Below are positions 1 to 64,000 of a DNA stretch of 64,000 nt, one piece after another. The first letter of the stretch is position 1, and the number at the start of each line of letters is the position of its first letter. The position numbers and the translations under genes are program-made. Source of the stretch: Idiomarina rhizosphaerae (GTDB lineage Bacteria; Pseudomonadota; Gammaproteobacteria; Enterobacterales; Alteromonadaceae); contig NZ_JAMZDE010000007.1 in assembly GCF_024159085.1 (NCBI RefSeq), positions 248,001-312,000 of the forward strand. Direction: 5' to 3'. The notes below the pieces were generated by a model. That model searched no databases and was not told the DNA's origin. It saw only the letters and a program-made list of their open reading frames with translations.

Positions 1-649
1 GCTGCATAAGCATCAGTTGGGAATTAATTTCCGCGTCCCACTCGAACAAACCAGATAGTGAGCTCGAAAATGTAGGGCCGCTCGTTGTCCCTTGCCATCT
101 AATTCCAAGATCTTCGAGATACTGGTGCTTGGTTTCCAGAATATTGACTCGTAAGGTCAACATAGGAGGCTCTTCCTGAAAAGATTCTGTTAAATTTAAA
201 ATCTCTTCATGATTCTCAGAAATTTTCTCGAGTTCGTCGTAATTTCTTTTGGATACCTTGCCCGATAAAACTGTAAGCCCTGACTTTTCTGTTTTATTAA
301 GAGCCTGTTCTGCTTCAGATATAGCTTCTAAACGCCCCTCCAGAGAGAGTTCCAGGCTAGCCGTTACCATAACCTTTAATTCTTTTAATACCTCTTCGGA
401 TTTGAGCCAGATATCAGCTTTGCCAACTCCCACCCCTCTTAGAATTGCCCTGCTATTATCGAGCACATGAACATCTACAACACTCTCATCACTGATAAGA
501 ATATCGCTTCCAGGTTCTATACTGATAATTCGAGTCTCACCTTCTTCAAGATAGTAGGAGCTATGATTAACCTCGGCCCTAACACTAAGGGCGACGAAAA
601 ATAACAAAGTCACGACTAAGTAATATTTGAACTTTACTGAACCTTCCAT
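1..649 (-). CDS. Tad/Flp pilus secretin CpaC/RcpA, N-terminal part (truncated by window edge)
   Basis: Reading frame open from an ATG at 649 to the left edge, about 216 codons, so the C-terminal secretin domain lies outside. The start has a signal peptide (hydrophobic core LVVTLLFFVAL, likely cleavage after VRA near residue 25). It is followed by a beta-rich segment (EGETRIISIEPGSDILI, then VVDVHVLDNSRAILRGVG) typical of the pilus-assembly N-terminal domain found ahead of the secretin in CpaC/RcpA, and then the motif LRVNILETKHQYLEDLGI, where secretin domains begin. It overlaps the cpaB stop by 16 bases, as in Tad operons. Role known for the family: outer-membrane channel of the Flp pilus. 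The identification rests on motif style and position after cpaB. Confidence 0.75.
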   Translation of the reverse strand, partial: MEGSVKFKYYLVVTLLFFVALSVRAEVNHSSYYLEEGETRIISIEPGSDILISDESVVDVHVLDNSRAILRGVGVGKADIWLKSEEVLKELKVMVTASLELSLEGRLEAISEAEQALNKTEKSGLTVLSGKVSKRNYDELEKISENHEEILNLTESFQEEPPMLTLRVNILETKHQYLEDLGIRWQGTTSGPTFSSSLSGLFEWDAEINSQLMLMQ

Positions 650-1341
650 GGTTGCACCTTGCTTTGTTTAGAATCTTGATTCCAAATACTTGCTTGATCC
701 AAATGGCGGCCTCTCGCCCAGACCAACATTGGATTTCCAATAGCTTTCGTAAATGCCGCTACCTTCTCAGGCTCCACCAACAATGTCAGCGAATATGAAC
801 CATATCCTTCCTGCAATCCGTGGATATCGAAAATCTCAATCTCTTCAAACGAAACGTATTCTCGCGAACTTTCAAAAGAGTCCCCGGCAAATACAATATC
901 GACCAGATCACCGACTTTCAGTAGCGCATTATGGTGGCCTAAATTGTCCGTAGTCACCGTAATAGCGTAGTAACCACTAGGCAAAACTTCCGACAAACCA
1001 CTGTTCTGATTATTTGATAAAACACGTTCAGAAACGGGTTCACCAGATTTAACAGAACTTCGTAGTTTCCTACCGATAATCAAACTCGCGGAACTCTCCA
1101 AGTACCAATGCTCATTGATGAGTTCGTGCGGATATTTTCGAACCAATAAGTCGTTTACCTCAAGAGTATCTCCGACATTAAGGTCTTTGGAAAAAACAAC
1201 AACACTACCAGCACTTCCTGAAGCCTCTTGAAGTCGTCGGGAAGTTTCTTGCTGTAGATATTGATGAATTAAAAAAACCGTCACCATCGAAATTATTGAG
1301 CTAAAAATTACGGCAAAAATCCATTTCGCCTTTTTTGTCAT
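634..1341 (-). CDS. cpaB: Flp pilus assembly protein CpaB/RcpC
   Basis: 235 aa. One N-terminal membrane segment (residues about 8-28, WIFAVIFSSIISMVTVFLIH) is followed by an SAF-type domain (VVVFSKDLNVGDTLEVNDL, residues about 50-110) and the RcpC/CpaB region (YAITVTTDNLGHHNALLKVGDLVDIVF). Members are inner-membrane or periplasmic components of the Tad secretion system that work with the secretin. I chose the ATG at 1341 over an upstream in-frame start at 1377. It makes an ATGA overlap with the preceding gene's stop and has a strong GGAGGAGG Shine-Dalgarno just before it. It precedes cpaC, the usual order in tad loci. Confidence 0.85.
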   Translation of the reverse strand: MTKKAKWIFAVIFSSIISMVTVFLIHQYLQQETSRRLQEASGSAGSVVVFSKDLNVGDTLEVNDLLVRKYPHELINEHWYLESSASLIIGRKLRSSVKSGEPVSERVLSNNQNSGLSEVLPSGYYAITVTTDNLGHHNALLKVGDLVDIVFAGDSFESSREYVSFEEIEIFDIHGLQEGYGSYSLTLLVEPEKVAAFTKAIGNPMLVWARGRHLDQASIWNQDSKQSKVQPWKVQ

Positions 1342-1529
1342 GAGCCTCCTCCTGGAATTAGTACTAAATAGCGCCAAATAAAATAATAAAACTCTTTCGC
1401 CTTACGGCCGGTCTCAACTAGGTAGTCAATCAGTGAAAATTGCTCTTCAACAATAAATAAAGTGGTCATTATTAAGAGAGAGATCAATAACCACTCTGTC
1501 GATGTCTGGCCACTCTGCTTTCTTCTCAT
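1338..1529 (-). CDS. tiny pilin-like protein with a type IV prepilin cleavage motif
   Basis: 63 aa. Basic N-terminus MRRKQSG, then QTSTEWLLISLLIMTTLFI. This is a G|XXXXE site (Gly7, Glu at mature position +5) followed by a hydrophobic helix, the layout that prepilin peptidase (TadV/CpaA type) cleaves in Flp pilins and TadE-type pseudopilins. The remaining 30 residues are charged and end in PGGGS. It is coupled by 4-base ATGA overlaps to the gene upstream (stop at 1526) and to cpaB downstream. It is much shorter than TadE (about 150-200 aa) but near Flp pilin size. It is probably a minor pilin; no family was recognised. Confidence 0.65.
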   Translation of the reverse strand: MRRKQSGQTSTEWLLISLLIMTTLFIVEEQFSLIDYLVETGRKAKEFYYFIWRYLVLIPGGGS

Positions 1530-2032
1530 AGGACATGAACCAAAATCACATACTCACCTTGTTCAGAGAACATTAGGCGCCCCATATCTTCTTTAAAGAC
1601 CCAAAAATCATGTTTTTTTTCAATCGATTGAAAGGAATCGATTTTTTGACTGTAAGTTAATTTCAATACGTTTTTTATATCTTTGAATTTGAATGTTGAT
1701 AAATAAACCCAGACCTCTTTTCCATTTTTCTGGGTTTTTGAAATGGCATGAAAAGGCCCGTCAAGCTTAGGCCTTTCCATATACGGAAGAATTATTTTAC
1801 TTAAAATCCATGAACCATCATTTCCTTTGAAGAAAGTCCAGTTATCTTTTCCAATAGGACAGATCCAAAAATCTCCATGAGGAGCTGGACAGTAGGAATA
1901 GAAATCTTCAATAACACTCCAGTCTGGAACATTAGGACTTTGTAAAAAATAAGCAGTAGCCGTCGCATTCTGAGAAATTGGTATTTCAGACCATTCCCAT
2001 TTATCAAACCCAGCAGGAATATCAGAAATCAT
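1526..2032 (-). CDS. protein of unknown function, paralog A of a tandem pair within the Tad operon
   Basis: 168 aa. No signal peptide, membrane helix or family motif was recognised. It is clearly paralogous to the product of the next gene upstream (2143-2643): the C-termini share SFQSIE and then GR(L/V)(M/I)FSEQGEYVIL with H-x-L at the end. The N-termini share the W-x-W/E core and ...PDW...F-Y-YCP...FW-CPI....W. It is rich in Trp, Phe and Tyr and acidic, suggesting a soluble beta-type fold. I chose the ATG at 2032 (GAGGTG Shine-Dalgarno 7 bases upstream) over a TTG at 2047 because it aligns with the paralog's start. It lies between TadE-like and cpaB genes, so a pilus-related or immunity-like role is possible but unsupported. 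Confidence 0.7.
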   Translation of the reverse strand: MISDIPAGFDKWEWSEIPISQNATATAYFLQSPNVPDWSVIEDFYSYCPAPHGDFWICPIGKDNWTFFKGNDGSWILSKIILPYMERPKLDGPFHAISKTQKNGKEVWVYLSTFKFKDIKNVLKLTYSQKIDSFQSIEKKHDFWVFKEDMGRLMFSEQGEYVILVHVL

Positions 2033-2142
2033 ATTTATACACCTCAATTAGAGCTTCAACCGCTACTTATTACCGCTGTACTCGCGTGCTTTTTAGCTAA
2101 GTCGGTTTCGTAGTTCGTATCGGAACATGACTAAAATCTTCC

Positions 2143-2643
2143 TCATAAAAAATGAGCCAGAATCACATACTCGCCTTGTTCAGAAAAAATTACGCGCCCC
2201 ATATTCTCTTTTAATATCCAAACATCATTTTCCTGCTCAATAGATTGAAAAGAATCAACTTTTTGACTGTAATAGGACATCATTGCGGTTTGTAATTGTT
2301 TAAGCGGGTATCTAGCCAAATAAATCCATATATTTTCTCCATTTCTCTCATGTTCTGAAATGGGAGTAATAGGTCCCTTTAAAGATTCTTCATGTGCTGG
2401 AAAATTAGTCAGTGGCATTAGTATCCATTGTCCGTTTTCTACCTCAAACAAGGTCCAATCGGTATCTTCTATGGGACAAAGCCAAAATATTATTTCCCCT
2501 CCGGGACAATATGGATAAAATTGGCTCAACTTTTTCCAGTCAGGAGTTTCTGGCTTTCTCAAAAAAAGAGCATCAATATTGATGGATGAGCTAATCGGTT
2601 GCTCAGCCCAGCTCCAGTCATCTAAAACTACGGGTAAATCCAT
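2143..2643 (-). CDS. protein of unknown function, paralog B of a tandem pair within the Tad operon
   Basis: 166 aa, paralogous to the 1526-2032 product and of nearly the same length. Begins MDLPVVLDDWSWAEQPIS; shared blocks include CPGG/CPAP, FW-CPIE, W-L, IWIYLA and the C-terminal FSEQGEYVIL. It has no export signal and no recognised domain. The ATG has a good AAGGAA Shine-Dalgarno, and the gene starts 3 bases after the TadE-like stop, so it is in the same transcript. About 110 bases without an obvious gene, terminator or promoter separate it from paralog A. Cys and Trp positions are partly conserved between the two copies, which argues that both remain functional. Confidence 0.7.
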   Translation of the reverse strand: MDLPVVLDDWSWAEQPISSSINIDALFLRKPETPDWKKLSQFYPYCPGGEIIFWLCPIEDTDWTLFEVENGQWILMPLTNFPAHEESLKGPITPISEHERNGENIWIYLARYPLKQLQTAMMSYYSQKVDSFQSIEQENDVWILKENMGRVIFSEQGEYVILAHFL

Positions 2644-2645
2644 AA

Positions 2646-3185
2646 CTATTCCTTTTTTTGAAGTACTTCCTCGGGCACGACATCTGGAGATATCGTACCG
2701 AAAACTAAATAATCTGAACTAAGCTCTTTAGCCAAAAAAATTGAGCCAAGCCCATCTTGGATTAATTCTGTTATTTCTCCTGAGAGTAAGTTATTTACAA
2801 CTAAAGACGCAGGCCTAGTCGATAGCTCCTCGCTGCTTCTCGCCTGCCAACTATCTGTTAACCTAGTCATTGGATAAAAAGGTTTTTTATCCAACTTCTT
2901 CAACTCTCTTAAGTTTTTTCCCTGGAGCTTTACGGGGAGAAGCTTATTTAGAGGGATAAATAGCTTTTCTGTATGTTTATTTAGCCGATACTCTCCCGAT
3001 AATTTAGCTCGATCAACATCCATAACCCTGCTCCAAATAATTTTACGAGCCTCAATAAGGTTAACGGTACTGTTGTTAACCGAAGGTATAAGAACTTGAT
3101 ACAACGACAAATAAATAGCTAGCAAAATACCAATTGATAACATAACCTCAACAGTAGCTTGACCTTTATATTTAAAGCGCGTCAC
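2646..3185 (-). CDS. TadE-like pseudopilin
   Basis: 179 aa. The N-terminus MTRFKYKGQATVEVMLSIG contains G8|QATVE: a prepilin-peptidase site with Glu at +5 ahead of a hydrophobic helix (residues about 13-33), typical of TadE/TadF pseudopilins of the Flp pilus system. The rest is a soluble domain with no recognised motif. The start is GTG at 3185, overlapping the upstream tadG-like gene by 14 bases. Length fits the TadE/TadF family. TadE-like proteins are membrane-anchored minor components needed for Flp pilus assembly. Whether this is TadE or TadF cannot be decided from the sequence. Confidence 0.75.
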   Translation of the reverse strand: MTRFKYKGQATVEVMLSIGILLAIYLSLYQVLIPSVNNSTVNLIEARKIIWSRVMDVDRAKLSGEYRLNKHTEKLFIPLNKLLPVKLQGKNLRELKKLDKKPFYPMTRLTDSWQARSSEELSTRPASLVVNNLLSGEITELIQDGLGSIFLAKELSSDYLVFGTISPDVVPEEVLQKKE

Positions 3186-4395
3186 GACCTAAAATTCCTG
3201 TTTTATCTTTATAAGATATTGAAGTTAGCTGAGGCTCCCAGAGCGCATTAAACAAGTTATCCGTTTCATAAAGCTCATCTTTTCTAGAGAAGATTTTGTC
3301 TGGACGACTAAAATGCGTTTTTGCTTTAGCATATGCAACTTGGTTACTGCCCCCCACTTTTATTATCACCGTATCCATGCTCATCTTTAAAAAGTTGTTT
3401 AGCCGCATATAGCTAAACTTTTGCGGATTCGAATGAAACGACTCCATCTGAGCTAATCCTAGTCGGGAAGACATTGAGTTACTTTGAAACGCCTCCCCAT
3501 AACCGGAACGATGATAACGTCTTTGCTGCTGTGCTTTAGCGCCCCAGCCTAATGGCAATTGCTCCCTATAACTTCCTACAAGCCATTTTCGTCCGTGAAG
3601 CGAGACTGAATCCAGAGCATGCCAGTCCCAGCCTCCGTTTCTATTTCTTGATAATTCTGTTCCGCCACGCTTTACTATTTTATGAGTGAATATGTCTACC
3701 CAGTCATATCCTCTATTTCGGCTAAAGGGATCCAAGCTTTTTAAAGTAAGTTCTTCAAACTCTTTGGATTCCTTAGTATTTTTAGTATTTCGAACTTCTG
3801 TTTTGCGCCACCAAAGAGTTGGAAATGGCACGACACCTCCTCCTTGATAGGCTTCCCAACTTAGATCTCCGGAATGCTTAGAAACGATATCTTGAATAAG
3901 AAGTGGTAACTCCATAACGAAACTCGCATCTAGAAGTCTCTGGGCTGCCGATATTCCCTGTATTACAGCCGATTGAAAACGGATTAAGACGCGCGCCAGT
4001 TGCTGATAGCTTTCCTCGACTCGGTCGAGAATGGTGGATAACACTCTGGTTATTTGCCCCAGATAAGGAATAAATGATGTCACAGTCTCTAAATTGTCCG
4101 CAGTCCGGTCCAACATAGACATATAGCTCGCTAGACCAACCCACTGAGCTATTGCCACCTGGTTTCCAATAAGAGCTCGATTTGTTAAAGCTAGAAAGTT
4201 CATCTGCCGGGACATAGCAACAGCTGCGCTATAAGCCGCGTTATCAGCAACACTTTGCAAGTACCATTGACGCCGGGCGTGTTTCCCCATATCCGTCACA
4301 GCGAAAAGCAACATCGAAACGAGTAACAAAACCCCGACCATTAAAATCAGGGTTTGTCCTTTTATTCGCGTGTTGGATTTTTCCAAAGCAATCAT
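3172..4395 (-). CDS. TadG-like Flp pilus-associated protein
   Basis: 407 aa. N-terminal KGQTLILMVGVLLLVSMLLF (residues about 12-32) is the Tad-type membrane anchor without a Glu+5, as expected for TadG, which is not processed as a pilin. It is followed by QSVADNAAYSAAVAMSRQ, the characteristic ADxAAxxAA segment after the TadG helix. The remainder is a long, poorly conserved extracytoplasmic region without a von Willebrand A domain that I can see, so it is a short TadG-type. It overlaps the Flp pilin stop by ATGA (4392-4395) and the TadE-like start by 14 bases, hence translationally coupled. Confidence 0.72.
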   Translation of the reverse strand: MIALEKSNTRIKGQTLILMVGVLLLVSMLLFAVTDMGKHARRQWYLQSVADNAAYSAAVAMSRQMNFLALTNRALIGNQVAIAQWVGLASYMSMLDRTADNLETVTSFIPYLGQITRVLSTILDRVEESYQQLARVLIRFQSAVIQGISAAQRLLDASFVMELPLLIQDIVSKHSGDLSWEAYQGGGVVPFPTLWWRKTEVRNTKNTKESKEFEELTLKSLDPFSRNRGYDWVDIFTHKIVKRGGTELSRNRNGGWDWHALDSVSLHGRKWLVGSYREQLPLGWGAKAQQQRRYHRSGYGEAFQSNSMSSRLGLAQMESFHSNPQKFSYMRLNNFLKMSMDTVIIKVGGSNQVAYAKAKTHFSRPDKIFSRKDELYETDNLFNALWEPQLTSISYKDKTGILGRDAL

Positions 4396-4670
4396 TTCTT
4401 CTTGCCTTGCTCAGTAGCCTCGTCATAATTTCCGAGGTTTACTTCAGTATTTGCTACGGTTCCTGCGCGTCTTGACGACTGGCGAGCTCGGTTTAGTTGT
4501 TGCGTAGATGATTGCCCTGTCATTTCCTGAGCAAGTCCAGCCACCTGGTTACGTATGGACTTACCAAAAAGTGAATAAACTCCGATTGCCGCAACGGCAA
4601 CCAAAGCAACAATAATGATGTATTCCGTCATTCCCTGACCACGAGAACGCCGAGCTAAATGCGTATTCAT
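4392..4670 (-). CDS. flp: Flp-type major pilin
   Basis: 92 aa. MNTHLARRSRGQGMTEYIII shows the Flp prepilin motif G11|QGMTEY (Glu at +5, Tyr at +6), followed by a strongly hydrophobic Ala/Val helix (residues about 17-36) and a short Gln/Ser/Arg-rich tail longer than in minimal Flp pilins. Start ATG with an AGGAGGG Shine-Dalgarno. It is the first gene of the Tad operon, as usual, and pilin export and maturation would need the TadA/B/C and TadV genes expected outside the window. Upstream (4671-4764) lies the only space for the operon promoter; a TATACT -10 candidate sits at 4719-4724 with no good -35. Confidence 0.85.
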   Translation of the reverse strand: MNTHLARRSRGQGMTEYIIIVALVAVAAIGVYSLFGKSIRNQVAGLAQEMTGQSSTQQLNRARQSSRRAGTVANTEVNLGNYDEATEQGKKK

Positions 4671-4764
4671 AATTCCCTCCTGGCAATATCAACACCACAA
4701 TTGGCGTTGACGTCAGGAAGTATAGAACGAGTTTTAGAGGGTCAGATCAGAAGTAGCAAATGTC

Positions 4765-5436
4765 TTACTCAATATTAAGATATTTATGCATCTGCACGGA
4801 AAGACGCCAGTTGCGCGCTATGCAGGTTTTCATGGCCAGCTCGGTGGCGCGCGGGCGCTGGCTTATCGGTTGCAGGCAAATAATAGCGTCTGCTTTGGGT
4901 GGGCAGCGTTCTAGTAAGGAATCTAGCGCGTCTATGTGTTTTTGCATGGCTATGGGGTGCTTTATTTCATTAGCGCGTGCCATGCAGTCGGGGCGTACTA
5001 AATAACCACCGGGCATATTCAGCTTGGGCGATACCGTTACCCAGGTGCTGTCAGTTACTTTTAGCTCAAAGGTACCGCTGGTTTCTATTTGCAGCTGGTA
5101 GCCTTTAGCTTCTAAGGCTTTGCCAAGCGGCAGCAAGTCAAACATAGCGGGTTCGCCACCGGTTATCACTACGTGTTTGGAGGTGTAACCTTCTTGCTCA
5201 AAGCGCGCAATAATGTCCTCGGCGGTCATTTCTGACCATTTTGCTGAGGCTTCGGTTTTTGCCATCATGGTGTCTATGCTGACCTGGTCGCTGGGGTTGG
5301 TTTCCCATGTGTGCTGGGTATCGCACCAGGGGCAGCCCACAGGACAACCCTGCAAACGCAGAAAAATAGATGGCACGCCGGTAAAGGTGCCCTCGCCTTG
5401 CAAGGTTTCAAAAATTTCGTTGATGCGGTAAGACAT
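4765..5436 (-). CDS. queE: 7-carboxy-7-deazaguanine synthase QueE
   Basis: 223 aa, the E. coli-type length. Radical SAM cluster GCPVGCPWCDT gives C31, C35, C38 (CX3CX2C), preceded by EIFETLQGEGTFTG, which is diagnostic of QueE. TGGEP (middle) is a SAM-binding element. It converts 6-carboxytetrahydropterin to 7-carboxy-7-deazaguanine in queuosine biosynthesis. It is divergent from queC, which acts next, across a 62-base gap. It is followed on the same strand by the Tad operon after 94 bases with no terminator visible. Confidence 0.95.
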   Translation of the reverse strand: MSYRINEIFETLQGEGTFTGVPSIFLRLQGCPVGCPWCDTQHTWETNPSDQVSIDTMMAKTEASAKWSEMTAEDIIARFEQEGYTSKHVVITGGEPAMFDLLPLGKALEAKGYQLQIETSGTFELKVTDSTWVTVSPKLNMPGGYLVRPDCMARANEIKHPIAMQKHIDALDSLLERCPPKADAIICLQPISQRPRATELAMKTCIARNWRLSVQMHKYLNIE

Positions 5437-5498
5437 AGCTTCCGTTAAAATGGCTTTGATTAAAATGAGTGAATGCGGATTATACGGGGAGTTACAGC

Positions 5499-6155
5499 AT
5501 GTCGCAAAAGGTCGTTGTTATTTATTCAGGCGGAATGGACTCTTTTACCGTTTTGCACAAAGCCCTGGCCGAGGGAAAAGAGGTACTGGCTCTGTCGTTT
5601 AACTACGGACAACGCCATGTCAAAGAACTAGAAGTTGCGGCTAACGTCTGTAAACAGCATGGGATACCCCATAAAGTGGTGGACATTACCGCTATTAACT
5701 CGCTGCTGTCGGGTAGCTCGCTCACCGACGACATAGACATTCCTGAAGGCCACTACGAAGAAGAGTCAATGAAGTCCACTGTGGTGCCCAACCGCAATAT
5801 GATTTTACTGTCATTGGCCATTGGTTACGCGGTGTCTGAAGAGGCCTCTGCGGTGTATTACGGCGCGCATTCGGGTGACCACGCTATTTACCCGGACTGT
5901 CGTCCGGAGTTTGTACGGCAAATGGATGTAGTGAGTAAAATGGCGAACTACGAGCCGGTAGCGGTTCATGCGCCCTATTTAGATGTGGATAAAAACGCGA
6001 TTTTGGCCGACGGCATTAAAATGGGGCTGGACTACAGTCAAACCTGGACTTGCTATAACGGCCGCGACAAAGCCTGTGGTAAATGCGGTGCCTGCCAGGA
6101 ACGTTTAGAGGCCTTCGCCGCCAACGGCATTGAAGACCCCATTCTTTATGAATAA
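5499..6155 (+). CDS. queC: 7-cyano-7-deazaguanine synthase QueC
   Basis: 218 aa from the ATG at 5499, which has a GGGGAG Shine-Dalgarno. An in-frame GTG at 5469 is less likely. PP-loop ATPase motif SGGMDS at residues 10-15; zinc-binding cysteines near the C-terminus C185, C193, C196, C199 (TCYNG...ACGKCGAC). The enzyme makes preQ0 from 7-carboxy-7-deazaguanine, ammonia and ATP. It is divergently arranged with queE. The stop codon lies in a 14-base unit repeated three times (see the repeat at 6147-6185). Confidence 0.95.
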
Positions 6156-6185
6156 AGACCTACGAATAAAAAGCTACGAATAACC
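6147..6185. repeat. three tandem 14-base units carrying stop codons
   Basis: Units TATGAATAAAGACC (6147-6160), TACGAATAAAAAGC (6161-6174) and TACGAATAACC (6175-6185, incomplete). The first contains the queC stop TAA (6153-6155); the copies place TAA at 6167-6169 and 6181-6183. Because 14 is not a multiple of three, the three stops fall in three different frames. The repeat fills the gap between the convergent queC and nagZ genes, where no hairpin terminator is seen. Confidence 0.75.
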
Positions 6186-7177
6186 TACAGCCAGCGTTGG
6201 GCTTGTTCCCAACGCTCGGTGCGTTTTAACTCTTCCAGCGACACCGCACTGGACGACATTAGCATTCGATTCACGCGCTGGGCACTCTCTGGCTCTGTTG
6301 CTGGCAAATCAGCGTCCAACACTTGCACCGCTCCTGCTCTGTCATTACACACCAGTATCATGTCGCAGCCAGCCTTTAGCGCCGCCACAGCGCGCTGCTG
6401 CATGTCACCAGCAACGGTTGCGCCCTGCATAGACAAGTCGTCACTAAAAATAGTGCCATTAAACTGCAGTTCGCTGCGCAGTATTTTCTGTAGCCAGAAC
6501 TCGCTGAAACCGGCGGGTTGTGGGTCTATTTGCGGGTAAATAACGTGAGCCGGCATTATGCCGTCCAGTTTCTGGCTTAATGACAAAAACGGCTTTAAAT
6601 CGTGCGCGCGAATTTGCTCTAAGGTACGGTCGTCTTCCGGAATGGCAATGTGGGAATCGGCCTGAACAGAGCCGTGCCCCGGAAAATGCTTACCCGTACA
6701 AGCCATACCCGCTTCATGCATGCCTTCAATAAAGGACGACGCCAATTTAGAAATTTCAGACGGTACTGCAGAAAATGCGCGGTCACCAATAACGTCACTG
6801 CAGTCGTCTACATCCAGTACTGGGGCAAAACTGATATCAATGCCCACAGCCTGAACCTCTGCTGCCATTAGCCAGCCTAAGTCGCGCGCGGCACGCTGGC
6901 GTTCGTCTTCATCTTCAATTTTTTGCAGAGAGCCCATAGACGGAATGGCGCTAAAGCCCTCATGAAAGCGCTGTACCCGACCGCCTTCGTGGTCTACTGC
7001 AATAAGCAACGGCTTAGCCGCGGCAGCTCGTGCCTCACGTATCAACTCCTGCAGTTGTTCCAGCGAGGCAAAGTTACGCGTAAATAAAATGAGTCCGTTA
7101 ACGGCGGGGGCCGCAAGAAGGCTTTTGTCTTCTTCGGTCAGCTCAGTGCCCGCAATATCTATCATTAATTGTGCCAT
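6185..7177 (-). CDS. nagZ: beta-N-acetylglucosaminidase NagZ (glycoside hydrolase family 3)
   Basis: 330 aa. Carries VDHEGGRVQR (residues 61-70), the family signature KHFPGHGSVQADSH (163-176; His176 in the Asp-His catalytic dyad loop) and FSDDLSM (244-250) with the nucleophile Asp around 246. Cytoplasmic; removes GlcNAc from anhydro-muropeptides in peptidoglycan recycling, and in other bacteria links recycling to AmpC induction. It is a single gene, convergent with queC and divergent from the S41-type lipoprotein. Confidence 0.95.
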   Translation of the reverse strand: MAQLMIDIAGTELTEEDKSLLAAPAVNGLILFTRNFASLEQLQELIREARAAAAKPLLIAVDHEGGRVQRFHEGFSAIPSMGSLQKIEDEDERQRAARDLGWLMAAEVQAVGIDISFAPVLDVDDCSDVIGDRAFSAVPSEISKLASSFIEGMHEAGMACTGKHFPGHGSVQADSHIAIPEDDRTLEQIRAHDLKPFLSLSQKLDGIMPAHVIYPQIDPQPAGFSEFWLQKILRSELQFNGTIFSDDLSMQGATVAGDMQQRAVAALKAGCDMILVCNDRAGAVQVLDADLPATEPESAQRVNRMLMSSSAVSLEELKRTERWEQAQRWL

Positions 7178-7248
7178 AACAGCGGCTTTCTCGTTTGGTT
7201 TTCAGTAGTCAGCAGTTTGCCATGAGTTCAGTAAAGACGCCACGTTCC

Positions 7249-7279
7249 TTGTTTATCTTTTCGTTCGCTGTGCTAAATT
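7249..7279 (+). promoter_or_regulatory. candidate sigma-70 promoter for the S41-type gene
   Basis: TTGTTT (7249-7254), 19-base spacer, TGC-TAAATT extended -10 (7274-7279), about 31 bases ahead of the start codon at 7311. The spacing is long, so support is modest. Confidence 0.35.
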
Positions 7280-7310
7280 AACATTATTACAACAACAAGA
7301 GAGACGTAGT

Positions 7311-8657
7311 ATGAAACTCGAAAAATCGCTTTTATGTATTGGTATTACTTTGGCACTGTCGTCCTGTGGCGGCTCAGACAGCGGCAGTTCCGGTAGTTCA
7401 GATGGCTCTGCCGGTGGTGGTGACAATAATTACGCTTTTTGTTCTGCTGAATATCAAAATGAAGAATTTTTCGAGTACATGAAAGAGGATTACTTCTGGG
7501 CAAGCCAGCTACAGGAGAGTTTAGACCCTGAGGCCTTTGACGACGTTTATGCGGTTCTTGAGGAATTACGCGTGCCGGAGGATACCTACAGCTATATTCT
7601 TACGGAAGAGGAATATGATCAGTTGTTTGTCAGTGCCACTTACTTCGGGTTTGGTTTTTCAATGGAGCAAATTAGCGCCAGCCGGGTAAAAATCCGTTTT
7701 GTTTATGACGGTTCGCCTGCTGCCGCTGCAGGTATGGAGCGCGCTGACGAAATTCTGGCTATTGATGGCGTATCCGTTTCTGAATTATTGGCCAATGGAG
7801 AGTTCAATGAAGCCCTGGGGCCGAGTGAGCAAGGTCTGAGCCGTGAAATTACCTGGCAAAAGCCGGATGGAACCGAGCAGACCGAATTATTGAGCAAAGT
7901 TGAAGTAGAAACCAATACTGTTATGGGGGCTCAAACTTACACACAAAATGAAGAAACAGTTGGTTACTTTGCTTTGGACTCCTTTATAAACCGGACAGGC
8001 GGCGACTTAAACAATGCTTTTGACCTTTTCGCCACCGAAGGTATTAACCATTTAGTCATTGATGTGCGCTATAACGGCGGTGGTTTAATTCGTTATGCCA
8101 ATCAAATCGCAACTCAGACTGCAGGCAGCAATGTGCTGGGTAAAACCTTCCTGCAATACCGCTTTAACGAGCAGAACAGCGACCAGAACCAGACCCTCCC
8201 TTTTAGTTTGGTCGATGGTGTCGAGCAATTAGATTTAGACCGGGTATTTGTGCTGACCACCGGCAGCAGTTGTTCGTCTTCAGAAATCATTATTAACTCG
8301 TTAAGCCCACATATTGAAGTTGTCACTATAGGCGAACAGACATGTGGAAAGCCTGTCGGTCAGCAGCCCGCCGAGCTGTGCGATAAAATCACTTTTGCCA
8401 TTAACTTTGAAACGGTTAACTCAGAGGGTGAAGGTAAATATTACGACGGTATAGAGCCAAACTGCGCCGTTGAAGATGAAATAAAGGCTGACTGGGGTAG
8501 CCCGGAGGACCCATTAACGGCGGCTGCAAACACATACATTAGTACCGGCAGTTGCCCGGTAAGCGCTGCCAGCGCAGAAATAAAAAAGAGCGCTCAGGCG
8601 CGCTCTTTTGTTAAACCTATTCACAACATGAAGGATAAACGCGAGTCCCTGCAGTAA
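7311..8657 (+). CDS. S41-family (C-terminal processing peptidase-like) lipoprotein
   Basis: 448 aa. Lipoprotein signal with lipobox LSSC (Cys19), then a Gly/Ser-rich linker. A PDZ-like domain follows (GFGFSMEQ...GSPAAAAGMERADEILAIDG, residues about 105-160), then the S41 core: LVIDVRYNGGG and LTTGSSCSSSEIIINSL, where a Ser of SCSSSE sits at the nucleophile position, and GEQTCGKPVGQQP. It is probably exported and lipid-anchored. The substrate is unknown. The catalytic Lys was not located with certainty. The last 26 codons cover a terminator-like hairpin, and a TAA lies one base out of frame at 8581-8583, so the C-terminus may be a frameshift extension. Confidence 0.8.
   Translation: MKLEKSLLCIGITLALSSCGGSDSGSSGSSDGSAGGGDNNYAFCSAEYQNEEFFEYMKEDYFWASQLQESLDPEAFDDVYAVLEELRVPEDTYSYILTEEEYDQLFVSATYFGFGFSMEQISASRVKIRFVYDGSPAAAAGMERADEILAIDGVSVSELLANGEFNEALGPSEQGLSREITWQKPDGTEQTELLSKVEVETNTVMGAQTYTQNEETVGYFALDSFINRTGGDLNNAFDLFATEGINHLVIDVRYNGGGLIRYANQIATQTAGSNVLGKTFLQYRFNEQNSDQNQTLPFSLVDGVEQLDLDRVFVLTTGSSCSSSEIIINSLSPHIEVVTIGEQTCGKPVGQQPAELCDKITFAINFETVNSEGEGKYYDGIEPNCAVEDEIKADWGSPEDPLTAAANTYISTGSCPVSAASAEIKKSAQARSFVKPIHNMKDKRESLQ
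8582..8609 (-). terminator. Rho-independent terminator of fadE, overlapping the end of the S41-type gene
   Basis: Perfect 10-base stem AAAAGAGCGC / GCGCTCTTTT (8584-8593 with 8600-8609) and a 6-base loop. Read on the minus strand it ends in six T residues, the better orientation, 80 bases past the fadE stop. It also has TTTT on the plus strand and may act in both directions. Confidence 0.75.
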
Positions 8658-8688
8658 GATTACACGCAGAGACCCGAGACAGCAGCGG

Positions 8689-11028
8689 TTAGTCTTTAAC
8701 TGCTGCTTTTCTTATGTCGCCTTTAGCTGTGTAGAACTGGTTATTTTCGATAATACCGGGAGCAAAGCTGTCCACGCCAATGGCGGTTAAACGAAGCTCT
8801 TCAGTTTCTGCCAGTTTTGCAGCCGTATCTGCATCCACCAAACCTTTTTCCAAAGCCGCATCTGCAAGCTCTTTACCATTGAGGTTAGAGGATAATTCAC
8901 CACGTTTTTGCGCTTTACGCAGCGTTTTATAAACCGACTTCATTTCCAGCATAGAAATAAAGGCTTTTTCCATGTGTCCTGTGGCATCACCAATACTGTC
9001 TTTCCAGTAACACAAGAAAGTATGACGGTCACGAGTGACGCCCGGCTCCATCATGCTGACACTGATGTCCTGTAAAATTTCATCAGACGGCTTTTTGAAA
9101 TGATTGCCCAGTGGGAATATCAAAATACGCATTACCCACGCCATAAAGCGATTCGGGAAGTTATCAAAGAAGCCGTAGAACGCATCGGCAATGCTGTATA
9201 AATGGTGCTTCAACGCATAATGAACGTAAGGTAAATCAGCTACCTGACGGCCTTCGTCTTCAAAGCGCTTCAGTACTGCCGAGCCCATATATAAATGACT
9301 TAAAATGTCACCTAAGCGGGCTGAAATCATTTCTTTACGTTTCAAATCTCCGCCCATCATCAGCATAGAAATATCTGATGCTAAAGCTAAACCACGGCTC
9401 ATACGACCCAGCTTACGGTAATAATGGGCCGTTTCACCACTCACCGGAGACTCGCCAAAGCGTGCGCCACTTAGGCCCAGCCATAAGCTGCCAAAGACGT
9501 TACTGACGGCAAAACCGATATGTTTCATCAGCAGACCGTCGAACTCACGCATACCCTCATCTTCATTCGGGTTAGCCGCAGCTTTCATTTCTTTAAGTAC
9601 GTAGGGGTGACAACGCGTTGCGCCCTGACCAAATATCATCAGGTTTCGGGTCAGAATATTTGCGCCCTCAACCGTAATAGACACTGGTGTCGCCATGTAG
9701 GCGTGGCCCAGATAGTTATGCGGACCTAATTGAATACCTTTACCGGCGTGAATATCCATTGCATGCTCTAATACTTCACGACCCATTTCGGTCATGTGGT
9801 ATTTGGTCATCGCCGTTACTACCGACGGACTCTGTCCCTGACATAAAGCCGAAATAGTCAGACGACGCATAGATTCCAGAATGTAGTTGGTCCCGCCAAT
9901 TTTACCCATTGATGACTGCACGCCTTCGAACATACCAATTGGCATGCCAAATTGCTGACGCACATAAGCATAAGCACCAGTCATACGCTGAGTTACGTGG
10001 CCTGATGCAGCAGCCAGTGCCGGCAGTGAAATACCGCGCCCTGCTGACAAACATTCAACCAGCATACGCCAGCCTTTACCGGCGTAGTCTGAACCACCAA
10101 TAATCCATTTCAGCGGAATAAAGACGTCTTTACCAAAGGTTGTACCATTTAGAAAAGCCTGGTTCAGAGGAAAATGACGGTCGCCAATTTCAATGCCTTT
10201 GTGCGACGTTGGAATTAACGCACAAGTAATACCTATTTCTTTCTTATCACCTAATAAGGCTTCCGGGTCGTAGAGTTTAAATGCCAACCCCAGAACCGTT
10301 GCTGAAGGTGCTAAGGTAATGTAACGCTTCGACCAGTTAAGACGAATACCAACAACTTCTTCACCCTCGTGCTCGCCTTTACAAATGATCCCTTCATCCG
10401 GAATAGCACCGGCATCTGAGCCAGCTTCAGGCCCGGTTAAGGCAAAACACGGAATGTCGGTGCCATCAGACAGACGCGGCAACCAATAGTCTTTTTGTTC
10501 TTTGGTACCATAATGCGTTAGTAACTCGCCCGGTCCCAGAGAGTTTGGAACCATAACAGAGACCGCAGCACTGATAGAACGACTGGCAATTCGCGAAACA
10601 ATGTAAGAGTTTGCCGCCGGGGTAAAATCGAGGCCGCCGTAATCTTTACCAATGATCATGGCAAAGAAGCGCTCTTTACGCAGATAATCCCAAACTTGTT
10701 TAGGCAGATCACGATCCTGCTGCACAATTTTAAAATCATCCAGCATGTCCAGCAGCTTAGCCAGCTGGTTGTCGACAAACGCCTGTTCTTCGGCAGTGAG
10801 TTTAGGTTCAGGTACATCCAGCAGTTTTTGCCAATCCGGACGTCCACTGAATAGTTCACCATCCCACCAGACATCGCCCGCTTCCATGGCCTCACGCTCA
10901 GTGTCAGACATAGGCGGTAAAATGCGTTTAAAAATAGCAAAAACGGGTTTAGTTACCAGGCTGCGACGGATATCTCCGACTGCAAACACCAGTACCACTA
11001 AAACCACTAACAGAATAAGAATTTCCAT
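8689..11028 (-). CDS. fadE: membrane-anchored acyl-CoA dehydrogenase FadE
   Basis: 779 aa, close to E. coli FadE (about 814) and far larger than ordinary acyl-CoA dehydrogenases. An N-terminal membrane helix (residues 3-18, all Val/Leu/Ile) is followed by acyl-CoA dehydrogenase N, middle and C domains (FALTGPEAGSDAGAIPDEG; GRGISLPALAAASGHVT; MDIHAGKGIQLGPHNYLGH) and the FadE-specific C-terminal region (about residues 480-760, DUF1974 type). It catalyses the first, FAD-dependent step of fatty acid beta-oxidation. It lies 63 bases downstream of a PsrA-type TetR regulator on the same strand, so it is likely co-transcribed or co-regulated. Confidence 0.93.
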   Translation of the reverse strand: MEILILLVVLVVLVFAVGDIRRSLVTKPVFAIFKRILPPMSDTEREAMEAGDVWWDGELFSGRPDWQKLLDVPEPKLTAEEQAFVDNQLAKLLDMLDDFKIVQQDRDLPKQVWDYLRKERFFAMIIGKDYGGLDFTPAANSYIVSRIASRSISAAVSVMVPNSLGPGELLTHYGTKEQKDYWLPRLSDGTDIPCFALTGPEAGSDAGAIPDEGIICKGEHEGEEVVGIRLNWSKRYITLAPSATVLGLAFKLYDPEALLGDKKEIGITCALIPTSHKGIEIGDRHFPLNQAFLNGTTFGKDVFIPLKWIIGGSDYAGKGWRMLVECLSAGRGISLPALAAASGHVTQRMTGAYAYVRQQFGMPIGMFEGVQSSMGKIGGTNYILESMRRLTISALCQGQSPSVVTAMTKYHMTEMGREVLEHAMDIHAGKGIQLGPHNYLGHAYMATPVSITVEGANILTRNLMIFGQGATRCHPYVLKEMKAAANPNEDEGMREFDGLLMKHIGFAVSNVFGSLWLGLSGARFGESPVSGETAHYYRKLGRMSRGLALASDISMLMMGGDLKRKEMISARLGDILSHLYMGSAVLKRFEDEGRQVADLPYVHYALKHHLYSIADAFYGFFDNFPNRFMAWVMRILIFPLGNHFKKPSDEILQDISVSMMEPGVTRDRHTFLCYWKDSIGDATGHMEKAFISMLEMKSVYKTLRKAQKRGELSSNLNGKELADAALEKGLVDADTAAKLAETEELRLTAIGVDSFAPGIIENNQFYTAKGDIRKAAVKD

Positions 11029-11091
11029 GGGTATCTCCAGTGCACCATCACAATAAAAGTGTAGTCAAATCTCAAACTTACGACAGGTTGT

Positions 11092-11718
11092 TTACGCTTC
11101 TTCCAGCCCGCCGGAAACAAATGGGATCAAATGATCGATAACGTCCTGCGCACCCACTTTTTGATTGAATTCGGCCTCCGCAATTTCAATCAGAGCTTGT
11201 CCCGATACCTGGGCAAAAACTGCAGCTCCCAGAATAAAGTGTAGACGCCAGAACATTTGTTGCTCATCCAAATGTGGATTTGCGCGCTTTAATAAAGCCA
11301 TTAAATGCTGTAATACCTCACCAAACTCTTGCTGAGTGTATTTACGTAAATGGCCCTGAATTTCAGAGTAAGCAAAGCCCAGTAATCTTAAAAAGATATC
11401 GGGACCGTGTTTATTGACTTCGGTTAACTTTGCCAAAGGTATTTTAAAGCGCTTAAACAGCTCTTCTGTTTTTAGCTCGCTCTGCTGCTCTGCCAGTTTC
11501 AACTGTTCTTCCAGCACTGGCATAAAAACAACCAGATAACGTGCCATTACGGCCTGAATAAGTGCTTTTTTTGAGCCAAAATGATAGTTTACAGAAGCAA
11601 GGTTAACCCCTGCTTCCTGCGTAATTTGCCGTAGTGAAGTCTGCTCAAACCCATCACGGGAAAAGAGCATTTCTGCGGCATTCAGTATTTTCTTTTGAGT
11701 CGGAATTCGGGCTGCCAT
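11092..11718 (-). CDS. psrA: TetR-family fatty-acid regulator, PsrA-like
   Basis: 208 aa. TetR helix-turn-helix at residues about 8-55: ILNAAEMLFSRDGFEQTSLR then AGVNLASVNYHFGSKKALIQ, a stretch characteristic of PsrA of Pseudomonas and Shewanella. The C-terminal effector-binding domain is all-helical. In those organisms PsrA represses fatty acid degradation genes and is released by long-chain acyl ligands. Here it is followed by fadE. A palindrome with PsrA-box form lies just upstream (11739-11754). The start codon has no clear Shine-Dalgarno. Confidence 0.8.
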   Translation of the reverse strand: MAARIPTQKKILNAAEMLFSRDGFEQTSLRQITQEAGVNLASVNYHFGSKKALIQAVMARYLVVFMPVLEEQLKLAEQQSELKTEELFKRFKIPLAKLTEVNKHGPDIFLRLLGFAYSEIQGHLRKYTQQEFGEVLQHLMALLKRANPHLDEQQMFWRLHFILGAAVFAQVSGQALIEIAEAEFNQKVGAQDVIDHLIPFVSGGLEEA

Positions 11719-11738
11719 GAAATAAATAAACGCATGAT

Positions 11739-11754
11739 TTAAACATGCGTTTAA
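11739..11754. promoter_or_regulatory. PsrA-type operator upstream of psrA
   Basis: TTAAACATGCGTTTAA: arms TTAAAC/GTTTAA with a 4-base centre, matching the known AAAC-N(2-4)-GTTT PsrA box. It is nested in a second inverted repeat, AAACGCATG...CATGCGTTT (11728-11752, 7-base spacer). A possible psrA promoter on the minus strand is TTGCAC (11776-11781), 17 bases, TAGATT (11753-11758), so the operator would overlap the -10 and start site: classic autorepression. Confidence 0.6.
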
Positions 11755-11832
11755 TCTAATTCATGTCGTTTCAGCGTGCAAGTGTTCGCTGAATTTATTT
11801 TTGGTAAGAGTGTAAACCTTAGTAGGCTGCAC

Positions 11833-13326
11833 TTAATGGCGCCAATAATGACGGTGAAACAAAATAAGTACGGTCATAATTTCCAGCCGCCCTGCCAACA
11901 TCGCAAAAATTAACAGCAGTTTAGCACCAGCATCAAGACTGGAGAAATTACCCGCTGGACCAATAATATCGCCTAATCCAGGCCCCACATTACCCACGGC
12001 CGTGGCGGCACCAGATATCGCCGTCATAAAATCCAGATCGAATAACGATAAACCCAATGCAATAACCGCTATCAGTAAGAAATACATAAAGCAAAAAGCG
12101 ACCATTGAGCCAAGTAAAGAGTCATTTACCCGACGATCCTGATAGGTCTGAACACTAACCAGGTTGGGATGAATTAACTGGCTGAACTGTTTTCTTAACA
12201 ACAGCTGCGACAACTGAAAACGAAAAATTTTCATACCGCCGGAAGTGGAACCGGTACAACCACCAATAAACATTAAGTAGAAGAAAGCCATTAATGACCA
12301 GCTTCCCCAATTTCCGTAGTCTTCGGTTGCGTAGCCGGTTGTCGTCACTACCGAGACGACATTAAATGCCGTATGCATTAACGCGTCACCTAAATCCCGA
12401 CCTTTAATTATCTGAACCAGAGTAATCAACGCAATAGCAATGAGAAGAAAAGTCACAAAAGCCCGTACCTGGCTATCCTTCCAAAGTGGTCCAAAGTCGC
12501 CTTTTACAAAGCGTATGTAGAGCACAAACGGTAGGGCTCCTGCCACCATAAAAATAGTGCCCGTTATCACCAAAAATGGTGTATCAGAGAAATGCCCAAA
12601 AGACGCATCGTAGTTAGAGAAGCCTGCTGTCGCTATAGTGGTCATGCCGTGCACAAAGGCATCAAAACTGCCCATACCGCCAATTAAATACAAGCTAATA
12701 ACGGCAGCCGTCAAAATGAGATAAACCCGCCCTATTGCCAAAACCATATGACTGGAGCGTGGCATAAATTTACCCGACATATCGGAAGATTCAGCCTGGA
12801 ACAGACGCATGCCGCCAACCTGCAAAAACGGCAAAATGGCCATGGCCATAACGATAATTCCAATTCCGCCCAACCATTGCAGCATAGCCCGCCACAACAA
12901 AACACTCGCGGGTAAATCGTCCAGCCCCGAAATAACGGTAGCTCCGGTTGTGGTAATGGCTGACATAGCTTCAAACCACGCACTGGAGAAGTCCAGGTAG
13001 GGTCGCGCAAAAATAAATGGCAAGGTTGCGAATAAGCTGGCCGAAACCCAGCATAAGGAGGTTAACAGGAAAACTTGTCGTGCCCGCAGTTTGGCTTCCC
13101 CCGCTGGCTGCAAAAACAAAAGCAAACCAAAAACCAGACCCAGACTGGATAATGTCAGGTAAGTCCACTGCTCTTTTTCACCATTAACCACCGCCATAAC
13201 AAAGGGTGCCAGCAAGGCGATAGAAAGCAAAGCAATGAGCCCGCCAATGGCTTTCAGCAATAACTTAATAGCCTGGCGCTTATCAAGCGGAGTCTGACGC
13301 AATGACTGGCTGGCCTGCATTGACAT
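11833..13326 (-). CDS. trkH: Trk system potassium uptake protein TrkH
   Basis: 497 aa with about ten hydrophobic membrane segments. Four K+ selectivity-filter loops are visible, each with the key glycine: AITTTGATVI, TIATAGFSNYD, VTTTGYATEDY and AVGNVGPGLG. Length fits TrkH/TrkG. It forms the inner-membrane pore of the Trk K+ uptake system and needs cytoplasmic TrkA, which is not in this window. It starts 4 bases after the kdsA stop with no strong Shine-Dalgarno, suggesting translational coupling. Confidence 0.92.
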   Translation of the reverse strand: MSMQASQSLRQTPLDKRQAIKLLLKAIGGLIALLSIALLAPFVMAVVNGEKEQWTYLTLSSLGLVFGLLLFLQPAGEAKLRARQVFLLTSLCWVSASLFATLPFIFARPYLDFSSAWFEAMSAITTTGATVISGLDDLPASVLLWRAMLQWLGGIGIIVMAMAILPFLQVGGMRLFQAESSDMSGKFMPRSSHMVLAIGRVYLILTAAVISLYLIGGMGSFDAFVHGMTTIATAGFSNYDASFGHFSDTPFLVITGTIFMVAGALPFVLYIRFVKGDFGPLWKDSQVRAFVTFLLIAIALITLVQIIKGRDLGDALMHTAFNVVSVVTTTGYATEDYGNWGSWSLMAFFYLMFIGGCTGSTSGGMKIFRFQLSQLLLRKQFSQLIHPNLVSVQTYQDRRVNDSLLGSMVAFCFMYFLLIAVIALGLSLFDLDFMTAISGAATAVGNVGPGLGDIIGPAGNFSSLDAGAKLLLIFAMLAGRLEIMTVLILFHRHYWRH

Positions 13327-13330
13327 AGTT

Positions 13331-14188
<858 letters not shown>

Positions 14189-15460
14189 TTAACTACCAAC
14201 AACTCGTAGAATCTGTCCGGCGAAATACGCCATATACGTTCCAAGCGCATAACCCATTACCGCTAATAGTACACCAACCGGTGCCAATGACGGATGAAAA
14301 GCTGAAGCAACAACCGGTGCTGACGCTGCGCCCCCCACATTAGCCTGACTACCCACTGCCATATAAAATACAGGAGCACGAAGCAGTTTAGCCACGAATA
14401 ACATAAGCCCGGCGTGGATCAGCATCCAGATGGCACCAATTAAGAAATACTTAGGCGCTTCTACTATTTTGGTTACGTCCATATGCAGACCAATGCTGGC
14501 CACCAGAATGTAAACAAAAACGGAGCCTATTTTAGACGCTCCGGCAGCTTCCAGAGAACGAGCCCGGGTGAAGGAAAGTGCAATACCGCCAGCAGTGGCT
14601 AAAACAATAACCCAGAAAAACAGACTGTCCAGGCTGAACTTACTTAATGCGGGATAGTGAGTTGCAATACCCGGAGCTATCCAGTCAGCCAGCAAATGCG
14701 CTAACCCCGCAACACCGAAACCAACAGCCAGAATCAGCATTAAATCGCGTAAGCTTGGGTTTCTGACATGCTCCTCTTCATACTGCTCCACTTTACGGCG
14801 AATGTTATCGATAGCGGATGTATCAGCACCGGTGCGTGCATCAATTTTCTTAGCATTTGCCGCCATATAAAGCAGCACAGCCATCCATAAGTTGGCAACA
14901 ATAATGTCTACGGTCACCATGGCTGAGAAAATATCGCCGCCGACTTCGTAAACTTCTTTCATTGCAGCCTGATTTGCACCACCACCAATCCAGCTTCCGG
15001 CAATGGTTGTCATACCACGCCACACAGCATCGGGGCCAGCACCGTCAAGCATTTCCGGGAATATGGCAGACACCAGTAACAAGGCTATAGGGCCGCCAAT
15101 GACAATACCGAAAGTACCGGTTAAAAATAGGATCAGAGCTTTTGACCCAAGACCCATAATGGCTTTTAAATCCAGACTTAAGGTAAGCAGCACCATACAG
15201 GCTGGTAACAGATAATCCATTGCTATATCTGTTACGGCGGTTTGATTTCCGTCGACAATACCGAACGTATTCAGCAAAGACGGTATGAAATAGCAAAGCA
15301 ATAAAGCCGGAACAAAACGATAGAATTTCTTGAAAAAAGGATGCTCGCTGCTATTGGTATAAAACACAAAACCAAGAATGGCCAGTAATAAACCAATAAC
15401 AACCCCATCGTTAGTGATTAAGGCATTCGTTTCCGAAACAACAGACTCAGGCGCTAACAT
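14189..15460 (-). CDS. DUF819-family integral membrane protein
   Basis: 423 aa with about ten or eleven membrane segments. Recognised as the DUF819/YjcL-type family from LPACMVLLTLSLDLKAIMGLG, the SWIGGGANQAAMKEVYEVG block and the C-terminal half with AVGSQANVGGAASAPVVASA. Both blocks have the small-residue pattern of carrier re-entrant loops, so a secondary transporter is likely, but no substrate is known to me. The central loop (residues about 205-235) is charged and cytoplasmic. AGGAG Shine-Dalgarno ahead of the ATG at 15460; 12 bases from the kdsA start. Confidence 0.8.
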   Translation of the reverse strand: MLAPESVVSETNALITNDGVVIGLLLAILGFVFYTNSSEHPFFKKFYRFVPALLLCYFIPSLLNTFGIVDGNQTAVTDIAMDYLLPACMVLLTLSLDLKAIMGLGSKALILFLTGTFGIVIGGPIALLLVSAIFPEMLDGAGPDAVWRGMTTIAGSWIGGGANQAAMKEVYEVGGDIFSAMVTVDIIVANLWMAVLLYMAANAKKIDARTGADTSAIDNIRRKVEQYEEEHVRNPSLRDLMLILAVGFGVAGLAHLLADWIAPGIATHYPALSKFSLDSLFFWVIVLATAGGIALSFTRARSLEAAGASKIGSVFVYILVASIGLHMDVTKIVEAPKYFLIGAIWMLIHAGLMLFVAKLLRAPVFYMAVGSQANVGGAASAPVVASAFHPSLAPVGVLLAVMGYALGTYMAYFAGQILRVVGS

Positions 15461-15475
15461 AGGTACTCCTTTTAC

Positions 15476-15850
15476 TTAACCGGCAATAAGTGCTTGTTTG
15501 GACAAGGCCACGTGCAATAGAAATGCTATCCAACCGCAAGCGCCAATAAAACCAAGCCAGCGCGCACCCGCTGTTTTTCCTTTCATAGCTAAGACACCAA
15601 AGCCAATATAAGCAATAACACCTATGACTTTGTCAGTTAACCAGGGAACCTGAATTGGGTACATGCTTAACGTCACCATGATACCGACCGCACTAAGCAA
15701 CAATAAGGTATCGTTAATGTGAGGAACTATCTTCAACCACTTCTTTTTTAATAGGGGTGAATCAAGAAGCAGAAGCACAAAACGGAATAAAAAAAGGCTG
15801 ATCGAAATCAGCACAAATAATACATGCAGGTGTTTAAAAGCAGCGTACAC
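15476..15850 (-). CDS. SirB2-family membrane protein
   Basis: 124 aa with four membrane segments and the family start YAAFKHLHVLFVLISISLFL, plus KIVPHINDTLLLLSAVG and GVLAMKG. SirB2 proteins commonly sit between prmC and kdsA in gammaproteobacterial hemA operons, as here. The name comes from a Salmonella invasion-gene effect; the biochemical function is unknown. GTG start at 15850 with an AGAGG Shine-Dalgarno. Confidence 0.85.
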   Translation of the reverse strand: MYAAFKHLHVLFVLISISLFLFRFVLLLLDSPLLKKKWLKIVPHINDTLLLLSAVGIMVTLSMYPIQVPWLTDKVIGVIAYIGFGVLAMKGKTAGARWLGFIGACGWIAFLLHVALSKQALIAG

Positions 15851-15874
15851 AGTAACCTCTTATTTTTAATTTAA

Positions 15875-17347
15875 TTAAATGGTTCTCAACTCAGGCAGGG
15901 ATTTTATAACAACATCAAGAAACTTAGGTGAATAATAGCGGCCCCGTTCATCTTTCAGGCGTACAGCAATATCGCTGTCACTAATGTCACTTTCCCACCA
16001 ATCCAGCAACTGCTCGGTCAACAGAAGAACTTGAGTGCTTATTGCAATATCCGAACCTTGTTTACCTTCGGGCAGACCCAGTCCGTCCCAGCGCTCTAGT
16101 CTTTCAATTAGTGCCCTGTGCGCATTTTGTGTTGCTTCGTGCTCACCGTGCCCCAACGCTCGTAATGAGCGGGAAACTCGTTGCTGACACGTGGTTTCTA
16201 CCGCTGCAGCCGCATCTGAAGCGCAATTCAGCAACGGCCGCGCCTGCGCAAATAAAGACCAGGCCAAAGCCGTTGTCTCAGCGTCTTCTGCCGCGACTTT
16301 TTGAGCTACAGCGTACGCCAACCGGACTTCGCTATTTTGCTCCAGAATGCCGTTAAAGTGGCTGGCATGGTGCAGCATAAGTTGGTCAGCTAAACGCGCC
16401 AGAAACTGATCGGAATCTTCCAGACAGACCACGTTATCCTGTGCCAGCTGTACGTTTTCAGAAAATAGCTGAAGTACATGGTGATCATCGGCCGTAAGTG
16501 CTCTGGACAATCCGCCGATAAACAAAACAGAACCGTGCGACCGGCAATGACTTCGGCAATACAACAACACGAAGTCGTCACCATAATACGAGCCATGATT
16601 TGCGATAACATGCTCTAGCTCGGCTAAGGCTTTTGACGGAATAACCGAACGCAAAGTCTGACCAACGCACACTCCGGAATCTTCCCCATGAGCGGCTAAC
16701 ACTTTATAGGACGAGCCGTCTTCATTGGAAGTCGCGTACAAGGTTTGTTTGGCACCGCCGATAACCCAGCTCAACTGCTGCACTAAACCATCAACAAAAC
16801 TGTTCATTGGTTGCAGAGCATAGAGATTTGCCGAAGCGGCGATGATTTTCTCAAGCCCGTGACGACTTTGGTCAATGGACATGATATCGCGGTACGAACG
16901 CAGCGATGACATTACTGCAGTAAAGAGTTTCTGTGCGGTAAGTTCGGTTTTGGATTTGTAGTCGTTGATGTCGTAGTTGACGATAACCGTGCGTTCAGGT
17001 GCCTGCCCCGGCTGCCCTGTTCGCAAAATAATACGGGTAAAGTGGTTGTCGGCCTCTTCCCGAATATAACGTGCCACCTGCAGTCCGGCATCATCGGTTT
17101 CCATAACAACATCCAGCAGTAATATGGCTGCGTCAGGATGCTCATCAATTAACTGCTTTGCCTCTTCACCAGAAAAAGCACTGTAAAACTTTAAACCACG
17201 ACCTAAAAAATTAAAGTCGTTGAGTGCCAGTTTGGTTACCGCATGCACCTCTGGTTCATCATCGACAATCAGAATTTTCCAGTATTCTGTCGGTAATTTT
17301 GTGGTTTGCTGGCTGGCTTCGTCAGCAAACATAAACTGATTGCTCAT
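15875..17347 (-). CDS. response regulator with DUF3369 and a decayed HD-GYP domain
   Basis: 490 aa. Receiver domain at residues about 22-150: acidic pair D29/D30, phosphoacceptor D79 (LLLDVVMETDDAG) and Lys in DYKSKTEL. Middle region (about 165-315; YRDIMSIDQSRHGLEKIIAA) is of the DUF3369 type that usually links a receiver to HD-GYP. The C-terminal 170 residues align in outline with HD-GYP, including RLERWDGLGLPEGKQGSDIA where active enzymes have HHERxDGxGYP, but the HD dyad and most metal ligands are absent. It is therefore probably not a c-di-GMP phosphodiesterase. It is inserted between prmC and sirB2, 2 bases after the prmC stop. Confidence 0.8.
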   Translation of the reverse strand: MSNQFMFADEASQQTTKLPTEYWKILIVDDEPEVHAVTKLALNDFNFLGRGLKFYSAFSGEEAKQLIDEHPDAAILLLDVVMETDDAGLQVARYIREEADNHFTRIILRTGQPGQAPERTVIVNYDINDYKSKTELTAQKLFTAVMSSLRSYRDIMSIDQSRHGLEKIIAASANLYALQPMNSFVDGLVQQLSWVIGGAKQTLYATSNEDGSSYKVLAAHGEDSGVCVGQTLRSVIPSKALAELEHVIANHGSYYGDDFVLLYCRSHCRSHGSVLFIGGLSRALTADDHHVLQLFSENVQLAQDNVVCLEDSDQFLARLADQLMLHHASHFNGILEQNSEVRLAYAVAQKVAAEDAETTALAWSLFAQARPLLNCASDAAAAVETTCQQRVSRSLRALGHGEHEATQNAHRALIERLERWDGLGLPEGKQGSDIAISTQVLLLTEQLLDWWESDISDSDIAVRLKDERGRYYSPKFLDVVIKSLPELRTI

Positions 17348-17349
17348 TA

Positions 17350-18195
17350 TTAGTCTCTCCCCGCCCTGGCTTTTGTCCCGCCGGTAACTCGTTCTACCCT
17401 AGCATAATCCTGCCAACGGTTAACCTTTTTATAACCACTTTTAAACAGTAGCTCCACCACGCTATCAGCCTGTTGCCATCCCTGCTCAAGTAGTAACCAC
17501 CCCTGGTCTGCTAAATGGTTGTTGGCTTCTTTTATAATAGTCTCTATATCGGCTAAACCGTTATTTTCCGCAATTAACGCCGTCTGGGGCTCAAATCTGA
17601 CATCTCCCATACTCAAGTGCGGATCGCCTGCATCAATGTAGGGAGGGTTCGATAGAATCAAGTCAAATTTAAGAGACTTTGGCACAGATTGAAACCAGTT
17701 ACTGCACAAAATTTCAACATTTAAACCTAAAGCCTGACTATTTCGGCGTGCCAGTTCCACCGCATCGCGGCTTTTATCGCACGCCCAAACTTGCCAACCG
17801 GGACGTTCAGACTTTAATGCCAGCGCAACCGCACCCGTACCCGTGCCTAAATCCAGTACACGCGCCTGTTCGGGAAGTTCAAGACTAAGCGCCGCTTCAA
17901 CCAGCGTTTCAGTATCGGGACGGGGAATTAACGTGCTGTCGTTTACTTCAAGCATCAATGACCAAAACTCGCGGCGACCAGTGATATGAGCCACGGGCTT
18001 GCCTTGCTGTCGAGCTAAAACACAATCCTCATAATACCGTTGCTGATCTTCCGTCAGCTGCTTTTCCGGCCAGGTCATAAGGTAAGTTTTTTCTTTATCC
18101 AGCACAAAGCAAAGTAAGGCAGAAACATCCGCAGCAGCATCTTCACTCTGCTTTAACTGCTCCCGCCCCCACTTTATGGCTTGCTGCAGGGTCAT
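17350..18195 (-). CDS. prmC: peptide chain release factor glutamine methyltransferase PrmC
   Basis: 281 aa. SAM-binding DLGTGTGA (115-122) and the catalytic NPPY motif at 183-186 (LSNPPYID), with the N-terminal helical substrate-binding domain. It methylates the Gln of the GGQ motif in RF1 and RF2. It overlaps the prfA stop by ATGA (18192-18195), the standard prfA-prmC pairing. Confidence 0.95.
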
Positions 18196-19286
18196 TGCTG
18201 TCCTTCAGACAGAGCCGCCAGTTGATCCGCCTGATGCTCAGTAATAATGGCATCCAGTATCAAATCAATATCGCCGGTTAGTACTTCATCTAACCGATAC
18301 AATGTCAGGTTAATGCGATGGTCTGTTACCCGACTTTGCGGATAATTATAGGTGCGAATACGCTCCGAACGATCACCACTTCCAACCAGGTTACGACGGG
18401 TACTATCTTCTTCTGCCTGACGTTTTTCATCTTCCAGGCGTTGTATTCTTGCCTGTAAAACCGACATGGCTTTAGCCCGGTTTTTATGCTGCGAACGCTC
18501 TTCCTGACATTCAACCACCACACCGGTTGGTATGTGGGTAAGACGAATAGCAGAATCGGTTCGGTTGACGTGCTGACCACCAGCCCCCGAGGCGCGGTAA
18601 GTATCAACACGTAAGTCCGCCGGGTTAATTTCAACGGCCTCTGCTTCTGGAATTTCCGGTAACACAGCAACAGTACAAGCTGAAGTATGAATACGCCCTT
18701 GCGATTCAGTTTCCGGAACACGTTGTACGCGATGCCCACCAGACTCAAACTTCATGCGTCCGTAAACTCCGTCACCGCTCATATGCGCTATAATTTCTTT
18801 ATAACCGCCATGTTCACCATCACTGGCACTGACAATATTGACCTTCCAGCCATTTTTTTCAGCGTAGCGACTGTACATACGGAATAAATCACCGGCGAAT
18901 ATTGAAGCCTCATCACCGCCAGCTCCGGCCCGAATTTCCAAATAGCATGAACGATCATCGTTCGGGTCTTTAGGTAACAACAGAAGTTGCAGTCGGTTTT
19001 CCAGCTCTTCTTCGGCTTTTCTTGCCTCTTTTAGCTCTTCTTCCGCCATTTCGCGCATGTCAGCGTCATCATCTTCAGCCATATCTTTTGCAGCTGCCTG
19101 ATCGTCCTGATTCTGGCGGTACTCTTCAAAGCACCCAACCACTTCTTCTAATTGAGAGTACTCGCGCGACAACGAGCGAAAACGGTTTTGATCACTGATC
19201 ACATCGGGCTCACCCAATAAAGCCTGCACTTCCTGATAACGCTCAACTAACCCTTCTAGTTTGCGTTCAATGGATGGATTCAACAT
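18192..19286 (-). CDS. prfA: peptide chain release factor 1
   Basis: 364 aa. Stop-codon recognition tripeptide PET at 191-193 ([10 protein letters not shown]), the PxT class of RF1 reading UAG and UAA, and GGQ at 236-238 ([14 protein letters not shown]) for peptidyl-tRNA hydrolysis. The N-terminal helical region is highly acidic. It lies 4 bases downstream of hemA and is coupled to prmC, which modifies its GGQ glutamine. Confidence 0.97.
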
Positions 19287-19290
19287 GTTT

Positions 19291-20562
19291 TTATTTGCCT
19301 TTTGATGAGTCAGAGGATGGCTCTGACCAAAGTTGTTGCAAAACGGCCAGCGTATATTGGTCGTTATTTTCGCCGGCAGATTTCAATAAGCTTGTCGGTT
19401 TATGCGTTAACTGCTGCACCAGCCTGTGACTGAATCGTTGCAGCACTTCGGCCGGGTCTTTGCCCTGCTCTATTTGCGCTAATGCTTTTTTTAACTGCTC
19501 GTCAGCTAGCGTTTTTGTGTGGGTACGGTACTCCCGCACCAGCTCCACACTGTTCAGCGACTTCAGCCAGTCATTAAACTCTTTCGTTTGCTGCTGAATA
19601 ATAACCTGAGCTTCACGAGCCGCCTGCTCACGGTTACGGATATTTTCACTAATAATACTTTGTAGATCGTCAACGGTATAAAGGTAAGCGTCATCGAGTT
19701 CATTAACCTGCTCTTCAATGTCTCGTGGCACAGCTAAGTCAATTAACAGCATGGGTCTGTGACGGCGCTTTTTCAGTGCTTTTTCGATGCTGCCTTTGCC
19801 GACAATAGGCAAAGTACTGGCGGTTGAACTGACGACAATATCGGCCTGCGGTAATAACTCTGATAACTCAGACAAGCTGTGAGCCGTTGCGCCGACACGT
19901 TCAGCCATTTCGCTAGCTCGTTGCAGAGTCCGGTTTGCCACCAGAATTTCCGTTACACCTTGTTGTTTCAAGTGCTGAGCAACCAGCTCGGAAGTATCAC
20001 CGGCTCCTATCAGCAGCACCTTCGATTGCTGCAAATTAGCAAAAATATGACGCGCCATAGAAACCGCAGCATAAGCAACCGAAACCGCGTTTTGACCTAC
20101 CGCGGTTTCATTTCTAACGGTTTTTGCTACACGAAAGGTTTGCTGAAATAAGCGTTCAAGGATACCGCCGACAGAGGCCTGACGTTTCGCGGCCTGATAC
20201 GCTTGTTTTACCTGCCCCAGAATTTGTGGCTCGCCAAGTACCAGCGAGTCTAAACCACTGGCGACCGACATAAGATGGGTAATGGCTTGCTCGCCCTGAA
20301 AGTGATAATGATGATTTTCCAGAGCCTTTGGTGCCAATTTATGAAAACCGGTTAACCAACCCAGGAGCAAGTCACCAGACACTTCCCCACGGCAATATAG
20401 CTCGGTTCGGTTACAGGTAGAGACGATAACGGCTTCTTCAACACCTTGAAGATTACGCACGGCCTGCAGCGCAGCATCAAGCTGTTCAGCACTAAACGCG
20501 ACTTGCTCGCGCAAATCGACTGATGCGGTTTTATGATTAATTCCGAGAGCTGAAATGGTCAT
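19291..20562 (-). CDS. hemA: glutamyl-tRNA reductase HemA
   Basis: 423 aa. Catalytic Cys50 in [15 protein letters not shown]-binding [18 protein letters not shown]-terminal dimerisation helix region. It reduces glutamyl-tRNA(Glu) to glutamate-1-semialdehyde, the first committed step of tetrapyrrole synthesis. It is the first gene of the hemA-prfA-prmC run and divergent from lolB across 132 bases, which must hold both promoters. An N-terminal [14 protein letters not shown] block is also typical. Confidence 0.96.
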
Positions 20563-20694
20563 CTGACTGTGAAACTCGTTATCCCAACGCGGCCAAAATC
20601 TAAGTTGCCCGATTGTACGTGAAAGCCTTAGTCATTGAAAGTGACAGCGCTTTCTGGTCAACTAATTACATTCCGATTGCAGCAATTGAAAAAT

Positions 20695-21321
20695 ATGATT
20701 CAACGCCGAATATTCTGGGTTTGCCTGATTGTTATTGTATCGTTAACCGGGTGCGCGCTGCCTACGCCATCAGAGCAAGCAAGCAGTACTGAAGTTAATC
20801 AACGTATTATTGACGCCCATCAACAAAAGCTGGAGCAGTTGCAACAATGGTCGCTAAGTGGTCGCATGGCGGTTATCCAGAAGCAGAATAAGGAAAGAGA
20901 CAGCTTTTATATTAACTGGCGTTACCAGCCTCATCAGCAAATTATTCGCTTTTCTCATCCGCTAAAAGGTCAACTGGCTAAACTGACCGTAGACGACAGC
21001 GGCGCTTTGTTGACTAACTCCGATGACCAGGAACGCTGGGCTCCTTCAGCCGATGCCTTATTATACCGTCTGCTGGGCGCGGCTGTTCCTTTTGAACAGT
21101 TACACAACTGGGTTCTGGGCAGAAAAACAAGTACGCTAAAATCTGTGAGTTATCATAAAGATGGAACCTTAGCTCAGTCGACGATATTTCATCAGGGGCA
21201 AAACTGGCAGCTCAGTTGGTTCTATGATCAGAACAAAGCACAAACAGTAACCTTGCCGGAACAAATCCACCTGGAAAGTCCAGAGCTACAGATAAAGGTG
21301 CAAGTTAACGAATGGCAGTAA
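20695..21321 (+). CDS. lolB: outer-membrane lipoprotein receptor LolB
   Basis: 208 aa from the ATG at 20695 (E. coli 207); a TTG 60 bases earlier would add 20 residues before the signal peptide and is unlikely. Signal MIQRRIFWVCLIVIVSLTGC with lipobox LTGC; family blocks WSLSGRMAVIQK and INWRYQPHQQIIRFSHPLKGQ. It receives lipoproteins from LolA and inserts them in the outer membrane. It overlaps ispE by 10 bases; lolB-ispE-prs is the usual gammaproteobacterial order. Confidence 0.9.
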   Translation: MIQRRIFWVCLIVIVSLTGCALPTPSEQASSTEVNQRIIDAHQQKLEQLQQWSLSGRMAVIQKQNKERDSFYINWRYQPHQQIIRFSHPLKGQLAKLTVDDSGALLTNSDDQERWAPSADALLYRLLGAAVPFEQLHNWVLGRKTSTLKSVSYHKDGTLAQSTIFHQGQNWQLSWFYDQNKAQTVTLPEQIHLESPELQIKVQVNEWQ

Positions 21322-22172
21322 ATATATTAACGCTCCCTGCTCCGGCGAAACTTAACCTGTTTTTGCATATTATCGGGCGTCGCTCCGACGGGTACCACAA
21401 TTTACAGACCGTTTTTCAATTTCTGGACTACGCTGACACCCTGAAGTTCTATACCACCGATGACAACCAATTTGATTTAATTGACCATAACAGCCAAATT
21501 CCCCGCGACGAGAATTTAGTCTGGAAAGCGTTAACCGCGCTGAAAAAAGCCTATGAAGAAAAAGGCATTGGGCAACTGCCGGGCTGCTCGATTGAATTAA
21601 TTAAGAGACTTCCTCAAGGGGCCGGGCTAGGTGGAGGTTCATCTAATGCAGCAACCGCACTGGTAGGACTGAATCAGCTTTGGGGCAGTCATTTAAATAG
21701 TACTGAATTACAGGCAATAGGTCGCAAACTGGGTGCAGACGTGCCGGTATTTATTCATGGACATGCTTGTTTCGCTGAAGGTATCGGCGATGTATTCACT
21801 AATATAACACCGCCTACTCCATGGTATTTAGTAGTTAAACCAAATGTTTCTATCAGTACCGCTGCGTTGTTCTCTCACCCTACGCTACAACGCAACTGCT
21901 CGCCGGTTACTGCGGAAAACTGGCAACAGCAAAAAGTCGCGAATGTGTTTGAACCAGTGGTATGCGATCTACACACCGAAGTTGCTATGTTACGCCGTGC
22001 CTTGCTAGAATACGCCCCGACTCGGCTCACTGGCAGTGGAGCATGTCTTTTTTCAACATTCGAAACAAGACAAGCCGCAAAGGAAGCGCAACAGCAGGTT
22101 CCCAAAGAACTTTGCTCATTTATCGCTCAAGGCCAGAACCGTTCACCACTTATCCAGACATTAACCCAATAA
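21312..22172 (+). CDS. ispE: 4-diphosphocytidyl-2-C-methyl-D-erythritol kinase IspE
   Basis: 286 aa GHMP kinase. Catalytic Lys13 in PAPAKLNLFL, phosphate loop PQGAGLGGGSSNAA (101-114) and catalytic Asp in LGADVPVFIHG. Third motif RLTGSGACLF near the C-terminus. It phosphorylates CDP-methylerythritol in the MEP isoprenoid pathway. Its start overlaps the lolB end, suggesting coupled translation; prs follows after 15 bases. Confidence 0.95.
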   Translation: MAVNILTLPAPAKLNLFLHIIGRRSDGYHNLQTVFQFLDYADTLKFYTTDDNQFDLIDHNSQIPRDENLVWKALTALKKAYEEKGIGQLPGCSIELIKRLPQGAGLGGGSSNAATALVGLNQLWGSHLNSTELQAIGRKLGADVPVFIHGHACFAEGIGDVFTNITPPTPWYLVVKPNVSISTAALFSHPTLQRNCSPVTAENWQQQKVANVFEPVVCDLHTEVAMLRRALLEYAPTRLTGSGACLFSTFETRQAAKEAQQQVPKELCSFIAQGQNRSPLIQTLTQ

Positions 22173-22187
22173 AAGTCGAGGTATGTT

Positions 22188-23135
22188 GTGCCTGACATGA
22201 AACTTTTCGCCGGCAACGCCACTCCTGAGCTAGCCCAGAAAATCGCCGATCGCCTTTATATCAAACTTGGTGAAGCTTCCGTTGGTCGCTTTAGTGACGG
22301 CGAAATTAGCGTCGCCATTAATGAAAACGTCCGCGGTTCCGACGTCTTTATTCTTCAATCTACTTGCGCCCCAACCAATGACAATTTAATGGAACTCATT
22401 GTTATGGTGGACGCATTACGTCGTGCGTCAGCTGGTCGTATTACTGCAGTAATGCCTTATTTTGGTTACGCTCGTCAGGATCGCCGGGTTCGTTCAGCTC
22501 GTGTTCCTATTACGGCTAAAGTTGTTGCCGATTTCTTATCCAGTGTTGGTGTTGACCGTGTACTGACCGTCGACTTACACGCAGAACAAATTCAGGGCTT
22601 TTTTGACGTACCTGTCGATAACGTTTTTGGTACTCCGGTATTGTTAGAACACATGCGTCAGCAAAACTTCGACCATCCGGTTGTGGTCTCTCCTGATATT
22701 GGTGGTGTGGTACGTGCCCGTGCTTTTGCCAAGCTTATGGACGACACCGATTTAGCCATCATTGATAAGCGCCGTCCGTCAGCCAACGTGTCGCAGGTTA
22801 TGCACATAATTGGTGATGTTAAAGGCCGTGACTGCATTATTGTCGATGACATGATTGATACTGGCGGAACGCTTTGCAAAGCCGCAGAAGCACTGAAGTC
22901 TCACGGTGCAAAACGGGTATTTGCATACGCTACTCACCCGGTATTTTCCGGTAATGCGGTGCAGAACATTAAAGACTCTGAAATTGACGAATTTATCGTT
23001 ACCGACAGTGTTCCGCTGAGCGATGCGATGAAAGCCACAGGTAAAGTTACTCAGTTAACCTTGTCCGGTATGCTTTCAGAAGCACTGCGTCGAGTGAGTA
23101 ACGAAGAGTCTATTTCAGCAATGTTCGATTACTGA
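22188..23135 (+). CDS. prs: ribose-phosphate pyrophosphokinase (PRPP synthetase)
   Basis: 315 aa. GTG start at 22188 ([14 protein letters not shown] matches the conserved beginning) preceded by a GAGG Shine-Dalgarno. Motifs: [18 protein letters not shown] (ATP site), the catalytic flexible loop DKRRPSANV and the PRPP loop [11 protein letters not shown]. It makes PRPP for nucleotide, histidine, tryptophan and NAD synthesis. Last gene of the lolB-ispE-prs run; a new promoter for rplY follows directly. Confidence 0.97.
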
Positions 23136-23138
23136 TTG

Positions 23139-23167
23139 TTGTAATTATTCCTGCCCAGTGCTAGTAT
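23139..23167 (+). promoter_or_regulatory. promoter of rplY
   Basis: TTGTAA (23139-23144), 17-base spacer, TAGTAT (23162-23167) with an extended TGC just before the -10. Predicted start near 23174 gives a leader of about 100 bases that contains two hairpins. Confidence 0.6.
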
Positions 23168-23175
23168 TGCGCGCC

Positions 23176-23240
23176 CTTAGAAACCGGCCACGTTGTCGGT
23201 TTCTAAGTTTCTGGGTCAGCTCTTGGTCGCGAGTGCTGAC
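23176..23240 (+). promoter_or_regulatory. structured leader of rplY (two hairpins)
   Basis: First hairpin: perfect 11-base stem CTTAGAAACCG / CGGTTTCTAAG (23176-23186, 23197-23207) with a 10-base loop and no T-run. Second: 23215-23240, stem GTCAGCTC against GAG(TG)CTGAC with a 2-base bulge and loop TTGGTCGC. E. coli L25 is known to repress its own mRNA through its leader. Whether this leader mimics 5S rRNA loop E, or the first stem is just an attenuator, cannot be decided by eye. Confidence 0.5.
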
Positions 23241-23274
23241 AAATAAAAAACTTTAAACATTGAGAGGCCAAATC

Positions 23275-23940
23275 ATGGCTGAATTAGATTTTAACATCCA
23301 AGCTACCGTCCGCACGGACAAAGGGAAAGGTGCGAGCCGCCGCCTGCGTCATGAGGACAAAGTACCAGCGATTTTATATGGTGGTCAGGGCGAGCCAATC
23401 GCATTAGCATTAGACCACAACAAAGTGAATAACATGGCCGACTACGAAGCCTTTTATTCGCACATTTTGACGCTGGAATTTGATGGTAAGAAACATCAGG
23501 CAATTCTGAAAGACATGCAGCGTCACCCGTACAAGCCTAAATTGACTCACCTGGATTTCCAGCGTGTAGAAAAAGGCCACAAGCTTCACACTAACTTACC
23601 TCTGCACTTCTTAAATGAAACAACTGCGAAGGGCGTTAAAGAAGAAGGCGGTGTTGTTGTTCACCACGTAAATGACGTGGAAATTACTGTATTACCGAAA
23701 GACTTACCAGAATATCTGGAAGTTGATATTGCTGAACTCAGCGTTGGTGACACCATTCACCTGACTGACTTAAAACTGCCTAAAGGCGTTGAGTTAGTTG
23801 AACTGACTAAAGGTGAAGACCACGACCAGGCGGTTGTGTCTATTACTGCTCCTCGCGTCGAGAAAGAAGAGACCGAAGAAGATACAGTAGCACCTGGCGA
23901 CGTTCCTGCTGAAAACAGCAAAGACGCTGACGAAGAATAA
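23275..23940 (+). CDS. rplY: 50S ribosomal protein L25, long CTC/TL5 form
   Basis: 221 aa from the ATG at 23275, with Shine-Dalgarno GAGAGG at 23262-23267; an in-frame TTG at 23260 is discounted. N-terminal L25 domain (residues about 5-95: RTDKGKGASRRLRHEDKVPA, LYGG) binds 5S rRNA. The C-terminal TL5/CTC beta domain (about 100-190, with DLPEYLEVDIAELSVGDTIH) is absent from the 94-aa E. coli protein. It ends in an acidic tail. It is followed by pth after 14 bases and ychF, a usual order. Confidence 0.95.
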   Translation: MAELDFNIQATVRTDKGKGASRRLRHEDKVPAILYGGQGEPIALALDHNKVNNMADYEAFYSHILTLEFDGKKHQAILKDMQRHPYKPKLTHLDFQRVEKGHKLHTNLPLHFLNETTAKGVKEEGGVVVHHVNDVEITVLPKDLPEYLEVDIAELSVGDTIHLTDLKLPKGVELVELTKGEDHDQAVVSITAPRVEKEETEEDTVAPGDVPAENSKDADEE

Positions 23941-23954
23941 GTCAGTCTCCTGTT

Positions 23955-24551
23955 ATGGGAACTGAAGTAAAACTACTTGTGGGCCTGGGAAATCCGGGCC
24001 CCGAGTATGAACGAACTCGCCACAACGCTGGTTTCTGGTTAGTCGATGACTTTTGCAGACGCCACGCGATTACGCTCTCCCCTGATGCAAAAAGCAAAGC
24101 TCTGATTGGACGCTGGCAACAAGGCGCTCATGACCTGCGCATTGTATTACCACAAAACTTTATGAACCGCAGTGGCTTCTCTGTTGCGGCTCTGGCTAAT
24201 TTTTATAAAATACCGGCTAACGAGATTTTAGTGGCTTACGATGAGCTCGATTTACCCCCCGGCGTTGCTAAATTTAAAAAAGGTGGAGGTGCCGGCGGGC
24301 ATAACGGAATTAAAGATATTATTGCTCAGACAGGTAGCCAGGACTTTATGCGGTTACGCATTGGTATTGGCCACCCGGGCGATAAAACAAAGGTAACTGG
24401 CTTTGTCTTAGGCAAAGCTTCAGCAAATGAACAGCGGCTTATTGATGACTGTATCGATGAAGCCAGCCGCAGTATCGACACATTAATGGCGGAAGGCTGG
24501 GGAACTGCGTTGCAGCGCCTGCATAGCTACCGCCCTGAACAGAAAGGCTAA
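23955..24551 (+). CDS. pth: peptidyl-tRNA hydrolase
   Basis: 198 aa. VGLGNPGPEYERTRHNAGF gives Asn13 and the catalytic His23; further blocks PQNFMNRSG, YDELDLPPG and GGAGGHNGIKDI. It cleaves peptidyl-tRNA released from stalled ribosomes. Located between rplY and ychF on the same strand with short gaps (14 and 6 bases), so one operon is likely. Confidence 0.97.
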   Translation: MGTEVKLLVGLGNPGPEYERTRHNAGFWLVDDFCRRHAITLSPDAKSKALIGRWQQGAHDLRIVLPQNFMNRSGFSVAALANFYKIPANEILVAYDELDLPPGVAKFKKGGGAGGHNGIKDIIAQTGSQDFMRLRIGIGHPGDKTKVTGFVLGKASANEQRLIDDCIDEASRSIDTLMAEGWGTALQRLHSYRPEQKG

Positions 24552-24557
24552 ACTCTC

Positions 24558-25649
24558 ATGGGATTTCGATGTGGTATCGTTGGTTTACCTAACGTAGGTA
24601 AATCCACTCTCTTCAACGCACTGACAAAAGCAGGCATTGAAGCTGCAAACTTTCCATTTTGTACCATCGAACCAAACACTGGCGTTGTGCCTGTTCCTGA
24701 TCCTCGTCTTGATAAGCTAGCCGCTATTGTTAACCCGGAACGCGTTATTCCAACAACCATGGAGTTTGTGGATATCGCCGGGCTAGTTAAAGGTGCTTCA
24801 AAAGGCGAAGGCTTAGGTAACCAGTTTTTAGCAAACATTCGTGAAACTGACGCTATTGGCCATGTTGTTCGCTGTTTTGAAGACGACAACATCGTGCATG
24901 TCAGCGGTGGTATCGACCCTGCCGATGACATTGACACCATTAACACCGAGCTGGCATTGGCCGATTTAGACTCGGTTGATAAGTCTCTATACCGTTTAAG
25001 TAAAAAAGCTAAAGGTGGGGATTCACAAGCTAAAGCCGAAATCGCCGTGCTGGAAAAGCTGAAACCGGCATTGGACGAAGGCAAAATGGCTCGTTCTGTT
25101 GAGCTAAGCAAAGATGAGCGTGCCACTATTCGTTCATACAATTTGCTGACTTTAAAGCCGACCATGTACATTGCCAATGTCAACGAAGACGGTTTTGAAA
25201 ATAACCCTCATCTTGACAAAGTTCGTGAAATTGCCGCAACCGAGAATGCGGTAGTGGTTCCGGTATGTGCCGCTATTGAATCAGAAATTGCCGAACTGGA
25301 CGAAGCGGACAAAGAAGAGTTCTTAAGCGAGCTTGGCCAAGACGAGCCTGGCCTGAACCGCGTTATTCGTGGCGGCTATGAACTACTTAACCTGCACACT
25401 TACTTCACTGCCGGCGTAAAGGAAGTTCGCGCCTGGACAGTTAAAGTGGGTTCAACTGCACCGCAGGCAGCCGGACGCATCCATACTGACTTTGAGAAAG
25501 GCTTTATTCGTGCTGAAATCGTTGGTTATGACGACTATATAGCAAACAACGGTGAACAAGGTGCAAAAGATGCCGGTAAATGGCGTCTGGAAGGGAAAGA
25601 GTACATTGTGAAAGACGGCGATGTCATTCACTTCCGCTTTAACGTTTAA
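24558..25649 (+). CDS. ychF: OBG-family ATPase YchF
   Basis: 363 aa, exact family length. P-loop GLPNVGKST (9-17), switch [17 protein letters not shown], the altered G4 motif in ANVNEDG that underlies ATP preference, a helical insert and a C-terminal TGS domain ([16 protein letters not shown]...[17 protein letters not shown]). It associates with ribosomes and affects stress responses. Last gene before a strong terminator. Confidence 0.96.
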
Positions 25650-25659
25650 ATACCAATTA

Positions 25660-25688
25660 ATGGCTCGCTCTCAGCGAGCCATTTTTTT
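25660..25688 (+). terminator. Rho-independent terminator after ychF
   Basis: Perfect stem ATGGCTCGCT / AGCGAGCCAT, 3-base loop CTC, then seven T. It lies 11 bases past the ychF stop. Confidence 0.95.
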
Positions 25689-25698
25689 CACTCACCCA

Positions 25699-26106
25699 TT
25701 ACTCTTCAACGATATCGCCATGCATTGGTGCCAGCAAACCCAATAGCTGATTCTGCGCAGAAACCGGAACATCCTCTTTTTCCATGGCGGCAATCAAGTG
25801 TTCGACTAAAGCGTTAAAATCCGCATTGTCTACTCCCATATTACGATGAGAAGTTTTCATATCCTCACCACTGTAATCACAAGGACCACCACTTAAATCA
25901 CACACTTGTTCACTGATGAGTTTGTGCACACGCATAATATCAACACCATCAAAATGATGCGCAATACGCTCATCACCCCCCACCTGATAAAGCATTTCTT
26001 CGACAATAGTCTCTATGCCCTGCTGCTCACCCAGTTGCTGATATAGGCTCTGAGCGAAACTCAGTGGCGCAAACAACAACGCAGCCAATAACAAAACGAT
26101 TTTCAT
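25699..26106 (-). CDS. exported truncated haemoglobin (group I type)
   Basis: 135 aa. Signal peptide MKIVLLLAALLFAPLSFA followed by the globin beginning SLYQQLGEQQGIETIVEEML. Proximal haem ligand His87 in MKTSHRNMGV, preceded by CDYSGEDM; a Tyr in the B-helix position (Tyr40). Two Cys (69, 76) could form a disulfide in the periplasm. Most truncated globins are cytoplasmic and bind O2 or NO; an exported one is less usual. Last gene of a tight minus-strand set: cupredoxin, GGDEF/EAL protein, DUF3034 protein, globin. AAGGAGAG Shine-Dalgarno. Confidence 0.85.
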   Translation of the reverse strand: MKIVLLLAALLFAPLSFAQSLYQQLGEQQGIETIVEEMLYQVGGDERIAHHFDGVDIMRVHKLISEQVCDLSGGPCDYSGEDMKTSHRNMGVDNADFNALVEHLIAAMEKEDVPVSAQNQLLGLLAPMHGDIVEE

Positions 26107-26115
26107 AGTCTCTCC

Positions 26116-26970
26116 TTAAAAGGCTGCCTGAACCGATAAATACCAACCCGTTTGATCATTCAGGCCGGCAATAGAGCCCAGATCGGTGTAGGCTCCAACA
26201 ACCGATACATGTTTATTCGGAAAGTAAGCAACAAAAAGATCTTTCCAGTCCTGCTCTTCCGCAAAACTTAAGTTGTCCGGTTTCTGCCGGTACTCAACAC
26301 CTACAGCCCAGTAACGATTAATAAATGCAGCTACGGAAGCTTCAGCCAGCCACTCGCGGCTATCTTCTTTATCGCCGCCAAAGCCAAGTAGACCCAGTTG
26401 GTTTGCTTTGCTTGAACGCAACGTCAGGTTGGCAACCCAGGTACGGTGGAAAGGCCCGTCCAACCATGCTTTTGCTGCACTGACATACCAATCGGTGCCG
26501 TTGTCATCCTTGGAGCCTACCGCAGCGGGCAACTCATAGTCGTTGTTCTTCTTGTGTTGTAAACCCAGGCTAATTTGCGGTAGGTCACCATAAATTAGAT
26601 TGCCGGCCAAACGTACTTTTGCACCAATAATTCTTTGGCTTAATTCGCCGCCAATGGTGGAGAGATCAAAGGTTTGCTCCGCATACGACAGCTCAATACG
26701 GTTATTCCAGCTCAAGCTGGCGCCCTGAACGCTTAAGCGAAAATCATCAACAGACACTTCACTCAAGTTAACCGTCGCGCCAAACTGGTCTTCACCGGCA
26801 TAACTGCTTAACGTAGCCCAGGGCACTATGCCTCCGCCACCAGAGCCTTCAAGACTACTGGTGCCACCGGTTGCCAGTAATCGGGCTCCCTGCTCTGCGG
26901 CCGCAGGTGGGCTTAAAGCTAAAACACAGGTCAGCAAAAAACCGCCGCCATATAAACACTTGTTCATCAT
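26116..26970 (-). CDS. DUF3034-family outer-membrane beta-barrel protein
   Basis: 284 aa. Signal peptide (LLTCVLALSPPAAA, cleavage near residue 25) and then GARLLATGGTSSLEGSGGGGI, the diagnostic start of the DUF3034 family. The rest alternates hydrophobic and polar residues with many aromatics (WNNRIELSYAEQTF, LAGNLIYG, YWAVGVEYRQKP) and ends in F, as in outer-membrane barrels. The function of the family is unknown to me. It starts 6 bases after the GGDEF/EAL gene and is 9 bases from the globin gene, so co-expressed. Confidence 0.8.
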   Translation of the reverse strand: MMNKCLYGGGFLLTCVLALSPPAAAEQGARLLATGGTSSLEGSGGGGIVPWATLSSYAGEDQFGATVNLSEVSVDDFRLSVQGASLSWNNRIELSYAEQTFDLSTIGGELSQRIIGAKVRLAGNLIYGDLPQISLGLQHKKNNDYELPAAVGSKDDNGTDWYVSAAKAWLDGPFHRTWVANLTLRSSKANQLGLLGFGGDKEDSREWLAEASVAAFINRYWAVGVEYRQKPDNLSFAEEQDWKDLFVAYFPNKHVSVVGAYTDLGSIAGLNDQTGWYLSVQAAF

Positions 26971-26976
26971 TCGTTA

Positions 26977-29271
26977 TCATCCATTGGTTTCATGGTTATT
27001 TAAGTACTCTATAAAGCCTGAAATCGGTAAGGGTTTACTAAAGAAATAGCCTTGCAGCTCATCGCAATGCATCGACTGCAATACTCTCCAGCTGTCCTCA
27101 TTTTCCACACCTTCTGCAACAACACGAAGGCCTAACTCGTGAGCTAAGTGTATGGTTGAACGAACAATAGACTTGTCCTTAGACTCTTCGCTCAAATGCT
27201 GTACGAAGGCTCGGTCTACTTTCAATTCCTCTACCGGTAAACGCCGCAATTGTGCCAATGACGAATGCCCGGTGCCGTAGTCATCAATAGATATTGAAAA
27301 CCCAAGACGCTTCAATGTTTCCAACCGGGCAATGGCTTTCTCCGGGTCTTTCATTACCGCACTTTCTGTAATTTCCAGTACCAGTAACTTCGGTAATTCG
27401 GGAAAATCAATAATGAGTTGTTCAAACAGCAAAGGTAAGGCGTCGCTCAATAAGTCGACGGTCGACAAGTTGATGCTCAGTTTTAGAGTCCGCCCCTGCT
27501 CATGCCAGCTCTGAAGCAGTTTGGTAGACTCTCTGCACACCCAGTTGGTCAACTCTGTAATAGCTCCCGACTGTTCGGCTAACGGAATAAATTCATCCGG
27601 CCCGACAAATCCAAGCTTGTCACTTTGCCATCTCAATAATACCTCAGCCCCCACGACTGAACCCGTCTGGCAATTAATTTTGGGTTGCAATACCAGGTTT
27701 AGCTCCTGATCCGCTACTGCACCTTTAAGTGACTCGATAATTTGTAGGCGGCGCATGTATTGTTCGTCTAACCCACTTTTATATTCAACATAAAAGCTCT
27801 TCTCGAGTTTGGACTGCTGAACACTCACTTGCGCACGACGAATAAGTAAATCGACTTCACTACCCTGCTCAGGAAAATAAACAACACCGATATTAAAGGC
27901 CAGCCGATAATCACTGTCGCCAACTTTAAAAGGCGTATCAAGAAAAGAATGAAGCTCTTTAATTTTGCCATCGAGGTCGAATGCGGGTTTATCAGAAGCG
28001 TATAGAACGGCAAATTCGTCCCCCCCGATACGAGCCAATAACTCAGCATTGCCACAACACCACTTCAAGCGAACAGATAACTGACGTAGGATGTCATCAC
28101 CAATTTCTTGTCCCACACTGTCGTTGAGAACCCTAAATTGATGAATATTCAACAGTAAAAGACATCCGGAGCTGGTATTCCCATCTAACCGGTACTGCAA
28201 CTGCTCACGGAAAAACGAACGATTAGGTAAATCGGTTAAATGGTCATGAGATGCCTGATAAGAAATTCTTTGTTCACGTTCGGAAATAGCCGTGCGCATG
28301 CTGCCAAAGGTATTGGCCAGTTCTCCGAACTCATCATCGTTCAACGACAATTCGGACTCACTGTAGTCACCTTGCTGTAATTTTCTTGCGGCTCCCGATA
28401 ACTGCTGTAACGGACGGGAAACACCTCGGGCTATGATAGCCGCCAAGAGCATCGCGATAACCAGAGCGACAATTGCAATTAAAGCAATTTGCCAATGCAG
28501 CCGCGTGAACTCGGCGGCGGCAGTTTCAAGTGACGTCGTTAAGGCCACATGAACGGCATCATCGGAACCGGCATCAAGCACCACCTCACTCCCCGCCAGT
28601 TCCTGACTTAACAGCCAGTTATCAAGAGTATGGCCGTCTTTGTTCAACGCTTTTGCGAACGAGGACACTTGCCGTGCCGCCAGACTGGAAGCAATAACTT
28701 TCCCTGAATTCTCCAGCCACAGGGTGATATCGGCATTAGCCAGGTTTTTTAACTCTTCAGCTAAACCCGAGTCCACTTCAAAACCTAAGGTTGCCCAGGC
28801 AATAAGATTTGGAGCATTAACCGGTACCGTAACCAGTTGAAACAGTTCTTCTTCGACAACCGCTAGCTCGCTGTTCGAGCCCGCCCCACTATGGTTAATG
28901 CGTAGCTGATCAAAAGCATGAGATGATGCAATTTCTTCACCTTCGGGAGTTTGCAACACCATCAACTCGGCCTCAATACGCTCACCGTAGTTGACCAAAG
29001 CTGACACTATGGTTTCCCTATCTTTTGAAGCCACCGCGCGTTTAAACCCAAAATCATCGGTGAGGACTTCTGCCGCTTGCAGCAATTGCGCGCTACGACT
29101 ATCCAGAAGCTCCCGGAAGACTCTTTCACTGACACTAAGCTCGCGCTCAATGGAGCGATCTAACTGATTCTCTGTAGCGACCCAAACCGCGGCCAAAGCA
29201 ACCAACAAAGCGCCAGCTACGAGTCCTGCAAGGATGAGAATTAAACGGGTTCTGAACCGTGTTATCATCAA
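26977..29271 (-). CDS. membrane c-di-GMP signalling protein (sensor, HAMP, GGDEF, EAL)
   Basis: 764 aa. Membrane helix 8-31, periplasmic sensor about 32-258, second helix 259-282, HAMP about 283-335, GGDEF domain about 340-500 and EAL domain about 515-760. The GGDEF motif itself is intact (416-420), but the metal-binding aspartates of the usual L-D-x-D are replaced (LNIHQF, Asn375) and no RxxD inhibitory site precedes it. The EAL domain keeps EVLLRW (543-548), NLS, LEITES, DDYGTG (663-668), Lys684 and AEGVE. So it is most likely a phosphodiesterase with a regulatory GTP-binding GGDEF. It overlaps the cupredoxin stop by 4 bases. Confidence 0.9.
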   Translation of the reverse strand: MMITRFRTRLILILAGLVAGALLVALAAVWVATENQLDRSIERELSVSERVFRELLDSRSAQLLQAAEVLTDDFGFKRAVASKDRETIVSALVNYGERIEAELMVLQTPEGEEIASSHAFDQLRINHSGAGSNSELAVVEEELFQLVTVPVNAPNLIAWATLGFEVDSGLAEELKNLANADITLWLENSGKVIASSLAARQVSSFAKALNKDGHTLDNWLLSQELAGSEVVLDAGSDDAVHVALTTSLETAAAEFTRLHWQIALIAIVALVIAMLLAAIIARGVSRPLQQLSGAARKLQQGDYSESELSLNDDEFGELANTFGSMRTAISEREQRISYQASHDHLTDLPNRSFFREQLQYRLDGNTSSGCLLLLNIHQFRVLNDSVGQEIGDDILRQLSVRLKWCCGNAELLARIGGDEFAVLYASDKPAFDLDGKIKELHSFLDTPFKVGDSDYRLAFNIGVVYFPEQGSEVDLLIRRAQVSVQQSKLEKSFYVEYKSGLDEQYMRRLQIIESLKGAVADQELNLVLQPKINCQTGSVVGAEVLLRWQSDKLGFVGPDEFIPLAEQSGAITELTNWVCRESTKLLQSWHEQGRTLKLSINLSTVDLLSDALPLLFEQLIIDFPELPKLLVLEITESAVMKDPEKAIARLETLKRLGFSISIDDYGTGHSSLAQLRRLPVEELKVDRAFVQHLSEESKDKSIVRSTIHLAHELGLRVVAEGVENEDSWRVLQSMHCDELQGYFFSKPLPISGFIEYLNNHETNG

Positions 29272-29924
29272 TTCCCTCTGCGATTAAATCGCTGTTCCAG
29301 CCGCGAGGGCTCTTTATCTTCCTGCACCGGCGGTGATACTTGCACCTGCGCAGTCAGCTTCCCTGAGTCTGAGGTTAATTTCACGTTCTGTGCTTTAGAC
29401 AGTTCGTCCCCCATCCAATAGTGCCACACCTTGACTTCGGCGGGAGCTGCATTTTCTTCCAAATTCAGCTCGACAATACCCTGCTCATTCGTTACCGCAA
29501 TATCGTATTCATCACTTACCAGCACATAAGCAACCATCTGGTCGTGGATATTACAGCCCAGAGTCACTATGCCTGCTTTATCAAAATTAACGCTTGGCTT
29601 TTCTTTATCTGAATAGAGTTTTAACTCAAAATTCTTAGCCTCAGAGAAAGAGTAAACATGATGCCGAATGTTATCACTGTTAGGAAAAACAACGTCGGTG
29701 CCCGGCTCTACTGCGCTAACCGTGGGGGTAAACTGCTTGTCCACCTGATCAACTACCGCCGACTGCCCAGGTACTTTGACAGATGGCTTTTCCCTCTCAA
29801 TTAATAGCGCAGCATTTGCCAACGGCTGACCATCTGCGGCCAAAACCTCAACCCGTACGGTATCTGCAACTACATTTTGAACCGCAAATACCGTGAAAAA
29901 AACACCAACAAAAAATCGCTTCAC
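29268..29924 (-). CDS. periplasmic cupredoxin-like (methylamine utilization MauL-type) protein
   Basis: 218 aa. Signal peptide with cleavage likely after VVA (residue 20). A carbohydrate-binding-like/Ig segment (VRVEVLAADGQPLANAAL) leads into a plastocyanin/azurin-like domain with candidate copper ligands His88/His89 (NIRHHVYSF), Cys124, His127 and Met130 (GCNIHDQM), the type 1 copper pattern. It is first in the four-gene set with the GGDEF/EAL sensor, DUF3034 and globin genes, so it may supply a redox or copper signal to the periplasmic sensor (inference). The tail is charged. Confidence 0.82.
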   Translation of the reverse strand: MKRFFVGVFFTVFAVQNVVADTVRVEVLAADGQPLANAALLIEREKPSVKVPGQSAVVDQVDKQFTPTVSAVEPGTDVVFPNSDNIRHHVYSFSEAKNFELKLYSDKEKPSVNFDKAGIVTLGCNIHDQMVAYVLVSDEYDIAVTNEQGIVELNLEENAAPAEVKVWHYWMGDELSKAQNVKLTSDSGKLTAQVQVSPPVQEDKEPSRLEQRFNRRGN

Positions 29925-30012
29925 ACAGGATCCTCCACAAAATCACCATTGGGCGCGCACCAGTCAACCGTAACCGAAAAAACGAAACTGCGCTATGATT
30001 GGAGTACGTATT

Positions 30013-30033
30013 AATGATCCACTATGGTTCATT
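30013..30033. promoter_or_regulatory. operator-like inverted repeat between the cupredoxin gene and fumC
   Basis: AATGATCCA-CTA-TGGTTCATT: 9-base arms with one mismatch, 3-base centre. It lies in the 194-base divergent intergenic region, so it could serve either gene. No regulator is assigned. Confidence 0.4.
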
Positions 30034-30079
30034 ATTGGTACTTGAAATACAGTAAGTGTAGACATACGAATTTAGACAC

Positions 30080-30100
30080 TAAGCTATTACTCTTAGCTTA
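30080..30100 (+). promoter_or_regulatory. hairpin in the fumC leader region
   Basis: Perfect TAAGCTA / TAGCTTA arms with a 7-base loop, ending 6 bases before the AGGAGGG ribosome site of fumC (30106-30112). It could be an operator or an mRNA hairpin; no T-run follows. Confidence 0.4.
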
Positions 30101-30118
30101 ATGACAGGAGGGATATTC

Positions 30119-31501
30119 ATGAGTCAGGATTATCGCACAGAGAAAGACAGTATGGGCGAGGTCAAAGTCCCCCAAAAAGCACTTTATGCTGCACAAACTC
30201 AACGCGCCATTGATAACTTTTCCATCAGCGGGTTAACCTTACCCACTCAACTGATACAAGCCATAGCAATGGTTAAAGCGAGTGCGGCCGGAGCAAACGC
30301 TAAAATCGGTCAGTTAGAAAAAGAGCAGGCGGACGCCATTATCAAAGCGGCTAGAGAAATCATTAATGGCCAACACTTAGAACACTTTCCTATTGATGTA
30401 TTTCAAACTGGCTCAGGCACCAGTTCCAACATGAATGTAAACGAGGTTATTGCCAATTTAGCTAAGCAAAACGGTGTTGAAATTCACCCCAATGACCATG
30501 TGAACCAAAGCCAGTCGAGTAACGATGTTATACCTACCGCCATTCAGGTGGCGAGTGTACTGGCTGTAGAAAAGCAATTAGAACCGGCTTTAAAAGGCCT
30601 TATTGATGCCATTCGCAGTAAAGCCATTGAGCTACGTAATGTGGTAAAAACTGGCAGAACCCATTTAATGGATGCTATGCCAATGACCATGGCGCAAGAA
30701 CTTGAGACCTGGGCCGGTCAGTTGGACATTACCGCTGAACAGCTTCCGCAGTTACTGCAGCGCAGCCGCGTTCTTCCTCAGGGCGGTACAGCAATAGGCA
30801 CCGGAATAAATGCCCCTAAAGAATTCGCAGCTGAGTTTGCTGAGCAGTTGACTCAGCTCAGTGGCAGTGACTTTAAACATTCAGCCAACCCTTTTACGGG
30901 TATTGCCGGACAGGAAGTCAACTTACAGCTCTCAGCACAATTGAATACATTGGCGACCACCTTACTCAAAGTCAGTAACGACTTACGCTGGATGAACAGT
31001 GGTCCACTGGCGGGCTTAGGTGAAATACAGCTAACTGCACTACAACCCGGAAGCAGCATTATGCCGGGTAAAGTGAACCCCGTCATTCCGGAAGCTGTAG
31101 CTATGGTTGCCGCTCAGGTTAATGGTAATCACACCACAATTACGACGGCTGCTCAGCAAGGCAACTTCCAACTTAACGTTATGCTGCCGGTTATTGGCTA
31201 CAACTTATTACAGTCCATTAATATACTCAGTAACAGCTGTGACGCTCTGGCAAACAAAGCTATTGCCGACTTTGAAGTTAATGAAGAACGGCTGCAGCAA
31301 GCCTTAGCAAAAAATCCTATTCTGGTTACTGCCCTTAACCCGGTCATTGGCTACAATAAAGCCGCTGAAATTGCCAAAGTAGCTTACAAAGATGGACGAG
31401 CCATTATTGATGTCGCCGATGAGATGACCGACTTAGGTCGCGACCGGCTTGAGCAATTGCTGGATCCGAAAAAACTAACTGAAGGTGGCGTTAGTGAATA
31501 A
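30119..31501 (+). CDS. fumC: class II fumarate hydratase FumC
   Basis: 460 aa from the ATG at 30119, chosen for the AGGAGGG Shine-Dalgarno 6 bases upstream; an in-frame ATG at 30101 precedes it. Family signature GSSIMPGKVNPVIPEA, plus TGSGTSSNMNVNEVIA and KTGRTHLMDAMPMTM. It interconverts fumarate and malate in the TCA cycle; class II enzymes lack the iron-sulfur cluster and so resist oxidation. Followed by a short-chain dehydrogenase after 24 bases. Confidence 0.95.
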   Translation: MSQDYRTEKDSMGEVKVPQKALYAAQTQRAIDNFSISGLTLPTQLIQAIAMVKASAAGANAKIGQLEKEQADAIIKAAREIINGQHLEHFPIDVFQTGSGTSSNMNVNEVIANLAKQNGVEIHPNDHVNQSQSSNDVIPTAIQVASVLAVEKQLEPALKGLIDAIRSKAIELRNVVKTGRTHLMDAMPMTMAQELETWAGQLDITAEQLPQLLQRSRVLPQGGTAIGTGINAPKEFAAEFAEQLTQLSGSDFKHSANPFTGIAGQEVNLQLSAQLNTLATTLLKVSNDLRWMNSGPLAGLGEIQLTALQPGSSIMPGKVNPVIPEAVAMVAAQVNGNHTTITTAAQQGNFQLNVMLPVIGYNLLQSINILSNSCDALANKAIADFEVNEERLQQALAKNPILVTALNPVIGYNKAAEIAKVAYKDGRAIIDVADEMTDLGRDRLEQLLDPKKLTEGGVSE

Positions 31502-31525
31502 CGCCTCTGGTATTTGGAGTACAAA

Positions 31526-32194
31526 ATGAGTCAACAACAGGTTTTAATTACTGGTGCTAACCGTGGCATTGGCTACGAATTCGCGCGGCAGTACGCCGAA
31601 CAAGGCCACAAAGTTATCGCCGTTTGTCGCAACAATTCAAAGCAATTAACAGAGCTGGACGTTGAAATTATTGAGGGCATTGATGTCACCAAAGCCTCCG
31701 ATTTACTGCGTCTTTCTGAAACCTTAGGTGATAAGAAAATTGATGTTTTAATTAATAACGCTGGATTGCTTCATAAAGACGAGCTAGGAGAACTAGACGC
31801 CGGTAATATCCGTGCTCAGTTTGAAGTCAATGCGTTAGCGCCGCTACGTGTAACAGAAGCCCTGCTTCCTAACTTAAAAAATGGCAGTAAAGTGGCCTTA
31901 ATTACCAGCCGCATGGGTTCCATAGGCGATAATGGCTCGGGCAGCCGTTACGGTTACCGAATGTCAAAAGCCGCATTAAATGCCGCAGGTAAATCTCTGG
32001 CGCTGGACCTAAAAGACAAAGGTATTTCCGTTGTTCTGCTGCATCCGGGCTTTGTACAAACCGAGATGGTTAACCACGCCGGAGATATTCCACCGGAAAC
32101 CGCAGCTGAACGTTTAATGCAACGCATTGAAGAATTGAATTTAGATACCACCGGACAGTTTTTTCATAGCAACGGAGAAAGCCTGCCTTGGTGA
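31526..32194 (+). CDS. short-chain dehydrogenase/reductase, C-factor-like
   Basis: 222 aa from the ATG at 31526 with GGAG 6 bases upstream. NAD(P)-binding TGANRGIG near the N-terminus, NNAG motif (LINNAGLL), catalytic Ser region ITSRMGS and YRMSK (Tyr-x3-Lys). It resembles the CsgA/C-factor-like SDR group. The substrate is unknown. Likely co-transcribed with fumC; only weak hairpins follow it. Confidence 0.82.
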   Translation: MSQQQVLITGANRGIGYEFARQYAEQGHKVIAVCRNNSKQLTELDVEIIEGIDVTKASDLLRLSETLGDKKIDVLINNAGLLHKDELGELDAGNIRAQFEVNALAPLRVTEALLPNLKNGSKVALITSRMGSIGDNGSGSRYGYRMSKAALNAAGKSLALDLKDKGISVVLLHPGFVQTEMVNHAGDIPPETAAERLMQRIEELNLDTTGQFFHSNGESLPW

Positions 32195-32270
32195 TTTGCT
32201 GCCTTTTTAAGCAAATAACTGCTTTTTTGCTCAAACGCGCCCGTTAATATCGTTTTTTCTCAAAAATAGG

Positions 32271-32299
32271 TTGACGGGCTGCGGAGCGATTTGCATAAT
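32271..32299 (+). promoter_or_regulatory. stable-RNA promoter of the tRNA operon
   Basis: TTGACG (32271-32276), 17-base spacer, CATAAT (32294-32299), followed by a GC-rich discriminator (ACGCGCCGC) typical of stringently controlled stable-RNA promoters. An A/T-rich stretch (32250-32269) upstream may act as an UP element. Confidence 0.8.
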
Positions 32300-32338
32300 A
32301 CGCGCCGCACTCACAGAGAGCGATAAGTAAAAAGGTAT

Positions 32339-32415
32339 GGCTACGTAGCTCAGCTGGTTAGAGCACAGCACTCATAATGCTGGGGTCGCAAGTTCGAATC
32401 TCGCCGTAGCCACCA
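32339..32415 (+). tRNA. tRNA-Met (anticodon CAT, elongator)
   Basis: 77 bases with encoded CCA. Acceptor GGCTACG/CGTAGCC, anticodon loop CTCATAA, T-loop TTCGAAT. The sequence closely resembles E. coli metT, the elongator species, and its paired first base pair excludes the initiator. Confidence 0.95.
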
Positions 32416-32434
32416 ACCTTTAACTGATTATGAT

Positions 32435-32519
32435 GCGGACGTGGTGGAATTGGTAGACACGCTGGATTTAGGTTCCAGTGCCTCACGGCGTGAGAGTTCA
32501 AGTCTCTCCGTCCGCACCA
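32435..32519 (+). tRNA. tRNA-Leu (anticodon TAG)
   Basis: 85 bases with encoded CCA and a long variable arm (CCTCACGGCGTGAG region). Acceptor GCGGACG/CGTCCGC, anticodon loop TTTAGGT. Corresponds to E. coli leuW in the syntenic cluster. Confidence 0.95.
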
Positions 32520-32540
32520 ACTCTCAGAGCCAGCTAAAAT

Positions 32541-32615
32541 TGGGGCATAGCCAAGCGGTAAGGCAGCGGGTTTTGATCCCGCGATTCCCAGGTTCGATCC
32601 CTGGTGCCCCAGCCA
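32541..32615 (+). tRNA. tRNA-Gln (anticodon TTG), copy 1
   Basis: 75 bases with encoded GCCA end. Acceptor TGGGGCA/TGCCCCA, anticodon loop TTTTGAT. Identical over its whole length to copy 2. Confidence 0.95.
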
Positions 32616-32652
32616 TTAGTTGTTTCCAAAAGTGATTGCCATCTTAGTAGGA

Positions 32653-32727
32653 TGGGGCATAGCCAAGCGGTAAGGCAGCGGGTTTTGATCCCGCGATTCC
32701 CAGGTTCGATCCCTGGTGCCCCAGCCA
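32653..32727 (+). tRNA. tRNA-Gln (anticodon TTG), copy 2
   Basis: Exact repeat of copy 1, 112 bases downstream; the spacers flanking the copies differ. E. coli has the matching pair glnU/glnW in its metT cluster. Confidence 0.95.
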
Positions 32728-32741
32728 TACTAACTACTGTT

Positions 32742-32828
32742 GCGGTGGTGGCGGAATTGGTAGACGCGCTAGCTTCAGGTGCTAGTGTCCGCAAGGACGT
32801 GGGGGTTCAAGTCCCCCCCTCCGCACCA
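32742..32828 (+). tRNA. tRNA-Leu (anticodon CAG)
   Basis: 87 bases with encoded CCA. Anticodon loop TTCAGGT, long variable arm (GTCCGCAAGGAC). The acceptor stem GCGGTGG/CCTCCGC contains a T-T mismatch at position 5-68. E. coli tRNA-Leu(CAG) also has a mismatch there, so this may be genuine rather than decay. Confidence 0.93.
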
Positions 32829-32875
32829 CTTTATTCGAGTATAATTTTACTCAAGTAAAAGTGGAAAAACAGAAA

Positions 32876-32898
32876 GGCCACCTTAAGGTGGTTTTTTT
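32876..32898 (+). terminator. terminator of the tRNA operon
   Basis: CCACC-TTAA-GGTGG hairpin extended by G-T pairs, then seven T, 50 bases past the last tRNA. Between them another small hairpin, TTTTACT/AGTAAAA (32845-32860), could be a processing element. The terminator is just 8 bases from the convergent ubiF-like stop. Confidence 0.85.
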
Positions 32899-32905
32899 GT
32901 GCCTA

Positions 32906-34048
32906 TTATTCGCCCACAGCCTGTTGTAATAACCAACGCTTCACCCACGGTAAAGCCGCTATTTTCAGAGATGCTGCGGTTGCAAGCTGCATAATTGGAT
33001 TACTGCTACGCCAGCCTAACTGTATAGCATCCATCATCCGCATCATTTTCGCATTTTCGCCTTGCCGGGTCTTTTCGTACTTAGCCAAAGCTACGCTTGG
33101 AGTATTTTCTTGTAGCACCTCAACCAGACAGCGAACATCGGCAAACCCCAGGTTAACGCCCTGCCCGGCCATAGGGTGAATACTGTGTGCAGCATCGCCT
33201 AATAAAACAATAGAGTCTTCTTTAATGTAGCGTGCAGCATGTTTTCTCTGCAGAGCAAAACTAGCACTTTTAAGCACCCGGAAGTTGCCTATATGAGGAG
33301 AAAAGGTCTCACGCAAGTAAGCTTCAAGGCCCGCCTTGTCTTTCTGCAGGGAATTGATGTTGTCACGTAAGCCGTAGTCTATAAGGCAAGCTTGTTGTTC
33401 AGTCAGCGGCAGCAAAGCATAAGGCCCCTGCTTACGAAAAACTTCCCAGGTTTCGGGTTCTATTGGCTTTTCCAGACTGACATTAGCTAATAAGCAACGT
33501 TGGTCGTAGTCCCAGCCCCGATAATGAAAACCGGCAAGCTGCGCCACTTTAGAATTGGCTCCGTCACAGCCCAGCAACAGATCATAACTGAGCGTATCGC
33601 CCTGACTTAAAATCACCGTTTTTGTTCCAGCATTGAGTTTATCGAGCGTGTCGCCTGTTCGTAAGTCGACGTTTTTAAGAGTGCGCAATTTTGTCCATAG
33701 CGCCAGCTGCAAAGCGTTATTTTCAACCATAACGCCCAGTTTGGATAAGCCCGCTTCACTTGCCTGAAAGCTCAGGTTATGACCACTTTGCGATGTCACG
33801 CTCAGTTTCTGATAGTCAAAGACTCGCTGCTGACGCACACAAACGCCAATGCCTAAATCCAGTAACCATTCCCAATTGCTGCTATTCACAGACGATATGC
33901 GTAAATCCCAGTCAGGGTCTTTACTGCAATCTTCTTCTGGAGGAAAGGGTTCAAGTAAGGTCACATTTGCACCTTGCTGCGCTAATGCTAGTGCGGCCGC
34001 AGCACCAACCATTCCGCCGCCATTTATTAATACTGATAGCTGTTTCAT
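32906..34048 (-). CDS. ubiF: FAD-dependent ubiquinone biosynthesis hydroxylase, UbiF-like
   Basis: 380 aa from the ATG at 34048; an in-frame start at 34063 adds five residues. FAD-binding VLINGGGMVGAAAALALAQQ, DLRISSVNSSN (aligning with the RIS block), the DG motif LLGCDGANSKVAQLAGF and GDAAHSIHPMAGQGVNLGF. The UbiH/UbiF/UbiI paralogs are hard to tell apart. I chose UbiF because the neighbours (tRNA Met-Leu-Gln-Gln on one side, miaB-phoH-ybeY-corC-lnt on the other) match the E. coli ubiF locus. It would hydroxylate C6 of demethoxyubiquinone. Confidence 0.8.
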   Translation of the reverse strand: MKQLSVLINGGGMVGAAAALALAQQGANVTLLEPFPPEEDCSKDPDWDLRISSVNSSNWEWLLDLGIGVCVRQQRVFDYQKLSVTSQSGHNLSFQASEAGLSKLGVMVENNALQLALWTKLRTLKNVDLRTGDTLDKLNAGTKTVILSQGDTLSYDLLLGCDGANSKVAQLAGFHYRGWDYDQRCLLANVSLEKPIEPETWEVFRKQGPYALLPLTEQQACLIDYGLRDNINSLQKDKAGLEAYLRETFSPHIGNFRVLKSASFALQRKHAARYIKEDSIVLLGDAAHSIHPMAGQGVNLGFADVRCLVEVLQENTPSVALAKYEKTRQGENAKMMRMMDAIQLGWRSSNPIMQLATAASLKIAALPWVKRWLLQQAVGE

Positions 34049-34136
34049 GTACCGCGCCCTCACTCCTCACATTCCTGCTAGCCCTTATAAATAACACATC
34101 TCGTTGTGAATTTCCGTTATCATAGTCAATAAGACG

Positions 34137-35024
34137 ATGTTCAGAGTGTTTTTTATGCAAGCCAGGGAAAGTTCACAAAAAGCGGTCATTATTGCTTCTT
34201 TGCTTATTTTAAGTGCCGAAGCCAGTTTTGCAGGCGTAAGTGCTCTGGTTAAATACATCAGTCAGGATCAACCTTTCGAGCAATTGGTCTTTTTCCGCAA
34301 CCTGATGGCCTTTCTCGTTCTTCTTCCCTGGTTATGGCGAAAAGGCCTTGGCAACTTAAAAACAGAACGCCTGAAACTGCACCTTATTCGAGGTGCTGCG
34401 GGCATTGCCGCTATGTACCTGTTTTTCTACGCTATTGCGACAATACCGTTGGCGCAGGCCACTTTGGTTCTGTTGTTGTCCCCCTTTTTAATTCCGGTTA
34501 TTGGCTGGCTTTGGCTACGCGACTATGTGGCTAAACAAACTTGGCTGGCTATTGGGCTGGGGTTTATTGGTGTCTTTATTTTTCTTGACCCTATGAACAG
34601 CCAACTTTCACCTGTCATCGGCTTAGCCTTTTTAGCCGCTGCATTAGCAGCCTTCACCAAAACGGTCATTCGCCGTATGTCGGACACCGAATCGACAAGT
34701 AAAATCGTATTCTACTTTTCCACACTTGCCACCATTGCTTCAGGGCTTCCTCTACTGTGGTTATGGCAGCCCATTCCAACGCAACACTGGTTGGGCGTTA
34801 TTGTTATGGGTCTGCTGGCAGTTTATGGGCAATTGGCTATGACCAAAGCTTTTTCCATAGCTCCACCGGCAAAGGTTGGGGTGTTTACTTACAGCTCGGT
34901 TTTGTTCGCCGCGTTACTCGGCTACTGGTTATTTGGAGAGGAACTTGCCTGGCACATGTTGTGGGGCGCGTTAATCATTGTTGTTGCAGGCTATTTTGCC
35001 ATACGAACACGGCGCAAAAGTTAA
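34137..35024 (+). CDS. EamA-family (drug/metabolite superfamily) transporter
   Basis: 295 aa with about ten membrane segments in two EamA repeats (residues about 20-150 and 160-290). Typical blocks are FFRNLMAFLVLLPWL, LATIPLAQ-like AIATIPLAQATLVLLLSPF and VFTYSSVLFAALLGYWLFGEE. The substrate is unknown. Start uncertain: ATG 34137 or 34155, neither with a strong Shine-Dalgarno. It is inserted between ubiF and miaB, which are adjacent in E. coli, and is divergent from ubiF. Confidence 0.82.
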   Translation: MFRVFFMQARESSQKAVIIASLLILSAEASFAGVSALVKYISQDQPFEQLVFFRNLMAFLVLLPWLWRKGLGNLKTERLKLHLIRGAAGIAAMYLFFYAIATIPLAQATLVLLLSPFLIPVIGWLWLRDYVAKQTWLAIGLGFIGVFIFLDPMNSQLSPVIGLAFLAAALAAFTKTVIRRMSDTESTSKIVFYFSTLATIASGLPLLWLWQPIPTQHWLGVIVMGLLAVYGQLAMTKAFSIAPPAKVGVFTYSSVLFAALLGYWLFGEELAWHMLWGALIIVVAGYFAIRTRRKS

Positions 35025-35103
35025 TCATTTCAAACTTGGCAATCTGCTCCAATACGCGATAAAATAAGCGCCTTATACGAAATCCATCAACCATCGAGTG
35101 GTC

Positions 35104-36543
35104 ATGAGTAAGAAGTTATATATCAAAACCTGGGGTTGCCAGATGAACGAGTACGATTCTGCCAAAATGGCAGAATTGCTGCACTCAACCCACGGCTACG
35201 ATGTTGCCGAAGAAGCCGAAGATGCCGATCTCATTCTGTTGAATACCTGTTCCATCCGCGAAAAGGCGCAGGAGAAGGTTTTTCACCAACTAGGTCGCTG
35301 GAAAAATCTGAAAAAGAGCAACCCTAATTTATTGATTGGTGTTGGCGGCTGCGTTGCTTCTCAGGAAGGCAATGAAATACGCGCCCGCGCGCCTTTCGTC
35401 GATATTATCTTTGGTCCTCAAACTTTGCACCGCTTGCCGGAAATGGTGAATCAGGTCAGTGAAACTCATGCACCTATGGTTGACGTCTCTTTTCCTGAAA
35501 TTGAAAAGTTTGACCGTTTAGCCGAGCCTAAAGCAGACGGTGCCAGCGCTTTTGTCTCTATTATGGAAGGCTGCAGCAAATATTGCTCTTTCTGTGTTGT
35601 GCCTTACACGCGTGGCGAAGAAGTCAGTCGCCCAGTTGATGATGTCATTTATGAAATTGCACAACTGGCGGAACAAGGCGTCCGTGAAGTCAACCTGTTA
35701 GGACAAAACGTTAACGCCTATCGCGGTGAGCATTACGACGGCGAAGTGTGCCGCTTTGCCGAACTTCTGCACCTGGTTGCAGCAATTGATGGTATTGATC
35801 GCATCCGCTATACCACATCGCATCCGGTTGAGTTTACAGACGACATTACCGAAGCCTATAAAACCATTCCGGAGCTGGTCAGTCATTTACACTTACCAGT
35901 ACAAAGTGGTTCAGACCGTATATTAACCATGATGAAACGCGGTCACACGGCGTTGGAATACAAATCGAAAATTCGCGCCTTGAAAAAAGCGCGTCCTGAT
36001 ATCGCCATGTCATCCGACTTTATCATCGGTTTCCCCGGCGAAAGCGATGCCGATTTTGAAGCAACCATGGATCTTATCCAGAGCATTGACTTCGACATGA
36101 GCTTCAGCTTTATTTATAGTGCTCGCCCGGGAACACCAGCGGCTGATTTACCTGACGACATTAGTGAAGAAACCAAGAAAAAGCGGCTGCAGCTATTACA
36201 GCAACGTTTGAACCAGCAGTCTATGGCGCACGCTCGTCGTATGCTGGAGACGGAGCAACGCATATTGGTTACCGGCCCATCGAAAAAGAACCCGATGGAG
36301 CTTACCGGACGCACTGAAAACAATCGGGTTGTAAATTTTGTTGGTCAACCCCATATGATTGGACAGTTCGTTGATGTACGTATTACCGAAGTTCTTCCTA
36401 ACTCGCTACGCGGTGAGTTAATTCGGGAAGAAGCCGATATGGGGCTTCGTGTAGATACGGCACCAGAAATTATTTTGCAAAGAGGAAAATCGAGCGAGCC
36501 TGATGAATTAGGCGTTGTTCGAATGCCTCGACAAGCCAGTTAA
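35104..36543 (+). CDS. miaB: tRNA-2-methylthio-N6-dimethylallyladenosine synthase MiaB
   Basis: 479 aa from the ATG at 35104. N-terminal MTTase domain with cysteines in [24 protein letters not shown] and GVGGCVASQ (second iron-sulfur cluster). Radical SAM cluster [16 protein letters not shown] (CX3CX2C), and a C-terminal TRAM domain. It methylthiolates i6A37 of tRNAs reading UNN codons. First gene of miaB-phoH-ybeY-corC-lnt. Confidence 0.97.
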
Positions 36544-36558
36544 GTAAAGAGGAAACGA

Positions 36559-37548
36559 TTGAGTCCACAAACACAGACACTTGATTTTGAGCTAGAGCCG
36601 ACGGATTCACGTCGGCTTTCCAATCTCTGCGGCCCTTTAGACGAGAATCTGAAGCATATAGAGCGTCGCCTGGGCGTAGAAATAACGCACCGCGGTCATC
36701 AGTTTCAGTTGATAGGTCACGCAGCCAGCGTTGCAGCCGTGCACAAATTGTTACTCGACCTCTACATTGAGACGGCAACCCTAAAAGGCAAAGAAGGCCA
36801 GATTGAACCCGAACAAGTGCACCTGGCCATTCAGCAGGCAAAAGTGCTTGAGCAAAGCGACGATCAAGGCGACCCTGCCGCTGAAAAAATGACTCACATT
36901 AAAACCAAACGCGGCTTAATTAAGCCTCGCAATCATAATCAGGCTGGCTATGTTCGTGCCATTCTGGCTCATGACGTGAATTTTGGTATTGGACCGGCCG
37001 GTACCGGTAAAACTTATCTGGCGGTAGCTTGTGCAGTAGATGCTTTGGAACGTCAGGAAGTACGCCGTATTCTCTTAACTCGTCCGGCCGTAGAAGCAGG
37101 TGAAAAACTCGGTTTCTTACCGGGAGATTTAGCTCAGAAAGTAGATCCCTATTTGCGCCCTCTTTATGACGCTTTATTTGAAATGCTCGGCTTTGAAAAG
37201 GTTGAAAAACTGATTGAGCGTAACGTCATTGAGGTGGCTCCGCTGGCATACATGCGCGGGCGTACGCTGAATGACGCCTTCATTATTTTAGATGAAAGCC
37301 AGAATACCACTTGTGAACAAATGAAGATGTTCCTGACCCGTATTGGTTTTAATTCACGAGCCGTCATTACCGGCGACATCACTCAGGTTGATTTACCCCG
37401 CGGCCAACGTTCAGGATTAAGGCACGCCATTGAGGTGCTGAATAAAGTAACGGACATTAGCTTTACCTTCTTTCAAGCCGGTGATGTTGTACGCCACCCC
37501 GTAGTGCAGCGCATCGTTCAAGCCTACGAAGAATTTGATAAAAGCTAA
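36559..37548 (+). CDS. ybeZ: PhoH-family ATPase YbeZ
   Basis: 329 aa. TTG start at 36559 with AGAGGA 5 bases upstream; no better ATG is nearby. N-terminal KH-like region, Walker A FGIGPAGTGKTYLA, Walker B AFIILDESQNTT and sensor ITGDITQVDLPRG. It works with the endoribonuclease YbeY in rRNA maturation. Its stop overlaps the ybeY start by one base (TAATG). Confidence 0.94.
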   Translation: MSPQTQTLDFELEPTDSRRLSNLCGPLDENLKHIERRLGVEITHRGHQFQLIGHAASVAAVHKLLLDLYIETATLKGKEGQIEPEQVHLAIQQAKVLEQSDDQGDPAAEKMTHIKTKRGLIKPRNHNQAGYVRAILAHDVNFGIGPAGTGKTYLAVACAVDALERQEVRRILLTRPAVEAGEKLGFLPGDLAQKVDPYLRPLYDALFEMLGFEKVEKLIERNVIEVAPLAYMRGRTLNDAFIILDESQNTTCEQMKMFLTRIGFNSRAVITGDITQVDLPRGQRSGLRHAIEVLNKVTDISFTFFQAGDVVRHPVVQRIVQAYEEFDKS

Positions 37549-38039
37549 TGGCTGATTTAACACTGGATTATCAACTGGCTGACGGTATTACCGAGGCTCC
37601 AGAGGAAAACTCTGTCCATAACTGGGTCTCGGCCACTCTGGATTACCTGAAAAAAAATGATAAAGCGGTTGAGCTAACGGTGCGCATTGCTGCATTAGAA
37701 GAAGCTCAGCAACTTAATAATGAGTTCCGTAATAAAGATTACGCCACCAATGTTTTGTCTTTCCCCTTCAATAGCCCGGTCGAATTACCCGTCACTTTGT
37801 TAGGTGATTTGGTTATCTGTCAGAGCGTCGTTGAACGTGAAGCTGAAGAGCAACAAAAGTCAGCCATCGACCACTGGACGCATATGGTGATACACGGTAC
37901 TCTCCACCTATTAGGTTACGATCATATTGAAGACGACGAAGCCGAAGAAATGGAACAAATTGAACGTAACATCTTAGCGAGTCTGGGAATATCAGACCCG
38001 TATCAAACTGCAGACAATATGGAGCTTAACACTCAATGA
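37548..38039 (+). CDS. ybeY: endoribonuclease YbeY
   Basis: 163 aa. Metal site HGTLHLLGYDHIEDDEAEEM (HxxxHxxxxxH) and the N-terminal RNKDYATNVLSFPF block. Required for 16S rRNA 3' end maturation and ribosome quality control. Overlaps phoH by one base and corC by four (ATGA), so tightly coupled. Confidence 0.96.
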   Translation: MADLTLDYQLADGITEAPEENSVHNWVSATLDYLKKNDKAVELTVRIAALEEAQQLNNEFRNKDYATNVLSFPFNSPVELPVTLLGDLVICQSVVEREAEEQQKSAIDHWTHMVIHGTLHLLGYDHIEDDEAEEMEQIERNILASLGISDPYQTADNMELNTQ

Positions 38040-38923
38040 GCGACGACAACCTCCACTCAGCCAACGGCTCATCGGGAAAATCCTGGGCAGCGAGACTGCT
38101 GCAAGTATTCGCTGGTGAGCCGAAAAGCAGAGAAGAACTCGTCGATTTGATTCAGGACGCCGAAGACCGCGACCTGATAGACAACGATACCAGAGAGATG
38201 ATTGAAGGCGTGCTCGATGTCGCTGAGCTTAAAGTCCGCGACATTATGATTCCACGTTCACAAATGGTCACCATTGATATCCATCAAGGTGTAGACGAAT
38301 TCCTGCCTATCGTTATCGATTCTCAACACAGTCGTTACCCGGTTGTTACTGACAATAAAGATCACGTTGAGGGCATTCTGTTAGCAAAAGATTTGCTCAG
38401 CTACGGCTTTAACATGACCGATGAAGCCTTTTCGCTGGACAAAGTCATGCGCCCGGCGGTTATCGTTCCGGAGAGTAAACGCGTTGATGTGTTACTAAAA
38501 GAATTCCGTTCCAACCGTTATCATATGGCTATTGTTGTCGATGAATACGGCGGTGTATCTGGCTTGGTAACTATTGAAGATATTCTGGAAGAAATAGTTG
38601 GCGAAATTGAAGACGAAACCGATGCTCATGGTAACGACGAAAAGACCAATATTCGTCGCCTTAGCCCAAGCCGTTACTCGATAAAAGCTTTAACTACCAT
38701 TGAAGATTTTAACCAATACTTTGACACCAACTTCAGTGATGAAGAACACGATACTGTCGGTGGCCTTGTTGCGCACGGCTTTGGCCATTTACCGCAGGCA
38801 GGTGAAGAAGTTAAACTCGGTAACATGACTTTCCGGGTCACTAACGCAGATAAAAGACGTATTCAACAACTGCAGGTCAGCCTCGACTCTGATACCGATA
38901 CCCCGCCGGAGTCTGAACAGTAA
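38036..38923 (+). CDS. corC: CBS-domain protein CorC/YbeX
   Basis: 295 aa. Two CBS domains (residues about 70-190; VRDIMIPRSQMVTIDI, VMRPAVIVPESKRVDVLLKE, YGGVSGLVTIEDILEEIVGE) and a C-terminal CorC/HlyC transporter-associated domain (about 205-285). No membrane segment. Linked to Mg/Co efflux and, through its neighbours, ribosome biology. Start overlaps ybeY; the stop overlaps lnt by TAATG. Confidence 0.94.
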   Translation: MSDDNLHSANGSSGKSWAARLLQVFAGEPKSREELVDLIQDAEDRDLIDNDTREMIEGVLDVAELKVRDIMIPRSQMVTIDIHQGVDEFLPIVIDSQHSRYPVVTDNKDHVEGILLAKDLLSYGFNMTDEAFSLDKVMRPAVIVPESKRVDVLLKEFRSNRYHMAIVVDEYGGVSGLVTIEDILEEIVGEIEDETDAHGNDEKTNIRRLSPSRYSIKALTTIEDFNQYFDTNFSDEEHDTVGGLVAHGFGHLPQAGEEVKLGNMTFRVTNADKRRIQQLQVSLDSDTDTPPESEQ

Positions 38924-40434
38924 TGATAAAGCTTTCAGGAAGCGTTACGCGCTCTTTGCTGTTAGTGATTTGCGGCGCTCTCCTGACGCTGTCTTATTCA
39001 CCTTTTCACTGGCATTGGCTGCCATTTATCATACTGCCTATAGTTGTAAGGCTGATATGGCCTCTCGCCCCTAAACGGGCATTCAGGGCCGGCTTTGTCT
39101 TTGGCATGGGCTTGTTCGGTGCCGGTTTAAGCTGGATTTACGTTAGCATCGATCAATATGGTGGTGTTCCGGTTCCGGTTACGCTACTTCTATTAGTACT
39201 GCTCTTTGCTTATTTAGCACTGTTTCCGGCAATTGCATTTTGGTGCTGGCAGAAGCTCTCTCATCGTAAATTTGCCTGGCGCTTCAGCTTGCCTTTCTTT
39301 TGGCTTATTGCTGAGCTACTCAGAGGCTGGCTATTCACTGGCTTCCCCTGGCTAAGTCTCGGTTACAGTCAAACAGATGGCATTTTCGGCGGACTGGCTC
39401 CGGTGATTGGTGAAACCGGTATTACCGTGGCTCTTTGGTTTACTGCCATTACTTTGGTTCTGGCACTAAGGTTCAAAAAGCCGGCGTCGCTTTTAATTCC
39501 ACTTATTTTTCTCACTTGCGCTGTCGTATTTCCTAAAATACAACCCACAGAGAGAAAAGCAGAATCTATGTCGGTATTGCTGGTTCAGGGCAACATTCAG
39601 CAGTCATTAAAATGGCAGGCTGAACAACAATGGCCGAATATTCTTCGCTATCTTGATTTAACCCGCCCTAAATTTAATCACGATCTGGTTATTTGGCCGG
39701 AATCCGCTATAACCGCGCTTGAGCCATATGCCAGTGATGTCCTCAATACGGTAGAACAGTCCGCGAGTATGAACGACTCAGCCTTAGTTACCGGTATTAT
39801 TGACTACGACAGGTTAAACGACGATTTTTACAACTCGGTTATTGTGCTGGACGAAGAAAGCTACAGTTACGGTAATGCTAACCGCTACCAAAAACATCAA
39901 CTGTTGCCCATTGGCGAATTTGTTCCCTTTGAAGACCTTTTGCGCCCACTGGCTCCATTATTTAACCTCCCTATGTCGTCATTTAGCCGCGGGGGATACC
40001 AACAACCTAACCTTAAAGCCAACGGCAGCAACCTGGCCATGGCAATATGCTATGAAATAGCTTTTGCAGGGCAAGTTCGTAGCAATACCTACGACGATAC
40101 CGATTACCTGGTAACCATTAGCAATGACACCTGGTTTGGTGATTCACATGGCCCCTGGCAACACATGCAAATAGCGCGAATGCGTGCAATGGAACTTGGT
40201 AAACCCTTGTTGCGGGCAACGAATAATGGTGTCACAGCGGCCGTTGATGAACATGGCCAGTACATAGAACTGGCTCCGCAGTTTACGGCAACAGCATTAT
40301 CAGCTGATGTTTATCCGGTTAGTGGTTCAACGTTGTTTAATAAAATAGGTAACTGGGGGGCTATAATTCTGGCTCTGTTTGGCCTGTTACCTGTAATCGC
40401 TACAAAACGTACTAAGAAACGCGCTCAGACATAG
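38923..40434 (+). CDS. lnt: apolipoprotein N-acyltransferase Lnt
   Basis: 503 aa. N-terminal half with about six membrane segments (WLFTGFPWLSLGYSQ block) and a C-terminal nitrilase domain with the triad Glu in VIWPESAI, Lys in NRYQKHQLLPIGEFVP and Cys in MAICYEIAF. It adds the third acyl chain to lipoproteins in the inner membrane, needed before Lol export (lolB lies elsewhere in this window). Last of the miaB run. Confidence 0.95.
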   Translation: MIKLSGSVTRSLLLVICGALLTLSYSPFHWHWLPFIILPIVVRLIWPLAPKRAFRAGFVFGMGLFGAGLSWIYVSIDQYGGVPVPVTLLLLVLLFAYLALFPAIAFWCWQKLSHRKFAWRFSLPFFWLIAELLRGWLFTGFPWLSLGYSQTDGIFGGLAPVIGETGITVALWFTAITLVLALRFKKPASLLIPLIFLTCAVVFPKIQPTERKAESMSVLLVQGNIQQSLKWQAEQQWPNILRYLDLTRPKFNHDLVIWPESAITALEPYASDVLNTVEQSASMNDSALVTGIIDYDRLNDDFYNSVIVLDEESYSYGNANRYQKHQLLPIGEFVPFEDLLRPLAPLFNLPMSSFSRGGYQQPNLKANGSNLAMAICYEIAFAGQVRSNTYDDTDYLVTISNDTWFGDSHGPWQHMQIARMRAMELGKPLLRATNNGVTAAVDEHGQYIELAPQFTATALSADVYPVSGSTLFNKIGNWGAIILALFGLLPVIATKRTKKRAQT

Positions 40435-40522
40435 TCATCGGGCGCGAAAATCAGTACACTATAAAGGCTTAGCAGAACTATTCTGTTGCTGTTCTTTTCC
40501 ATTTTTTCACAGGGATCTCATT

Positions 40523-40720
40523 ATGGAAAATATATTTGACGCCATTCTTTTTGCTGTGCTTGTTGCTGCAGGTGGTCTGGGACTAACTTCTTGGCTCATG
40601 CTGTTCGCCATTGATAAATCAGAACCTGCCGAAGTCAAACAACGCGCTGTTTTTGAAAACGGTTTTTTTGGTCTGGCCGGCATCGTCGTTGTACTTCTTA
40701 TGTGGTACGCAATTAGCTAA
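40523..40720 (+). CDS. small two-helix membrane protein of unknown function
   Basis: 65 aa. Two hydrophobic segments (residues about 5-29 and 48-64) joined by a charged stretch (DKSEPAEVKQRAVFENG). ATG with AGGGAT 9 bases upstream. Independent reading frame with good codon use, 88 bases after lnt and 36 before leuS, on the same strand. No family was recognised. Confidence 0.6.
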   Translation: MENIFDAILFAVLVAAGGLGLTSWLMLFAIDKSEPAEVKQRAVFENGFFGLAGIVVVLLMWYAIS

Positions 40721-40732
40721 ACCGATATTTAA

Positions 40733-43333
<2,601 letters not shown>

Positions 43334-43336
43334 CCT

Positions 43337-43822
43337 ATGCGCGTTACCATAAACCTTGTACTCACCCTGCTGCTGATAGCCACTCTTAACGGGTGTGGCT
43401 TTCAGCTGCGCGGAAACTATCAACTACCAGAAACACTGCAGGCGGTTTCTCTGCAAAGCCAGGTTTCAAAAGAATTAAGTGAGCATATGGAGCAGCGCTT
43501 TATTCATTCGGGAATTCAGGTCTCTAAAGCGGAACAACCTGTTGTTGTTCGGCTTCTTTCAGATAAGTTAGAGCGAAGAACATTGTCGTTGTTTGAAAGC
43601 GGTCAAGTTGCGGAATACGAGCTTCTGTATCAGGTCAATTATCAGTTGTTCAACAACGAAAAGCTGCTACTTGAGCGAACGGTTGAGGTGGCGCGCGACT
43701 ATCAGGACGATCCTAACTTTGCATTGGCTAAAACCCGCGAACGGGAAATGCTGGTAGATGAAATGAGAGCCGAAGCGTCTCGCCTTATTTTGCAACAAAT
43801 CATCTCCGAAATGTCGGAATAG
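43337..43822 (+). CDS. lptE: LPS-assembly lipoprotein LptE
   Basis: 161 aa (E. coli 193). Lipobox LNGC at about residues 17-20, followed by GFQLRGNYQLPETLQAVSLQ, the LptE signature. It plugs LptD and delivers lipopolysaccharide to the outer leaflet. Position between leuS and holA is conserved. Starts 3 bases after leuS. Confidence 0.92.
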   Translation: MRVTINLVLTLLLIATLNGCGFQLRGNYQLPETLQAVSLQSQVSKELSEHMEQRFIHSGIQVSKAEQPVVVRLLSDKLERRTLSLFESGQVAEYELLYQVNYQLFNNEKLLLERTVEVARDYQDDPNFALAKTREREMLVDEMRAEASRLILQQIISEMSE

Positions 43823-43834
43823 AACTCTTAGCCA

Positions 43835-44917
43835 ATGCAAACTATCTACCCTGAAAAGCTCGAACATTACCTGCAACAGAATGGGGTCCCCCCTGTCCTG
43901 CTAGTGTTTGGTGATGACCTTTTACTCAGGAACGACGCGCTGGCTAGTATTCGGAAAAGCATAGCCAGCGATGACCTCGAGCGGGTGCATTGGTTACAAA
44001 GTAAAGACTTCGACTGGCAACAACTGTCTTCCGGAGAACAGTCAATGAGTCTGTTTGGCAATATGCGTCTGATTGAGCTGGAATTGCCCGAAAACAAACC
44101 CGGTCGTGACGGCTCTGCCGCATTGACCGAATACGCGAAGAATCAGGCTGACAGCGAAATTCTGGTTGTTATTGGCGACCGGTTAAAAAAAGAGACCCAA
44201 AACAGTCGCTGGTTCAAAGCACTGGCAGAGCGCGGTCCGCTGGTTCGCACCCAAAGCCCGGATAAATCGCAGCTACCCGCCTTTATTCACCAGCGTGCTC
44301 AACGCTATCAACTCACTCTCGCCTCGGGTGTTCCGGAAAAGTTATCAGACTGGTTTGAAGGAAACTTACTTGCTCTGGATCAGGAGCTGAGTAAATGGCA
44401 ATTGTTGAGCAACGATGGCGTCATTACAGAAGACTTTTTGAAAACATCAATTGATGATGTCAGTCGCTTTAGCGTGTTTGCGTTGCAGGAAAGTATCCAG
44501 CAACAAGACTTTGAAGGCGCATTGCATCGGCTGGAACGGTTACTGGACGAAGAAAATGATTTTCACAGGCTCATCTGGATTTTGCAGCGCGAAGTACAAC
44601 TGCTAACAGCGTTGCAAAAAGCTAAGCAGACACAAGCCGATACAAACGCTCTTTTCCGTCAATTTATGATTTGGCCTAATCAACAACCGGGGTATCACCA
44701 GCGCGCAAATCAATTGAGACAACAAACTCTATTGAGTGCACAGCAGTTGATTGAGAGAATAGAAGCGGCGCTTAAGCTTGATAGCGGCGAATCCCCTCTT
44801 ATACTAACGACTCATCTACTCAGTTTACTTTGCTGTAATAACGCCGACGCCATTAATGACGGGCTTTCGGTGTTTAATCACGGCATTGAGCCAAACGAAA
44901 AATTTATTCAGCTATGA
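43835..44917 (+). CDS. holA: DNA polymerase III delta subunit HolA
   Basis: 360 aa. N-terminal AAA+-like domain with LVFGDDLLLRNDALASIRK and the clamp-opening region (ELELPENKPGRDGSAALTEY), then lid and helical collar (FAVFALQ-type block FSVFALQESIQQQDFEGAL). It opens the beta sliding clamp as the wrench of the clamp loader. Overlaps nadD by 4 bases. Confidence 0.93.
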   Translation: MQTIYPEKLEHYLQQNGVPPVLLVFGDDLLLRNDALASIRKSIASDDLERVHWLQSKDFDWQQLSSGEQSMSLFGNMRLIELELPENKPGRDGSAALTEYAKNQADSEILVVIGDRLKKETQNSRWFKALAERGPLVRTQSPDKSQLPAFIHQRAQRYQLTLASGVPEKLSDWFEGNLLALDQELSKWQLLSNDGVITEDFLKTSIDDVSRFSVFALQESIQQQDFEGALHRLERLLDEENDFHRLIWILQREVQLLTALQKAKQTQADTNALFRQFMIWPNQQPGYHQRANQLRQQTLLSAQQLIERIEAALKLDSGESPLILTTHLLSLLCCNNADAINDGLSVFNHGIEPNEKFIQL

Positions 44918-45543
44918 TACGCGCAATTTTTGGCGGCACTTTTGACCCGATTCATAACGGGCACCTGCAAACGGCAGTCGCTCTGGTGAAAGAGCTCGGT
45001 ATTTCAACTTTAGCATTAATGCCAAGCGCGGTACCGCCGCATCGTCCGCAACCAGATGCCAGCCCGGAGCAGCGGCTGGACATGGTTAAGCTTGCATCTC
45101 AACAACACACGGCTTTCACCGTCGAGGACTGGGAGTTAAGACAGAATAGACCTTCCTTTACGGCGAATACATTAAGTGAGTTTAAAACCCAGTTTCCTGA
45201 TGACACCCTACTTTTTGTGATGGGGATGGACTCATTAATGAGTCTTCACCGCTGGCATCAGTGGCACCAGCTTCTTGAATACGCTCACCTGGTTGTTATG
45301 CCAAGAGCAGGAGTACCTTTTAACCCTCAGGATGACGAGTTGAAAGAGTTTATTTCAACGCATCTGACCCGCGATAAAAACACCCTGCATGAGCAACGCC
45401 AGGGGCTGCTTTATATTGCAGAAACCCCGATGGTCGATGTTGCCGCCACCGAATTACGCGAGCAACTTAAACACCGTGAGAATAACCTGCCACTACCTTC
45501 CAATGTTTATGACTATATAAGACAACATCAGCTGTATTTGTAA
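44914..45543 (+). CDS. nadD: nicotinate-nucleotide adenylyltransferase NadD
   Basis: 209 aa. Nucleotidyltransferase motif GGTFDPIHNGHL near the N-terminus, PSAVPPHRP and C-terminal PMVDVAATELRE (ISSTxIR-like, with Ala-Thr). It adenylates nicotinate mononucleotide in NAD synthesis. ATG overlaps the holA stop; a 63-base gap before rsfS could hold a promoter (an extended TGT-TAAACT is at 45568-45573, weak). Confidence 0.94.
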   Translation: MIRAIFGGTFDPIHNGHLQTAVALVKELGISTLALMPSAVPPHRPQPDASPEQRLDMVKLASQQHTAFTVEDWELRQNRPSFTANTLSEFKTQFPDDTLLFVMGMDSLMSLHRWHQWHQLLEYAHLVVMPRAGVPFNPQDDELKEFISTHLTRDKNTLHEQRQGLLYIAETPMVDVAATELREQLKHRENNLPLPSNVYDYIRQHQLYL

Positions 45544-45606
45544 CTGAACACTTTTCCTAATTTCTGTTAAACTTCGGGTTTTAATCCTTAAATCGGAGAA
45601 AATCTT

Positions 45607-45924
45607 TTGCAGGCAGAAGAATTGCGTGAATTTGTCATTGATAAAATCGATGATCTTAAAGGTCGTGACGTTCAAATTTTAGATGTTCATGATAAAACGG
45701 ACGTTGTTGATTACATGATCATCTGCTCTGGCAGCTCGAAAACGCATGTAAGAAGCATAGCTGAACATGTGGCGACAGAAGCAAAGCATGCCGGCACGCC
45801 ACCTATTGGCGTAGAAGGTGGAGAACAGTCGGAGTGGGTTTTAGTTGACCTTGGCGATGTTGTTATACATGTTATGCAAGACAGCATCCGCGATTTCTAT
45901 CAATTAGAAAAACTCTGGGGCTAG
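45607..45924 (+). CDS. rsfS: ribosomal silencing factor RsfS
   Basis: 105 aa. TTG start at 45607 with GGAG 8 bases upstream; the N-terminus QAEELREFVIDKIDDLKG aligns with the known protein. Motifs VDYMIICSGSSKTHVRSIA and WVLVDLGDVVIHVMQ. It binds L14 to block subunit joining in starvation. Next to rlmH, as in most bacteria. Confidence 0.95.
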   Translation: MQAEELREFVIDKIDDLKGRDVQILDVHDKTDVVDYMIICSGSSKTHVRSIAEHVATEAKHAGTPPIGVEGGEQSEWVLVDLGDVVIHVMQDSIRDFYQLEKLWG

Positions 45925-45927
45925 TCA

Positions 45928-46398
45928 GTGCAAATTCAATTACTCGCCGTTGGCACCAAAATGCCCACGTGGGTTACTGAAGGCTTCAACGAATATAAAA
46001 AGCGGTTCCCGGCGGATTGTAAGCTAGTGCTGCATGAGATTGCAGCTCAAAAGCGTACGCGTAAAGCAGATTTAAACCGCGTGATGCAACAAGAAGGTAA
46101 ATCACTGCTGCAAGCAATACCCAAAGGGAACCGAATAGTCACTTTAGAGGTCACAGGTCAGGCCTGGGACACACCTAAGCTTGCTCAGCAACTAGAGAAG
46201 TGGCAAATGGACGGCAGAGATGTCACTCTATTAATCGGCGGGCCTGAGGGCCTTTCCGATGAATGCCTGGCAGCAGCTGAACAGCGCTGGTCTTTGTCTA
46301 AATTAACATTACCCCATCCGGTGGTGAGGTTAATCGTCGCAGAAAGTCTTTACCGGGCATGGAGCCTGAATAACAATCATCCGTACCATAGAGAATAA
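45928..46398 (+). CDS. rlmH: 23S rRNA pseudouridine-1915 N3-methyltransferase RlmH
   Basis: 156 aa, exact family length. GTG start at 45928, 3 bases after rsfS. SPOUT knot motifs [10 protein letters not shown] and [20 protein letters not shown], ending NNHPYHRE. Methylates pseudouridine in helix 69 of the 70S ribosome. Confidence 0.97.
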
Positions 46399-46406
46399 GA
46401 ATAATA

Positions 46407-48302
46407 ATGCGTCACCGCACCCACATACGTGATCATGATTCCGAAGCGGCCGTTTTTGGGCGACGCGTGCTTGTTGCTATGGTGATTGTTGTTGCGGCCT
46501 TTATTGCTCTGGCGTCAAACATGTATCACCTGCAAGTGAGTGAACATAAAGAGCTTCAGACGCGCTCTAACGATAACCGAATAAAATTACTTCCTCTGGC
46601 GCCGAATCGGGGCTTAATCTATGACCGCAACGGTGTTTTATTAGCAGAAAACACACCAATTTACAGTCTGGATGTAACTCCGGAAGAAATCGATAACCTT
46701 GAGCAGACCCTAAGTCAACTTCAACAGTTACTCAACTTTCCTGACAGCACTATTGAGCGCTTCTATCGGAATCTAAAAAATCAACGACGTTTTAATAATG
46801 TGCCCTTACTCGACGAGTTGAATGAAAAGCAGCTGGCAGTTTTTGCTGCGCACCAACATAAATACCCAGGCATAAGTATCGAAGCTCGTTTGATACGAAA
46901 CTACCCTCACAAAGAATTATTAACACACGCAGTTGGCTATGTTGCCAAGATCAACCCAAGAGATGTCGAGAGTCTGCGCGAAAGTGGCGAACTACCTAAT
47001 TACGCCGCCAGTCGGACTATAGGAAAACTCGGTATAGAGAGATACTACGAAAAAGATCTTCATGGCGAAGTCGGCTATCAGAGCGTAGAGGTAAATAACC
47101 GGGGACGTGCAGTTAGGACACTGAGTATTGAAGCCCCTAAACCGGGTCAGGACATCGTCCTGGAGCTGGATCTTGAATTACAGCGAAAAGCTGCGGAATT
47201 ACTGAGTGAGCGACGCGGTTCTATCATATTAATGGATGCCACCACCGGTGGAATACTGGCTATGGTCAGCGCACCCAGCTACGATCCAAACTGGTTCGTC
47301 AATGGCATTTCGGTTAAGCAATATCAATCGTTATTGAACTCGACTCAGAGTCCGTTACTTAACCGCGTAACCCAAGGGGCTTACCCCCCTGCATCTACCA
47401 TTAAGCCTCAGATAGGTCTGCTTGGATTAGAGGATGGCACCATTGAAGAAGATACTCGCATATGGGATCCCGGCTGGTTTGAAATAAAAGGCGTTGACCG
47501 ACGCTACCGCGACTGGCTGGCCTGGGGACACGGCTGGGTCGATGTAGAAAGAGCCATTACTGAAAGCTGTGATACATTTTATTACGATCTAGCCCTTAAG
47601 CTCGGCGTTGATAAGATATCCAGTTTTATGACTGAGTTTGGTTTTGGCGAAAGAACAGGAATAGATATTCACGAAGAAGTCTCTGCACTAATGCCTTCTC
47701 GTGGTTGGAAGAGAGCTCGTTTTGGTCAGCCCTGGTATGCGGGCGAAACTCTCTCTGTCGGTATTGGTCAGAGTTACTGGACGGCAACGCCTATGCAACT
47801 GGCCGTTGCAACTGCCATGGTTGCAAATAAAGGTGAGCACCTTATTCCCCGGTTGCTTCGCGGCAAAATACAGGACGGTGTATTTGAAGAAGCTTTAATC
47901 GCTCACCGGGAAAAATTGACCTTATCCGATAGCAGTAACTGGGAAATTATCACTAGGGGAATGCGTAACGTCAATATGTCACCTAAAGGTACAGCGCATA
48001 GAGCTTTTAAAGACGCGCCCTACTCATCGGCAGGCAAAACCGGAACAGCTCAGGTCAGAAGCCTGGGACAGGAAGAGGAATATAATGCAGAAGATATTGC
48101 CGAGCGCTACCGCGATAATGCGATGTACGTGGGTTATGCTCCGGCAGACGACCCTGAAGTTGTTGTCGTAGTGGCAATAGAAAACTCTCTTGGGGGCGGT
48201 GGAAGTGTCGCGGCACCGGTAGCGAGAGAAATATTAGACGTCTGGCACGCCCGATTTAACAATGGCAACAAACAGCAGGAAAAAACAAATGCTGACAACT
48301 GA
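46407..48302 (+). CDS. mrdA: penicillin-binding protein 2 (MrdA)
   Basis: 631 aa. Membrane anchor at residues about 20-42, dimerisation/pedestal domain, and transpeptidase domain with the active Ser330 in YPPASTIKP, SCD (TESCDTF) as the second motif and KTGT in SAGKTGTAQV. It cross-links lateral-wall peptidoglycan with RodA, encoded next, for rod shape. Confidence 0.97.
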   Translation: MRHRTHIRDHDSEAAVFGRRVLVAMVIVVAAFIALASNMYHLQVSEHKELQTRSNDNRIKLLPLAPNRGLIYDRNGVLLAENTPIYSLDVTPEEIDNLEQTLSQLQQLLNFPDSTIERFYRNLKNQRRFNNVPLLDELNEKQLAVFAAHQHKYPGISIEARLIRNYPHKELLTHAVGYVAKINPRDVESLRESGELPNYAASRTIGKLGIERYYEKDLHGEVGYQSVEVNNRGRAVRTLSIEAPKPGQDIVLELDLELQRKAAELLSERRGSIILMDATTGGILAMVSAPSYDPNWFVNGISVKQYQSLLNSTQSPLLNRVTQGAYPPASTIKPQIGLLGLEDGTIEEDTRIWDPGWFEIKGVDRRYRDWLAWGHGWVDVERAITESCDTFYYDLALKLGVDKISSFMTEFGFGERTGIDIHEEVSALMPSRGWKRARFGQPWYAGETLSVGIGQSYWTATPMQLAVATAMVANKGEHLIPRLLRGKIQDGVFEEALIAHREKLTLSDSSNWEIITRGMRNVNMSPKGTAHRAFKDAPYSSAGKTGTAQVRSLGQEEEYNAEDIAERYRDNAMYVGYAPADDPEVVVVVAIENSLGGGGSVAAPVAREILDVWHARFNNGNKQQEKTNADN

Positions 48303-49407
48303 AGAACGTCAAAGAAGTCCTATTCTGAAGAAGTTACACATTGACGGGCCTCTGCTTATTCCTTTGATTGTACTCTCGGTTCTTAGTTTATTTGTTATTT
48401 ACAGCGCTGCTGGGCAGGACCTGGAAGTCGTAGAAAGACAGTCGATACGTATAGGGTTATCTTTTGTTGTGCTTTTTGTGGTTGCACAAATTCCGCCACG
48501 TGCGCTATCTCGCTTTGCCGTGCCAGCTTTCTGTGGCGGGGTTCTGCTTCTAGTGGCCGTACTTGTTTTTGGTGAAATGGGAAAAGGCGCTCAACGTTGG
48601 TTGGATATAGGCCCTTTAACCATACAGCCGTCAGAAATAATGAAACTTGCCATGCCCCTTATGCTGGCCTGGTATATGAATCAACACCCTATCCCGCCCT
48701 CCATTTATAGGCTGTTTGGCGCTTTAGTGCTGGTGATTATTCCAACATTACTCATTGCCCGCCAACCCGATTTAGGAACTTCACTGCTGGTTGCCTGCGC
48801 TGGACTTTTCGTTATATTTTTAGCGGGATTAAGCTGGAAGTTAGTTACCGCCGCAGCTATTGCTGCCGCAGCCTTTACCCCGGTACTCTGGTTTTATCTT
48901 ATGCACGACTACCAGCGTCAACGGGTGCTCACTTTTTTAAACCCTGAGCGTGATCCACTCGGTTCAGGCTACCACATTATTCAGTCAAAAATTGCCATCG
49001 GTTCAGGCGGCATTGATGGCAAAGGCTGGCTTCAGGGAACTCAGTCTCAACTGGAGTTTTTACCGGAGCGTCATACCGACTTTATTTTTTCTGTTTTTAG
49101 TGAAGAATTTGGCCTTACCGGAGTTATCCTTTTGCTTGCATTGTATGGCTTCATTATTTTACGAGGCCTAATTATTGCTCTGCAAACTCAGGATATCTTT
49201 TGTAAGTTATTAGCCGGTTCACTGACACTGACCTTCTTTGTTTATGTATTTGTAAATATTGGTATGGTTTCAGGACTATTGCCAGTGGTTGGGGTACCAT
49301 TACCTTTAATCAGTTATGGTGGCACGTCGATGGTGACACTTATGGCCGGCTTCGGCATGCTCATGTCCATTGCGACCCATCATCGCTTAGTTATGAAAAA
49401 TGGCTAA
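48289..49407 (+). CDS. mrdB: peptidoglycan glycosyltransferase RodA (MrdB)
   Basis: 372 aa from the ATG at 48289, with AGGA 8 bases upstream (E. coli 370); an in-frame ATG at 48262 would lengthen the overlap with mrdA from 14 to 41 bases. About ten membrane segments; SEDS motifs WLDIGPLTIQPSEIMKLAMP, RQPDLGTSLL, FLPERHTDFIFSVFSEEFG and PLPLISYGGTSM. It polymerises glycan strands with PBP2. Confidence 0.95.
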   Translation: MLTTEERQRSPILKKLHIDGPLLIPLIVLSVLSLFVIYSAAGQDLEVVERQSIRIGLSFVVLFVVAQIPPRALSRFAVPAFCGGVLLLVAVLVFGEMGKGAQRWLDIGPLTIQPSEIMKLAMPLMLAWYMNQHPIPPSIYRLFGALVLVIIPTLLIARQPDLGTSLLVACAGLFVIFLAGLSWKLVTAAAIAAAAFTPVLWFYLMHDYQRQRVLTFLNPERDPLGSGYHIIQSKIAIGSGGIDGKGWLQGTQSQLEFLPERHTDFIFSVFSEEFGLTGVILLLALYGFIILRGLIIALQTQDIFCKLLAGSLTLTFFVYVFVNIGMVSGLLPVVGVPLPLISYGGTSMVTLMAGFGMLMSIATHHRLVMKNG

Positions 49408-49424
49408 AAAAACAGGGAAACTTT

Positions 49425-50396
49425 ATGCGCACCTTATTAGGATTAGCGTTGCTAACCGCAACAAGCAGCTTACCTGCAAATGCTCAGGAGCAAAGCCCTG
49501 AGATTGAAAAGTTTATTCAGCAGCAGGTAGAACAGCACCAACTTGACGAAGAGCAAGTTCGCCAATGGCTATTGACTGCCCAGAAAAACGACGAGGTTCT
49601 TGAAGCCATTCAACGTCCATGGGAAGCCAAGCCCTGGTACCAATACTACCCTATTTTCTTAACTGAAAAACGCTTAGAAGCGGGCGTTAAGTTCTGGAAA
49701 AAACATAAAGAAACGCTGGAACGTGCAGAAGCTGAATACGGAGTACCTGCTCAAATCATAGTTGCAATCATTGGCGTCGAAACCTTTTACGGCAATTATA
49801 TGGGGAAATATTCCGTTCTGGATTCACTCTACACTTTAGGTTTCCATTATCCTCCTCGTTCAAATTTCTTCCGTTCCGAACTTAGCGAATTCTTTCAGTT
49901 AGCAACTGAAGAAGGTTGGGACGTAGCCGAAGCTAAAGGTTCCTACGCTGGCGCTATGGGTTTCGGTCAGTTTATTTCTTCCAGCTATCGGCATTACGCA
50001 GTCGACTTTGACAACGACGGACAGAGAGACATCCTGACGAATCCGGTCGATGCTATTGGTAGTGTGGCTAATTATTTTGCAGAACATAAATGGCAGCAAG
50101 GCCAACCCGTGGCACAGCCTCTTGGTAATGAACAAGACTGGAAAGCGTTAGTCAGCGACGGTATGAAACCCAATACCACGCGTTCCGAAATTAAGCGTAA
50201 AGGCTATGAGCTTCCGCAGCATCAGGCGGTTAATGATGACACCGAAGTTAGGGTATTTGAGTTTGAAACAAAAGACGCTTATGAATACTGGCTGGGATAC
50301 GACAACTTCTATGTCATTACCCGGTATAACCATAGTCCACTTTACGCGATGGCTGTCTACCAGTTTAGCGAGCAACTGAAAAATGAAATGCAGTAA
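49425..50396 (+). CDS. mltB: lytic murein transglycosylase MltB/SltB type
   Basis: 323 aa. Signal peptide ending LPANA (residue about 20) without a lipobox Cys, so the product is probably soluble in the periplasm, unlike lipid-anchored E. coli MltB. Catalytic Glu in IIGVETFYGNYMGKY; further family blocks YPPRSNFFRSELSEFF, SYAGAMGFGQFISSSYRHYA and DFDNDGQRDI. It cleaves glycan strands. Located between rodA and rlpA; overlaps rlpA by 14 bases. Confidence 0.92.
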   Translation: MRTLLGLALLTATSSLPANAQEQSPEIEKFIQQQVEQHQLDEEQVRQWLLTAQKNDEVLEAIQRPWEAKPWYQYYPIFLTEKRLEAGVKFWKKHKETLERAEAEYGVPAQIIVAIIGVETFYGNYMGKYSVLDSLYTLGFHYPPRSNFFRSELSEFFQLATEEGWDVAEAKGSYAGAMGFGQFISSSYRHYAVDFDNDGQRDILTNPVDAIGSVANYFAEHKWQQGQPVAQPLGNEQDWKALVSDGMKPNTTRSEIKRKGYELPQHQAVNDDTEVRVFEFETKDAYEYWLGYDNFYVITRYNHSPLYAMAVYQFSEQLKNEMQ

Positions 50397-51210
50397 TTTA
50401 TCAACCATAATGCTGAGCGTGTTTTTGCTCAGTAGTTGCTCCAGCGGTCCCTCCGGCCGATACTCTCAGCATGAAGACAGTGCTCCGACTCGTTTACCTA
50501 CTGAGTCGGAGTTACGCAGTGCCGTTCCCGTACATGAGCCTATCAGTCCTCAGGGTAATCGGGACTATCGGGTACTAGGCAATGACTATAAGGTAATGGA
50601 CAGTGCGGTAGGGTATGTCGAGGAAGGTTATGCCTCCTGGTATGGTAATAAATTTCACGGACATCTGACTTCGAATGGTGAATATTATGATATGTACAGT
50701 ATGTCAGCGGCTCATACTCGGTTACCTCTGCCTACTTATGTAAAAGTCACTAACTTGAACAACGACCGTACCGTTACTGTTAGGGTAAATGATCGCGGAC
50801 CATTCCATCCTGAACGTATTATCGACTTGTCATTTGCGGCAGCTTATAAGTTGGGTATGCTGGATAGTGGTACAGCCCCGGTTAGGGTTGAAGCCATTAA
50901 TTTAAAGACTCCAATGCGAGTCGAAGAGCAATCTGCCCCGAGAAGCCAATCGAATTATCATATTCAATTGGTTGCTTCATCAAATATTAACCGTTTATCG
51001 CAGTTAAAACACAACCTACCGCCCAAGTTCCAGGAAATTGCAACTACTGAGAAAACGGATGGTCTACATAAATTAATGCTGGGTCCGGTTTCAGAAGAGC
51101 AAAGCTACGACTTACTCGAGCAAATACGATCTTCCGGATACCCTAAAGCTTTTCGCGTAAAGGCGGCGCAAAGTCAGACGGATACTCCTGACGCTGTGCA
51201 ACAAAACTGA
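50383..51210 (+). CDS. rlpA: septal-ring/murein lipoprotein RlpA
   Basis: 275 aa. Lipoprotein signal with lipobox LSSC (Cys about residue 19). Double-psi beta-barrel domain (residues about 80-165; GYASWYGNKFHGHLTSNGE, VRVNDRGPFHPERIIDLS) with the Asp and His of the lytic transglycosylase fold, then a C-terminal SPOR domain (about 190-265) for binding denuded glycan. It acts on septal peptidoglycan. Confidence 0.93.
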   Translation: MKCSNLSTIMLSVFLLSSCSSGPSGRYSQHEDSAPTRLPTESELRSAVPVHEPISPQGNRDYRVLGNDYKVMDSAVGYVEEGYASWYGNKFHGHLTSNGEYYDMYSMSAAHTRLPLPTYVKVTNLNNDRTVTVRVNDRGPFHPERIIDLSFAAAYKLGMLDSGTAPVRVEAINLKTPMRVEEQSAPRSQSNYHIQLVASSNINRLSQLKHNLPPKFQEIATTEKTDGLHKLMLGPVSEEQSYDLLEQIRSSGYPKAFRVKAAQSQTDTPDAVQQN

Positions 51211-51216
51211 TATAAT
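51188..51216 (+). promoter_or_regulatory. promoter of dacA
   Basis: CTGACG (51188-51193), 17-base spacer, consensus TATAAT (51211-51216) right after the rlpA stop. Predicted leader of about 50 bases to the dacA ATG. Confidence 0.6.
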
Positions 51217-51272
51217 TCGGCCTCTTTACGCATTTGATTCACTTTTTGACCGATAAGATAAAGATAATCCCA

Positions 51273-52430
51273 ATGAAAAAAATTTGTCACCTTTTTACCG
51301 CCGTAACCCTATTATTCAGCTCAGCAAGCTTCGCCGCTCAATCATTAGTTCCCGATGCGCCGTCGGTTAATGCGAAAGCCTATATCCTTATCGATCACAC
51401 TACTGGCAAAGTGTTAGCAGAAAATAATTCCAATGAAAGTCTGCCTCCGGCCAGCCTGACCAAAATGATGACCAGCTATATTATTGGTAAAGAAATGCTA
51501 GCTGGACGCATTAGCGAGAAGGATATTGTTACTGTCAGCGAAAATGCCTGGGCCAAAAATTTCCCTGAATCATCCAAAATGTTTATCGAAGTTGGCAAAG
51601 AGGTCAGTGTTAAAGACCTAAACCGTGGCATTATTATTTCCTCTGGTAACGACGCCTGTGTCGCAATGGCTGAACATATTGCAGGAAGCGAAGACGCTTT
51701 CGCCGGCTTAATGAACAATTATGCTGAACAAATAGGCATGGAAGACAGTCATTTTGCAAACAGTCACGGTCTGCCTGATTCAGAGCAATACGTCTCCGCT
51801 CGTGATATGGCCACGTTAGCAAGTGCTTTAATAAATGAGACTCCTGAAGAATATAAACTCTACGCAGAAAAATCTTTTACCTACAATAATATCAAGCAAT
51901 ACAATCGCAACTCATTGCTATGGGATCGGAGTTTGAATGTCGATGGCATTAAAACCGGCCATACTAATGAAGCGGGTTATAGTCTGGTTTCTTCGGCAGT
52001 TGAAGATGGAACCCGATTAATTGCTGTGGTTATGGGTACTAACAGTGAACAAGCGCGTAAAGTTGAAAGTAAAAAACTACTTAATTACGGGTTCCGTTAT
52101 TTCGAAACCGTCAAAGCGTACTCTGCCGGTGAAAGCTTCATTTCCCAACGTATCTGGGGTGGTGATTTAGATGAAGTCGAGCTGGGCATTAGTGAAGATG
52201 TCGTTATTACCTTACCTAAAGGTCAACGTGATAAATTAAAAGCTAACTTTGAGCTTGATGAGCAGCTACAGGCACCGCTTTCCAAAGGTCAACACGTAGG
52301 CACAGTTTACCTTCAGCTAAACGGCGAAGATGTTGCTTCGTTTCCGCTAGTAACTCTGCAAACGGTCGAAGAAGGTGGGTTCTTCAAGAAAATGATGGAC
52401 TATATAAAACAGCAGTTTACCGAAGAATAA
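51273..52430 (+). CDS. dacA: D-alanyl-D-alanine carboxypeptidase PBP5 (DacA)
   Basis: 385 aa from the ATG at 51273; an in-frame start 39 bases earlier would precede the signal peptide with an unneeded extension. Signal peptide ends ASFA. Motifs PASLTKMM (SxxK), SSGNDACVAMAEH (SGN) and GIKTGHTNEAG (KTG). C-terminal beta domain and an amphipathic tail (FFKKMMDYIKQQF) that anchors it to the inner membrane. It trims pentapeptides. Confidence 0.97.
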   Translation: MKKICHLFTAVTLLFSSASFAAQSLVPDAPSVNAKAYILIDHTTGKVLAENNSNESLPPASLTKMMTSYIIGKEMLAGRISEKDIVTVSENAWAKNFPESSKMFIEVGKEVSVKDLNRGIIISSGNDACVAMAEHIAGSEDAFAGLMNNYAEQIGMEDSHFANSHGLPDSEQYVSARDMATLASALINETPEEYKLYAEKSFTYNNIKQYNRNSLLWDRSLNVDGIKTGHTNEAGYSLVSSAVEDGTRLIAVVMGTNSEQARKVESKKLLNYGFRYFETVKAYSAGESFISQRIWGGDLDEVELGISEDVVITLPKGQRDKLKANFELDEQLQAPLSKGQHVGTVYLQLNGEDVASFPLVTLQTVEEGGFFKKMMDYIKQQFTEE

Positions 52431-52442
52431 AGGTTTAGATAG

Positions 52443-52709
52443 ATGCAAAAAACTCGTTTTGACGAACTGGTCGACTTTCCCTGTCACTTTACTTTTAAAG
52501 TGATGGGGGTTGCTAGTGAAAGCCTTCCTGACCAGGTCGTAGAAGTTTTACAAGAGCATGCTCCGGGCGACTACAGTCCTTCTGTAAAGCCCAGCAGCAA
52601 AGGTAACTACCATTCAATTTCTGTTGCTGTGCGTGTTGAAAGCCAGCAGCATATCGAAATACTGTATCGTTCACTGTCAGATATCGAGGACGTTCGCTAC
52701 GTTCTGTAG
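52443..52709 (+). CDS. ybeD: DUF493 regulatory protein YbeD
   Basis: 88 aa. [20 protein letters not shown] and [15 protein letters not shown] are the family hallmarks; small ACT-like ferredoxin fold. Conserved between dacA and lipB. Function still unclear in the family. Confidence 0.93.
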
Positions 52710-52741
52710 TCATAGGGCTAGCCGTTATTGCTGACAAACGT

Positions 52742-52747
52742 TATAAT
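52742..52747 (+). promoter_or_regulatory. candidate -10 element for lipB (possible leaderless start)
   Basis: Consensus TATAAT, six bases before the lipB ATG at 52754, so transcription would begin at or next to the A of the ATG. No convincing -35 at 17 bases, and no Shine-Dalgarno precedes the ATG. Confidence 0.35.
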
Positions 52748-52753
52748 GACGGC

Positions 52754-53419
52754 ATGAACGATACCCTAATTATCCGTGAATTGGGCAGGCAGCCATACGA
52801 ACCCGTATGGCATGCTATGCAGGAATTCACTGACCAACGCGACGAACAGACTGCCGACGAACTGTGGGTGGTAGAGCACGATCCTGTCTTCACTCAAGGA
52901 CAAGCTGGTAAAGCTGAGCATATCCTCGCTCCGGGTGATATTCCGGTTATTCAGGTTGACAGAGGCGGGCAGGTTACCTATCACGGTCCAGGTCAGCTCG
53001 TTATCTATTTTCTTCTTAATATCCGTCGTCTTAATTATGGTGTCCGTCAGCTGGTTAATCACATTGAAAACACCGTAATTGAAACCCTTTCCGACTACGA
53101 AATTGATGCCAAAGCGCGTCGAGATGCCCCAGGAGTTTATGTCGATGCAGATAAAATCTGCTCTCTGGGACTGCGTATTCGTAAAGGCTGTTCTTTCCAC
53201 GGATTGGCGTTGAACGTCAATATGGATATGGAACCTTTTTCCCGAATAAACCCTTGTGGCCTTTCGGGCATAAAAATGATTCAAACTAAGGATCTCAATG
53301 GTCCTGATAGCTTTAGTGAAGCAGCTGATGCAGTGATAAAACACTTTACCAGCTCTCTTTCCTACAGCAACATTCTTCAACAAACGGGACTCGCTCAAGA
53401 TTATGTCAAAGCCAGTTAG
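52754..53419 (+). CDS. lipB: octanoyltransferase LipB
   Basis: 221 aa. [32 protein letters not shown] and the active-site region [20 protein letters not shown] (catalytic Cys) with Lys in [16 protein letters not shown]. It transfers octanoyl from acyl carrier protein to lipoyl domains. The start matches conserved family length. Overlaps lipA by 17 bases. Confidence 0.96.
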
Positions 53420-54371
53420 AGTTGAACCTGGTGTCAAAATGCGTGACGCCGATAAAATGGCACTGATACCAGTACAAATTATTCCTACCGAACGCGACCA
53501 GATGTTGCGTAAGCCCTCGTGGCTGAAGGTTAAGTTACCTTCTTCAACTGAGCGTATTGATGAAATTAAGCAAGCAATGCGCAGCCATGGTCTGCACTCT
53601 GTTTGTGAGGAAGCATCCTGTCCAAATTTACCGGAATGTTTTAATCACGGTACAGCCAGTTTCATGATTCTGGGCGACATTTGTACACGTCGTTGCCCAT
53701 TCTGTGACGTTGCTCACGGTCGCCCTCTTCCTCCCGATCCGGAAGAAGCTGAAAAGCTGGGCAAAACCATCCGCGACATGAAAGTGAAGTATGTCGTAAT
53801 TACGTCGGTTGATCGCGATGATTTACGCGACGGCGGTGCTCAACATTTTGCGGACTGTATTCGTGAAATTCGTAAGCACAGTGAGAACAACATTCAGGTA
53901 GAAGTGCTGGTACCGGATTTTCGTGGTCGTATGCAGGTTGCGCTCGATATTCTGAAAGGTGAAGCGCCTGACGTCTTTAACCACAACCTTGAGACTGTGC
54001 CTCGCCTCTATAAAGCGGCCCGTCCCGGTGCAAATTACCAGTGGTCTTTAGACTTGCTGCAAAAGTACAAGGAAGCGCGTCCGGATATCCGTACCAAGTC
54101 GGGACTTATGGTCGGTCTTGGCGAAACCAAAGAAGAAATACTGGAAGTCATGAAAGATCTTCGTGCGCACGATGTCGACATGTTAACTATCGGACAGTAT
54201 TTGCAGCCTAGCCGCCATCATATTCCGGTAGCGCGCTACGTGCATCCTGACGAATTTGAAGAACTGCGTGTTGCTGGTGTTGAAATGGGCTTTAGCCACA
54301 TTGCCAGTGGACCACTAGTTCGCTCGTCTTATCATGCTGACTTACAGGCTGCAGGCGAAACCGTACGTTAA
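53403..54371 (+). CDS. lipA: lipoyl synthase LipA
   Basis: 322 aa (E. coli 321). Auxiliary cluster cysteines in [15 protein letters not shown], radical SAM cluster [10 protein letters not shown] (CX3CX2C) and C-terminal LVRSSYHAD with the Ser ligand. It inserts two sulfur atoms into octanoyl groups. Coupled to lipB. Confidence 0.98.
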
Positions 54372-54381
54372 TTAGGGAAGA

Positions 54382-54780
54382 ATGACCATGAGCCTTTTAC
54401 TGTGGTGTTTACTCATTGCCGGAGTCTTACCAATTTTGGCTAAGGCACCAGTGGTTTACTTTCAGAACCGGGATAACGGTTATGACAATAAACACCCCAG
54501 AGCTCAACAGCAACGGTTACTTGGGCGTGGAGCCCGAGCCGTTGCCGGTCACTATAATGCCTATGAAGCTTTCCCGTTATTTGCTGCGGCTGTATTGGCG
54601 GCCTTAGCAACTTCTCAGGTCACCGACCGAATTGAATTTTTAAGTATTTCTTTTATTGTGCTTAGAGTGCTCTACCACATTGCTTATTTAGGCAACTACG
54701 ACAAGCTTCGTTCACTTATTTGGTTTCTGGCAACACTTTGCCCAGTGTTAATTCTGGCGCAAGTCGCTATTAGCGTCTAA
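54382..54780 (+). CDS. MAPEG-family membrane protein
   Basis: 132 aa with four membrane segments. Family features: NKHPRAQQQRLLGRGARAVAGHYNAYEAFPLFAAA and the C-terminal RVLYHIAYLGNYDKLRSLIW. MAPEG proteins are glutathione-related membrane enzymes; the bacterial function is unclear. 10 bases after lipA and convergent with the next gene, so it may ride on the lipA transcript. Confidence 0.85.
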   Translation: MTMSLLLWCLLIAGVLPILAKAPVVYFQNRDNGYDNKHPRAQQQRLLGRGARAVAGHYNAYEAFPLFAAAVLAALATSQVTDRIEFLSISFIVLRVLYHIAYLGNYDKLRSLIWFLATLCPVLILAQVAISV

Positions 54781-54789
54781 ATCAAAGTA

Positions 54790-55905
54790 TCAATTTTTGC
54801 GTTTCAGCAATCTTAAGTAGAGTTCGGGCCATATTTGGGTGTCATGCTGCTCCATGGCGGTTCTAATATTAACTGGACGCCATGCTTGCCTGTCATCTAC
54901 AGAATTACAGGTATCCGCTTTAAAAAGGCCGACAATAGCGTCCTCCGGGCTTCCTAAACGCCACTTCCCTTGCTTCTTAATCGCAATATCTTGCCAGGAC
55001 CTGAGTTCATCTTTCCACGGCAGGCTTTTATAAATCGCTTTAACCTGCTGCGCCGCATAATCGTTATGAGCTTCAGTTACAATAATATTCAGGCTGTCAT
55101 GATCGTAATAGCCATAGCAAAACTTCTGGGCGAGTACTTCCGACATTTCGTACTCATCAGCAAACCCAACCCAGTGTCCCAGCTCATGTTGAATAACTGC
55201 TTCTGAACTGTCAGCAGTTAAAGTCAATGTCTGACTATTGGCACTGGCAATACCCTCTTCGGCTAATAGCACTTGCTTATCAAATTGCTGTTCGGAATGA
55301 CAATTTGCACGTTTTCTCTGCGTATCGGTTACACAAGATAAGTTTTCATCCAAAGTATAGCTAACGCACCAATTCTGAGTATCAAAAGGTGCATTTTGTA
55401 CTGCGGACAAAAAGTTAAGATAGCGTAGCTTTTCGCCGGAGTCAGCAGCAACAACATTAATTTCCATATTGCATTGCGCGCTTGGCTTATAGCGTTCAAT
55501 CAGCCCAAACTGACTCTGCAACCAAGAGTCTTTCGAGTTTACCCAGCGATGCATCCATTCGTGCATAGAAATGTTTTGATCGGCTAGCTCAGCGGTAGCC
55601 ACTTGCCTTTGAGCCTCTGGGTCGCCAGCATCAGCGGCCAGTTCAAGCCAGACGGCATTTGCTCCTGGAAATTCGTTGATTAAGCTTTCTATGGCTGGAA
55701 AATAATGCTGCTTTGCCGACCGCTGCCACCAATAATAAGCAGCGGTACGATTATTAAGTTTCCAGTGGTGATTTGCCAGTTGGTGTTGCGCTTTCGTATT
55801 ACCCTGATGTGCTAACCAGCTCCTTTCTTGTTGTTGGTTATAAATCTGATGAGACCACCCACTTAGAGCAAGTAAAAACAACACAATTAAGAGCCTGACT
55901 TTCAC
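54790..55905 (-). CDS. secreted/anchored metzincin-like zinc protease with Sel1-like N-terminal repeats
   Basis: 371 aa. N-terminal hydrophobic segment (residues 3-16) is a signal anchor or signal peptide. Residues about 30-110 resemble Sel1/TPR-like helical repeats (GNTKAQHQLANHHWKLNNRTAAYYWWQRSAKQ is too long to be chance; later LAADAGDPEAQRQVA). Zinc motif HELGHWVGFADEY at 240-252: His240, Glu241, His244 and Asp250 fit HExxHxxGxxD, and DEY matches M64-like peptidases. Six or more cysteines suggest disulfides, so it is extracytoplasmic. Substrate unknown. Same strand as nlpI, 11 bases after its stop. Confidence 0.7.
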   Translation of the reverse strand: MKVRLLIVLFLLALSGWSHQIYNQQQERSWLAHQGNTKAQHQLANHHWKLNNRTAAYYWWQRSAKQHYFPAIESLINEFPGANAVWLELAADAGDPEAQRQVATAELADQNISMHEWMHRWVNSKDSWLQSQFGLIERYKPSAQCNMEINVVAADSGEKLRYLNFLSAVQNAPFDTQNWCVSYTLDENLSCVTDTQRKRANCHSEQQFDKQVLLAEEGIASANSQTLTLTADSSEAVIQHELGHWVGFADEYEMSEVLAQKFCYGYYDHDSLNIIVTEAHNDYAAQQVKAIYKSLPWKDELRSWQDIAIKKQGKWRLGSPEDAIVGLFKADTCNSVDDRQAWRPVNIRTAMEQHDTQIWPELYLRLLKRKN

Positions 55906-55916
55906 TCCTTTTCTCT

Positions 55917-56801
55917 TTAGCGACTAAGTAACGATTCACGAATGCGGGTTAATTCCACCGACGCATAACGGTGTTCAACGAAGGCATACACATTGGTCAT
56001 TAAAGCCAATTTAAAGTAGTTAACTGCCTGTAATTGCTCGCCTTTCATTTGCATGTACTTGCCAAGATAAAAATAGGCTTCGCACAAACGTTCAGTCAGC
56101 TTTTCCGACTCCCCTAAGTTACGAGTCATACGTTGTAAAAACTCTTCTTCAGAAAGTTTTCCCGCATAAAGCTGTACAATCTGATAACCCCAGTCGGACT
56201 TATCCAGTTTCTCAGCGTTTTGCTCAAGGCTTTTTTGTGCCAACGCGGCATCATTTTCATGTTCGGCGAGAAACAGCCAAATAACACGGTAAGGGTCATC
56301 GGGTTCTTTTTCCAGGTGGTATTCTAAGTCTTCCTGAGAGAGTTTCGTTCTGGCATCGTAATATTCGGCAATACCTCTGTTTAAATAGGCATAACGATGT
56401 TCAGGGTTTAGTTCAATTGCGGAATCAAAGGCTTCGTAGGCGTAATCAAACTCTTGCAATTGCGTATATTGAATACCTAAAAAATTATACGCATCCGCCA
56501 GCCTCGGGTTATATTCTAAAGCCCGGGTAAAATCCATTCTGGCAAGAGTTCTTAAACCGACAGCGTCATATAACGCCCCGCGACGGTAATATAGCTCTCC
56601 GCGCTGTTCCTCCGTTAAATTTTCTCTTAGCATCTGCCCAATGCGCGCCAGTTCAATTTCATAACGAAACTCTGCGCGTTCAGGCTCTGCAAGCACTACA
56701 GTATCAGGTAACTGATTAAATGAACTTTGCGAGGCACAGCCCGTCATGGCACCTAATAACAACAAAGCTCCTATGAACCTAACACCTCTGCGCTCTTGCA
56801 T
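55917..56801 (-). CDS. nlpI: TPR lipoprotein NlpI
   Basis: 294 aa, equal to E. coli NlpI, from the ATG at 56801 with AAGGA 8 bases upstream; an in-frame start 42 bases earlier lacks support. Lipobox MTGC with Cys22, then TPR repeats (ALYDAVGLRTLARMDFTRAL, AYNFLGIQYTQLQEFDYAYE, AYLNRGIAEYYDARTK). It is an outer-membrane adaptor for peptidoglycan hydrolases and the Prc protease. Position after pnp is conserved. Confidence 0.93.
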   Translation of the reverse strand: MQERRGVRFIGALLLLGAMTGCASQSSFNQLPDTVVLAEPERAEFRYEIELARIGQMLRENLTEEQRGELYYRRGALYDAVGLRTLARMDFTRALEYNPRLADAYNFLGIQYTQLQEFDYAYEAFDSAIELNPEHRYAYLNRGIAEYYDARTKLSQEDLEYHLEKEPDDPYRVIWLFLAEHENDAALAQKSLEQNAEKLDKSDWGYQIVQLYAGKLSEEEFLQRMTRNLGESEKLTERLCEAYFYLGKYMQMKGEQLQAVNYFKLALMTNVYAFVEHRYASVELTRIRESLLSR

Positions 56802-56874
56802 AATTTTATCCTTAAATAAACACTGGCCTCTATTACAGCACATTCAATGCCATTCAGGCAAAAAGCAGACATAA

Positions 56875-56900
56875 AAAAACCCCGTTTTCACGGGGTTTTT
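56875..56900 (-). terminator. Rho-independent terminator after pnp
   Basis: Stem AAAAACCCCGT / ACGGGGTTTTT with loop TTTC, 25 bases past the pnp stop. Poly-T follows on both strands; the minus strand serves pnp, and nlpI then needs its own promoter. Confidence 0.93.
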
Positions 56901-56925
56901 AACAAAGCTGAAAAAATCTTTACAA

Positions 56926-59076
56926 TTATTCTTCGCTTTTGCTTTCTTCTTCAGCTGCAGGCTCTGCCGGCGCTTCTGTTGCTGGTTCTTCTTTTTTCTC
57001 AGCGGCTTCTTTCATGCTTAAACGTACTCGACCCTGGCGGTCAATTTCCAGTACTTTAACCGGAACAACATCACCAACTTTCAGGTATTCGTTTACGTCG
57101 TTAACACGCTCTTCTGCAATTTGAGAAATGTGAACTAAGCCATCTTTACCTGGCAGAACAGTAACAAATGCACCGAAGTCTACGATACGCGCTACTTTAC
57201 CCTGGTAAATTTTACCGACTTCAACGTTAGCCGTTAACTGCTTGATTTTCTCAATCGCGGCATCGGCATCGGCCTGGTCGCTTGCTGCAACTTTAATAGT
57301 ACCGTCATCACCAATCTCAATGTTGGTATTGGTTGACTCCGTCAGCTCGCGAATGACTGCGCCACCTTTACCGATAACGTCTTTGATCTTGTCCTGATCA
57401 ATTTTGATGGTGGTAAAGCGAGGTGCATAAGTAGACAGTTCTTCACGGTGACCGCCAATAGCTTCGTCCATCACTTTCAGAATGTGTAAGCGAGCTGATT
57501 TAGCCTGCGCTAATGCACTTTCCATGATGTCGCGAGTAATGCCGTCAATTTTAATGTCCATTTGCAGCGCAGTAATACCATCGGTGTTACCAGCTACTTT
57601 AAAGTCCATATCACCTAAGTGATCTTCATCACCAAGAATATCAGACAGAACAACATGCTTGTCGCCTTCTTTAACCAAGCCCATAGCAATACCCGCTACA
57701 GAAGACTTGATTGGTACACCCGCATCCATCAACGCCAGTGAAGAACCACAAACGGAAGCCATAGAGCTTGAACCGTTTGATTCAGTTATCTCTGAAACCA
57801 CACGAATGGTGTATGGGAATTCGTCGTGGCTAGGCATAACCGCCTGAATACCACGTTTAGCCAAACGACCATGACCAATTTCACGACGTTTTGGTGAACC
57901 AACCATACCCGTTTCGCCAACACAGTATGGAGGGAAGTTATAATGCAGCATGAAGCGATTGGTGTTCATACCGGTCAGCTCATCAATCATCTGAGCATCA
58001 CGATCGGTACCTAAAGTTGCAGTTACCAACGCCTGAGTCTCTCCACGGGTAAACAATGATGAACCGTGAGTACGCGGTAATACACCAGTAGCCACACTAA
58101 TAGCACGAACCATATCAGGGTCGCGGCCATCAATACGCTTTTCACCGGCAATAATACGGCTACGGACAATGTCACTTTCCAGGTCATGGAAAATTTTGCC
58201 AGCTTCTTCTAAATCGACATTTTCATCTTCAGCAGTCAGCTTCTCGACCATCTGCTCTTTAACCTGGTCAAGCTTACCTTTACGTTCTGCTTTGTCGGTA
58301 GTGCGGTAGGCTTCGCCAATACCTTGCTCTGCCAATTCACGTATTTTGGTCTGTAAGCTTTCATCTTTTGCAGGTGCCTGCCAGTCCCACTTCTCTTTGC
58401 CTGCTTCTGCAGTAAATTCAGTAATGGCTTTAATAACGTCCTGCATTGCTTCGTGACCGTACATAACGGCACCAAGCATTTGGTCTTCAGACAGCAATTG
58501 AGCTTCTGATTCAACCATTAAGACAGCTTTATCAGTACCGGCAACCACCAGATCCAGTTTCGAGTTTTCTAACTCATCTGCGGTTGGGTTTAATACGTAT
58601 TCATCGTTCACGACACCAACACGAGCTGCGCCAATTGGGCCTGCGAAAGGAACACCAGAAATAGACAGCGCTGCTGAAGTACCAATTAAGGCAACAATAT
58701 CAGGATTAATTTGAGGGTTTACAGAAACAACAGTTGCAACAACTTGCACTTCGTTCATGAAACCATCAGGGAATAACGGGCGAATTGGACGGTCGATTAA
58801 ACGACAAGTCAGAGTTTCATTTTCGCTTGGACGGCCTTCACGCTTAAAGAAGCCACCTGGAATTTTACCGGCTGCGTAAGTTTTCTCTTGGTAATTTACC
58901 GTTAATGGAAAAAAGTTTTGCCCTTCGCGAGCTTCTTTTTTCGCGACCACAGTCACTAAAACTGTTGTGTCATCGATGCTGGCAAGTACAGAGGCAGTCG
59001 CCTGACGTGCTATTACGCCAGTTTCTAATGTGACTGTATGCTGACCGTACTGAAATTGTTTAGTTATTGGATTCAC
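56926..59076 (-). CDS. pnp: polyribonucleotide nucleotidyltransferase (PNPase)
   Basis: 716 aa from the GTG at 59076, chosen because AGGA lies 8 bases upstream and [19 protein letters not shown] aligns with the known start; a TTG 21 bases earlier is less likely. Two RNase PH domains, KH domain ([20 protein letters not shown]) and S1 domain ([20 protein letters not shown]), with an acidic tail. It degrades RNA 3'-5' in the degradosome. Confidence 0.97.
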
Positions 59077-59103
59077 GTTGCTTTCCTTTACCTTCAAAAT
59101 ATA

Positions 59104-59158
59104 GAGTATCCGGATTGATACTCGTCTTCTCTCTTTATTTATCTCACCGCATAGTATA
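59104..59158 (-). promoter_or_regulatory. pnp leader: -10 element and leader hairpin
   Basis: On the minus strand a TATACT -10 (59153-59158) without a good -35 is followed by a perfect hairpin GAGTATC / GATACTC with 6-base loop (59104-59123). E. coli pnp is autoregulated through an RNase III-cleaved leader hairpin; this one is shorter and only similar in position. Confidence 0.4.
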
Positions 59159-59204
59159 GGGGAATTGTGACGAAATTAAGACCCATAAACCTAAAAAAGA
59201 ATAC

Positions 59205-59230
59205 AAAAAAAGGGCCTGAAGGCCCTTTTT
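59205..59230 (-). terminator. Rho-independent terminator after rpsO
   Basis: Stem AAAAAGGGCC / GGCCCTTTTT with 4-base loop; seven T on the minus strand, 27 bases past the rpsO stop. It separates rpsO from pnp, as in E. coli. Confidence 0.93.
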
Positions 59231-59256
59231 ATTTTATTCTTTTCAGAACGTTTGTC

Positions 59257-59526
59257 TTAGCGACGGATGCCAAGACGTTCTACGATAGCTACGTAGCGTT
59301 TTTCGTCTTTACGCTTCAGGTAATCAAGAAGCTTACGACGGCGGCTAACCATACGTAACAGACCACGACGTGAGTGGTGATCTTTCTTATGTTCTTTAAA
59401 GTGATCTTGTAATTCAGCCAGGTTTTTAGTTAAAAGCGCAACTTGCACTTCAGGAGAACCGGTATCGTTCTCGCCTTGGCCAAATTCTTTTAAAATCTCA
59501 GCTTTCTGTTCAACAGTTAGTGACAT
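59257..59526 (-). CDS. rpsO: 30S ribosomal protein S15
   Basis: 89 aa, standard length. [20 protein letters not shown] and [20 protein letters not shown] with the rRNA-binding HH-SRRGL loop. Binds the 16S central domain. Shine-Dalgarno AGGAG in its leader. Lies between truB and pnp with its own promoter. Confidence 0.97.
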
Positions 59527-59552
59527 GATAACTCCTAAGTTTTGTCAAAATG

Positions 59553-59582
59553 ATCGACGCCAATCACTAATTCAGCATCGAT
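59553..59582 (-). promoter_or_regulatory. rpsO leader hairpin, possible S15 operator
   Basis: In the mRNA, ATCGATGC pairs with GCGTCGAT across a 14-base loop. One T-G pair lies beside a G-C pair, the kind of GU/GC element S15 recognises in its rRNA and E. coli mRNA sites. It sits about 27 bases before the ATG. Confidence 0.4.
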
Positions 59583-59594
59583 ATGAAGGCGGCG

Positions 59595-59623
59595 ATTATA
59601 CTCGTCACCCGCCATAAAAACAA
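59595..59623 (-). promoter_or_regulatory. promoter of rpsO
   Basis: TTGTTT (59618-59623), 17-base spacer, consensus TATAAT (59595-59600) on the minus strand, abutting the truB stop. Predicted leader of about 60 bases. Confidence 0.75.
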
Positions 59624-60556
59624 CTATAAATCCACATGCTCTCGTGCAATAACGCGGCGCGGCCATAATTCCGCATTTTTCACCCGTCCAACGCCAAGAA
59701 ATAGCGAGTTTTCAGTCGTAACCCGCCATTCTTCTGCTTCATTACCATTTTGCTCAGGTAAAGGAATGGGCTGTCCATGCAAAAAGTCGCGAGTTTGCTC
59801 TTGAGTTACTGTTACCACGGGCAATTCGCCCAGTAATAAATCAGCCGGATGCAATAACGCATCCAGAGCTTCATAGCCCTCTTCTGCTATCGCTTCCAGT
59901 TGTTCCAGAGTCACCATAGCGGCTTCTGCTATGTCAGCCACTGCGTTACGGTGTAACATGGAGACGTGAGCACCACAGCCTAGTAACTGACCCAGGTCAT
60001 CAACTAAAGTACGAATATAGGTGCCTTTGCTGCAACTCACTTGCAGGGTCACTTTATTGTCCTGAATACCAAGCAGTTCGATAGAGTGGACGGTGATTGT
60101 GCGCGTTTTTTTCGGTACTTCAATGCCTTGTCGCGCATAATAATATAATGGACGACCTTCGTGCTTCAGTGCCGAATAAATAGAGGGGGACTGTTCCTGT
60201 TCACCAATAAACTGCTTTATTGCGTTAGCAACAGTAGCAGCATCGACTGCAACAGGCTTTTCCTCTACAACTTCACCTTCGGCGTCACTGGTGGTTGTTC
60301 TTACCCCCAGCGTAGCTTCAACCCGGTAGGCTTTATCGGCATCCAACAAATATTGCGAGAACTTAGTCGCCTCTCCCAGACAAACTGGCAGAATACCGGT
60401 TGCCAGAGGATCCAGCGCACCAGTATGACCAGCTTTTTGTGCATTATACAGGCGCTTAACACGCTGCAGGGCATGGTTTGAACTCATGCCCTGCGGTTTA
60501 TTCAATAATACTACGCCCGTGACAGCACGGCCTTTGCGTAGACGAGCTTTAGACAT
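59624..60556 (-). CDS. truB: tRNA pseudouridine-55 synthase TruB
   Basis: 310 aa. VVLLNKPQGMSSNHALQRVK and the catalytic Asp block KAGHTGALDPLATGILPVCLG; C-terminal PUA-like region. Makes pseudouridine 55 in the T-loop of tRNAs. One-base TAATG overlap with rbfA. Confidence 0.97.
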   Translation of the reverse strand: MSKARLRKGRAVTGVVLLNKPQGMSSNHALQRVKRLYNAQKAGHTGALDPLATGILPVCLGEATKFSQYLLDADKAYRVEATLGVRTTTSDAEGEVVEEKPVAVDAATVANAIKQFIGEQEQSPSIYSALKHEGRPLYYYARQGIEVPKKTRTITVHSIELLGIQDNKVTLQVSCSKGTYIRTLVDDLGQLLGCGAHVSMLHRNAVADIAEAAMVTLEQLEAIAEEGYEALDALLHPADLLLGELPVVTVTQEQTRDFLHGQPIPLPEQNGNEAEEWRVTTENSLFLGVGRVKNAELWPRRVIAREHVDL

Positions 60557-60942
60557 TAATCGTCTCCGCTGTTTTCGCTGCTTTTCTTATCTCGTTCACG
60601 AGCTTCCGCAACCAATTTGCCCATACGAATCCCCTCGTTTAAAGAGGCGTCGTGCTGAAATTTTAGTTGCGGAACAATGCGTGCTTTGATGCGTTTACCC
60701 AATAAAGAGCGAATGAAACCTGAGGCTTCATTTAACACTTTTAACGCCTGTTTTATTTGCTCAGGGTCATCTTGGAAAAAGGTAACAAACACTTTGGCAT
60801 AAGCTAAATCACGAGAAACTTCCACGTCGGATACTGTGACCATGCTAACGCGAGGATCTTTTATCTCGCGTTGCAGGATCATAGCGATTTCTCGTTGTAG
60901 CTGGTGCCGTACCCTTTCGGTACGGCTAAACTCTTGAGCCAT
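60556..60942 (-). CDS. rbfA: ribosome-binding factor A
   Basis: 128 aa. [46 protein letters not shown] and the KH-like core with LRFxxD-type block [18 protein letters not shown] 30S maturation and cold-shock factor. 18 bases after infB. Confidence 0.96.
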
Positions 60943-60960
60943 AAATTCCTGTGTCCTTGA

Positions 60961-63651
60961 TTACAGCGTACGTTCAATCTGAATGGTTTCGAAGACTTCG
61001 ATCTGATCGCCTTCTTTGACATCGTTGTAGTTCTTAACGCCGATACCACATTCCATGCCGTTACGAACTTCCTGAACATCGTCTTTAAAGCGACGTAATG
61101 ATTCCAGCTCACCTTCGTAGATAACAACGTTATCACGCAACACGCGAATTGGAGCTGAACGCTTCACCACACCTTCAGTAACCATACAACCAGCTATGGC
61201 ACCAATCTTAGGTGACTTGAAGACATCACGAACTTCGGCCAAACCAATAATCTGCTGTTTAAACTCAGGCTGCAGCATACCGCTCATTGCCGCTTTAACT
61301 TCGTCAATTAAGTCGTAAATAACGCTGTAATAGCGTAAGTCGACATTTTCCTGTTCAACCAGTTTTCTGGCTGCAGCTTCAGCACGAACGTTAAAACCAA
61401 CAACAATGGCATTTGAGGCACTGGCCAGAGAAATATCGGTCTCGGTGATACCACCAACGCCGCTACCAATGATGTTCACTTTCACTTCATCGGTTGACAG
61501 TTTGGTTAAGGCATCAGAAATCGCTTCCAGTGACCCTTGTACATCAGACTTCAGGACGATATTAAGCTCGGCAACATCACCTTCAGCCATGTCCGCAAAC
61601 ATGTTTTCCAGTTTCGCTTTCTGTTGCTTAGCTAATTTCACGTCACGGTATTTACCCTGACGATAGTTAGCAACTTCACGCGCTTTACGCTCGTCTCTTA
61701 CAACCGTTGCTTCATCGCCTGCCTGAGGGACACCGGACAGACCCAGTATTTCTACAGGAATAGATGGACCCGCTTCTTTAATTTCTTTACCGGTTTCGTC
61801 GCGCATCGCACGAATACGACCATATTCAAGTCCGCACAGTACAACATCGCCCTGCTTCAACAGACCGCGCTGAACCAATACTGTTGCTACCGGGCCACGA
61901 CCACGATCCAGACGTGATTCAACCACAATACCTGAGGCCATCCCGGTTTTCTCTGCACGTAAATCCAGTACTTCAGATTGCAGCAAGATAGCTTCTAGCA
62001 GCTCATCAATGCCTTCACCAGTGTGAGCCGACAGTGGAATAAACTGTACGTCACCACCCCAGTCTTCAGGGATAACTTCCAATTGCGACAACTCGTTCTT
62101 CACACGATCGGGGTCAGCGCCTTCTTTATCCATTTTGTTGATAGCAACAACCAATGGAACGCCAGCTGCTTTCGCATGCTGAACCGCTTCTTTGGTTTGC
62201 GGCATAACACCGTCATCTGCTGCAACCACCAAAATAACAACGTCTGTTGCGCCTGCACCACGTGCACGCATAGAAGTAAAGGCGGCGTGTCCCGGAGTAT
62301 CCAGGAAAGTCACCATGCCATGACCGGTTTCAACGTGGTATGCACCAATGTGCTGAGTAATACCACCCGCTTCGCCAGATGCAACTTTGGCCTTACGAAT
62401 GTAATCCAGCAAAGATGTTTTACCATGGTCAACGTGACCCATAACCGTAACGACCGGCGCACGAGGTGCTTCTTCACCGCCTTCCTGACGGTCAGAAAGC
62501 ACTTCTTCTTCCAGCGCATTATCTTTTACTAATGCAGGTTTATGACCCAACTCTTCAACCACCAGGGCGGCGGTGTCCTGATCAAGAATCTGGTTAATGG
62601 TGACCATCTCGCCCATTTTCATCATTGTCTTGATAAGGTCACTGGCTTTAACCGCCATACGGTTAGCAAGTTCACCAACGGTAATGGTCTCACCAATTTT
62701 CACATCACGTTCAACTGGTTGAGCTGGTTTATTAAAGCCCTGTTGCAGCGACGAGCCGCGACGAGCACCTTTACGACGCTTCTCGCGGCGTGGAGTCTCA
62801 TCACTTTCTTCATCTTTACGACGACGTTTCTTACCGCGTTTACGGCTTTTACGTTCTTCATCAAAGTCTTGTGCGTCTTCAGCTTCTTGAGCGGTAGATG
62901 ACGTTGTAAAGTGCACGTCTTCTTTTTCTTGCTGTTTACGTTTTTGCTCTTCTTCTTCCCAGCGTTTTGCATTCTCTTCCGCCAGTTTACGAGCTTCTTC
63001 CGCTTGCGCTTCCGCTTCTTTCTCTGCTTTCTTACGAGCTTCTTCTTCCTGTTGACGCTTCAATTTTTCGGCATCGGCTTTCGCTTTGTCTGCCGCTTCA
63101 CGTTCTTCAGGTGTCATTGCAGCACGCTTTTCAGCTTCTGCTTTTTGACGCTCTTTCTCTTTTTCTTTGCGCAGCTTTTCTTTTTCAGCTTTTTCTTTCT
63201 CAGCCTTTTCGCGTTCTGCTTTAGCCTTGGCTTCCGCTTCTTTACGCTGCTGCTCTTCTTCGCGCTGTTTTTCTTCTTCGCGAAGCTTCGCTTCTTCCGC
63301 TTCTTTCTCTTGTGCTAAGCGCTCTTGTTCTTCACGTTCCTGCTCTTCGCTTGCTGAACGTTTCACGTAAGTACGCTTTTTACGCACTTCTACCTGAACG
63401 GATTTAGAATCTCTTCCACCGCCAACGCTTAACGTACTTTTTGTTTTACGCTTTAAAGTCATTTTGCTGGGTTCAGAGCTGCCGCCACCGCCGTGCTGAC
63501 GATTCAAGTGAGCCAGTAATTTCTGTTTCTCTTCTTCGTTAACAGAATCACCCGCTTTCTTGGTCATGCCCGCTTCAGCGAACTGCTGAACCAGACGATC
63601 AACTGTTGTACCGACATCTGTGGCCAGCTTATCGAGCGTTACTTCTTCCAT
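60961..63651 (-). CDS. infB: translation initiation factor IF-2
   Basis: 896 aa (E. coli 890). N-terminal IF2-associated domain ([20 protein letters not shown]), a long Lys/Glu/Arg/Ala coiled region (about 110-290), then GTPase motifs [33 protein letters not shown] and [11 protein letters not shown], followed by domains III and IV. It places fMet-tRNA in the 30S P site. Internal in-frame starts may give shorter forms, as in E. coli; this was not tested. Confidence 0.97.
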
Positions 63652-63677
63652 AGTCTGTTGTACCTCCGCTGATCGTT

Positions 63678-64000
63678 CTACTGTTCTTCATTGAACCAGC
63701 AAATATTGCGAGCTTTCATAATTAAATCGCCAGCCTGCTGTTCATTTAATTCTTCAATATCGGCTAAGTCGTCAACACCCTGTTCCGCTAACTCTTCCAA
63801 AGTTGTCACGCCTTTGCTGGCTAATACATAAGCCAGGTGACGCTCCATTCCTTCCAGGTTTAACAGTGTGTCATCTGGTTCAGCCGATTCCAGAGATTCT
63901 TCTGTAGCCAAAGCTTTCGTGGTTAAATAAGCACGCGCTCTGCCACGTAATTCTTCTACGATATCTTCGTCCATTCCTTCAATATCAAGGAATTCTGCAA
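63678..64000 (-). CDS. nusA: transcription termination/antitermination factor NusA, C-terminal part (cut by window edge)
   Basis: About 107 codons visible, open through the right edge ([20 protein letters not shown] begins before the in-frame ATG at 63974, which is therefore internal). Contains the second acidic repeat ([37 protein letters not shown]) and the conserved end ARNICWF. NusA modulates RNA polymerase pausing. First in the nusA-infB-rbfA-truB-rpsO-pnp order. Confidence 0.95.

Follow-up and report, generated by a model that had tools for sequence, protein, structure and literature searches.

A conserved four-gene set encoding a cupredoxin, a dCache_3 c-di-GMP enzyme, a DUF3034 barrel and an exported haemoglobin points to an undescribed bacterial signalling unit

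Results

Gene content and layout

The window, a stretch of 64,000 nucleotides from Idiomarina rhizosphaerae, contained four tightly packed genes on the minus strand, and ORF calls placed them at the coordinates given in the preliminary description. These encoded a cupredoxin-like protein of 218 aa with a GTG start (29268–29924; ORF call, alignment and ligand counts), a dCache_3-HAMP-GGDEF-EAL receptor of 764 aa (26977–29271; Pfam and EAL catalytic residues), a DUF3034 outer-membrane beta-barrel of 284 aa (26116–26970; Pfam, AlphaFold2 model and fold matches) and an exported group 1 truncated haemoglobin of 135 aa (25699–26106; Pfam, alignment, residue counts and model). Pfam and alignments bore out the identities first proposed for all four parts. 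The genes had been said to overlap or to lie less than 10 bases apart, and the measured spacings agreed: the cupredoxin and receptor genes overlapped by 4 bases (reduced to 1 base should translation really begin at the ATG at 29268), while gaps of 6 and 9 bases preceded the DUF3034 and globin genes respectively.

The four genes are likely to share a single predicted transcript. Upstream of the set lay a divergent intergenic region (29925–30100, no strand assigned); no conserved promoter motif was found there when the window was compared with 10 relatives from the Idiomarina group, and a pattern scan of 25600–30140 returned no sigma-70-like promoter on the minus strand. The same scan counted five terminators, which was no excess over shuffled sequences (4.4). 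A strong, terminator-like stem-loop of 11 pairs with a T run was situated at 25659–25683 (no strand assigned), between the globin gene and its convergent upstream neighbour.

The cupredoxin

The cupredoxin carried a signal peptide and the copper-ligand set H88, C124, H127 and M130, with a short CxxHxxM loop; this H-C-H-M set was invariant in all 59 rows of the alignment, window included. The window protein had no Pfam match of its own, and Cupredoxin_1 was matched by 14 of 31 aligned relatives (best 1e-6). With the family profile, CuNIR 6hbe was hit in its cupredoxin domain (E = 3e-4). The protein would accordingly be classed from its sequence as blue-copper type, and we infer that it is loaded with copper. 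The pattern of His plus CxxHxxM is shared with amicyanin/plastocyanin-type cupredoxins, the loop length being that of amicyanin; the present protein differs in having an extra C-terminal part, which matched CarboxypepD_reg in 25 of 31 relatives, and in belonging to a set in which no mau genes were recognised. RefSeq labels these relatives 'methylamine utilization protein', a name that probably misleads. No mau genes beside the cupredoxin were recognised by eye among neighbour families that had been clustered without database naming. A distant relative in S. meliloti had SCO, hemA, cbb3-like and soxYZ genes nearby but lacked a receptor.

The receptor

In the window, the receptor matched dCache_3 (4e-12), HAMP (7e-10), GGDEF (2e-30) and EAL (3e-71). 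Its EAL catalytic set (E543, N601, E633, D663, D664, K684, E720 and Q740) was kept wherever the sequence was complete, that is, in 76 or 77 of 77 rows (one gap) and in 32 of 32 rows. An intact GGDEF motif, the criterion applied for an active diguanylate cyclase, was present in the window, but across the family no more than 9 of 77 and 10 of 32 rows had one. Because the catalytic residues of EAL are intact and GGDEF is mostly decayed, the family looks like an inner-membrane c-di-GMP phosphodiesterase; the earlier assignment to a GGDEF/EAL enzyme of c-di-GMP stood, and its activity was corrected by these residues to phosphodiesterase-like. A second GGDEF-EAL gene, situated upstream at eight Pseudomonas loci, was considered as an opposing cyclase and rejected because it was phosphodiesterase-like as well.

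Across 108 rows the periplasmic sensor domain had no well-conserved Cys; a frequent His (87/108) and Met (60/108) both differed in the window, where the His was replaced by Tyr. The CHASE4 receptors of P. aeruginosa (IsmP/PA2072, PA14_37690 and PA14_53310), which are reported to bind iron, haem or copper, are alike in being inner-membrane receptors with a periplasmic sensor and GGDEF-EAL output (PMC13277305). The sensor described here, in contrast, was best matched by dCache_3 (29/29 by Pfam, against 3/29 for CHASE4), has no well-conserved metal-type ligands, and is co-encoded with a cupredoxin, a barrel and a globin.

The DUF3034 barrel

The third protein matched DUF3034 (PF11231) over 255 of 255 positions (E = 5e-110), and its AlphaFold2 model was a beta-barrel of 12 strands. 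Fold matches to the model included the secretion barrel FapF (Z = 20.1) but also KdgM (18.3), COG4313 (18.2) and NanC (17.7), in a list from which absence carries no weight as evidence. No solved relative was found (best E = 0.39). DUF3034 was absent from phage records; a role in anti-phage defence was also considered and rejected, PADLOC giving no match for three of the proteins.

The copper transporter PcoB was among the fold matches as well, and bears on one alternative for the set as a whole: a copper-handling unit, in which the barrel would move copper over the outer membrane, the cupredoxin would store or carry it, the receptor would report its level to c-di-GMP and the haem protein would guard against copper-driven oxidants. 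The invariant copper ligands of the cupredoxin fit such a role, as does copper binding reported for PA14_37690, a CHASE4 receptor of related type (PMC13277305). However, PcoB scored only Z = 12.7 and ranked 34th, below many unrelated barrels; no conserved copper-resistance gene was recognised among the clustered neighbour families, and the sensor has neither a well-conserved Cys nor, in the window, its frequent His and Met. We consider this alternative unlikely.

The exported globin

The globin matched Bac_globin (2e-11; 44.8 bits against a cut-off of 21) and the haem ligand His(F8) was present in all 119 globins aligned, and on both counts it is, by sequence, a group 1 truncated haemoglobin. 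It is exported, is often a lipoprotein in relatives, and has an invariant pair of cysteines (Cys69 and Cys76). Tyr(B10)/Gln(E11), which mark TrHbN globins that dioxygenate NO, were absent from 119 of 119; position B10 was L, I, V or M in 117 of 119, and E11 was L, F, I or M in every case. Classical NO dioxygenation is therefore unlikely. TrHbN-2 globins have been described as a low-O2-affinity type with hydrophobic B10, E7 and E11, and an example, HbN of Shewanella benthica (7tt9, 8ugz), has in common with the present protein the group 1 fold, His(F8), those three hydrophobic positions and a Cys at E16 (PMC11904497). The present globin differs in being exported, often lipid-anchored, and its EF loop holds another invariant Cys that is missing from S. 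benthica HbN.

These features raise the alternative of an O2- or NO-sensing unit, where the globin would bind the gas and the cupredoxin would relay its signal to the phosphodiesterase, so that dispersal is favoured. While the universal His(F8) and the hydrophobic B10, E7 and E11 of the low-O2-affinity type (PMC11904497) are consistent with gas binding, the NO-dioxygenase residues are missing throughout and, moreover, the globin tracks DUF3034 rather than the receptor: among cupredoxin-positive genomes, 15 had no DUF3034 and 14 no globin. This makes gas sensing distinctly unlikely.

Clustering and co-occurrence

The preliminary description had made its proposal depend on consistent clustering in other genomes, and the survey came out in its favour: all four genes stood together at 29 of 39 DUF3034 loci sampled across the phylum, the window not being counted. 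The gene order was that of the window at 22 of these, the halves were divergent at six, and one read DUF3034-globin-cupredoxin-EAL. At least one gene was missing from the other 10, most often the receptor. Among 81 loci (the window and 80 named ones, the best 80 of 562, a selection biased towards the window) 75 had the order cupredoxin-EAL-DUF3034-globin; in one of these the EAL gene was broken, and in one an ORF start overlapped. On plasmids carrying DUF3034, the globin adjoined it in 13 of 13 and the cupredoxin was present in 12 of 13. Flanking genes were not conserved, the widest neighbour family spanning 5 of 63 groups. The adjacency goes beyond chance, for it recurs both in the phylum-wide sample and on plasmids. 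Gene fusion was examined as a link between members and rejected, the apparent overlaps being ORF-start artefacts.

Co-occurrence was scored in an even sample of 398 genomes from across the phylum, with presence thresholds set at gaps seen in the match lists (E < 1e-30 for the globin, < 1e-28 for the cupredoxin). DUF3034 was found in 39 genomes and the globin clade in 41, with 39 shared; the cupredoxin was found in 53 (38 shared with DUF3034) and the sensor in 50 (37 shared). Cupredoxin and sensor occurred together in 49. Fisher values for these counts take no account of kinship and were set aside. One genome had DUF3034 and globin with no cupredoxin or sensor match anywhere (G133), and another had the sensor with no cupredoxin (G174).

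Two modules and their partners

The set consists of two modules: DUF3034 with the globin, which form a near-obligate pair, and the cupredoxin with the dCache_3-type receptor. The second module also occurred without DUF3034, often adjoining an unrelated barrel of ~410 residues that showed no sequence kinship with DUF3034 (hhalign probability 4). Of the 26 cupredoxin loci that lacked DUF3034, 18 had a receptor adjacent; its output was GGDEF-EAL in 13, a cyclase in two (L206 has a cyclase), a Ser/Thr kinase in one and probably a histidine kinase in two, both of which rest on a custom sensor profile that includes HAMP and were missed by Pfam dCache_3 and by a periplasm-only profile. At locus L208, a MauG-type peroxidase gene was situated between the cupredoxin and the kinase. 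Viewed from the sensor, 48 of 57 places lay within 3.5 kb of a cupredoxin, and the remaining nine were distant from any.

On the cupredoxin tree, partner labels required 10 changes where the minimum possible was two, and the starred branches forced at least three changes for DUF3034. In a mirror-tree comparison of 43 loci, cupredoxin and sensor showed no residual signal once shared history was allowed for (partial r = 0.06, interval -0.04 to 0.19), which lends no support to their coupling; the value for DUF3034 and globin was 0.33. Either the cupredoxin or the globin had been proposed as ligand carrier; partner swapping favours the former as partner of the sensor, while the globin follows DUF3034.

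Modularity also bears on a third alternative, that the set is a periplasmic redox or uptake pathway in which the barrel is a channel, the globin and cupredoxin work as redox partners on a small molecule, and the receptor is merely a co-located regulator. The receptor was indeed absent from several loci where DUF3034-globin or the cupredoxin remained, and both the peroxidase gene of L208 and the receptor-less S. meliloti neighbourhood would suit redox chemistry. Against this, the receptor family was present in 49 of the 53 cupredoxin genomes, and no enzyme family was seen to recur next to the set when neighbours were clustered. It is an improbable reading, the least favoured of the three alternatives.

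Discussion

The four genes travel together in many unrelated bacteria, and this conserved clustering points to an undescribed signalling unit; no published description of the set was found in the literature searched. The interpretation we prefer, tentatively, is a receptor for copper or redox state: it would read the state of the cupredoxin and control c-di-GMP breakdown, with the outer-membrane end acting on the cupredoxin. The four genes would form one envelope-spanning unit with a c-di-GMP phosphodiesterase as its output. Dedicated to the dCache_3 receptor as its periplasmic partner, the blue-copper-type cupredoxin would dock on the sensor; the receptor would read the copper occupancy or redox state of the cupredoxin and then set the activity of its own cytoplasmic EAL domain. 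The outer-membrane end would be made up of the DUF3034 barrel together with the haemoglobin, which is exported and often lipid-anchored; this end may admit, or react with, whatever small molecule or oxidant alters the cupredoxin. The signal, we infer, runs inwards from there.

A broader version is possible but more doubtful, namely a new class of receptor: dCache_3-type proteins whose ligand is itself a protein, a blue copper one, and which sense its redox or copper state through the membrane. Both ends would be swappable: phosphodiesterase, nucleotide cyclase, Ser/Thr kinase and probably histidine kinase as outputs, and DUF3034 plus globin or the ~410-residue barrel as outer-membrane modules.

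Parts of this arrangement have precedents. For the receptor, these are the CHASE4 GGDEF-EAL proteins of P. aeruginosa, with iron, haem or copper as ligands (PMC13277305). In NspS-MbaA of Vibrio cholerae, a periplasmic polyamine-binding protein is likewise paired with a GGDEF-EAL receptor; here, however, the partner is a cupredoxin rather than a solute-binding protein, and outer-membrane parts are added. YfiBNR, a single operon for an outer-membrane lipoprotein, a periplasmic regulator and an inner-membrane c-di-GMP enzyme, has a similar envelope-spanning layout, but its output is a cyclase and it has no cupredoxin, barrel or globin, whereas here EAL is intact and GGDEF mostly decayed.

To our knowledge, the input is known for only a minority of c-di-GMP receptors, and in this case genome context names likely partners: the cupredoxin for the sensor and the globin for the DUF3034 barrel. 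If the preferred reading is true, it would give a function to DUF3034 and an explanation for the exported haemoglobin, and would join periplasmic copper and redox chemistry to the control of biofilm and motility in Pseudomonas, Shewanella, Marinobacter, the Halomonas group, Xanthomonadaceae and others.

Structure of the gene set

The four minus-strand genes of the preliminary description were borne out in position by open reading frame calls: a cupredoxin (29268–29924), a receptor of 764 residues (26977–29271; Pfam dCache_3, HAMP, GGDEF and EAL), a DUF3034 protein of 284 residues (26116–26970; Pfam DUF3034) and a globin of 135 residues (25699–26106; Pfam Bac_globin). The cupredoxin had no direct match in the Pfam search; 14 of 31 relatives matched Cupredoxin_1. 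Successive genes show a 4-base overlap, then gaps of 6 and 9 bases, and because of this spacing they are likely to form one transcript, which a scan for promoter and terminator patterns neither proved nor excluded. Among the best 80 of 562 DUF3034 loci, the closest named protein came from Idiomarina aquatica (72%). Five clustered tRNA genes (Met, Leu, two Gln, Leu) were also present at 32339–32828.

Conservation and boundaries

The set had been read as an envelope-spanning redox, O2 or NO circuit controlling c-di-GMP, with a gene-neighbourhood survey named as the check; the four genes did cluster elsewhere. The named set comprised the window and 80 loci (L numbers), which were biased towards close relatives because they were picked as the best of 562. 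Here the globin followed DUF3034 in 81/81 cases and the window's order was kept in 75/81, the window included (64 plain, 9 with an extra upstream GGDEF-EAL gene, one with the EAL gene in pieces and one with an overlapping ORF start). Three of the other six were cut by contig ends (L067, L122, L125), two lacked the EAL gene (L097, L128), and L070 had DUF3034 and globin only.

A less biased sample of 398 genomes (G numbers) was drawn evenly from the phylum, and DUF3034 was present in 39. Outside the window, this gave 39 loci from 38 genomes, one having a second, broken copy. All four genes occurred together in 29/39 loci: 22 were ordered as in the window, 6 had cupredoxin-EAL divergent from DUF3034-globin, and one was arranged DUF3034-globin-cupredoxin-EAL. 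The ten incomplete loci were DUF3034-globin (5), DUF3034-globin-cupredoxin (2), cupredoxin-DUF3034-globin (1), EAL-DUF3034-globin (1) and a broken DUF3034 copy (1). At L175 (G133) a stop interrupts both this second copy and the neighbouring globin match. Linkage that survives rearrangement outweighs a single frozen order as evidence.

Thirteen plasmid records carried DUF3034, always with an adjoining globin (13/13) and usually with a cupredoxin (12/13); annotation placed all four genes on three plasmids (Caballeronia twice, Novosphingobium once). RefSeq names the products DUF3034 family protein, group 1 truncated hemoglobin, methylamine utilization protein and EAL domain-containing protein. 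When 973 flanking ORFs were clustered, from loci of 63 groups, no neighbour family occurred in more than 5 groups, and recurring families traced to related lineages. The unit consists of these four genes.

Two modules

Genome co-occurrence counts defined two near-inseparable pairs, DUF3034-globin and cupredoxin-sensor (the receptor's periplasmic part). The globin clade was found in 41/398 genomes, namely all 39 with DUF3034 plus G209 and G378. The cupredoxin occurred in 53/398 genomes, including 38/39 with DUF3034 (missing from G133), and the sensor in 50/398, including 37/39 (missing from G076 and G133); 49 genomes had both. The cupredoxin-sensor pair is therefore the wider-ranging. A cupredoxin lay within 3.5 kb of 48/57 sensor places; among the nine others was G174, where cupredoxin was absent and the sensor adjoins a TonB-dependent receptor. 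At L230 (2337–7262) a sensor-EAL gene that has no cupredoxin is oriented divergently to a TonB-dependent receptor gene.

Exchange of partners

Among 26 cupredoxin loci without DUF3034 (L184–L209), a receptor adjoined the cupredoxin in 18; no adjoining receptor was found in the other 8, one at a contig end. Thirteen of the 18 receptors were GGDEF-EAL proteins, two had a nucleotide cyclase domain (L205, L206), one a Ser/Thr kinase domain (L203) and two were hybrid histidine kinases (L208, L209). The last are the weakest cases of exchange: Pfam dCache_3 was not found in either, and a periplasm-only sensor profile missed both. In the cupredoxin tree (59 rows) 10 partner changes were needed, against a shuffled mean of 23; this clustering is explained by kinship, but starred branches force at least three DUF3034 changes.

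Beside the cupredoxin, DUF3034-globin was replaced in 13/26 loci (L184–L201, L204) by an outer-membrane-type family of about 410 residues, with weak porin matches, no Pfam family of its own and no detectable kinship to DUF3034. At L205 (1079–3849) and L206 (1052–3617) the cupredoxin precedes a receptor that joins dCache_3 and HAMP to an adenylate/guanylate cyclase domain, and a gene for an uncharacterised exported protein lies upstream. At L208 (2021–6629) a MauG-type dihaem peroxidase gene separates the cupredoxin from a PAS-hybrid histidine kinase. A row of DUF4394, cupredoxin and EAL genes on a Comamonas plasmid (L234, 4964–8918) is perhaps a further exchange. Chemotaxis receptors adjoin cupredoxin-EAL loci at L139 (4004–5965), L164 (2868–4634), L187 (3950–5692) and L188 (6828–8603). 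On Sinorhizobium meliloti pSymA (L233, 4918–6489), a distant cupredoxin relative (about 29% identity) lies close to SCO, hemA, groEL, cbb3-like and soxYZ genes.

Residue patterns

Cupredoxin ligands H88, C124, H127 and M130 were kept in 59/59 rows, including those linked to kinases and cyclases. For receptors, the better match was entered where a locus had two GGDEF-EAL genes. EAL catalytic residues were all kept where sequence was complete (77 rows with one gap; 32 rows), their roles being those of known EAL enzymes. The GGDEF motif was intact in just 9/77 and 10/32 rows, the window retaining it. The sensor had no conserved Cys (108 rows); His95 was present in 87/108 (Tyr in the window) and Met162 in 60/108 (Leu in the window). 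This pattern speaks against the sensor binding metal directly.

Globin positions were set by alignment to S. benthica HbN and from an extract of PMC11904497. His(F8), Cys69 and Cys76 were each present in 119/119 rows; B10 was L/I/V/M in 117/119, E11 hydrophobic in 119/119 and E14 Q/H/K in 113/119. In that extract, low O2 affinity goes with hydrophobic B10, E7 and E11 (PMC11904497). S. benthica HbN, the protein of that paper, shares Cys(E16) with the present clade and lacks its second Cys. A simple pattern found lipobox-like motifs in 58/80 named and 20/38 sampled globins; the window's globin has a plain signal peptide. The predicted DUF3034 model has 12 strands (pLDDT 80.5), with low confidence over a highly conserved N-terminal stretch (residues about 34–52), and its fold matches were generic 12-strand channels (FapF, Z 20.1; KdgM, 18.3; COG4313, 18.2).

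Proposed mechanism

Beyond the conservation, two modules and residue patterns observed here, we infer copper loading, docking, signal direction and ligand for a receptor unit in which the dCache domain would read the state of the cupredoxin and thereby set phosphodiesterase activity, the DUF3034 barrel and globin forming its putative outer-membrane end. Two results count against this mechanism: no other gene was missing from loci as often as the receptor, and in a mirror-tree test of 43 loci cupredoxin and sensor showed no signal over and above their shared history (partial 0.06), the distances being large and maybe saturated. With the same possible saturation, values were larger for DUF3034-globin (0.33), GGDEF/EAL-DUF3034 (0.37) and the two receptor halves (0.41).

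No description of the four-gene set was found in an open-access library, a scope outside which subscription papers mostly fall; DUF3034 is named there without the set. Extracts of PMC3770913 and PMC11247825 treat truncated haemoglobins only in general terms. The nearest work concerns CHASE4 receptors, which bind copper, haem or iron, with no cupredoxin named in its abstract or introduction (PMC13277305). The set is best placed as a variant form of a known kind of system, receptor-linked c-di-GMP control using a periplasmic partner.
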